Positions 1 to 35,507 of a stretch of DNA of 35,507 bases are shown one piece after another. Every line of letters starts with the position of its first letter. The stretch's first letter is position 1. The notes beneath the pieces were generated by a model that worked only from the letters and a program-made list of their open reading frames with translations, was not told where the DNA came from and searched no databases. Source of the stretch: Sulfurimonas sp. (GTDB taxonomy: Bacteria > Campylobacterota > Campylobacteria > Campylobacterales > Sulfurimonadaceae). The position numbers and the translations under genes are program-made. Location: positions 1-35,507 of the forward strand of contig VMSZ01000073.1 of NCBI GenBank assembly GCA_013791885.1, read 5' to 3'.

Positions 1-563
1 CATTAGCACTATTATTTTCAATATTAACTACTGCAAGACGGCGTGTATCTGTAGAAGCAAAGTTGATACTGTTTTCTTTAATTTCAATAAGAGCACCGTT
101 AAGTTCAAATTTTGGATTATTTGTGTCTATAGCCGGTGTAATTTTTTTAAGTGATTCAATGAGAGTATGTGAATCTATTGATATACGGGGTTTATTATCA
201 TAATTTGGAAATTCAGGAAATTCGTTGTGTGAAAATGTAGGCAATTTAAATTTTGAATGAGATTGGGAAATATTGAGAATATCACCTTTGACTTCTAAAT
301 TTATTTCTCCATCTTTTAATATTCTGACAATATCAAGAAATTTTTTACCATTAGCGGTAATTGTTCCTTCTTCAGTAATATTTACATTTTTAGTTTTAAC
401 TAAAAAACCAATTTCATAATCTGTTGCTTTTATCGTAAGTTCAGCACCTTCTGCACTCATGAAAACATGAGATGTGATTTGTGATGTATCTTTCTTTTCT
501 AGAAAAGGTCCTGCGTTTATGAGTATGTTTTCAAGAATTGATTTTGAAATCGTCATTTTCATA
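1..563 (-). CDS. dnaN: DNA polymerase III sliding clamp (beta subunit), 3' end cut off by window
   Basis: The reverse strand from 563 reads MKMTISKSILENILINAG and stays open to the window edge, about 187 codons, roughly half of a normal 355-370 residue clamp. The pattern is that of beta-clamp domain 1 and part of domain 2, including GKKFLDIVRIL and the FASTDTRRLAVV block. The clamp encircles DNA and tethers polymerase III. The ATG at 563 is preceded by AGGAAA at a good distance; a second in-frame ATG lies two codons later. It sits downstream of dnaA in the same direction, the usual dnaA-dnaN order. The C-terminal part lies outside the window. Confidence 0.95.
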
Positions 564-741
564 TGAATTTCCTATATATTTTATATAATTTTTAGTATGT
601 AGTAGTAGGGAGTGATGATTATGTGAAAATCATCATTTAAGCCCTATTCTAAGAGTTATTAGCATATCTTAAAGATGTGTAACTCATTCACATCTATTCA
701 CTTTTATGATTATATCTTTTTTTTAAATATTTTTATAATTT
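564..741. other. dnaA-dnaN intergenic region with degenerate DnaA boxes and AT-rich stretch
   Basis: This 178-bp spacer contains two weak DnaA-box-like nonamers, TCATTCACA (684-692, one mismatch to TTATTCACA) and CTATTCACT (694-702, two mismatches). They are followed by an almost pure A/T stretch (about 707-741). Two inverted repeats are visible: TGATGATT/AATCATCA around a 7-nt loop (613-635) and AGATGTG/CACATCT (673-695). Related bacteria have origin elements flanking dnaA, so this may be a minor oriC subregion with an unwinding element. It also must hold any dnaN-proximal promoter. No ORF was seen. Confidence 0.45.
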
Positions 742-2049
742 TTAATCTGAAGAAGTTATTTTATTTGTTAGTTCTTCTATTTTAACTTTAAAATCCTCAT
801 CATTTTGAATGAGTTCGGCTATTTTTTTAAGTGTATGACTAATTGCCGTATGGTCTTTCATGCCAAAATACTGGGCAAGTTGAGGCATAGTATTTTGTGT
901 GAGTTCGCGACAAAGATAGATAGAAATTCTTCTTGCGTAAACTAAATTTTTACTTCTGCTTTTTGAGCGTATTTCACTAGGTTTAATATTTAAATCTTTT
1001 GCAACATTTTGCGTAATCATATCTAGAGTTAAATTTGCTCTGTTTTCTTTGATTTGGTCTTTTAAAATATTTTTTGTAAATTCTAAATCTATATCCACGT
1101 GAATAAGCTGAGAATATGCATGAAGTTTAGATAGGATACCTTCTATTTCACGGACATTACTGTCTATTACTGTTGCAATATAATTGATAATATCTTTAGT
1201 AAGTTTAACTTTATTAATTTCACATTTTTTCTCAATAATGGCAATTTTAGTTTCAAGTTCCGGCGGCTGGATATCTGCAACAAGACCCCATTCAAAACGG
1301 CTTTGAAGTCTTGCTTCAAGACCGGCTATTTTTTTTGGATGTTTGTCTGCTGTAAGTATTATCTGTTTACCTTCACCTTTTAGAGCTTCAAAAGTGTGAA
1401 AAAATTCTTCTTGAATAGACTCTTTATTGCTTAAAAATTGAATATCGTCTATAAGCAATACATCACATTTACGGTATTTTTCTTGAAATCTTTCCATATT
1501 TTTATTTCTTAAATGTCTTACAAAATCATTTAAAAATTGTTCTACGGTTGTGTATATAACTACTTTTCCCTGATTTTGAAATACATTTCCCGCGGCTTGC
1601 ATAAGGTGCGTCTTACCAAGACCTACTCCACCGTAGATGAAAAGAGGATTATAAATCTGTCCTGCTTTTTCACTTACACTTTTTACTGCTGCATAAGCAA
1701 ACTGGTTAGATCCGCCGACCATAAAATTTTCAAAAGTATGAGAAGGATTGAGGTGTGAATGTTGTACTTTTACTTTGGATACTTCTTTAATTTTTGATTT
1801 GTCCATTCTACTCTCAAGAGCTATTTGCACATTTACACGCATATCGCTTTTTATTTCGAAAAGATGAGCAATCTTTTCTCCATATTTATTTTTAATCCAA
1901 TTTAAAACTAATGCATTGGGTGCATAATAGATAGCTAAATCACCTGTTGAGTTTTTAGCATCGTATTTCAAATGTTTAATATATCTATTATATTCAACGT
2001 CGGTAATCTCTTGTTTGAGCATTTCTAGTACTTCTTGACCTATATTCAC
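742..2049 (-). CDS. dnaA: chromosomal replication initiator protein DnaA
   Basis: A 435-residue AAA+ initiator that binds DnaA boxes and opens the origin. Domain I is residues 1 to about 75 and a short linker follows. The AAA+ domain starts near HTFENFMVGGSN (about 104), with Walker A GGVGLGKTH (140-148) and Walker B LLIDD (198-202). Domain IV carries the DnaA signature MKDHTAISHTLKKI near the C-terminus. Length is normal for the short-linker epsilonproteobacterial type. The start is GTG at 2049, with AGG about eight bases upstream; the next internal ATG is codon 10. The start region itself contains TGTGAATAT, a near DnaA box, so autoregulation is plausible. It is leftward, with dnaN downstream. 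Confidence 0.98.
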   Translation of the reverse strand: MNIGQEVLEMLKQEITDVEYNRYIKHLKYDAKNSTGDLAIYYAPNALVLNWIKNKYGEKIAHLFEIKSDMRVNVQIALESRMDKSKIKEVSKVKVQHSHLNPSHTFENFMVGGSNQFAYAAVKSVSEKAGQIYNPLFIYGGVGLGKTHLMQAAGNVFQNQGKVVIYTTVEQFLNDFVRHLRNKNMERFQEKYRKCDVLLIDDIQFLSNKESIQEEFFHTFEALKGEGKQIILTADKHPKKIAGLEARLQSRFEWGLVADIQPPELETKIAIIEKKCEINKVKLTKDIINYIATVIDSNVREIEGILSKLHAYSQLIHVDIDLEFTKNILKDQIKENRANLTLDMITQNVAKDLNIKPSEIRSKSRSKNLVYARRISIYLCRELTQNTMPQLAQYFGMKDHTAISHTLKKIAELIQNDEDFKVKIEELTNKITSSD

Positions 2050-2150
2050 AGTTATTGCCTAATGAGTTATTTATATGTGAATAATACCGTGTATAGACAT
2101 AATATATGGTTAAATAAATGTGAATAACTCTTTGTGATTTATGTGAATAA
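2042..2150. other. putative oriC: DnaA-box cluster upstream of dnaA
   Basis: Three perfect DnaA boxes TGTGAATAA (TTATTCACA on the other strand) lie at 2076-2084, 2119-2127 and 2142-2150, all in the same orientation. A fourth, one-mismatch box in the opposite orientation (2042-2050) overlaps the dnaA start codon. The spacer runs to the ruvC start at 2199 and is AT-rich. The boxes are seen directly. Calling it the origin rests on the known link between dnaA-proximal box clusters and oriC. The same boxes could also mediate dnaA autorepression. Confidence 0.75.
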
Positions 2151-2164
2151 AGAGTTTTTTTGTA

Positions 2165-2170
2165 TATAAT
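2165..2170 (+). promoter_or_regulatory. -10 element for ruvC (extended, TGTATATAAT)
   Basis: TATAAT preceded by TG and a T-run lies about 29 bases upstream of the ruvC ATG, the usual pattern for a sigma70 promoter in this group, where -35 boxes are often replaced by T-rich tracts. It lies just beyond the third DnaA box, so ruvC transcription may respond to DnaA. Confidence 0.6.
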
Positions 2171-2198
2171 CGCATCATATTAAGCAAAATGGAATCGT

Positions 2199-2681
2199 AT
2201 GACAATACTAGGAATTGACCCGGGAACTAGAAATATGGGGTATGCACTTATATCTTTGGAAAATGGAAAAATTTCCCTAATTGAGGCTGGATTGATTAAG
2301 ATGAAAGCAGAAGATTTGCAGCTTCAAATTCCTCAGATGGTTGAAGGTTTGGAGATTATTTTTAAAACGCATGAAATTCATGAAGTTGCAATGGAAGATA
2401 TTTTTTATGCGCATAATCCTGCTACAACCATTAAATTGGCACAATTTCGCGGTGCCATCATGCTAAAACTTTTGCAAGAGTTTGGAAATTTTCATGAATA
2501 TACGGCGCTTCAGGTAAAAAAAGCACTAACAGGTAAAGCAAAAGCCGGCAAAGATCAGGTTGCGTTTATGGTAAAAAAACTTCTGAATATAAAAAAAGAG
2601 ATAAAACCCTTAGATATTACTGATGCAATCGCGGTGGCCATAACACACTCTCAAAGAGTAAGATTAAGTGCCTCTAAATAA
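2199..2681 (+). CDS. ruvC: Holliday junction resolvase RuvC
   Basis: A 160-residue endonuclease that cuts Holliday junctions together with the RuvAB branch-migration motor. The N-terminus [16 protein letters not shown] is the first catalytic block (D7). E66 in [12 protein letters not shown] and D139/D142 in [13 protein letters not shown] complete the acidic quartet at the positions expected for the family. Length is typical. It starts at ATG 2199 with a weak GGA upstream and is read away from dnaA, sharing the origin-containing spacer. ppnP follows after 36 bases but has its own -10 box. Confidence 0.97.
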
Positions 2682-2690
2682 CAAAGAAGG

Positions 2691-2696
2691 TATAAT
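2691..2696 (+). promoter_or_regulatory. -10 element for ppnP
   Basis: A perfect TATAAT follows GAAGG in the 36-base gap after ruvC, 22 bases before the ppnP start, suggesting independent transcription. Confidence 0.5.
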
Positions 2697-2717
2697 CTTC
2701 GAAAAAAGGCAATCAAG

Positions 2718-3032
2718 ATGGCAAAATTTAACAATGTGAATGTAGTAAAGAATGCAAATATTTATTATGACGGAAAAGTCACAAGCAGAACGATAGAGAT
2801 GGAAGATGGAAGTATAAAATCTTTAGGAATTATGCTTGAAGGTGACTACACATTTAATACTCAAGATAAAGAGATTATGGAAATTTATTCTGGAGATTTT
2901 GAAGTAAAATTACCAGGAAGTGATAAATTTATATCTATGACAACACCTTGCTCATTTGCGGTTGAAGCAAACTCTGCGTTTGACATAAAAATTAAAAGTG
3001 TTACTGACTACTGCTGCTCATACATAAAATAA
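2718..3032 (+). CDS. ppnP: pyrimidine/purine nucleoside phosphorylase, PpnP (DUF1255) family
   Basis: A 104-residue single-domain cupin-type protein. The pattern [20 protein letters not shown] followed by [11 protein letters not shown] and a hydrophobic C-terminal strand matches the small PpnP/YaiE family, which cleaves several nucleosides with phosphate to free base and ribose-1-phosphate. It would act in cytoplasmic nucleoside salvage. AAAAGG lies 10 bases before the ATG. It is convergent with trxC, separated by 18 bases that include a hairpin. The family is clear; substrate range in this organism is inferred. Confidence 0.88.
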
Positions 3033-3042
3033 TTTTTTTAAC

Positions 3043-3066
3043 AGAGCAGTTTATTTAAACTGCTCT
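3043..3066. terminator. hairpin between convergent ppnP and trxC, possible bidirectional terminator
   Basis: A perfect 10-bp inverted repeat, AGAGCAGTTT / AAACTGCTCT with a 4-nt loop, overlaps the trxC stop codon. On either strand the T-run is on the wrong side or weak, so termination is a guess from position between converging genes. Confidence 0.4.
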
Positions 3067-3473
3067 ACAAGTCTATTTAAACTCGCCTCATCCAAAGCAC
3101 CTGACACTCTGTGTACTTCTTTTGAATTTTTAAATATGATGAGCGTAGGAATACTTCTTATGCCAAATCTTGCTCCTAAATTTTGTTCATTTTCTGTGTT
3201 GACTTTTACAAACAATGTTTTAAGAGGAAAATTTTTGGCAGACTTTTCAAAGCTTGGTCCCATCATTTTACATGGTCCGCACCACGGAGCCCAGAAATCA
3301 ACTATGACAGGTATATCGCTGTTGACTATAACTTCGTCAAAATTGCTGTTTGTTAGTTCGATTGGCTTGGTATCTAAAAGCGATTTTTTACATCTCCCGC
3401 AATTGGCTTTTGTGTAAGATTCTTTTTGCGGAACATTGTTGACGCTTAAACAGTGAGGGCAAACTATATGCAT
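3051..3473 (-). CDS. trxC: thioredoxin 2 (TrxC) with N-terminal zinc-ribbon
   Basis: A 140-residue thioredoxin of the TrxC type. Two CxxC pairs at the N-terminus (C5/C8 in CPHC, C25/C28 in CGRC) form the zinc ribbon. The redox site WCGPC is at 64-68 and the cis-proline loop reads RSIPTL. It reduces disulfides in the cytoplasm. AGGAG lies six bases before the ATG. It is the last gene of the purB-nrdA operon, 13 bases after the unknown gene. A thioredoxin is a natural electron donor for ribonucleotide reductase, so co-transcription with nrdA makes functional sense. Confidence 0.95.
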   Translation of the reverse strand: MHIVCPHCLSVNNVPQKESYTKANCGRCKKSLLDTKPIELTNSNFDEVIVNSDIPVIVDFWAPWCGPCKMMGPSFEKSAKNFPLKTLFVKVNTENEQNLGARFGIRSIPTLIIFKNSKEVHRVSGALDEASLNRLVEQFK

Positions 3474-3486
3474 TTTTTCTCCTTGA

Positions 3487-3852
3487 TTAAAATTGGCCTT
3501 CTTGAAATTTTAAACTTTTTGAGATAACAAATGAGACTGCGTTTTGAATAGAGTCCATATTTTTATGCGAACCTATAGCAAACGCAATCATATTAATTTC
3601 AGATATGAGTGACACACCTTCGTTCATATCCACAAATGAAAATTTATTTTCTTCTAGGATTTTTGCATCACTCACCCCTTCAAACGCAAGAGTGATTGTT
3701 ATCCAGTCATAAGCTCTAGCGCTGTCTTGTGTTGCTAAGGTTAGTGTTATATTTGTTGGCGAGATAACTTCAAAAGAGCGTATCTCAGCATCTTTAAAGT
3801 TATCAAATCTTTGCAGAAATGTTTTGAAGTTGTTTGGTAAGAGTGGTTTCAT
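3487..3852 (-). CDS. uncharacterised protein between nrdA and trxC
   Basis: About 121 residues starting MKPLLPNNFKTFLQRF. I do not recognise the family. It has no signal peptide, membrane segment or cysteine pair. Composition and alternation (ITLTLATQDSAR, WITITLAFEGVSD) suggest a compact beta-rich fold with a C-terminal helix. I place the start at ATG 3852, four bases after the nrdA stop. A longer version from GTG 3873 would overlap nrdA and has no better ribosome site. Tight packing (4 bases from nrdA, 13 to trxC) indicates co-translation with ribonucleotide reductase. A role in NrdA function is only a guess from position. Confidence 0.8.
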   Translation of the reverse strand: MKPLLPNNFKTFLQRFDNFKDAEIRSFEVISPTNITLTLATQDSARAYDWITITLAFEGVSDAKILEENKFSFVDMNEGVSLISEINMIAFAIGSHKNMDSIQNAVSFVISKSLKFQEGQF

Positions 3853-3856
3853 CGGC

Positions 3857-6223
3857 CTATTGACAACCAACACATTCCATAGATCTGTCTTCTACATCAC
3901 TCGCAAGTTCAGGAGATTGTGAACGCAGGTAGTATGTAGATTTGAGACCCAGTTTCCAAGCTAACATATAAATGTCGTTAAGATATTTACCGCTTGCTTT
4001 ATCTAAAGTTATGAAGATATTTAAACTCTGACCTTGATCTATCCATTTTTGACGAATAGCAGCAGCTCTGATAAGCACTCTTTGGTCTAAATCATAAGCC
4101 GGTGTATAGTAAGCCCATGTGTCCGGTGAGAGATTTGGAACAACAACCGGAATAAGTCCAGATAAGTTCTCTTCAAACCACTTGCGTTTAAATACAGGCT
4201 CAATGGCTTGCGTAGTTCCCGTTAAGATAGAAATAGAACTCGTAGGTGCCACAGCCATCAAGTAACCATTTCTCATGCCTTGGCGTTTTACTTTCGCACG
4301 TAATTCATCCCACTCGTATGTAGAAGCAAATAATCCGCCACGGTCTACAAGGTTGATAACTTCTGCAGTCGCATGGTCATGTGGCATTATGCCTCTGCTC
4401 CATTTAGAACCGGCAAATTCTGGGTATGCTCCTTTTTCAAGAGCAATATCTGAGGAAGCATTGATGGTGTTATAACTAACAGATTCCATAATCTCATCTA
4501 TCTTGTCGAAATGTTCTTGGCTACCCCACATGATTTGTTTTTCAGCCAACATCTGAGCTTCACCCATAACACCAAGTCCGATTGAGCGGCTTCTCATGTT
4601 AGTGCGTTTTACTTTTTCCACAGGATAGAAATTTAAATCAATAACGTTATCAAGAGCACGAACAGCAATCGGAACAATTCTATCTATATCTTCTTTCGTA
4701 TTTACACGAGATAAGTTAATAGACGCAAGGTTACAAACCGCAGTTGCTCCATCTACCTTTTCTTTTTCAACTACATAAATTGGAAGTCCGCCAAGTGAAT
4801 CAAGAGCTGTAACTTTTTTAGCCGGTTTTACTAACCCACTATCTACTGTTACTAACTCATCTTCTTCATAACTGATGCTGTCACCGTTTTCAAAAATGAA
4901 TTTTATTTTGTAGTGATTTGGTTCTGTATTTTGAAAAATTTCTGTACACAAGTTTGAGCTTCTAATAACTCCATAGTGATCATTCGGATTAGCTTTGTTA
5001 GCATTGTCTTTAAAACAAAGGAACGGCGAACCAGTTTCAAAGTAAGAAGTCAGGATTTTTTTCCATAACACTTTTGCTTTCACTTTTTCTTTTATGAGTG
5101 CTTCGTTTTGTTCAAACTCAAGATACATTTTGTTGAATTCTTCACCATGAACCGCTGCTAAAGCACCACAGTCATAAGGATCAAAAAGTGTCCAAATACC
5201 ATCTTCTTGAACTCTTTTCATAAACAAATCATTTAACCAAAGTGATGGAAATAAATCATGCGCACGGCGACGTTCTTCTCCAGAGTTTTTCTTGAGATCT
5301 AAAAAGTCATTTATGTCTATGTGCCAAGGTTCAAGATAAACTGCAATGGCACCTTTTCTTGTTCCGAGTTGGTCAACTGCTATTGCAATGTCGTTTGTTA
5401 TTTTTAGAAATGGAACTGTTCCGCCTGCTGCGTTTTTATGTCCATCTATGTAAGAACCCATTGAACGAACCTGAGTCCAGTCCCAGCCAATACCGCCGCC
5501 AAATTTTGAAAGCATAGCCATCTCTTTGTAGGCATCAAAAATACCTTCAATGTTATCAGGCGTAGAACCAATATAACAAGAGCTGAGTTGGTGTCTTGTT
5601 GTTCTTGCGTTTGAGAGTGTCGGTGTTGCTAACATAACTTCAAATTGAGAGATCATATCGTAGATTTTAATTGCCCATTCTTCACGTTTTTCTTCACGTT
5701 GCGCTAAGAACATTGCTATGGCCATAAACATGTGCTGAGGAAGCTCTATCGGGTCAGAATTTCTATCTTTGATGAGATATCTGTCATAAAGAGTTTTTAC
5801 ACCAAGATAGTTAAATAGCATATCGCGTTCAGGCTTAATATGTTTTTCTAACACATCTAAGTTATACATTTCTTTTAAACCAAAAAGTATACGTCCTTCT
5901 TTCTCTCCGCGCTCAAAATAAGTTTGAAGTGAACCATATCCTGTAAAACCATTAACTTGATGGTAGAGGTTAAAGAGAAACAAACGCGATGCAACAAACG
6001 TCCAGTTAGGAGCATCTATGTCTATTTTATCAACTGCTGTTTTAATCAGCGTTTGTTGTATCTCTTTAGATGTTATACCATCACGAAATTGAATCTGTGC
6101 ATCAACTTCCAACTCACTTTGAGAAACATTTGACAAATCCTTCACCGCAGCAGAAGTGTATTTTTGGATTTTAGTAATGTCTAACTGTTCTGTTCTTCCA
6201 TTTCTTTTTATAACTGTTATCAT
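3857..6223 (-). CDS. nrdA: ribonucleoside-diphosphate reductase class I, alpha (large) subunit
   Basis: A 788-residue catalytic subunit that makes deoxyribonucleotides from ribonucleoside diphosphates, working with a NrdB radical subunit that is not in this window. An N-terminal ATP-cone (VIKRNGRTEQLDITKI) gives allosteric activity control. Numbered from the longer frame at 6238, active-site residues are C221 (LSSCYIGS), N429-C431-E433 (NLCTEIF), C502 (VCNLASINL) and the C-terminal shuttle pair C789/C792 (ECVGCQ). I choose ATG 6223 over 6238 because the upstream 30-codon ORF ends in an ATGA overlap exactly there, implying translational coupling, and 6238 lacks a ribosome site. Confidence 0.97.
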   Translation of the reverse strand: MITVIKRNGRTEQLDITKIQKYTSAAVKDLSNVSQSELEVDAQIQFRDGITSKEIQQTLIKTAVDKIDIDAPNWTFVASRLFLFNLYHQVNGFTGYGSLQTYFERGEKEGRILFGLKEMYNLDVLEKHIKPERDMLFNYLGVKTLYDRYLIKDRNSDPIELPQHMFMAIAMFLAQREEKREEWAIKIYDMISQFEVMLATPTLSNARTTRHQLSSCYIGSTPDNIEGIFDAYKEMAMLSKFGGGIGWDWTQVRSMGSYIDGHKNAAGGTVPFLKITNDIAIAVDQLGTRKGAIAVYLEPWHIDINDFLDLKKNSGEERRRAHDLFPSLWLNDLFMKRVQEDGIWTLFDPYDCGALAAVHGEEFNKMYLEFEQNEALIKEKVKAKVLWKKILTSYFETGSPFLCFKDNANKANPNDHYGVIRSSNLCTEIFQNTEPNHYKIKFIFENGDSISYEEDELVTVDSGLVKPAKKVTALDSLGGLPIYVVEKEKVDGATAVCNLASINLSRVNTKEDIDRIVPIAVRALDNVIDLNFYPVEKVKRTNMRSRSIGLGVMGEAQMLAEKQIMWGSQEHFDKIDEIMESVSYNTINASSDIALEKGAYPEFAGSKWSRGIMPHDHATAEVINLVDRGGLFASTYEWDELRAKVKRQGMRNGYLMAVAPTSSISILTGTTQAIEPVFKRKWFEENLSGLIPVVVPNLSPDTWAYYTPAYDLDQRVLIRAAAIRQKWIDQGQSLNIFITLDKASGKYLNDIYMLAWKLGLKSTYYLRSQSPELASDVEDRSMECVGCQ

Positions 6224-6312
6224 AGAAACATACCCCATAAAATTATTTTAATAAAATTAAATACATCTTTTAGAATTTCTTTATCTATTTCAAGTGAAAA
6301 ATTTATTTTCAT
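6220..6312 (-). CDS. 30-residue small ORF translationally coupled to nrdA
   Basis: ATG at 6312 opens a 30-codon frame that begins MKINFSLEIDKEILKD, continues with a hydrophobic aromatic tail (FIKIILWGMFL) and ends in TGA at 6222-6220. The stop overlaps the nrdA ATG as ATGA. A strong ribosome site AAGGA lies six bases before the ATG, much better than anything in front of nrdA. The first half is charged and helical; the second half is hydrophobic enough for a membrane-associated helix. It could be a real small protein or a leader peptide that sets nrdA translation. It lies 54 bases after purB. Confidence 0.6.
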   Translation of the reverse strand: MKINFSLEIDKEILKDVFNFIKIILWGMFL

Positions 6313-6366
6313 CTTACGTCCTTCATATTTATTTTTACGTTATAGTAGTTAGTGTTTAAATATATA

Positions 6367-7695
6367 TTATTTAAACACTCTAGCAAATATATTGTCTACA
6401 TTTTTCGTGTAATAATCATAGTTAAAACACTCACGGATTTGTTCTTCGCTCAGTGAAGCTCTCAGTTCTTCATCTGCTAACAAATGGTTTAGGTAAAGTG
6501 ATTCACCTTGTGCGTTTGTTGTCGGTTTGCCTTGCTGAATTTCTTCCCAAACTTTCATTGCGTTTCTTTGAACGATTCTGTAAGCGTCTTCACGGCTTAC
6601 ACCTTGAAGCGGTAACTCAAGTAAAACTCTTTGTGAGAAAACAAGTCCGCCTGTCAGGTTTAGATTTTTCATCATGTTCTCAGGGTAAACTGTTAGGTTA
6701 GCTATAACATTGTTCATACGGTGTAACATAAAGTCAGTTGTTATAAAACTATCCGGCAGCCAAAAGCGTTCTGTAGAACTGTGTGAGATATCTCTTTCAT
6801 GCCAGAGAGCTACATTTTCCATAGCAGGAATTGCATATGAGCGAATCATGCGTGCAAGTCCTGTTATATTTTCTGTTAGGATAGGATTGCGTTTATGAGG
6901 CATTGCTGATGAGCCTTTCTGTCCTTTTGCAAAATACTCTTCACACTCATACACTTCAGTTCTTTGCCAGTGGCGAACCTGAACTGCAAACTTCTCTATA
7001 GAAGAAGCCATAAGTGCTAAGGCAGTTGCCAGTCTTGCATATCTGTCACGCTGTATAACCTGGTTAGATGCAGGAGCCGGTTTCAAACCTAACTCTTCAC
7101 ATGTAATCTCTTCAAGTTCTAGTGGTGCATGAGCGAAATTACCCATTGCTCCACTTACTTGCCCAACACATATAACATCCATAGTCTGCTCAAGGTTTTC
7201 TAAATGTCGTGCCATCTCATCATACCAAACCGCAAGCACAAGACCGAATGTTATCGGCTCACCGTGAATACCGTGAGAACGTCCAACCATTAAAGTCATC
7301 TTGTGTTCCATCGCTCTTTTTTTGATGGATTCCATAATCATCTTCACATCTTCAATGATTAACTCTAGTGAGCTTTTCATCTGAAGTGCTACCGCAGTAT
7401 CTACTGTATCTGAAGATGTCATACCATAGTGAAACCATCTGCTCTCTTCACCAAGAGTTTCAGATACACTTGTTGTAAACGCAATGAGGTCATGACGTGT
7501 TACTGCTTCTATTTCATCTATACGCTTTATATCAAAGCCTGCATTTTGTACTATTTTATCTGCATCGTCCTGAGGAATTTTGCCTAGCTTTGCCCATGCT
7601 TTGACAACTGCCTTTTCGACATCTAGCCAAGCTTGATATTTTGCTTGGTAAGTCCATTTAGAACTCATCTCTTCTCGTGAATATCTATCTACCAT
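6367..7695 (-). CDS. purB: adenylosuccinate lyase
   Basis: A 442-residue member of the fumarase/aspartase superfamily. It splits SAICAR to AICAR and adenylosuccinate to AMP in purine synthesis. The superfamily signature GSSAMPHKRNP lies near residues 259-269, with the catalytic serine in the flexible loop. Other conserved blocks are GMTSSDTVDTA and VGRSHGIHGEPITFG. Length is normal. AAAGGG precedes ATG 7695 by about seven bases. It is the first gene of the leftward purB - small ORF - nrdA - unknown - trxC operon, divergent from the pseudouridine synthase. Campylobacter jejuni, from memory, has the same rluA-family/purB/nrdA neighbourhood. Confidence 0.97.
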   Translation of the reverse strand: MVDRYSREEMSSKWTYQAKYQAWLDVEKAVVKAWAKLGKIPQDDADKIVQNAGFDIKRIDEIEAVTRHDLIAFTTSVSETLGEESRWFHYGMTSSDTVDTAVALQMKSSLELIIEDVKMIMESIKKRAMEHKMTLMVGRSHGIHGEPITFGLVLAVWYDEMARHLENLEQTMDVICVGQVSGAMGNFAHAPLELEEITCEELGLKPAPASNQVIQRDRYARLATALALMASSIEKFAVQVRHWQRTEVYECEEYFAKGQKGSSAMPHKRNPILTENITGLARMIRSYAIPAMENVALWHERDISHSSTERFWLPDSFITTDFMLHRMNNVIANLTVYPENMMKNLNLTGGLVFSQRVLLELPLQGVSREDAYRIVQRNAMKVWEEIQQGKPTTNAQGESLYLNHLLADEELRASLSEEQIRECFNYDYYTKNVDNIFARVFK

Positions 7696-7796
7696 ATGTA
7701 AGCCCTTTTGATAACTATATAATTTTTTTGTGTTAAAATTCGAAAATATAAAAGTTACTTATTCTACAAAATCTTTAGTAAAAAAAGGATTAAACC

Positions 7797-8708
7797 TTGC
7801 CATTTATTATAAAAAAAATGAATGCTCCTGTAAAGCAGCGAGCATTCTTATATCTTATAAAAGAGTTGGGCTATACTCAAAAAGAAGCACAACGGTTAAT
7901 AGCCAAAGGAAGACTCTTAGTTGAGGGTGTTCCAATTACTAAAGCAGGAGAAGAGATAGAAGGAGATTTTGAATTTATACACTTTGAGCCTTTGACAAAA
8001 GGTTTAGTTCCTCACGCCGTTCATGAAGATTTTGTTCTCTTTGACAAACCAAGCGGTATGCTTATTCACCCTCAAAATAGAAAGACACCCTACTCTTTAA
8101 TAGATGAATTAAAGTCTCAGTTTGGAATGGATGCAAATATAGCACATAGAATAGATCAAGAGACAAGCGGGCTTGTCTTGTGTGCACGAAGCAAAAATAG
8201 CGAGAGAGACCTAAAGATGATGTTCCAAGAGCGAGATATGAAGAAAAAGTATTTGGCTTTGGTTCATGGAGAATTTAAAGAAGAGTTAACTGTGGAAGCC
8301 AGACTCTTAAGAGCACAAGATGAAAGTGCAATTGTGCGAATGGTTGTAAAAGTGGATGAACGCGGAAAAGAATCTAAAACACATTTCAGACCTTTAAAAT
8401 ATTTTCCGGAACTAAATATGACACTTCTCGAATGTTTACCTCATACTGGAAGACAACATCAAATACGTGTTCATTTGTTTCACGTGAAACATCCAATAGT
8501 CGGTGATCCAATTTACGGACAAAGGGAAGAAGATATAGTTCTGTTTCTTGACAAAGAATTAAGTGATGAGTTTAGAATCGATAAATCTGGAGCCAGCAGA
8601 TTACTTCTTCATGCGAACGAATTGGAATTTGAACTTTACGGAAATATTTACAATTTCAAAAGTAATGTAGATTTTGAAAAAGTTTGTTTTGAAGCTTTAA
8701 ATTCTTAA
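7797..8708 (+). CDS. RluA-family 23S rRNA pseudouridine synthase (S4 domain protein)
   Basis: A 303-residue enzyme that isomerises uridine to pseudouridine, probably in 23S rRNA. An N-terminal S4-type RNA-binding domain (about 10-65) is followed by the catalytic domain, with HRIDQETSGLVL holding the catalytic aspartate and the late motif GRQHQIRVHLF. The start is TTG at 7797: AAAGGA (7784-7789) is correctly spaced for it, while the ATG seven codons later has none. The codons for LFHVKH after the RxHQIRVH motif are exactly a perfect parS sequence, so this gene hosts a partition site. The exact target uridine cannot be told, so no symbol is given. Confidence 0.93.
   Translation: MPFIIKKMNAPVKQRAFLYLIKELGYTQKEAQRLIAKGRLLVEGVPITKAGEEIEGDFEFIHFEPLTKGLVPHAVHEDFVLFDKPSGMLIHPQNRKTPYSLIDELKSQFGMDANIAHRIDQETSGLVLCARSKNSERDLKMMFQERDMKKKYLALVHGEFKEELTVEARLLRAQDESAIVRMVVKVDERGKESKTHFRPLKYFPELNMTLLECLPHTGRQHQIRVHLFHVKHPIVGDPIYGQREEDIVLFLDKELSDEFRIDKSGASRLLLHANELEFELYGNIYNFKSNVDFEKVCFEALNS
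8476..8491. other. parS: perfect parS site (ParB-binding) inside the pseudouridine synthase gene
   Basis: The 16-bp palindrome TGTTTCACGTGAAACA is identical to the classical chromosomal parS consensus, the centromere-like site bound by ParB/Spo0J. It lies about 6.4 kb from dnaA, the origin-proximal location expected for parS. It is read in frame as part of codons for L-F-H-V-K-H. No parA/parB gene is in the window, so they must be elsewhere. Confidence 0.85.
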
Positions 8709-8723
8709 GAAAGAGAAAGTTTA

Positions 8724-8763
8724 TTTCAGACAGAATGTTTCATGTGAAACATTCTGTCTGAAA
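8724..8763. repeat. parS: 40-bp palindrome with an embedded parS-like core
   Basis: Two perfect 19-bp arms flank a central TG. The core 8736-8751, TGTTTCATGTGAAACA, matches parS at 15 of 16 positions, with one change in the central CACGTG. It lies 260 bp from the perfect parS and 15 bases after the synthase stop. There is no T-run on the + side, so a simple intrinsic terminator is a poor explanation, although the stem could still end transcription. A second ParB site reinforced by flanking symmetry is the better reading. Confidence 0.7.
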
Positions 8764-8830
8764 ACGCCAATAATTTTATTTGCAATATTTTAAGAAGTTT
8801 AGTGGGCTACCAGCCAATAATTCTTTTAGA

Positions 8831-8878
8831 TGTGAATAACTTTATCAACTATCAATTTTTCATTTATGATGTGAATAA
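8831..8878. other. second DnaA-box cluster, two perfect boxes
   Basis: TGTGAATAA occurs at 8831-8839 and 8870-8878, both in the same orientation as the boxes upstream of dnaA. They sit between two 40-bp palindromes in a gene-free stretch. They could be a distal origin element, a DnaA-titrating or replication-control site, or a link between ParB and DnaA. Confidence 0.65.
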
Positions 8879-8890
8879 GATTCGTTTATA

Positions 8891-8930
8891 ATATTGCTTA
8901 AACCCCTAAATATAGGGATTTAAGCAATAT
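8891..8930. repeat. second 40-bp palindrome
   Basis: Two 18-bp arms with one mismatch (8891-8908 and 8913-8930) flank AATA. The mismatch is C-A on the + transcript but a G-U wobble on the - transcript, so an RNA made leftward would fold completely. No T-run follows on either strand. It begins 12 bases after the second DnaA box. It does not contain parS or a DnaA box. Function unknown. Confidence 0.65.
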
Positions 8931-8979
8931 AAAAGGATTTCATTTCAGCTTTATTTTATATAAAAAAATTCTTAAAAAA

Positions 8980-9049
8980 AGAGAGAATTTTAAAATTCAC
9001 TCTACTTAGTGTGTGATAATATTCACACTTTAGAACAATGTGTGAATAC
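8980..9049. other. AT-rich segment with near-palindrome and degenerate DnaA boxes
   Basis: GAATTTTAAAATTC (8985-8998) is a perfect palindrome, extended by AGAG/CTCT outside a mismatch. It is followed by ATATTCACA (9019-9027) and TGTGAATAC (9041-9049), each one mismatch from a DnaA box and in opposite orientations. The rest of 9050-9160 is AT-rich with only a short palindrome GTAATATTAC (9150-9159). No ORF of note was found in 8764-9164. Confidence 0.4.
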
Positions 9050-9164
9050 TTCCCACTTTGAGTAAATTTAAGAAAAAATTAGAAAGTTATATTTTATTTA
9101 AGTTTAGCGGGTGAAGATTTTGAGATTATTTTTTTATAAGGAAAGTAAGGTAATATTACATTCA

Positions 9165-9202
9165 TAGACGGTCTCCCTGGTGTGTTGACCGCCTACTTTT
9201 TT
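9165..9202 (+). terminator. hairpin plus T-run with no upstream gene, possible sRNA end
   Basis: TAGACGGTC (9165-9173) and GACCGCCTA (9187-9195) pair over 9 positions around a 13-nt loop, and CTTTTTT follows, the layout of a rightward intrinsic terminator. On the + RNA one pair is A-C; on the - RNA it is G-U, so the leftward RNA folds better but lacks the T-run. The last rightward gene ends 456 bases earlier, so a small RNA or a long 3' UTR might end here. Confidence 0.4.
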
Positions 9203-9218
9203 AATGCTCTCTTTAGGA

Positions 9219-9314
9219 TTAATCCTTTTTTGTGGCGGCAATTATAAAGCCAGCAACTCCAACAATAAACACAGCGACTAAAAATACTAATTGAAATATT
9301 TCCGTAAAATCCAT
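9219..9314 (-). CDS. 31-residue single-pass membrane peptide coupled to rlmN
   Basis: The ATG at 9314-9312 shares a base with the rlmN stop (TAATG). The frame begins [11 protein letters not shown], runs through one hydrophobic helix of about 21 residues (about 7-27, including FIVGVAGFIIAA) and ends with ATKKD. A ribosome site AAGGGGA lies inside the end of rlmN at ideal spacing. A negative N-terminus, a hydrophobic core and lysines at the end suggest a membrane microprotein. It is the last frame of the hisF-PNP-rlmN operon. Function is unknown. Confidence 0.7.
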   Translation of the reverse strand: MDFTEIFQLVFLVAVFIVGVAGFIIAATKKD

Positions 9315-10390
9315 TAAAGTTCCCCTTCTGTTTTTTCTTTTAATTGGCCACATGCGGCACTTATGTCTATGCCTTTGGAATCACGTATCGTGCAGAGCAG
9401 ACCATGATTGGTTAAATATTCTTGAAACGCAATCATATCAGCTCTGCTAGGTCTCTCATAAGTAGTTCCAGGATATGGATTGAAGAAGATAAGATTTACC
9501 TTTGCTTTTATACCGCTAAGCAGTTTGACGAGCTTTTTAGCAGAGGCTAGATCATCATTTTTATTTTTAATGACCAGATACTCAAACATAACTCTTTTTC
9601 TTGTATCTATTGGGAAGCGTTTGACAGCTTCTATAATAGAGTTTATGTTGTGAGCCTTATTCATAGGAATAAGCTCTGTACGAAGCTCATCATCAACAGC
9701 ATGTAAAGAAATAGCTATATGCACGCCTAAATCCATCTCGCCAAGTTTATCTATCTTAGAGCTAAGACCACTTGTAGAGACGGTCTGGCGTTTACCAGAG
9801 ATTGCCAAGCCGTCTTCTTCTTGAAAAATTTCTATTGCTTTTGCGAGATTTGTAAGATTATCGAGTGGTTCGCCCATTCCCATATAAACGATGTTGATTT
9901 TTCGGTTATGTTTGTGGTCGTTGTCGCGTTTGAGATTTACTACTTGTGCAACAATTTCTCCGGCAGTTAAATCTCTTGTAAATCCACCTTTGGCTGTGAG
10001 ACAAAAAGAACACCCTACTTTACATCCAACTTGTGTCGAAACGCAGATAGTGTATTTTGCTTCTTGAATAAGTTCATCATTCTCGTCACGCTGTTCATCT
10101 TTCATCTTCAGCCAAACTGCTTCAACAGTTTTTCCGTCTTGAAGTTCAAAAAGGTATTTGATTGTGCCATCGCTTGAAATTTCTTTACGGATAATCTTCA
10201 TAGGGTTAACAATAAACTTTTGAGCAAGTTCTTCTTTAAGCGCTTTTGGAATATTTTTCATCTCATCAAAATCTTGGGCGTATTGGTGGTAAAGCCAGCC
10301 AAAAATCTGCTTGACTCTAAAAGAGGGTTTTATTTGCTCCATAAGCTCTTTTTGAGTAAAGTCAAGAAGTGATGGTTTTAATATGCTCAT
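9314..10390 (-). CDS. rlmN: dual-specificity rRNA/tRNA adenine-C2 methyltransferase RlmN (radical SAM)
   Basis: A 358-residue radical-SAM enzyme that methylates C2 of A2503 in 23S rRNA and of A37 in some tRNAs. The iron-sulfur cluster cysteines are C123, C127 and C130 (GCKVGCSFC). The GEPLDN motif follows. The resolving cysteine is C347 in AACGQL near the C-terminus, and C116 is also in the expected block ICVSTQVGC. Length is normal. It starts two bases after the PNP-family gene and ends overlapping the small membrane peptide, so all are probably co-translated. Confidence 0.96.
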
Positions 10391-10392
10391 AA

Positions 10393-10947
10393 TTAAAGAG
10401 TCTCCCTGTTTGCTGTTAGTTCTTTGATACGTTTTTTTACATGAACTTCCAAGAGTTCTTTTGCATGGTCGTGATTTTTTAAAAAATCTTCATGAGCAGT
10501 TTTGTTAGTATAATTGGTTATACAAAAAACGCCACCGGCAGGAATATTGAACTCTTGTGCAATCTTTAAAACAGCAAAAAACTCCATGTTTTCACAGCCT
10601 ATGCCAAATTTTAAAAAGTTATGAGCCAATTCTTTGTTTGTAGATATATAGTTGGAGGAATTAATAACAACATCTTTTTTGTTAGTCGTGTTAGTTGTGA
10701 CAACATTGTCAAGAGGAGTATAAGCATCGTTACTTAAAAACGCAAGTTCAATGTTAGCAGCTGTTTTAGATTCAATGATGTCAAATATTTTAGCTTCGCC
10801 ATAGCTTCCGGCAGTACCTACAAAAAGCAAAAACTCCGGTTTGTCAAAGAGGCAAAGACGTGTTAGGTTCATAGCAGTTTCTATGAGACCTACTCCCATA
10901 GGTTGCGCAAAACTAAAATTTTCGTTATTTCCGGCGCAAATTATCAT
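10393..10947 (-). CDS. short purine-nucleoside phosphorylase/nucleosidase superfamily protein
   Basis: At 184 residues this is about 45-60 shorter than typical MTA/SAH nucleosidases. It begins at the [14 protein letters not shown] helix, so the usual first strands with part of the phosphate/ribose site are absent. It keeps FVGTAGSYG and [12 protein letters not shown] (the conserved M-E pair that contacts ribose). In place of the catalytic S-D block it has [14 protein letters not shown], with asparagine where nucleosidases carry aspartate. It could salvage purine nucleosides, but specificity cannot be assigned. It is packed two bases from both hisF and rlmN. Confidence 0.75.
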
Positions 10948-10949
10948 TA

Positions 10950-11708
10950 TTAAAGTCTTACCGGAATGTTATTGGCGTGAAGATAGCGTTTGAGATCCAT
11001 TATATCAATCTCTTTGTAGTGAAAAATACTCGCAGCAAGTGCCGCGTCAGCCCCGTGTAAAAAAGCTTCTTTTATGTGTTCCATCGTCCCCGCTCCGCCG
11101 CTTGCAATGATTGGAACATTAACAGCACGTGAGATTTGCTCTGTAATGTTAAGCTCAAAACCGGCTTTTGTTCCGTCTGCATCCATGGAAGTGAGCAATA
11201 TCTCTCCGCAACCGCGGTCTACGACTTCCTTGGCCCACTCTACGGCGTCAAGTCCCGTGTCAACACGTCCGCCATTTAAAAAGACGTGGTATTTGTCGCC
11301 GCTGCGTTTAACATCTATGGCAGTTACAATACATTGAGAACCAAAACGTTTTGCACCTTCGTCTATAAGTTCCGGGCGTTTAATGGCAGCGGAGTTTACG
11401 CTTACTTTGTCGCAGCCTACATTTAAAAGTTTGTAAATATCTTCGAGTTTTCGTATGCCGCCGCCGACTGTCAGAGGTATGAAAATCTCGCGCGCGACTT
11501 GAGCTACTATGTCTACTATTGTGTCACGATTATCGCTAGAAGCTGTGATGTCCAAAAAAGTAAGCTCATCAGCGCCCTCTTCATTGTATCTGCGTGCAAC
11601 TTCGACAGGATCGCCTGCGTCTTGAAGACCGACAAAATTAACACCTTTTACAACGCGTCCATCTTTAACATCAAGACATGGAATAATTCTTTTAGCAAAA
11701 TAGTTCAT
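10950..11708 (-). CDS. hisF: imidazole glycerol phosphate synthase, cyclase subunit
   Basis: A 252-residue TIM barrel that, with the HisH glutaminase, converts PRFAR and ammonia to imidazole glycerol phosphate and AICAR in histidine synthesis. The catalytic aspartates are D13 in [15 protein letters not shown] and the one in IVTAIDVK (about 132). Phosphate-binding glycines lie in VGGGIR and ASGGAG. I use ATG 11708, with AGAGG about ten bases upstream, not the longer frame from 11774, whose extra 22 residues are hydrophobic and unrelated to the family. It is the first gene of the hisF-PNP-rlmN-peptide operon; hisH is not here. Confidence 0.96.
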
Positions 11709-11799
11709 GGTAGATAAGCCTCTTTGGAGTAATACGCAATTATACAACGCTAGACTTATGAATAGGTTTAGCATGTCTAGAAGAAAGAAAAAATATGGT

Positions 11800-11805
11800 T
11801 ATAAT
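11800..11805 (+). promoter_or_regulatory. -10 element for the DUF420 gene
   Basis: TATAAT follows TGGT in the 132-bp divergent spacer between hisF and the DUF420 gene, 35 bases upstream of its ATG. AAGG precedes that ATG. Confidence 0.5.
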
Positions 11806-11840
11806 AACATTCAAATTTATAAAAATAATAAGGTTATACT

Positions 11841-12305
11841 ATGTTTGAAACAGGTTTTTTAGGTACAAGTGCTCCATTTTATATGGATTTGGTGACTTTA
11901 TATTTTGCTATTTTGCCGCTTCTAATGGGAAGTGCAATATTTGTGGCGGTTAAAAAACGCTACGAACTACATTATAAAATGCAGTTGTCAATTTTCGTAC
12001 TTACGCTTCTCGTTGTTGGTGTTTTTGAAGTAGGCGTAAGAATATCCGGCGGTTTCTCCGCGTTTATGGAACAAAGCAATGCAAATACGACATTCATGAT
12101 TATCTTTTTGCTTATACATATTTTAATTGCTCTGGCTACAGTTGTTTTGTACTCTATACTTATTTATAGTGCGATTAAACAGTTTCGTTTAAAGAGCGCG
12201 CCGATTGTAAAGTCGCATAAAAAGTTGGGAATGATAGTTTTTTTTGGCATGAGCATAACCTCATTCATGGGCGTGATGATCTACTACCTATTATTTGCTT
12301 ATTAA
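11841..12305 (+). CDS. DUF420-family membrane protein
   Basis: A 154-residue inner-membrane protein with four predicted helices at about 13-36, 45-67, 85-112 and 127-152. Histidines that recur in DUF420 proteins are present in ELHYKMQ, LLIHILIA and VKSHKKLG. DUF420 includes CtaM, needed for cytochrome oxidase maturation in some Firmicutes, and is often near respiratory oxidase genes; here it stands alone, so a role in haem or oxidase assembly is inference. It has its own promoter and is followed by a hairpin. Confidence 0.8.
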   Translation: MFETGFLGTSAPFYMDLVTLYFAILPLLMGSAIFVAVKKRYELHYKMQLSIFVLTLLVVGVFEVGVRISGGFSAFMEQSNANTTFMIIFLLIHILIALATVVLYSILIYSAIKQFRLKSAPIVKSHKKLGMIVFFGMSITSFMGVMIYYLLFAY

Positions 12306-12311
12306 CAAAAT

Positions 12312-12343
12312 GCAGAGCTGTGGCTAAAACGCAATAGCTCTGC
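12312..12343 (+). terminator. hairpin downstream of the DUF420 gene
   Basis: GCAGAGCT / AGCTCTGC form a perfect 8-bp stem with a 16-nt loop six bases after the stop codon. There is no T-run immediately after it, so it is a weak terminator candidate. Confidence 0.35.
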
Positions 12344-12429
12344 GACCCGCTTACTTTTAGAGTAAACGCAATGAATTGCAAATTCTTATATAAATGTTAC
12401 CTTAATATAAGAAATATTACACTAAACTC

Positions 12430-13254
12430 ATGTTTATGAAAAAACAAAGCGTCGTAGCAAAAAAAAAATATGGTCAGAATTTCCTTAAAGATGAAGGAGT
12501 TTTGCTAAAAATCGTCGAAGCGATGCCCAAGAACGATAATAAAATCGTGGAAATTGGGCCTGGCTTAGGTGATTTAACTAAATTTTTAGTTGATGTCAAA
12601 AGTGTAGAAGCTTTTGAGGTCGATACCGATTTATGTAAACTGTTACAAAGCACATTTAAAGAAGAGATCGCCACCAAGCGACTCCACATCCACTGTGGAG
12701 ATGTTTTACAAGCTTGGCAGAGCAGCCTCATTGATGAGCCTTATGATTTAGTGGCAAATTTGCCCTATTATATTGCTACAAACATCATATTGAAGGCACT
12801 CGCAGATCCAATGTGTAAAAATATGCTTGTAATGGTACAGCTTGAAGTAGCAGAGAAGTTTTGTGCTGATTCTGGGGATAGCGTTTTTGGAGCTTTGAGT
12901 ATTATTACTCAAAGCGTAGGGGAATCTAACATTATAGTTAAAGTCCCTCCAACTTCGTTTGAACCACAGCCAAAAGTTGATTCTGCAGTTTTTCTCATAG
13001 AGAAGAGAAGTGACAGAAGTGACAAAGAGTTCGAGGATATGCTTAGAGTTGCATTTTCGCAGCCTCGAAAAACACTAATGAAAAATCTCTCTTCAAAGTA
13101 TGATAAAAGTGCTCTGACTGAAGTATTCCAAGAATTGGAACTTACATTAACGATACGCCCTCATCAAGTCGCAACCGGAGACTATCACCAACTCTATAAC
13201 AAAATACAAAGGAGTTTGGATGACAGAAGAGAATCAAGGGACACCAGCCAATAG
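12430..13254 (+). CDS. rsmA: 16S rRNA (A1518/A1519) dimethyladenosine transferase
   Basis: A 274-residue KsgA/RsmA enzyme that dimethylates two adjacent adenosines in helix 45 of 16S rRNA late in 30S assembly. KKKYGQNFLKD opens the family, the SAM site is VEIGPGLGDLT, and the catalytic block is NLPYYIAT. Two ATGs (12430, 12436) are possible and neither has a clear ribosome site. The 3' end overlaps rnj by 35 bases in another frame, so the C-terminal tail (RRESRDTSQ) is shaped by the rnj start region. First gene of the rsmA-rnj-folE-fliI run. Confidence 0.96.
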   Translation: MFMKKQSVVAKKKYGQNFLKDEGVLLKIVEAMPKNDNKIVEIGPGLGDLTKFLVDVKSVEAFEVDTDLCKLLQSTFKEEIATKRLHIHCGDVLQAWQSSLIDEPYDLVANLPYYIATNIILKALADPMCKNMLVMVQLEVAEKFCADSGDSVFGALSIITQSVGESNIIVKVPPTSFEPQPKVDSAVFLIEKRSDRSDKEFEDMLRVAFSQPRKTLMKNLSSKYDKSALTEVFQELELTLTIRPHQVATGDYHQLYNKIQRSLDDRRESRDTSQ

Positions 13255-15190
13255 TGCACCCGCAGCTAATCGCAAACCAAATAATAACAGAAGACCAAAT
13301 AACAGACCGAGACCTAACCCAGAGAAGCAAGAAGGCGCAGCCGTAACGGGTGAGAAAGCTCCAAACGCAAAGCCAGCAAGCGCAAACAGTGCAAGCAGAA
13401 ACAAAAACAGCGGTAAAAATCGCAATCGTCGTCAAAGTGCGCCAATTGATGAAAACTTAAAAGAATTTGTAGCTAGAAATCAAGAAGCACACAAACAAAG
13501 ACTAAACCCTCACTATAAATTAGATTTAAACTCAAATGCAAAAGTACGTATTACTCCACTTGGCGGACTCGGTGAAATCGGCGGCAATATAGCAGTTTTT
13601 GAAACAGAAAAAGAAGCAATTTTAATCGATGTCGGGATGAGTTTTCCAGATGAAGATATGCACGGTGTAGATATTTTAATTCCGGATTTTACATATTTAC
13701 GTGAAATAAAGCATAAAATAGTGGGTGTTATTATCACGCACGCTCACGAAGATCATATTGGAGCTATGCCATATCTTTATAAAGAGATGCAGTTTCCTAT
13801 CTATGGTACACCGCTTCCTCTTGCGATGATTGGTAACAAGTTTGATGAGCACCATATTTCAGAGCATAGAAAATATTTTTCTCCGATTGAAAAAAGAGTT
13901 GTTTATAAAATAGGAAATGATTTTGAAGTTGAGTGGATGCATATGACACACTCAATTATTGATTCATCTTCAATTGCAGTAACAACAGCTGCGGGAACTA
14001 TTATTCACACGGGTGACTTTAAAATAGACTATACGCCTGTAGACGGCTATACAGCGGACTTACATAGACTTGCTCACTATGGAGAAAAAGGTGTTTTATG
14101 TCTATTGAGTGACTCTACAAACTCTTACAATACAGTAGCAACTCCTTCGGAACTCAGCGTTGCACCTGCGTTTGACAGAATTTTTTCAAAAGCGGAGGGA
14201 AGAGTTATTCTTTCTACGTTTAGTTCAAACATTCACCGTGTACAGCAGGCTATCCAGTATGGTATTAAATATGGCCGTAAAGTATGTGTTATCGGTCGTT
14301 CTATGGAGAGAAATCTTGAAGTTGCCATGCAGTACGATTATTTGAAATTTCCAAAAAATATCTTTATTGACGCGGAAGAAGTCGCACATTGCAGTGACAA
14401 AGATGTTCTAATCGTAACAACAGGTTCACAAGGTGAGCCGAATTCAGCACTTTTTAGAATGTCTATCGGTGAACACAGACATATTAAAATTAAGCCGACA
14501 GACCTTATTGTTCTTTCGTCTCGTGCAATTCCTGGTAATGAAGGTTCTATCTCTGGAATGTTAAACCACTTACAGCGTGCAGGGGCTAGAGTAGCGACAG
14601 ACAGAGATATTCACGTTTCAGGTCATGCGAGTATGGAAGAACAGAAATTAATGCTGCGTTTAGTTAATCCTAAATTCTTCTTGCCAATTCACGGTGAATA
14701 TAACCATGTTATGAAGCACAAAGAGACTGGTATGATGTGTGGCGTTCCTGAGAGAAATATCATCCTTATGACGGACGGTGAGCAGATAGAAGTTGCACCA
14801 AAATACATGAGAAAAGTTAAAACTGTTAAAACGGGTAAAACTTATATTGACAACCAAAACAACCACCAAATTGAAGATGACATCGTTCTTGACCGCCAAA
14901 AACTTGCGTCTGATGGTATCGTCATGATTGTTGCTCTTGTTGATGGAAAACACTCTAAAATGCTAGAAAAACCAAAAGTTACGACTTTTGGAATTGTTGC
15001 AGACAGAAAAGACAAAGCATTTGCTAAAGAGATGGAAGATATTTTAGAACATTTCTTACTTCATATCAAAGAGGGTATGATTGAAAACCCTAGAGCACTT
15101 GAAAACGATCTTCGTCAGGTAGTGAGAAAACATATCTACAGAAAAATGAAAAAGTATCCTTTAATAGTACCTCACGTATTAATTTCTTAA
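13220..15190 (+). CDS. rnj: ribonuclease J with long basic N-terminal extension
   Basis: A 656-residue metallo-beta-lactamase/beta-CASP ribonuclease with endo- and 5'-exonuclease activity in mRNA decay and rRNA maturation. The catalytic core begins near residue 107 ([15 protein letters not shown]); the zinc motif HAHEDH is at 174-179. Before it lies a low-complexity tail of about 100 residues rich in N, R, P, K and A ([16 protein letters not shown]), a feature known from Helicobacter pylori RNase J. AAAGGAG is five bases before ATG 13220, inside rsmA. The core is far more conserved-looking than the tail, which is probably disordered and RNA- or helicase-binding. Confidence 0.96.
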
Positions 15191-15200
15191 AGGCGGCAGT

Positions 15201-15782
15201 GTGAAAAAAGAAGATTTGGACTTTGAAAACGCAGTAAAAAATATGATGCTTCACGTAGGTGAAAACCCTGAACGTGAAGGCCTTTTAGAAACTCCAAAGC
15301 GTGTGAGAAAGGCTTATGAATTTATATTCGGCGGCTACAAAGAAAACCCAAAAGAGATTTTAGAAAAAGCACTGTTCACAAGTTCTAATGATGAAATGGT
15401 GCTGATAAAAGATATAGAATTTTATTCTACATGTGAGCATCATCTTCTGCCTATTATCGGGCGTGTACATGTAGCGTATATACCGGATGGAAAAGTCGTT
15501 GGTCTCTCTAAAATACCTCGTGTTGTGAATGTCTTTGCTCGTCGTATGCAGATACAAGAGCAATTAACAGAGCAGATTGCAGATGCAATTATGAGCACAA
15601 TTCAGCCTAAAGGTGTGGCAGTAGTTATTGCTGCACGTCACATGTGCATGGAAATGCGCGGGGTTGAAAAGATTAATTCTACAACGACATCTTCGGCACT
15701 TCGTGGGCTGTTTAAAAAAGATGAGAAAACAAGAAGTGAGTTTTTCTCTCTTATCAACTCTCCTACCGGTACAAGATACTAG
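15201..15782 (+). CDS. folE: GTP cyclohydrolase I
   Basis: A 193-residue enzyme that converts GTP to 7,8-dihydroneopterin triphosphate, the entry to folate synthesis (and a source for queuosine precursors). Zinc ligands are C78 and H81 (STCEHHLLP) and C149 ([10 protein letters not shown]). The signature [17 protein letters not shown] is complete. The start is GTG at 15201 with AAAGGCGG upstream; it follows rnj by ten bases and precedes fliI by eleven, so it is part of the same transcript. Confidence 0.97.
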
Positions 15783-15793
15783 GTAACTCTGAG

Positions 15794-17098
15794 ATGCCTT
15801 TCAAATCACTCAAAGAAAAACTCTCCTCCAAAGATTATTCTGTAGCCTTTGGCGAGGTTGTGAAGATAAACGCAACCATTGTCACGGCAACGGGCCTCAA
15901 AGTAAGCATCAGCGACATGGTAAAAATTGTCTCAAACACAACTTCTCAAGAGACGATAGGCATGGTTACCGAGATAGACGGGGCGACTTTTTTTATAACC
16001 CCTTTTAGTTTTGTCGAGGGTTTTTGTTCAGGGGATAGAGTATTTTTGGATTCTACAGGTTTGAATATTCCCGTTGGTGAGTCTCTTCTTGGACGTGTAG
16101 TAAATCCTTTTATGCATCCGATTGACGGTAAAGGAAACATCAATAACTCCAAACTATCTCCAATCATTAAAATGCCGATTGCTCCAATGAAACGCGGTAT
16201 GATTAATGATGTTTTCAGTGTAGGCGTAAAAAGTATAGATGGACTTTTGACTTGCGGAAAAGGTCAAAAACTTGGGATTTTTGCAGGAAGCGGTGTTGGA
16301 AAATCAACACTCATGGGAATGATTGTCCGTGGAGCAGATGCACCCATAAAAGTCGTGGCCCTTATTGGTGAGCGTGGTCGTGAGGTTCCTGAGTTTATAG
16401 AAAAAAATCTCGGCGGCAATCTTGAAAATACTGTCATAATCGTAGCAACGAGTGACGACTCGCCTTTGATGCGTAAATATGGTGCTTTCGCTGCAATGAG
16501 TGTTGCGGAGTATTTTAAAGACCAAGGACTAGATGTTCTTTTTATTATGGACTCAGTGACGCGTTTTGCTATGGCGCAGCGTGAAATTGGTCTTGCCCTC
16601 GGCGAACCGCCAACTTCAAAAGGGTATCCGCCTTCTTCTTTAACGCTTCTTCCACAACTCATGGAGCGAGCGGGAAAAGAAGATGGAAAAGGTTCTATTA
16701 CTGCGTTTTTTACGGTTCTCATAGAAGGCGACGACATGAGTGACCCTATTGCAGACCAATCACGTTCCATTTTAGATGGACACATTGTTTTATCACGTGA
16801 GCTGACAGATTTTGGCATATACCCGCCTATTCATGTCCTAAACTCTGCTTCAAGAGTTATGAATGACATCATTAGTGATGAACATCTGAAATCTGTAATG
16901 ATGTTTAGACGCTATCACACACTTCTCAAAGAAAATGAAGTACTCATTCGAATAGGAGCTTATACAAAAGGAAGTGACCCTGAGCTTGACAAAGCAATAG
17001 CAAAAAAAGAAGATATGGAGGCATTTTTAACGCAAAAATCAACACTTCAAATTGCTTTTGAAGATAGTGTGAATACTCTTATAGAGATTATGAAGTAA
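15794..17098 (+). CDS. fliI: flagellar export ATPase FliI
   Basis: A 434-residue F1-beta-like ATPase of the flagellar type III export apparatus, working with FliH and FliJ at the cytoplasmic side of the basal body. Walker A GSGVGKST is at 165-172, and Walker B is in VLFIMDSVTRFA near 250-260, whose DSVTRFAMAQRE context is typical of FliI/SctN. ERGREVPEF is also diagnostic. I prefer FliI to a virulence-type homologue because no type III secretion genes are nearby. It is unusual in being apart from other flagellar genes, after folE. Confidence 0.93.
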   Translation: MPFKSLKEKLSSKDYSVAFGEVVKINATIVTATGLKVSISDMVKIVSNTTSQETIGMVTEIDGATFFITPFSFVEGFCSGDRVFLDSTGLNIPVGESLLGRVVNPFMHPIDGKGNINNSKLSPIIKMPIAPMKRGMINDVFSVGVKSIDGLLTCGKGQKLGIFAGSGVGKSTLMGMIVRGADAPIKVVALIGERGREVPEFIEKNLGGNLENTVIIVATSDDSPLMRKYGAFAAMSVAEYFKDQGLDVLFIMDSVTRFAMAQREIGLALGEPPTSKGYPPSSLTLLPQLMERAGKEDGKGSITAFFTVLIEGDDMSDPIADQSRSILDGHIVLSRELTDFGIYPPIHVLNSASRVMNDIISDEHLKSVMMFRRYHTLLKENEVLIRIGAYTKGSDPELDKAIAKKEDMEAFLTQKSTLQIAFEDSVNTLIEIMK

Positions 17099-17118
17099 AG
17101 CTACTCTATAGCTTTTTT
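17098..17118 (+). terminator. intrinsic terminator after fliI
   Basis: AAGCTA (17098-17103) and TAGCTT (17109-17114) form a short stem with a 5-nt loop, followed by TTTT. It starts at the last base of the fliI stop codon and overlaps the 3' end of the converging propeller gene. The stem is AT-rich, so strength is uncertain. Confidence 0.45.
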
Positions 17119-19238
17119 GAGTACTCCATAATGATATTTGATTTTATCCACTCATCTCGCGGAGTTCTGACTCCATCATCAAGTGTAATAGCAAGTTTTT
17201 TTCCACAAAGATTCTCATAATTTTTCATAAGCAATCTCATCTCATTATCGTTTCCAAAGATATCAATGTAGGAGTAGATAATATTTTGGGCGCCTTGATA
17301 GTTTTCATCAGCTAAAAAAGTTTTGATTTTTGACTGAAAACTTACACGAAGAAGGTCTCCAATTTTATCTGTCCTGGTACTTATGCTTATGAGGTTGTTC
17401 AATGTGATTTTTATGCTTTTTGCGTCACCGCTCAGAGCGTATTCTTCACACTCATTTACAAGTGCTGCCCAGCGTTTATTCAAGCTAATTCCTAGCTCTG
17501 TTGCGTTTAGGCCTACATTTGCGTCTAGAATCTCGTAACAGCCTTTAAAATTGTTTGCTTTGTAAGCGTTTTGCAACTTAATCATGGCATTGAAATTTGT
17601 AATGAGCCGCTCAAGTTCATCTCGCATAAAAGTAGTGTTTTTGAAAAGCTTGAGATGATTTTTTGCTTTTTGCAGTTCCCCTTGCTTAATAAAGAGATCT
17701 ATTTTTTTTATATTTTTTTCTATACTTTGATTGAGACTTATATATGTTGGTGTTTCTAAAAAAAGTTTATTTTTATATATGAGTTCATCAACAGTTTGAA
17801 AATCATTAGCATCAACTGCATGTAAAAATGTCATGAAATCACTTTCTTGAGTCAAGAGCAGTTTGATAATTTCACGCTTGGATGCAACTGTGAGATATTC
17901 ATGGAGGAGAGCTTTCGCATTTTGAGAATCTCCTAATGAGATGTGTCTGTAGGCATTTTTAAAGCTGTCTCTCCAGGCTTCTTCTATTTTCTCATAGAGC
18001 GGTGTTTGCATAAGTGGTTCGTATTTTGAACACATTGCAAAACAAAGAGCATATTTTTTTTCAAAATAATGTATTTTAAATCTATTGAAATTCTCAAAAG
18101 CGCGAAATAAAGAGTTTATTTCATTCTCTTTTGATTTTATACCCTTGAGCGGAGCTATACATTTAAGAGCGTATGCTTTATTTTGGTTCATTAAAGCATG
18201 GAGGGCTTCTTTATAGATATCTTTATATCTCTTTTGAAGGAGTTTATACTCTATGGTATTATGAAGAATAGGTGCCCTCTCAACAAGCCTATAAGCTTCA
18301 TAGAGAGCGTTTTGCATCACTAATTCCTTGAGCTGAGCTCTGTTTGGAAGTTTCGCATTGAGTATTTGCGAATCTTCAAGCGCAACAAAAAGAGATTCAT
18401 CGTGTAAAAGAGCAATTTTACTGATTGTTTTTTCAAATTCTATGTATTTTGCATCTGCAACTTTTGCTTTTTTAATATCTAAAAGGGCAAGATAGTTGGT
18501 CTCGGCACTTATAATCACATAGTCACTGTTTGGCGTTTTAACAATGTCCCGTATATTTTTAAAAGGGGCATCTATACGTTTTGACTCTTTATTATGTGCA
18601 AGCGAATGTACTAAAACATCTCCATCAACATTAGCACTTACAAGCGTCTTTTCATCAATAAAACATAGAGCGTTTATTCTGCTTCCTTGTTCAATTAAAA
18701 TATGTTTTCGAATTTTTGAGTGTAAGTCAATGACAAACAATGCACCTCCTAGGCCGGAACAAGCAAGCTTCTCATTGTGTATGGACAAAGCGCTTACAAA
18801 ATTCGTTTTGGTTCTCTTTGTTTTGAGAGGGAAAGAACAAATGCGAGAGAGCAAGGAAGCATTATTATATCTGTACTGATACACTCTTCCACAGTCTGTT
18901 CCGGCAATGAGATATGTTGACGCGGGACAAAATGTAAGGATTTCGATTTTTTCATTTGGAATTGTTATGTTCTTTATGAGACTTTTAGTCGCCAAGTCGA
19001 CTATATAAATAATACTGTTATTTGCAAACGCAATCAATTTTGCATCTTGGCTAAAACAAATGGCCGTAGTCTCCCGGCCGAGCTCGCTATGAACTAACTT
19101 TAGTGTGGTAGTATGGTCGTTTATATCTATTATTTTTGCACCGCTGTATTTTGTTACGTATGCCAAAGAGTTTGTATTTAAGCGACTAAAGCTTATGATT
19201 TGTGAACGCTCTTTCGCGTGGTGATATATTTTGGGCAT
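17106..19238 (-). CDS. WD40-like beta-propeller protein with C-terminal alpha-solenoid
   Basis: A 710-residue protein with no signal peptide or membrane segment. Residues 1 to about 310 are beta repeats of the WD40/quinoprotein type: short blocks such as AICFSQDAKLIAFANNS, ALSIHNEKLACSGLGG and ALCFIDEKTLVSANVDG recur about every 40 residues. From about 310 to 690 the sequence is almost all helical pairs (AYRLVERAPILHNTIEYKLL, AKNHLKLFKN), like TPR or HEAT-type solenoids. The order propeller then solenoid is that of eukaryotic coat and nuclear-pore scaffold proteins. Function is not known to me. It converges on fliI with seven bases between the ends. Confidence 0.75.
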   Translation of the reverse strand: MPKIYHHAKERSQIISFSRLNTNSLAYVTKYSGAKIIDINDHTTTLKLVHSELGRETTAICFSQDAKLIAFANNSIIYIVDLATKSLIKNITIPNEKIEILTFCPASTYLIAGTDCGRVYQYRYNNASLLSRICSFPLKTKRTKTNFVSALSIHNEKLACSGLGGALFVIDLHSKIRKHILIEQGSRINALCFIDEKTLVSANVDGDVLVHSLAHNKESKRIDAPFKNIRDIVKTPNSDYVIISAETNYLALLDIKKAKVADAKYIEFEKTISKIALLHDESLFVALEDSQILNAKLPNRAQLKELVMQNALYEAYRLVERAPILHNTIEYKLLQKRYKDIYKEALHALMNQNKAYALKCIAPLKGIKSKENEINSLFRAFENFNRFKIHYFEKKYALCFAMCSKYEPLMQTPLYEKIEEAWRDSFKNAYRHISLGDSQNAKALLHEYLTVASKREIIKLLLTQESDFMTFLHAVDANDFQTVDELIYKNKLFLETPTYISLNQSIEKNIKKIDLFIKQGELQKAKNHLKLFKNTTFMRDELERLITNFNAMIKLQNAYKANNFKGCYEILDANVGLNATELGISLNKRWAALVNECEEYALSGDAKSIKITLNNLISISTRTDKIGDLLRVSFQSKIKTFLADENYQGAQNIIYSYIDIFGNDNEMRLLMKNYENLCGKKLAITLDDGVRTPRDEWIKSNIIMEYSKKL

Positions 19239-19271
19239 GCTAAACCATTTATGTATAGATTACTTTAAAAG

Positions 19272-19277
19272 ATTATA
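19272..19277 (-). promoter_or_regulatory. -10 element for the propeller/solenoid gene
   Basis: TATAAT on the reverse strand, preceded by AAA and a T-run, lies about 34 bases before ATG 19238. Confidence 0.45.
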
Positions 19278-19322
19278 TTTGAAAAAAGTTGTGGTGTTGT
19301 TGAAAGGAGGGAATGATAAGGG

Positions 19323-19347
19323 GTTTTCTCTCTCTTAGAGAGAGAAA
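19323..19347 (-). terminator. perfect 11-bp hairpin after the small three-cysteine gene
   Basis: TTTTCTCTCTC / GAGAGAGAAAA with a 3-nt loop lies 7 bases past the stop at 19355. It has no T-run afterwards on the reverse strand, but its position and stability suggest a transcript 3' end. Confidence 0.45.
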
Positions 19348-19354
19348 AGATAAA

Positions 19355-19678
19355 TTAACAAGCTGGAACGTTTCCGCTGTCACTTCCGTATTCGTGGAAG
19401 AAGTCAAAGTAATGTTCAAGATAATCCTCTTTTACGTCACCATCTGTAACTGCAGGACAGATTTTTTTGATCTCTTCAGCAATTTTACCGTCTTCTTTGA
19501 TTTCAGCCCACTCAGCCTGTGTGTGTTTACCAGCCATAGCGGCACCTGTAATTCCACAAGGTTTCTTCAGTTTTTTAGTAAAAAGTTTTTGACCCTTATC
19601 TGGACTAGCAAATGAAGATGTAGCACCTACACTTAGGATTAAAGCTGCACCTAATGCGATTTTTATTAACTTTGTCAT
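19355..19678 (-). CDS. small secreted protein with three cysteines, cytochrome-like but lacking CXXCH
   Basis: 107 residues from ATG 19678, which has AGGAG six bases upstream; the longer frame from 19705 adds nine residues before the signal peptide. The signal peptide MTKLIKIALGAALILSVG ends near SSFA (about 24). The mature part starts like a class I cytochrome (DKGQKLFTKKLKKPCG), but there is no CXXCH haem motif. C41 (PCGITG), C74 (ICPAV) and C107 (the last residue) are the only cysteines. It lies downstream of the SQR gene, separated by a hairpin and an AT-rich spacer. A periplasmic partner in sulfur oxidation is possible but unproven. Confidence 0.75.
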   Translation of the reverse strand: MTKLIKIALGAALILSVGATSSFASPDKGQKLFTKKLKKPCGITGAAMAGKHTQAEWAEIKEDGKIAEEIKKICPAVTDGDVKEDYLEHYFDFFHEYGSDSGNVPAC

Positions 19679-19785
19679 GTTTTCTCCTATATTAAGAATG
19701 TACATATTTTATCTTAGTAAAAATAAAAATAATATATATTATAAAATTAATGTATATTATTTATTATAAATGTAACAATTTGCAT

Positions 19786-19810
19786 AATATCCTCTCTAAA
19801 AGAGGATATT
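19786..19810 (-). terminator. hairpin between the SQR gene and the small secreted protein gene
   Basis: AATATCCTCT / AGAGGATATT, a perfect 10-bp stem with a 5-nt loop, begins 7 bases after the SQR stop. No T-run follows at once. It may terminate or stabilise the SQR mRNA. The next 80 bases are nearly pure A/T and probably contain the promoter of the small gene. Confidence 0.45.
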
Positions 19811-19816
19811 GGGTAA

Positions 19817-21289
19817 TTATGCTCTACCTGTAAGCATACCGTGAATTGTCATTGGTTTAAGTGCGTATACTTTTAATAACCACCATATCCATCTCTCTTT
19901 TGTTGGATCAAGAGGGAATGAAGGAGTTGGTTTTTTACTCCAGTCAAACTCTGCAAGCATAACAGTTCCGATGCTTGTGATAAGTGGACATACTGTGTAG
20001 CCGCCGTAAGCAGCAGGCAATTCAGTTTTTCCTTCCATAGTAGCGATCATATTATCTATAAGTACTTTGTATTGTTTACGAACTGATCCGCCTGTTTTAC
20101 CCATTGGAACAGCTGCAACATCGCCTAAAGACCATACATTTGGATATTTAACATGCTGTAGAGTCTCTTTTTTAACCGGCACCCATCCTTTATCTGAACC
20201 AACTGCTGAATTTGCAACAACATCTGGAGCTTTCATAGGAGGTGTCACATGTATAAAGTCATATTTAACTTCAACACGTTCGCTCATTTTAACAATTGCA
20301 TACTCTTCTAAATCTTTGTCAAATGCACCTTTTTCTTCCCAGTGTTTGTTAAATACAGCAGTTTTTGTAGCAGTATCAACTTCGATTAGATTGTGTTTGT
20401 AGTTCCATTTAAAATCTCTATCTTTGAACTGTTGTAAGATAGCATCATGGTATTCAGGAACACCGAACATTTTTCCACCGTTTGGATAAAAAGTAAGTTC
20501 TACTTTGTCACGAACACCAGCTTCTTCAAGTCTAGAGTGTGTAAGATACATAATTTTTTTAGGAGCACCACCACATTTGATTGGTGTATTTGGATCTGTA
20601 AATACAGCTTGAAGTTTTTCAGGTCCAGTGTGATTTTTTGCTTTTTCAATAAGTTCTTGAATCCCTGTCCAAGTAGCAGCTGCACCATCAGCAAAGTAAA
20701 TAGAGTGAAGACCATCTTTACCAACTTTTTCTTTTACTATTGCATTATCAGCACCAGATGAAGTGATAACACCATCCAAGCCTTTGATAGCGCCATAGTT
20801 CAACATAAGACCAGTTGCTATAACCATTTGGTCATAAGAAACTTCTTCTTTACCGTCTACAGTTACTTTATTGTTCTCAGGGTCAAACGCAGTTACACTT
20901 CCTTTGATAAGTTTTACACCACTTGGAAGTTTGTCATCTCTATTGTAAACAATCTCGCTTTGTTCCCAAAGACCTGCACCTACAAGAGTTTGACCGGGCT
21001 GGTAAGACACAGACAAAGGATCTGGCTCAATAACAGTAATATCTGGATTTGAAAGAGTATTTGCAAGACGAGCAGCAGTACTCATGCCCGCTAAGCCACC
21101 ACCAACGATAACAATTTTACCGACAGCATCTGAAGCAGTTACAGCTGTTGTTCCAACAGTAGCACCAGCTAAGATAGATGCAGCTAGGGGAGAAACGCTT
21201 ATATATTTTAAAGCCTCACGACGAGACATAATCTCCGGGTGCTTGTCAACTTCGGCTAAGATCTCTTCTAATATTTGATTTTTACTCAT
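19817..21289 (-). CDS. sqr: sulfide:quinone oxidoreductase-type flavoprotein with Tat signal
   Basis: A 490-residue FAD-dependent oxidoreductase. An unusually late twin-arginine signal (SRREALK, R23/R24, then a hydrophobic stretch to about 50) predicts folded export. FAD-binding blocks are IVIVGGGLAGMSTA (59-72), ATGLMLNYG (158-166) and WSLGDVAAVP (386-395). C239 in IKCGGAPKKIMYL and C434 in GYTVCPLITS are the two redox cysteines conserved in SQR; flavocytochrome c sulfide dehydrogenase is the main alternative. The C-terminal WWLLKVYALKPM region suits membrane attachment. It would oxidise sulfide to sulfur or polysulfide and pass electrons to quinone. AAAGGAAA precedes the ATG. Confidence 0.85.
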   Translation of the reverse strand: MSKNQILEEILAEVDKHPEIMSRREALKYISVSPLAASILAGATVGTTAVTASDAVGKIVIVGGGLAGMSTAARLANTLSNPDITVIEPDPLSVSYQPGQTLVGAGLWEQSEIVYNRDDKLPSGVKLIKGSVTAFDPENNKVTVDGKEEVSYDQMVIATGLMLNYGAIKGLDGVITSSGADNAIVKEKVGKDGLHSIYFADGAAATWTGIQELIEKAKNHTGPEKLQAVFTDPNTPIKCGGAPKKIMYLTHSRLEEAGVRDKVELTFYPNGGKMFGVPEYHDAILQQFKDRDFKWNYKHNLIEVDTATKTAVFNKHWEEKGAFDKDLEEYAIVKMSERVEVKYDFIHVTPPMKAPDVVANSAVGSDKGWVPVKKETLQHVKYPNVWSLGDVAAVPMGKTGGSVRKQYKVLIDNMIATMEGKTELPAAYGGYTVCPLITSIGTVMLAEFDWSKKPTPSFPLDPTKERWIWWLLKVYALKPMTIHGMLTGRA

Positions 21290-21457
21290 AAGTTTCCTTT
21301 TTCAGTTTGGATAAAGTGCATCCATTTTACAAGTTTAGGGCTTAAGGCAAGTTTTAAATATCAGCATTTTTTTAAGGAGTGTGTCTAAAGTAAACATTTA
21401 AGGAAAGAGAAAGGTTAATAAAAGAAGTTCTGCTTATACTGGTTATAAGTAGAAGTA

Positions 21458-21482
21458 AATTAAAGGCTTAAAGCCTTTAATT
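21458..21482 (-). terminator. 12-bp hairpin after the DUF3373 gene
   Basis: AATTAAAGGCTT / AAGCCTTTAATT with a single central base lies one base past the stop at 21484. A short T-rich tract (TTTACTTCTACTT) follows on the reverse strand. This is likely the transcript end of the porin-like gene. Confidence 0.55.
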
Positions 21483-21483
21483 C

Positions 21484-22998
21484 TTAGTATCTGTATCTGA
21501 AGTAAACGCGAAGATCAGAAGCTTTTTCTACTGGATCCATGCCAAGAGCGACAGCATCTTCTATAGCTATAGGAGTTCCACCATCACCAAAGAAGCCATT
21601 TGAACCTGTGTAATCATAGTCAAGGTATGTATATCTGATTTGCATAGAGAAAGCATCGTCAATAATGGGTTGTGTCCAATACGCTTCGTACGCTTGACCA
21701 CGAACAGCGATTTTTGAACCTATCATCGTATCTTCACCATATGTAAACGGTCTCCAGTATTTTGAACCTTTGTTATACTCAAGTCCAAATTTACCACCTG
21801 TTAAGTTAGGCATCTGTGTACCAATCCAGATTGAAGTACCAACTTCACTGTTTGAGCTACCCATCATACTGTTTGCATCTATTCCCATTTGGCCGATTGC
21901 GGCAAGTGCGTTTGCTGTTCTATCAATTGAAACGCTTGAGGCATCAGATTTTGACATAGCAAATGACGCGAATACGATAGTCTCATCTAAGAAATCATTG
22001 ATCTCCTCACCGATACCATTAGACATAAGTGAAATAGCTGCTCCATCCATTGTTCCAGCTGATTGCATATTGTAAGTAGCTGTGTCATCTGTTGGGTCCA
22101 TTGGTGTGCCAGCAAAATCGTAATCACTTAAGTACATACCAGGTACATTAAATCCTCTATACCATGTAGTTTTTACAGAGTATTGACCGTCATTGTACGG
22201 TACAAAAATGAAACCTGCCATATCTACATTCTCTAAGGCTGTGTTAGAGTTGTCAACTGAATAGTCTATACTTGCACCATCAGGTGTATTTGTAAATCTT
22301 GAATTAGCATTTGTTAAACCGCGGCCAAGACAAAGCTTGAATGACATTCCTTGTGCTATTTGATCTAGTTTCACACTTGCAGAAGCCCCGTCAAACTCCA
22401 TGTTGATAACATGACCAAGCGGAGACTGCTCTTTGTCATCATCTCTGAGGTTAATCAGGCTTCCGTTTGTCGCAGGACGACGACCGACACTAAGAGTCGT
22501 TTGTAAGCCACTAACAGTTGGCATCCATAACCAGTATGCTTCTCTTACTTTGAGGGTATCATCTGTAAGGTTTTCATTGATAACCCAGTCGAAAGCATCG
22601 AAGCCATAACCTCTTTGTGGTACATTATCTTCTATTGATGAAGCTCCAAACGCTTTGTTGAACGCAAGTTGACCTTTGAAGATCATCTCATCCGTAGGCG
22701 CATAACCCATACCTAACCAGAGACGATTTGAATAAAGTGCGTCATTGCTGTATGTTTTGCCGCTTGCTGTTTCATATGCTAATTTATCATACGAAGTTCT
22801 AAAATCAACATCAAATTTAATGTTGTCTTTTGCAGACTGTGCATTTACTTTAGAAATCTGCTTGTCTTGAGAATCTTGACTTTTTTCAAGTTTCTCCAAC
22901 TGAGCTTTTAAATCGTCTATTTGCTTTTGCATATCTGCATCGGCAAATGCAAGTGTGCTTAAAAAAGCAAGACTTGAGAGCGCTATTATTTTTTTCAT
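21484..22998 (-). CDS. DUF3373-family outer-membrane porin-like protein
   Basis: 504 residues with a Sec signal peptide (MKKIIALSSLAFLSTLAFA), a short coiled coil (about 22-50, MQKQIDDLKAQLEKLEKSQ) and then alternating amphipathic strands typical of a beta-barrel. It ends in FRYRY, an aromatic C-terminal residue used for barrel insertion. The N-terminal coiled coil followed by a barrel, with motifs such as SNRLWLGMGYAPTDEM, fits DUF3373 proteins of sulfur-oxidising Campylobacterota. The substrate is unknown. It is followed by the SQR gene in the same direction after 194 bases with a hairpin, so it may be separately transcribed. Confidence 0.8.
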   Translation of the reverse strand: MKKIIALSSLAFLSTLAFADADMQKQIDDLKAQLEKLEKSQDSQDKQISKVNAQSAKDNIKFDVDFRTSYDKLAYETASGKTYSNDALYSNRLWLGMGYAPTDEMIFKGQLAFNKAFGASSIEDNVPQRGYGFDAFDWVINENLTDDTLKVREAYWLWMPTVSGLQTTLSVGRRPATNGSLINLRDDDKEQSPLGHVINMEFDGASASVKLDQIAQGMSFKLCLGRGLTNANSRFTNTPDGASIDYSVDNSNTALENVDMAGFIFVPYNDGQYSVKTTWYRGFNVPGMYLSDYDFAGTPMDPTDDTATYNMQSAGTMDGAAISLMSNGIGEEINDFLDETIVFASFAMSKSDASSVSIDRTANALAAIGQMGIDANSMMGSSNSEVGTSIWIGTQMPNLTGGKFGLEYNKGSKYWRPFTYGEDTMIGSKIAVRGQAYEAYWTQPIIDDAFSMQIRYTYLDYDYTGSNGFFGDGGTPIAIEDAVALGMDPVEKASDLRVYFRYRY

Positions 22999-23088
22999 TT
23001 CATATCCTTATAACTATTTAGCGAAATAGTAACATAAATTTCTTATAAAGAGAATGAACGCTTATTCCAAGTATAAGTTTAAATTATA

Positions 23089-24678
23089 TCAATAGATTTT
23101 ATTTACCAGAAGCTGTAGGGATGTTTTGTTGTTGAATTCATTTTTTGCTATAGTGTAGGAGCAGGTGATTTTTTTATTTTCGGGCATCTCAAAAACTGTT
23201 CTAAACGCAACTAATTCAAGCGTTTTTCTCTCATGTGCCTCTTGGCGTATCTCTATTTTTGAGTGAGTTTTATCTGCTCCGAGAAGTTTAATACTAACGA
23301 CTTCTGCATTTTTTATGAGAAAACGCGGTCTTAAATTTGCTTCACCGTAAGGCTCAAACTGCTCTAATAAATCTAAAAGCTCAAAGTCAATCTCATCTGT
23401 CGCAATGGTGCCAATAAGTTCATTTTTTGGGATGAAATCTTTAGGATTAAGATGTGTCGCAGTTGCGTTTATAGCTTTTCTAAAAGCTTCAATATTCTCT
23501 TCCAAAAGCCCTAAGCCAGCCGCCATTTTGTGCCCGCCAAATTTAGTTAACAAGTGTTCATTCGCTTTGATAAGTTCGTAAATACTGACATCTCCGATGC
23601 TTCTAGCACTTCCCTTGGCAACACCATCATGAACACTCAAAACAATGGCCGGCTTTCCAAATCTATCGACTAAACGCGAGGCGACTATGCCGACAACACC
23701 CTCGTTCCAATGTTCTCCCGATACAACTATGACAAGGTCATTTTCATGAACACTTTGCATTGCCTCTTTGGTGCATTCGGCTTCGGTTGCTTTTCTAAGA
23801 TCGTTAAGTTGGCCGAGAAGTTCAAACTGCTTATATGCTTTTTCTATGGTTGGTGCCGTAAAAAAATCCAAAGCTATTGAGGCATCTTCCAAACGTCCGG
23901 CAGAGTTCAGTCTTGGTGCTATCATAAACGCAATATCTTCGGAGCTTATGGAAGACTTATTTAAAAAATCTCTGATAATGACAGAGGAAGGACGGGAGGA
24001 AATCATAAGCTGTTTTAAACCCTCTTTGACAAGAGTTCTGTTAATATTGACCAAAGGCATGACGTCAGCAATGATGGCGATAGACAAAATATCTAAAAAG
24101 CTTCGCATATCAATGTTTAGTTGCAACTCTTTTTTTAGCAGGGCTAAAAGCAGCCAAGCTACTTGCGCACCGCATATCTCTTTAAAAGGGTACTCGCAAT
24201 CAGGCAGTTTTGGGTCAACTATGGTAAACGCATCTGGTAGAACATCCGGCGGTGTATGATGGTCAGTAATGATGAGGTCAATATTTCTTTGCTTGCAGAT
24301 ATCTGCCGCTTCGCAAGCAGTAATTCCATTGTCCACAGTAATAACCAAATCTGCCTCAATGCGTGTGAGTAGATTTGCAGAAACTCCATAGCCGTCAGTA
24401 AAACGGTTTGGAATGACTGCGTTTAGCGGATAAGGAATTTGCTTAAAGAAGTCGACCATAATGGCCGTAGAGCTAACCCCATCAACGTCGTAATCACCCA
24501 CAAGAGTAATATTTTTCTTCTCTCTGATTGCGTTTGCTATTTTTTGGGCGGCTTTTTGTGCGTTTAACAGCAGAGCAGGATTTGGAATTTGTGAGAGTTT
24601 TGTCTCTTCTTTGTCAAAACGCAAAGAGAGCAGCTCAAAAAGAGCCGACTTATCTAAGGGAGTAGAGTTATTCAGCAC
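23089..24678 (-). CDS. recJ: single-stranded-DNA-specific exonuclease RecJ
   Basis: A 529-residue DHH/DHHA1-family 5'-3' exonuclease acting in recombination, mismatch and gap repair. Motifs: [27 protein letters not shown], and the late [11 protein letters not shown] of the DHHA1 domain, followed by the C-terminal OB-fold. Slightly shorter than the 577-residue E. coli enzyme. It begins at GTG 24678, inside the last codons of pyrG (11-base overlap) with no clear ribosome site, so translation is probably coupled to pyrG. Confidence 0.96.
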
Positions 24679-26287
24679 TCAGTGATGCTTCAACAAATGC
24701 TAAAATAGACGGGTTTGGACTTTGAAGTCTTGAAGTGAATTCCGGGTGGAACTGAACACCTAAGAACCATGGATGCCCTTGTATCTCAACAGCTTCAATA
24801 AGACCGTTAGATTCGCCTGTAACTATCATGCCGGCATCTTCGAGCTGTTTGCGGAAAGTTGGATTAGCTTCATAGCGGTGACGATGACGTTCTAAAATAG
24901 TTTTTGCTCCGCCGTAAGCTTTTTGAATGAGTGAACCGTCTTTAGTGTCACAAGGGTACTCTCCAAGTCTGAGTGTTCCGCCCATTGGAGATTTATGCGT
25001 TCTAAGTTGAGAGTTACCAGCCTGGTCAAGGAAGTTATCTATAAGATAAATCATAGGATAAGGCGTATTTTCATCAAACTCGACAGAATTGGCACCTTCC
25101 ATTCCTAAAACATTTCTTGCATATTCAACTAAAGTAAGCTGCATTCCAAGACAGATTCCAAGGTAAGGAATTTTATTCACACGAGCATACTCAATAGCTT
25201 GAATTTTACCCTCAACACCGCGGTTACCAAAACCACCAGCAACCAAAACGCTGTCACAGTCTCCAAGGAGTGCCTGGGCACCTCTCTCTTCTATCATCTC
25301 TGAATCTACCCAGCAGATTTCAACTCTGGCATCAAGATGTGCTCCACAGTGAATAAGTGATTCTGTTAAAGATTTATATGCCTCTTTAAGTTCCAGGTAT
25401 TTTCCAACAAAGCCGACAACCGTTTTATTTTTTGGCTGTACGATTTTTTTCACTAAAGAGTCCCACTCTTCCATATCAGGATTACACTCGCCAAGCTCAA
25501 GCTCTTTTGCAATCGGCTTGAGGATGTTTTGTCTTAAAAAAGACATTGGAACATCATAAATACTTGCAGCATCAAGTGCTTCAATTACACTGTCACTTGA
25601 AACATCACAGCTCATTGCAAGTTTTTTCTTGAATGTTTTTGGAAGGGCATTCTCGCTTCTTGCAATAATCATTTGAGGTGTAATACCGATACGGCGAAGT
25701 TCCTGAACCGAGTGTTGCGTCGGTTTTGACTTCAGTTCACCTGCAGCTTTAATGAAAGGAATCAGGGTAACGTGAATAAAGAATGTTCCCGCAACTTCTT
25801 CATCATGTTTCATTTGACGAATTGCTTCCATAAAAGGAAGGCCTTCAATGTCGCCGACAGTTCCACCAAGTTCTACTATAAGAATGTCATGCTCTTCGCC
25901 CGCTTCTTTGATACGTTTTACAATCTCGCCGACAATATGAGGAATAACCTGAATAGTCTGCCCCAAATATCCGCCTGCACGTTCTCTCTCAATTACAGAA
26001 GAGTAAACCTGCCCTGTTGTAAAGTTGCTAGATTTAAGAAAAGAAGTATCGAGGAATCTTTCGTAGTTTCCTATGTCAAGGTCTGTTTCGGCTCCGTCTT
26101 TAGTTACGAAAACTTCCCCATGCTCAAGAGGACTCATAGTCCCAGGATCAACGTTGATATATGGATCTATTTTTAACATGCCAACTTTTTTGCCGGAGTG
26201 TTTGAGCAATGTACCAACACTTGCCGCAGTAATCCCTTTTCCAAGAGAACTTAAAACGCCCCCAGTTACAAAAATGTATTTTGTCAT
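24668..26287 (-). CDS. pyrG: CTP synthase
   Basis: A 539-residue enzyme that aminates UTP to CTP with glutamine. The synthetase domain starts [20 protein letters not shown]; the glutaminase domain has the nucleophile in [10 protein letters not shown] and the histidine-glutamate pair in FHPEF. Length is typical. GGAG lies nine bases before the ATG. It is leftward and drives recJ through an 11-base overlap. Confidence 0.97.
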
Positions 26288-26323
26288 ATTTTATGCTCCA
26301 TATAATTTTTTTAATAATCGCGA

Positions 26324-26329
26324 ATTATA
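26324..26329 (-). promoter_or_regulatory. -10 element for pyrG
   Basis: TATAAT on the reverse strand (ACAATATAATTCGCG) lies about 37 bases before the pyrG ATG. Upstream, 26376-26402, a GAAATAT/ATATTTC inverted repeat with a 13-nt loop falls between the esterase stop and this promoter. I saw no ORF in 26330-26445. Confidence 0.5.
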
Positions 26330-26445
26330 TTGTAAAATCTCTTAAAATCTTTATAGGAAAATGCTTTAGATGGCTGAAATATGCGTCGTGCATAAATATT
26401 TCTCGTAAGCCGCGCATTTCAAAGAAGCAAAGCGTTCTAAGAAGT

Positions 26446-27063
26446 TTATTTCTCTAGGTAGCCCTGAGACAGCAGGTTTGCATAAATAGCCTCGGCCATA
26501 AATTTGTATCCGGAAGCATTTGGATGAATATAATCACTTTTTAGTCTTTGGGAAGAGAGTATTTCAGCTAAAAGACCTTTAATGAGGTAGACTTTCTCCT
26601 CTTTCGCAATGTCACTGTAAAGCGCGAGAGGACTTAAGCCGAGCATGCCAAAATCAGGAACAGCAATCAGAACTACTTCAATATTTTTTTCTTTTGCCAT
26701 TTTTATAATTTTTATAATGTTTTCTCTTATGGTGTGAAGAGGAATTTTTTGAAGTAAATCATTGCCGCCTATACACAAAATCATCATTTTGATAGAGTTG
26801 TCTGTAAGTATATTGGGAAATCTTTTTAATGCGTCTTTTGATGTATCTCCATTTATACCGGCGTTTATGACTCTGCGTTTAGTGAGTTTTTCGAGAATTG
26901 AAGGGTAGCTTTCATTTACATTGACACCAAAGCCATACGTTATGCTGTCTCCAAGAACCAGAATTGTTGCGTTTTCATCGAGTGCATGCACTTTAGACAC
27001 CTTTTGCATATTAAATAAGACAAACACCAACACAATAAAAAATAAGAGAAAATACTTGAGCAT
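26446..27063 (-). CDS. GDSL/SGNH esterase (arylesterase / TesA-like)
   Basis: A 205-residue SGNH hydrolase. The N-terminal hydrophobic segment (about 3-18, YFLLFFIVLVFVLF) is a signal or anchor, so the enzyme is periplasmic or membrane-bound. The catalytic serine is S40 in VLGDSITYG; further blocks are NAGINGDTS, IGGND (98-102) and the D177/H180 pair in SDYIHPN. It would hydrolyse short acyl esters or thioesters; the natural substrate is unknown. AAAGG precedes the ATG. It is divergent from the Kef-type transporter and upstream of pyrG. Confidence 0.88.
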   Translation of the reverse strand: MLKYFLLFFIVLVFVLFNMQKVSKVHALDENATILVLGDSITYGFGVNVNESYPSILEKLTKRRVINAGINGDTSKDALKRFPNILTDNSIKMMILCIGGNDLLQKIPLHTIRENIIKIIKMAKEKNIEVVLIAVPDFGMLGLSPLALYSDIAKEEKVYLIKGLLAEILSSQRLKSDYIHPNASGYKFMAEAIYANLLSQGYLEK

Positions 27064-27099
27064 TTGAACCTTTTATCACAGTATATAAGTTTTGTTTTA

Positions 27100-27105
27100 T
27101 ATAAT
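27100..27105 (+). promoter_or_regulatory. -10 element for the Kef-type transporter
   Basis: TATAAT in a T-rich context lies 26 bases upstream of ATG 27132, in the 68-bp divergent spacer with the esterase gene. Confidence 0.5.
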
Positions 27106-27131
27106 AGCACATCTCATCAAGAAAGTTAATT

Positions 27132-28754
27132 ATGGACAATTCAATTTTTTATGTAATCGTGGCTTTAGGAATTTCTATAGTTATAAACATATTTTTAAAG
27201 AAGCTAGGTGTCTCTCAGATTATTGGGTACATACTTACAGGTACAATCATCGTTTATGCTTTTGATTTAAAGGCCGTTGCAGGGTCTCATACTTTGGAGA
27301 TGGTTGGTGAATTTGGTATTGTCTTTTTAATGTTTACTATAGGACTTGAAATATCGCTTGCGAAAATGAACAAGATGAAAAAAGAGATATTTGGCAATGG
27401 ACTGATGCAGGTTGCGTTTACCTCCATGGCGGCTTACGGCATCAGCCACTATCTTTTTTCTTTGGACGTGAAGTCTTCACTTATAATCTCTTTGGCGTTT
27501 TCGCTCTCTTCTACCGCAGTGGTACTCAGTTACCTTAAAAGCTCCAAAGAGATTTACACGCCTTATGGACAAAAGGCCACAGGTATTCTCATCTTTCAAG
27601 ATATTGCCGTCATCCCTATTCTTATTCTTATCAGCTTTTTAACAAGCAGTGGAGATGAATCTGTATTCACAATTTTGACGAATACTGTAGTTAGTGCTGT
27701 TTTGGTTATAGGTCTTTTGTTTGTTGTCGGAAAAAGAGTGATGACCTGGCTCTTGCATTTTTCGGCTTCTTCAGAAGTTGAAGAGCTGTTTATGGGTTCT
27801 GTACTTTTCATAGTTATGGCTGCCTCGTTATTAGCTTATGGTATGGGGTTTACCTACTCTCTTGGTGCATTTGTTGCCGGGATGATTATTGCAGAGACAA
27901 AGTACCATCATAAAGTAGAATCAGACATTGCACCGTTTAAAGACATTTTATTAGGAACTTTTTTCATTACCGTGGGCATGAAAATAGACCTTGCGTTTTT
28001 ATTTGAAAATATTGTTACGATAGTTGGAATATTTGCCTTGACCCTTCTTGTAAAAACTATGATTATGTTTTTATTGCTGCGTTTAAGCTCTACATCTTCA
28101 ACAGCACTAAAAACGGCACTCTCACTCTCTCAGGTAGGAGAGTTCTCTTTTGTTATTTTTGCAGTTGCCGCATCAGGCGGACTTCTCGGCCCTTGGCTTG
28201 AGTCTTTCTTTATATTGGTCGTGATTTTTTCCATGATTGTCACACCATTCTTTATTGGTAAAATAAACAATTTTGTTGAATCCATTATCAAAACCAAAGA
28301 TCCTGTGACAGATATGTCAGGTTTATCAAATATAAAAGACCATGTCGTTGTCTGCGGCTACAGTGTTGTCGGAAAATTTGTGGCAGACCATCTTGATGAA
28401 CTGGATGCTCCCTATGTCATTGTAGACAATTCGAACAAACATGTACAAGAAGCACTAAAAGATGGAAGAGAGGCGTATCTCGGGGATGCCTCGAAGCTTT
28501 CCATTTTAAATGCACTCCACATAGAAAACGCAGCAGCAGTAATTGTGACTTTGGATAATTTAGAGAAAAAGCGTCTGATTTGTGAAGCAGTTTTAAAATA
28601 TACTAATAATGTAAATTTAATAGTAAAAGTTGTCTCTTTGGAAGAAAAGCAGAAGTTGTCAGATTTAAAAATAACGACTATCGTAGATGGAAAAGTTGAA
28701 GTTGCAAGAGTTTTAGTTGAGCGTATGATGACTTGTCAGCTCACCTATAAGTAG
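27132..28754 (+). CDS. Kef-type K+/H+ antiporter with C-terminal RCK (TrkA-N) domain
   Basis: A 540-residue inner-membrane protein. Residues 1 to about 390 form about 12 hydrophobic helices of the CPA2 family (IIGYILTGTIIVYAF, GEFGIVFLMFTIGLEISL, FSLSSTAVVLSYLKS). From about 400 a Rossmann RCK domain starts with HVVVCGYSVVGKFVADHL and runs to about 515. Such proteins release potassium in exchange for protons, gated by nucleotide or glutathione. It is smaller than E. coli KefB/KefC and lacks an obvious ancillary KefF/G gene. It has its own promoter and a strong terminator. Confidence 0.9.
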   Translation: MDNSIFYVIVALGISIVINIFLKKLGVSQIIGYILTGTIIVYAFDLKAVAGSHTLEMVGEFGIVFLMFTIGLEISLAKMNKMKKEIFGNGLMQVAFTSMAAYGISHYLFSLDVKSSLIISLAFSLSSTAVVLSYLKSSKEIYTPYGQKATGILIFQDIAVIPILILISFLTSSGDESVFTILTNTVVSAVLVIGLLFVVGKRVMTWLLHFSASSEVEELFMGSVLFIVMAASLLAYGMGFTYSLGAFVAGMIIAETKYHHKVESDIAPFKDILLGTFFITVGMKIDLAFLFENIVTIVGIFALTLLVKTMIMFLLLRLSSTSSTALKTALSLSQVGEFSFVIFAVAASGGLLGPWLESFFILVVIFSMIVTPFFIGKINNFVESIIKTKDPVTDMSGLSNIKDHVVVCGYSVVGKFVADHLDELDAPYVIVDNSNKHVQEALKDGREAYLGDASKLSILNALHIENAAAVIVTLDNLEKKRLICEAVLKYTNNVNLIVKVVSLEEKQKLSDLKITTIVDGKVEVARVLVERMMTCQLTYK

Positions 28755-28772
28755 CGAATAGAGCTCGCTACT
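28750..28772. terminator. bidirectional terminator after the Kef-type gene
   Basis: AGTAGCGA / TCGCTACT, an 8-bp GC-containing stem with a 7-nt loop, overlaps the transporter stop and is followed by TTACTTCTTTTT on the + strand. It also overlaps the end of the converging 103-residue gene, so it can serve both. Confidence 0.6.
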
Positions 28773-29079
28773 TTACTTCTTTTTGTTCGTTTACAAGCCA
28801 CTGAAGATAACTGATACTCCAAGTTAAATCTTCGTAAGCTTCTTCAACACCTTGTTGAGGTACAGGAAGATGAACTCTAAGCTCTTTGAGTCTTTGTTTA
28901 AGGTATTGAGCCATTGAATAATAGAGGTTAAGAGAAGTATCATCCTGAGCTTTGGTGAGTTCTTCTTCTAATGTTTTTACAAGCTCTGTCTCGTTTGGAA
29001 AAATATTTCCCGCTTTTCTGATGGTTCTATGCACCTTTTGAAGGTGCGCCATATCTACTTTAAAACTTGTGTTGTCCAT
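28768..29079 (-). CDS. uncharacterised helical protein co-transcribed with pyrE
   Basis: 103 residues, charged and almost wholly helical (VDMAHLQKVHRTIRKAG, ELVKTLEEELTKAQ, YYSMAQYLKQRLKELR), ending with a tryptophan-rich helix (LTWSISYLQWLVNEQ). No signal peptide or cysteine. I do not recognise a named family. It starts three bases after pyrE ends, so it is very likely translated from the same mRNA. Function unknown; its position at the end of the secG-frr-pyrE run says little. Confidence 0.75.
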   Translation of the reverse strand: MDNTSFKVDMAHLQKVHRTIRKAGNIFPNETELVKTLEEELTKAQDDTSLNLYYSMAQYLKQRLKELRVHLPVPQQGVEEAYEDLTWSISYLQWLVNEQKEVK

Positions 29080-29082
29080 TGT

Positions 29083-29691
29083 CTAATTCCCACGTGAGCC
29101 AGGTTTAATAGCTTCGCTTCCATCTTTGCAAAGAGGGCAATTGTCTGGCTCATAAATTTCAAATGTAAAATCTTCTAAGGCAAAAAATGGAATGTCTTGA
29201 GGCAGTTTACAGTTTGGCTGCGTTTGTACATCACTGCCTTCGCGTTTACAGAAACCGCGATTTGCAAGAGCTGCTACACCAACTATTTCTCCACCTAAGC
29301 TTTTTACAACAGCCGCCGCTTCCATAGCCGAACCACCAGTTGTGATGATGTCTTCACACATTAAAACTTTTTCGCCTTTTTTTATTTCAAAGCCACGGCG
29401 GATACTCATTTCCCCGCCTACTCTCTCAGCAAAAATTGAACGAACATCAAGCGCTTGAGCCAAAGCAAATCCTGCAATAAGCCCACCAAGTGCAGGAGCA
29501 CAAACAGTGTCAATTTCAAGTCCGCTCGCTTTAATCTGCTTTGCGAGTGCATCAGCGAGAAGTTTTGCAGTTTTAGGGTCTTCCAGAACTTTCGCAGATT
29601 GTAGATAAAACTGTGAGTGATTTCCGCTACTGAGTTTAAAATGCCCTTCTAAAAGAGCATTTGCATCCATATATATTTTTTTAACATCCAT
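29083..29691 (-). CDS. pyrE: orotate phosphoribosyltransferase
   Basis: A 202-residue type I phosphoribosyltransferase that makes orotidine-5'-phosphate from orotate and PRPP in UMP synthesis. The PRPP loop is [20 protein letters not shown]. The C-terminal [17 protein letters not shown] matches the PyrE branch seen in Thermus-like and archaeal enzymes rather than the E. coli branch. It lies 107 bases after frr behind a structured leader, and just before the unknown helical gene. Confidence 0.95.
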
Positions 29692-29798
29692 AATTAATTC
29701 CTGCTGTTATTGTGTAAAGAGCACCAAGGGTGCGAGAGCTCTCCGTTGAGGGGAACCCAGTGTTAACGTAGTCAAAGGAATTACTTCCTTTGGCGTTT
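29692..29798 (-). promoter_or_regulatory. structured spacer between frr and pyrE, possible leader
   Basis: The 107 bases contain several stems. AAAGGAA/TTCCTTT with a 4-nt loop (29774-29791) lies just after frr. Nearer pyrE, the reverse strand has GAGAGCTCTC and then GCACC CTT GGTGC followed by TCTTT, and the AGAGC of the first can instead pair with GCTCT after the second. Such alternative pairing in front of a pyrimidine gene is reminiscent of attenuation. AGCAGG precedes the start. No promoter is obvious. Confidence 0.35.
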
Positions 29799-30356
29799 TT
29801 AAACCTTGAGTATTTCTACTTCTTTGTCTTTTAAAATTTGTTCAATATTCGCTGCATATTTATCAGTTATTTTTTGAATTTGTTCTTGAGCAGCTTTTGA
29901 CTCATCAGCAGTAATCTCTTTATCTTTTTCAAGTTTTTTGATTTTGTCGTTTGAATTTTTTCTGTCATTTCTTACAGAAACTTTTGCATCTTCACCCATA
30001 CCTTTCATCTGTTTAACAGTGTCTTGACGTTGTTCTACAGTCATTGGAGGAAAGAAAAGTTTGATTTGATTTCCGTCATTGTTTGGATTTACACCAATAT
30101 TAGCTCTTTGAATAGCACCATCTATGGCGTTTAAAAGGTTTTTTTCCCAAGGGTTGATAACAATAGTCGTAGCATCCGTAGCAATTACGGAACCCACTTG
30201 GTCAAGAGCAGTCATAGTTCCATAGTAGTCAATTTTGACATTGTCTAAAACAGAAACCATAACCTTTCCAGTTCGGAGTGTTTTAAAATCTCTTAGCATG
30301 TGATTAACGCTGCCTTGCATTTTTTTCTCACATTCACTATATATTTCGTTTAACAT
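29799..30356 (-). CDS. frr: ribosome recycling factor
   Basis: 185 residues, the normal length. With EF-G it splits post-termination ribosomes. Conserved blocks include [13 protein letters not shown] near the start, [21 protein letters not shown] and the long C-terminal helix [21 protein letters not shown]. It lies between secG (107 bases upstream) and pyrE in one leftward series. Confidence 0.97.
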
Positions 30357-30463
30357 AATGGTTTTCCTTAGGTATTGTAAAAATTATTGCATAATTGTAG
30401 CAAGAAAAATTTAAGAGGGAGTAAAAGAGCTTTTTTGGAAGCGTAATAGCTGCAAAAATGCAA

Positions 30464-30814
30464 CTATTTTGTAGTGTTTAACTCTTGAGTAGTGTTTTGT
30501 TCTGCAACAACAGCAGCAGGTGCTGCAGATAGCGGAGCAACAACTTGAGTTGTTGTTATCATATCATCGACCACTGAAGATTGTGCTTCTTGAGAGTATA
30601 AATACCCAAGTGCGATTGTGTTTACAACAAACAAAAATCCTATAGTAAAAGTAACCTTGGCTAAGAAACTTGCAGGTCCTTTAGCACCAAATACAGACTC
30701 GTTTGAGCCACTGTATGCGCCAAGACCAATGCTTGAGCTTTTTTGTAATAGTACAGAAATAGTGATCATCACTACTAAAACTATTTGAACAATAAGTAAA
30801 AAACTAGTTGTCAT
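30464..30814 (-). CDS. secG: preprotein translocase subunit SecG
   Basis: 116 residues with two membrane helices (about 4-24 and 50-73) and the SecG-type loop LLQKSSSIGLGAYSGSNESV FGAKG between them; the tail after 80 is low-complexity and rich in A, T and V. It forms the SecYEG channel with SecY and SecE. It starts the secG-frr-pyrE series and is divergent from znuA. Confidence 0.92.
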   Translation of the reverse strand: MTTSFLLIVQIVLVVMITISVLLQKSSSIGLGAYSGSNESVFGAKGPASFLAKVTFTIGFLFVVNTIALGYLYSQEAQSSVVDDMITTTQVVAPLSAAPAAVVAEQNTTQELNTTK

Positions 30815-30843
30815 ATATATATTCCTAAATGGTAAAGTGGCGA

Positions 30844-30849
30844 ATTATA
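30844..30849 (-). promoter_or_regulatory. -10 element for secG
   Basis: TATAAT on the reverse strand, followed by TCGC just as at the pyrG promoter, lies about 30 bases before the secG ATG. Confidence 0.5.
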
Positions 30850-30878
30850 TCTAAAAAATACTATATTACAAAATAGGG

Positions 30879-30884
30879 TATAAT
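30879..30884 (+). promoter_or_regulatory. -10 element for the znu operon
   Basis: TATAAT after GGG lies 23 bases before the znuA ATG. The 92-bp divergent spacer with secG has no symmetric repeat I would call a Zur or Fur box. Confidence 0.5.
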
Positions 30885-30906
30885 TTCAAAAAAATTTGGG
30901 GATTTA

Positions 30907-31842
30907 ATGAAACACTTAAAGAAGATACTTTTTGCATTCCTTGCGTTGCTATTGATTTTACTGTTGTTCTTTATGAGCCAAAATAAAGAGTCAAATAACT
31001 CTGCTTTAAAAGTTGCAGTGAGCAGCTTTGCTCTTTATGACATTGTAAAGCACATAGCCGGTGAAAGCGTGCAGATTATTAATATTTTACCTTTTGGCGT
31101 GGATGTTCACAGTTTTGAACCGACACCTAAGCTTGTAGCCTCTCTTGAAGAGAGCAGTCTTATCTTTTATAGTGGAGCAGGACTCGAACCATGGACAAGC
31201 GGTTTTACTTTTGAAGCCAAAACTATTGATATGAGTGAGCATGTTAACTTGAGAGAATTAGGCTCAGATGAATTCGAACATCATAATCATCACGACGAAC
31301 ATTGTGCACATAGTAAAATTGACCCGCATTATTGGCTTGATTTTAGTAATATGATAAACGCAGCACAGACTGTGGCGGTTGAACTTACGCTTTTGCTCCC
31401 GCAAAACGCAGCCTTGTATGAAAAAAATAAAGAAGCATATATTGAAATGCTTAAAAAGCTTGATGCAGAATATGCAAGTGTTTTGAAAAATTGTGCGAAT
31501 AGTACTATTTTTGTCAATCACAATGCTTTTTCCTACCTTTCAAAACGCTACGGTTTTAATGTAGAAGCTCTCAGCGGGTTTTCACCAGAAGCAGAGCCAA
31601 GTCCTAGAAATATGGCAAAATTGATTGAACATATTAGAGAAGATAAAATAGAAACTATATTTTTTGAAAACTTTGCAAGTGACCGAGCAATCAAAAGCAT
31701 GTCTAAAGATACAAATGTAAAGGTAGATGTATTGCAGCCTTTAGGTAATATCACAGCAGATGAAGCGGAACAAAATCTAAGCTATGAAGATATTATGAGA
31801 AAAAATTTAGACAAAATTTCGAAGGCGCTTATGTGCCGATAA
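30907..31842 (+). CDS. znuA: zinc (or Mn/Fe) ABC transporter substrate-binding protein
   Basis: 311 residues of cluster A-I solute-binding protein. The N-terminus has a hydrophobic signal or anchor (8-23). Metal-ligand histidines are H68 (GVDVHSFEPTP), H141 (DPHYWLD) and H205 (VNHNAFSYL), and a histidine-rich loop lies at 125-135 (HHNHHDEHCAH), which favours zinc. It captures metal in the periplasm for ZnuBC. The loop's last part and MCR stop overlap the znuC start by ten bases, so the three transporter genes are one unit. Confidence 0.92.
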   Translation: MKHLKKILFAFLALLLILLLFFMSQNKESNNSALKVAVSSFALYDIVKHIAGESVQIINILPFGVDVHSFEPTPKLVASLEESSLIFYSGAGLEPWTSGFTFEAKTIDMSEHVNLRELGSDEFEHHNHHDEHCAHSKIDPHYWLDFSNMINAAQTVAVELTLLLPQNAALYEKNKEAYIEMLKKLDAEYASVLKNCANSTIFVNHNAFSYLSKRYGFNVEALSGFSPEAEPSPRNMAKLIEHIREDKIETIFFENFASDRAIKSMSKDTNVKVDVLQPLGNITADEAEQNLSYEDIMRKNLDKISKALMCR

Positions 31843-32603
31843 AGTTCAAGATTCCTATTTTTGATGTCAAAAACCTTAACTTTAGTGTGAGGGGACAAAG
31901 CATACTTTCAAATATCTCTTTGGAGATTTTTAATGGAGAATATGTTGCCATTATTGGTCCAAACGGTGGAGGGAAAACAACTTTAATTCGGATGCTCTTG
32001 GGCCTGGAAGAACCGACAAGCGGGAGTATCAAGCTCTTTGGTAAAAAACTCTCAAACTTTAAAGCATGGCACAAAATAGGCTATGTCCCTCAGCGTGCCT
32101 CTTTAGTCGATGCAAATTTTCCGGCTACGGTTTTAGACATTGTAAGCATGGGAAGAACAGCACAAAGAGGTATATTTTCTTTTATGAATAAGAAAGATAA
32201 GAGCGCCGTTGAAGATGCTATGATTAAAATGGATATCTTAAATCTCAAAGACAAGATGGTTGGAACACTCTCTGGCGGACAGCGCCAGCGTGTTATGATT
32301 GCCAGAGCTCTCGCTTCAAAACCGGAAATTCTTATTTTAGATGAGCCAAATACCGGGGTAGATATGGTTTCTCAAAGAAACTTTTACGAACTTTTGGCAA
32401 AACTTAACAAAGAAGAAAATATTACAATTGTTTTTATTACGCATGACATTGGAGTAATTGCTGATGACATCGGAAGACTCGTGACTGTCAATCAAAAAGC
32501 TATTATCTGTAATAATCCTAAAGAAGCTCTCAGCTGTGAAGAGATGAGCGCGCTCTATGGAATAGAAGCACATCTCATTCACAACCATAAACACGAGCAT
32601 TAG
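31833..32603 (+). CDS. znuC: zinc ABC transporter ATP-binding protein
   Basis: A 256-residue ABC ATPase: Walker [10 protein letters not shown] (42-50), Q-loop VPQR, signature LSGGQRQR (146-153), Walker B ILILDEP (166-172) and the switch H204 in FITHD. The last residues HNHKHEH form a C-terminal histidine patch that may bind or sense metal. The start is GTG at 31833 within the end of znuA, with AAGG seven bases upstream. The order is znuA-znuC-znuB. Confidence 0.93.
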
Positions 32604-32612
32604 GAATAAGCT

Positions 32613-33410
32613 ATGATTGAAATGCTCTCTTACGAATTTATGCAACGCGCTTTATTGGCAGGAATGCTTATAGCACTTTTAGCTTCTATCAGTGGAACTT
32701 TTGTTGTTTTGAAACGCTATTCGATGATAAGTGAAACACTTGCGCATTCAGCACTTGTCGGGGTAGCTGTAGGTCTTGTAGCGGGATATAACCCTCTTTG
32801 GATAGCAGTACTTGTAGCAATTTTGTCTGCATGGCTTATTGAGTACTTGAGAAGTTCGTTTTCACTCTATTCAGATGCGATTTTGGCGATTTTACTTTCG
32901 GGCTCCTTAGCGATTGCGGTAATCATTGTTTCTTTAGGCGGTGCATTTAACAACTCACTTTTTTCTTACCTTTTTGGCTCTATCTTATCTGTAAGCGATG
33001 AAGATGTACTTACCATTTTATTTTTTGGAACGCTTTCTTTGGCTCTGCTCCTTGCGTTTGCAAAAGAGCTCTATTTTATTGCTTATGATGAAGAAGTGGC
33101 AAAAACAAGCGGTATAAAAGTAAAGCTGCTAAACTTTTTACTTGTTACTGTTGTCGCTGTTATCATTGCTTTATCAATTCGAGTTGTTGGAAGTCTGCTT
33201 ATTGGTGCTCTTATGGTTATACCAACGGTCTCAGCACTCCAATACAGAGTCGGTTTTTTAAACACTATGTTTCTCTCCATTGCATTCGCTCTTTTTAGTG
33301 TAGTAAGCGGGATGACCTTATCCTTTTATTTCTCTTTACCTTCGGGGGCAACCATAGTCATCTGCGTTTTAATCATCTTTGTAATCTCTCTAGTTGGCAA
33401 TAAAAAATGA
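32613..33410 (+). CDS. znuB: zinc ABC transporter permease
   Basis: A 265-residue permease of the ABC-3 family with about eight membrane helices. It shows the family pattern SGTFVVLKRYSMISETLAH near the start and GSLLIGALMVIPTVSA late. AGGA lies six bases before the ATG, nine bases after znuC. It ends in an ATGA overlap with the methyltransferase, so that gene is read through from the transporter operon. Confidence 0.93.
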   Translation: MIEMLSYEFMQRALLAGMLIALLASISGTFVVLKRYSMISETLAHSALVGVAVGLVAGYNPLWIAVLVAILSAWLIEYLRSSFSLYSDAILAILLSGSLAIAVIIVSLGGAFNNSLFSYLFGSILSVSDEDVLTILFFGTLSLALLLAFAKELYFIAYDEEVAKTSGIKVKLLNFLLVTVVAVIIALSIRVVGSLLIGALMVIPTVSALQYRVGFLNTMFLSIAFALFSVVSGMTLSFYFSLPSGATIVICVLIIFVISLVGNKK

Positions 33411-34093
33411 AAGTAAGTTCAGAATTTTCGAAATATGCAACGCACTATGGTTCCTATAGTGTTATACAAAATCAAGTTGCCATCAAACTGCTTTCTTTTG
33501 TAAAGGGAAATCCTAAAAATATTTTAGATCTAGGTTGTGGCAGCGGAGCGATTTGTAAAAATATAAAATGGGAGTATGAACGTTTTTTGGGTGTTGATTT
33601 TGCTCCTGGAATGCTGGATTTACACCCAAAATCAGACATAGTTGAGGCTATATTTGGTGATTTTAACGACAAAGATTTGTTTGAGAAACTTTTAGCAAAT
33701 AAGTATGATTATGTACTCTCAGCTTCAGCGCTTCAATGGGCAGAAGATCTAGAAATGGCATTTAAGAGTATAGAAAAATTTGAAGTTCCAATAGCTCTTG
33801 CCATCTTCACATCCAATACCTTTAAAACGCTAAACGAAACGGCTTCACTTGCACCACTGCTTAGAACAAAAGAAGAGGTCTATACTTTACAGAAACAGTA
33901 TTTTGATGCTGCGTTTGAAGTGGTTGAGTATAAATTGGAATTTGAATCAACACGAGATATATTTAGATATATAAAACAAAGCGGAGTTAGTGGCTCAAGA
34001 AAAGCACTAGATTACAAAGCTACAAAAAAACTTATGAACGAATACCCATTAAATTATTTAGAGTTTGAAGTGGTGTTTATTTACACTCGCTAA
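33407..34093 (+). CDS. bioC: SAM-dependent methyltransferase, BioC-like
   Basis: 228 residues with a class I SAM fold: ILDLGCGSGAICKNI (39-53), LGVDFAPGML, and ASALQWAEDLE, whose LQW is typical of malonyl-ACP O-methyltransferase BioC, the enzyme that primes biotin chain synthesis. Late residues (RYIKQSGVSGSRKAL) also fit BioC of this phylum. No other bio gene is adjacent, so the assignment rests on motifs. It overlaps znuB by four bases and converges with the ThiD2 gene, overlapping it by 17. Confidence 0.7.
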   Translation: MKVSSEFSKYATHYGSYSVIQNQVAIKLLSFVKGNPKNILDLGCGSGAICKNIKWEYERFLGVDFAPGMLDLHPKSDIVEAIFGDFNDKDLFEKLLANKYDYVLSASALQWAEDLEMAFKSIEKFEVPIALAIFTSNTFKTLNETASLAPLLRTKEEVYTLQKQYFDAAFEVVEYKLEFESTRDIFRYIKQSGVSGSRKALDYKATKKLMNEYPLNYLEFEVVFIYTR

Positions 34094-34490
34094 GAATTAT
34101 TTCTTTCTCAAGATTATATAACTCATATCGTATCTGTTTAAAATTTTCACTATATTCTGCATTATAGAGTTTGAACAATTCTTCTAAAACACGAGAAGAC
34201 TCTTCTGCTCTCTTAAAATTAGCACTTAAAATACTGACAATATCTGTTCGGCTAAGCTCACTTTGTATTGTGGGACGCAGTACATCGTGAATACTGTCAC
34301 GATTTTTAAGCAGTTCTTGCGTTTCATCAATGCGGGCTTTGTGTCTGAGTTGTTTGAGTGCGGTTGAGTGCGTTTTGTTATTGTCACGATATCTCATAAT
34401 ATCTTCAACAACACGAATACCCTCTTTGAGGCGGTTAAGATTTGCGTCTATCACCCGAAAAAGTTCAGGTGATAACGTTTCTTTAGTCAT
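34077..34490 (-). CDS. thiD2: ThiD2-family (HMP-P kinase) stand-alone protein
   Basis: 137 residues from ATG 34490 (a longer frame runs to 34511). The N-terminal block LFRVIDANLNRLKEGIRVVE and the following MRYRD, LKQLRHKAR are the pattern of the domain found N-terminal to ThiE in some bacteria, named ThiD2 and shown elsewhere to phosphorylate HMP-P in thiamine synthesis. Here it is not fused to ThiE. The start overlaps the end of the BAX-inhibitor gene by eight bases, implying coupling. Older annotations may call this a thiamine-phosphate pyrophosphorylase. Confidence 0.8.
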   Translation of the reverse strand: MTKETLSPELFRVIDANLNRLKEGIRVVEDIMRYRDNNKTHSTALKQLRHKARIDETQELLKNRDSIHDVLRPTIQSELSRTDIVSILSANFKRAEESSRVLEELFKLYNAEYSENFKQIRYELYNLEKEIILSECK

Positions 34491-35184
34491 CACTGTTACC
34501 AAAAATTCCAAAGAGTTGAAGCAAAGCAGTAAAGATGTTTAAAAAGTCAAGGTAAAGTGCGATTGCACCGTCAATCGGTGTTTCATATGAACCATTCATA
34601 ATATTTTGAGTATCATAAATTACTAAAATACTAAATAACACAACAACTACGCCAGAAATAATAACATGCAATATTGGGTTACCAAGAAAGATGTTTAAAA
34701 TTGAAAAACCGATGATTACAAAAAGAGCAATCATTAAAGGTTTGCCATAACTAGTAAAATCTTTTGTTGTTCTAATAGCATAAAAACTCATAGCACCAAA
34801 TACTACAGAAGTCATTGCAAAAGCATTCCCGATAATAGTTGCCCCTCCACTCATGCCAAGTGTTTTAGCCAAAAGAGGCGCTAGCATTAAACCTGTCATA
34901 AATACAAATCCAAACATAACAGCTAAATTAATACCTGGCTTATGTTTTACAAAGTGTAAACCGATTAGAAGTCCTATTTCTAAGAAAAACAGTGGCCAAA
35001 AGTAAGCATGTATAGTAGCAGCCATAGGAACACCAACATAAGCACCAACAGCACCAGCCATCATAGATGCGGCAAAAAGTTTATAAGTCTCTTTTACAAA
35101 AGAGATAATTTGCGAATCACTACGGCTAGCGCTTTCATAAGCAAAAGAGTTACCTCTTGCATAATCACGATCATAAAGTCCCAT
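34483..35184 (-). CDS. BAX inhibitor-1/YccA-family membrane protein
   Basis: 233 residues with a soluble N-terminus (about 1-25) and seven hydrophobic helices, ending FTALLQLFGIFGNSDD. Conserved motifs GIAL-like (DGAIALYLDFLNIF) and IVYDTQNIM fit the Bax inhibitor-1 family, which forms pH-sensitive leak channels for calcium or modulates membrane proteases (YccA with FtsH). The role here is unknown. GGAGG lies just before the ATG at 35184. Confidence 0.9.
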   Translation of the reverse strand: MGLYDRDYARGNSFAYESASRSDSQIISFVKETYKLFAASMMAGAVGAYVGVPMAATIHAYFWPLFFLEIGLLIGLHFVKHKPGINLAVMFGFVFMTGLMLAPLLAKTLGMSGGATIIGNAFAMTSVVFGAMSFYAIRTTKDFTSYGKPLMIALFVIIGFSILNIFLGNPILHVIISGVVVVLFSILVIYDTQNIMNGSYETPIDGAIALYLDFLNIFTALLQLFGIFGNSDD

Positions 35185-35387
35185 ATTTTTTCCTCCAAAC
35201 GCCCAGAAAGGGCTATTTAATTAATATTTAAAAGAATAATATAGACAAAGAGTTAATAGACAGCAACAATCTATGGAAAGAAACACTTAAATTACTTATA
35301 TAATGTAAGACTACAAAAGCAAGATAAGAAATAGTGATATAAAAATAAACAAATTGTATAAAATATGCAAATTCTTTTTGAATACTC
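35185..35387. other. AT-rich non-coding spacer before rRNA-type promoter
   Basis: About 200 bases with no convincing gene. The last 60, with A/T tracts (about 35341-35385), may act as an UP element for the promoter that follows. A 66-codon frame on the reverse strand (35228-35428) runs through the promoter and is not believable. Confidence 0.5.
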
Positions 35388-35416
35388 TTGACATTGAAAG
35401 ATACTTTGCCTATAAT
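35388..35416 (+). promoter_or_regulatory. full-consensus sigma70 promoter (TTGACA - 17 bp - TATAAT)
   Basis: TTGACA (35388-35393) and TATAAT (35411-35416) both match consensus exactly at the ideal 17-bp spacing. A recognisable -35 is rare in this window, so this is an exceptionally strong promoter. The start would be near 35423, with C-rich sequence after the -10 that resembles a stringent-control discriminator. Confidence 0.85.
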
Positions 35417-35507
35417 TCCCGTCCACAAACACAGAGACCTAAAGTTTAGGCCTAGAGGGACTTCAAGTAGAAGCCGTCGAATATGTTTGAGATCATTGAA
35501 AACTAAG
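35417..35507 (+). ncRNA. probable 5' leader of an rRNA operon, cut by window end
   Basis: The 91 transcribed bases contain two small stems (CCTAAA/TTTAGG at 35439-35451; GACTTC/GAAGCC about 35459-35475) and end in CATTGAAAACTAAG, similar to the sequence that precedes 16S rRNA in many bacteria. No ORF starts here. The promoter strength and this ending point to rrn, but no rRNA base is inside the window. Confidence 0.55.

Follow-up and report, generated by a model that had tools for sequence, protein, structure and literature searches.

Detailed knowledge of how replication initiation is coupled to segregation is confined to a handful of model bacteria. In Caulobacter crescentus, parS lies 8 kb from the origin, and DnaA is reported to bind the parS region and to be able to start segregation without replication (PMC6399470, PMC4468827, PMC6667618). 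On chromosome II of Vibrio cholerae, ParB2 is reported to spread from parS over an inhibitory site that binds the initiator (PMC3688505). In the epsilonproteobacteria, the described bipartite oriC consists of oriC1 and oriC2, which flank dnaA and bear an unwinding site and a DnaA-trio (PMC5043019), and DMS footprinting in Campylobacter jejuni has revealed DnaA sites near but outside oriC (PMC6052347). In Escherichia coli, DARS1 and DARS2, at 0.81 and 2.97 Mb (PMC5742627), are described as intergenic head-to-head DnaA boxes with fixed spacing (PMC5742627, PMC8682772).

Here we describe a candidate DnaA-binding element in a 35,507-nucleotide stretch of Sulfurimonas sp. DNA (the window; contig VMSZ01000073.1, which is contig 58 of the 75 that make up the 2.52-Mb assembly GCA_013791885.1). 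The element lies at 9019..9049, in the 605-bp gap (8709-9313) between the convergent genes rluA (7797-8708, plus strand) and rlmN (9314-10390, minus strand). These genes, dnaA (742-2049, minus strand) and, elsewhere in the window, ruvC, nrdA, purB, hisF, ksgA, RNase J, folE, and fliI were identified by NCBIfam matches. Judged by RlmN, most of the closest named relatives belong to Sulfurimonas. As reported for Caulobacter, DnaA boxes lie within an origin-near parS region (8 kb from the origin there, 7-16 kb here), but the phylum is a different one, and the predicted Sulfurimonas sites form an inverted pair with a fixed 22-bp spacing and a conserved centre, placed beside or between separate parS sites. 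The Vibrio rctA/parS2-B region likewise has an initiator site adjoining parS near the origin and within reach of ParB spreading; there, however, the initiator is RctB, the chromosome is a secondary one, and inhibition and its relief by ParB2 were measured (PMC3688505), so that the Sulfurimonas element matches an rctA-type site in position only. With the bipartite oriC the element shares the TTCAC-core consensus and the chromosome region (PMC5043019), but instead of flanking dnaA it lies 7-16 kb off (7.0 kb from the dnaA start in the window), and no trio was found at it. The C. jejuni sites are also near but outside oriC, and in the same phylum, but they are reported as scattered close to dnaA (ruvC, flgE, dnaA, IGR1, IGR2, and IGR4), and the main text of that report makes no mention of parS (PMC6052347). 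Since those sites were already reported, we dropped the claim that this is the first DnaA site outside oriC in Campylobacterota (PMC6052347). Our literature searches, not all of which were aimed at this point, returned no published report of a DnaA site built into the parS region in this phylum. The Sulfurimonas arrangement resembles the Caulobacter, Vibrio, and C. jejuni systems in layout rather than in proven mechanism.

A conserved pair of DnaA boxes in the rluA–rlmN gap

The core element is TATTCACA-N13-TGTGAATA with a conserved centre. In the window it consists of two head-to-head DnaA boxes with one mismatch each, at 9019 (ATATTCACA, forward) and 9041 (TGTGAATAC, reverse), whose starts are 22 bp apart and which enclose the centre TTAGAACA. 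On its rluA side lie a perfect 19+2+19 palindrome (8724-8763) around a parS site, a perfect DnaA box on the minus strand (box A, 8831..8839, TTATTCACA) 188 bp upstream of the pair, a second perfect box on the same strand (8870..8878) 39 bp from box A, a 40-bp inverted repeat with arms 94% complementary (8891..8930), the AT-rich blocks TTTATATAA, TTCTTAA, and AATTTT-AAATT (8954..8998), and an AT-rich inverted repeat (8980-9003). An earlier, sequence-only reading of this locus had listed the parS palindrome, the DnaA boxes, the second 40-bp palindrome, and the AT-rich near-palindrome, and each was confirmed in place.

Perfect TGTGAATAA boxes number 38 in the 2,523,358 bp of the whole assembly; 0.009 are expected in the 605-bp gap and two were found (P = 4e-5 for at least two, before any correction for choice of place). 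In the assembly-wide list of perfect boxes, only this gap and the ruvC–dnaA gap hold two such boxes at most 100 bp apart on one contig. We conclude that the clustering of boxes in the rluA–rlmN gap is real and beyond chance. The sequence TGTGAATAA is suitable as a box because the Sulfurimonas denitrificans DnaA consensus obtained by DMS footprinting is reported as HHATTCACA, with a TTCAC core shared across the class (PMC5043019). The window boxes at 8831, 8870, and 9019 fit this consensus, and that at 9041 departs from it at the first position, which is among its three degenerate positions. Across 28 genus loci (the window and L031-L057), the density of HHATTCACA was 3.28/kb in rluA–rlmN gaps (64 in 19,535 bp), 3.94/kb in dnaA–ruvC gaps (oriC1; 16 in 4,057 bp), 2.65/kb in dnaA–dnaN gaps (oriC2; 3 in 1,133 bp), and 0.16/kb elsewhere (79 in 502,946 bp).

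We searched 100 genomes of the genus for the pattern TATTCACA-NN-TTAGAACA-N-TG-TGTGAATA, allowing up to three mismatches. It was present in 88 of them (55 of the 61 of good quality), as a single copy in each, while the reversed pattern, used as a control, had no match in the same 100 genomes. Twelve genomes had no element at up to three mismatches; five of these are less than 80% complete and one is 84% complete. Seven of the twelve were inspected: in G064 the gap is sequenced and retains the TGTGAATAA and TGTGAATAC boxes with the left box lost, in G066 and G075 the stretch contains neither rluA nor the pair, the contigs of G018 and G024 end inside rlmN, and in G006 and G076 rlmN was unmatched. 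A further set of 80 named loci (L092-L171) overlaps the genome set in species, and the two counts are not additive; three of its loci were too short and were dropped before counting. At up to four mismatches the core element was found in 71 of the 77 scorable loci, the exceptions being L120 (five mismatches) and five loci whose stretch has no rluA. The geometry is fixed: in the named loci, TTCACA..TGTGAA occurred 66 times with starts 19 bp apart and 13 times at all other spacings from 6 to 60 combined. An upstream TGTGAATA box lies 150-230 bp from the pair in 56 of the 71 loci; for the other 15, the scan covered only the stretch from rluA to the pair and would miss a box overlapping the rluA end. 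A third forward box after the pair is a weak possibility, its majority sequence being TACACA, with no TTCAC core in most of the 71 loci.

In an order-wide sample, the core element was present in 23 of 298 genomes, all from the family of the window; within that family it occurred in 18 of 18 genomes of the genus itself and in 5 of 11 from other genera (g23, g25, and g27). The pair also occurs, in a more altered form, in a third g27 genome (G381), and G186 (g24) has a diverged pair with the same spacing and a TGTGAATAA box ~190 bp upstream; in four g26 genomes, no such pair was found within 1.5 kb of rlmN.

For comparison, we drew stretches around rlmN, each at most 20 kb long, from 27 of 36 relatives within the genus and from 13 genomes of other families. 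Gene order around rlmN is well preserved among these loci. The rluA–rlmN synteny was scorable in 23 loci of the genus and in 8 of other families, with gap lengths of 553-1808 bp and 59-1293 bp, respectively. The eight other-family gaps contain no perfect box and no one-mismatch box that retains the core. An alignment of 22 gaps was largely unalignable with conserved islands, which include, among those listed, box A (ATGTGAATAA), CCCTA..TAGGG, TTTATATAA, TTCTTAA, and AATTTT-AAATT, as well as the inverted pair together with its centre. At box A, TGTGAATAA is aligned in all 22 gaps; the position of the second perfect box (8870) is not conserved among relatives. When 25 loci were anchored on the pair, the islands within about 70 bp upstream fell in register, and the stretch from -75 to -15 averaged 84.6% AT. 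Lack of conservation of the boxes in relatives had been named in advance as one of three grounds for abandoning the sequence-only reading; the boxes are conserved. Its emphasis on the perfect boxes needs to shift, since these are real but the one-mismatch boxes of the pair are the most conserved part. Both of its 40-bp palindromes exist, but we ruled them out as conserved units by alignment: within the genus, only the centre CCCTA..TAGGG of the repeat at 8891-8930 and, in a minority, the parS core of the other are kept.

The gap contains no open reading frame of at least 90 amino acids, in keeping with the earlier statement that the locus has no gene, but a 31-codon frame (9219-9314, minus strand) at its right end overlaps the rlmN stop. 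This frame aligns in relatives in the 22-gap alignment, and its predicted product is probably a small membrane protein. In relatives with long gaps (such as L036, L041, and L045), what appears from its sequence to be an extra short reading frame (~MAENKTNTDRI, read by eye) lies between the element and the 31-codon frame; no counterpart was seen in the window.

Placement beside parS and near dnaA

The window holds two 16-bp palindromes of the parS type near TGTTTCACGTGAAACA: a perfect one at 8476..8491, inside the rluA coding sequence, where it encodes LFHVKH, and one with a single mismatch (core TGTTTCATGTGAAACA) at 8736..8751, which is intergenic and forms the centre of the 40-bp palindrome. 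As is typical of a parS centromere, the sites are few and origin-proximal (6.4-6.7 kb from dnaA) and ParB is encoded, with one protein over the cut-off in this genome (173.5 bits). The site at 8736 had been picked out by the sequence-only reading; the perfect site inside rluA had been overlooked, and it is the conserved one. Inside rluA, every one of the 23 genus loci that were scored has a parS with no more than one mismatch (14 of them perfect). At up to two mismatches, the same holds for seven of the eight loci from other families (three perfect, three with one mismatch, and one with two), L062 having none there. An intergenic parS like that at 8736 is a minority addition, seen in 14 of 67 named loci. 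Among the loci listed, the rluA parS is in frame with a conserved RluA motif, (L/M)FHVKH, which reads LNHIGH in L062; from its sequence, the centromere thus appears to be written into the RluA protein. Of note, the site at 8476-8491 may constrain this pseudouridine synthase, because it is kept in most of the scored loci from other families and coincides with LFHVKH where the locus without parS reads LNHIGH.

All 51 named loci whose sequence extends far enough have a parS site at most 0.7 kb to the left and/or at most 4.5 kb to the right of the element: 42 have one on each side, 8 on the left only, and 1 on the right only. Among the 100 genus genomes, 69 have two parS, 14 have one, 10 have three, and 7 have none. 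In nine genomes with long contigs that bear dnaA (G009, G011, G031, G032, G078, G084, G085, G109, and G117), two parS lie 2.9-4.1 kb apart with the element in between. The genome of the window is a minority case: its two parS sites, the only ones when one mismatch is allowed, are both to the left of the element. About 2 kb separates the element from the parS pair in genus g27.

In all 17 genus genomes that we selected for having their element on a complete or long contig, the element and dnaA are 7.3-16.1 kb apart. Where gene order has changed, the element stays with the centromere: an inversion in G020 (L054) keeps it with rluA and parS, away from rlmN. In G133 (L213, genus g23; 15975-18007), dnaA–dnaN is on the opposite side of the element, about 5.7 kb away, and the element, three parS, and rluA remain together; this is a rearrangement that keeps origin and centromere close.

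Origin, regulatory site, or unrelated element

The sequence-only reading had suggested a second initiation element or an initiation-control element coupled to segregation. Its closeness to the centromere is borne out by parS in 51 of 51 loci; its second-initiation half is not supported. A second functional origin, or a third limb of oriC, would unwind at the AT-rich blocks beside the boxes, and both the box density, which is similar to that of oriC, and the AT content of the conserved blocks (84.6%) would suit it, as would the cumulative GC skew, which is flat from dnaA–dnaN to the element in eight genomes and whose raw minimum, proposed earlier as a check, lies beyond the element in seven of the eight (in five by 2.7-3.8 kb). 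The raw skew, however, proved uninformative or misleading: in these genomes the fitted V vertices are spread over distances of +2 to +40 kb from oriC2, two falling at the limit of the range searched, and the raw minimum is probably an effect of gene orientation, because genes switch strand there and fourfold sites show right-arm polarity. Fourfold coding sites in the eight genomes place the origin on the dnaA side: with controls of -0.02 to +0.07 (leading) and -0.20 to -0.32 (lagging), the 20 plus-strand ORFs of the dnaA–element interval gave +0.055 and its 26 minus-strand ORFs gave -0.213, which is right-arm polarity already within the interval rather than a switch at the element. This indicates that the main origin is on the dnaA side and that the interval is replicated from there. 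Extending the test to 18 genomes gave a less clean result, in which the minus-strand genes of the interval (-0.180) fall between the lagging (-0.342) and leading (+0.042) controls and differ from both (p 0.0004 each), being below the leading control in 16 genomes and nearer the lagging one in only 11; it too speaks against a second origin. Additionally, dnaA and dnaN themselves have fourfold skews of the lagging type (-0.283 and -0.328, from few sites in the eight genomes), and this right-arm-like skew suggests a polarity switch at or left of dnaN. In the window, an oriC1-like cluster of one one-mismatch and three perfect boxes lies between dnaA and ruvC (2042..2150), and the oriC2-like dnaA–dnaN gap (558..741), with a DnaA-trio TAGTAGTAG at 600-608, is the probable unwinding site. 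The trio TAGTAGTAG is present in six of six dnaA–dnaN gaps, and trio-like runs were found in none of 25 element regions, nor does a box facing an unwinding element stand beside a trio there: of the two boxes that border the AT blocks, box A points away from them, as does the pair's left box, and only the right box faces them, across the left box. In S. denitrificans, DnaA-dependent unwinding was reported to map exclusively to the dnaA–dnaN gap, that is, to oriC2 (PMC5043019). We therefore rejected a second main origin on fourfold-site polarity and the absence of the DnaA-trio; the element is probably not one, though it might be an origin of rare use, and a functional role as second origin or third limb of oriC is very unlikely.

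Two other explanations accept the element as something apart from oriC. A DnaA titration or nucleotide-exchange site of the datA/DARS kind, to which the parS neighbourhood supplies only an origin-proximal position and gene dosage, would account for fixed-spacing head-to-head boxes with a distal box, in single copy between convergent genes, but it would make the association with parS incidental although it is kept in 51 of 51 loci. The spacing also differs. In the E. coli DARS1 and DARS2 cores, box I stands opposite boxes II and III with spacings of 14 and 12 bp (box starts 813107/813121/813133 and 2969135/2969149/2969161, measured in NC_000913.3), whereas the Sulfurimonas boxes are 22 bp apart and do not have this arrangement; DARS membership is thus ruled out by box spacing. 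The DARS1 core was found in the bioD–uvrB gap; the uvrB–ybhK gap gave one two-mismatch hit only, which is not DARS1. To our knowledge E. coli has no chromosomal ParABS, and its DARS are thus not near parS. As to activity, DARS stimulates the release of ADP by DnaA, and datA is a box cluster at which DnaA-ATP is hydrolysed in an IHF-dependent way. We regard the broader titration or exchange reading as rather improbable. Still smaller is the chance we give to a site for some other dimeric protein, or a promoter or terminator of an unannotated RNA, with the resemblance to DnaA boxes incidental. The conserved TTAGAACA centre and AT blocks are compatible with it, and two promoter-like matches overlap the pair, but the boxes are similar to the oriC1 boxes of the same window, and promoter-like matches numbered 7 against 4.1 (sd 2.1) expected, with 0 terminators in the same scan. 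Terminator-like hairpins across 25 loci do not recur at any one position, apart from a minus-strand site found in the three close relatives L055-L057, and no Rfam family reached its gathering score, the best matches being far below it. In the 25 copies of the pair, positions 3-7 of one arm and their partners are invariant, and the next positions inward vary without keeping the pairing; such non-compensating variation is more in line with a protein-binding site in DNA than with an RNA hairpin. On these grounds (the Rfam result, the lack of a common terminator place, and the uncompensated inner arm positions) an RNA gene or terminator was ruled out.

A predicted control site within the centromere

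On balance we lean toward reading the element, from its sequence and setting, as a predicted DnaA-binding control site, conserved and built into the centromere. Its sequences, their conservation and spacing, the placement beside parS and dnaA, and a polarity with the main origin on the dnaA side are direct observations. In this reading DnaA would bind the head-to-head pair at 9019-9049, with assistance from box A some 190 bp upstream. The place adjoins the origin and is one onto which parS sites, flanking it on one side or on both, would load ParB. Because the site is within ParB reach and near the origin, bound DnaA could report to the segregation complex or be displaced by it. The most likely role would be to tune initiation and the start of segregation, with the initiator held or remodelled at the centromere and modulated by ParB, rather than to fire replication. 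What we infer is that DnaA binds the element, that ParB covers it, and in which direction control runs. A second protein may act at the conserved centre TTAGAACA, since this centre is not explained by DnaA alone.

Several points temper this reading of a DnaA control site. Among them are the absence of the element, at up to three mismatches, from 12 of the 100 genus genomes, its absence from four g26 genomes, its distance from the parS pair in g27, and the one-sided parS of the window's own genome. Proximity of DnaA boxes to dnaA does not by itself imply a dedicated function, because in C. jejuni DnaA is reported to bind scattered origin-near sites (PMC6052347). The main doubt on DnaA binding at the element comes from S. 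denitrificans, in which a region predicted in silico, "oriC3", was reported as unbound by DnaA (PMC5043019); this region might be the rluA–rlmN gap. In a putative S. denitrificans genome (G084), where the rluA–rlmN gap is at about 2,188.2 kb, the region has four consensus boxes near the element, one of them possibly inside the end of rluA, and no other 500-bp bin of that 20-kb stretch is as dense, which is why the gap could be oriC3. On the other hand, DnaA should bind a fragment that carries boxes of this kind, which argues that oriC3 is another place.

A more specific version, tentative and in our view doubtful, is that ParB loading on the new centromere frees or blocks DnaA at the element and so times re-initiation and the start of segregation. 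The element beside or between parS sites would then be the meeting place of DnaA and sliding ParB, a centromere switch throughout the family. In any case, a single-copy 29-bp element of fixed geometry beside parS, in the genus and some related genera, offers a small mutable target for the study of initiator–centromere coupling. The centromere switch, if true, would give Campylobacterota a DnaA-regulatory site of a new class, located on the main chromosome and having a box geometry of its own.
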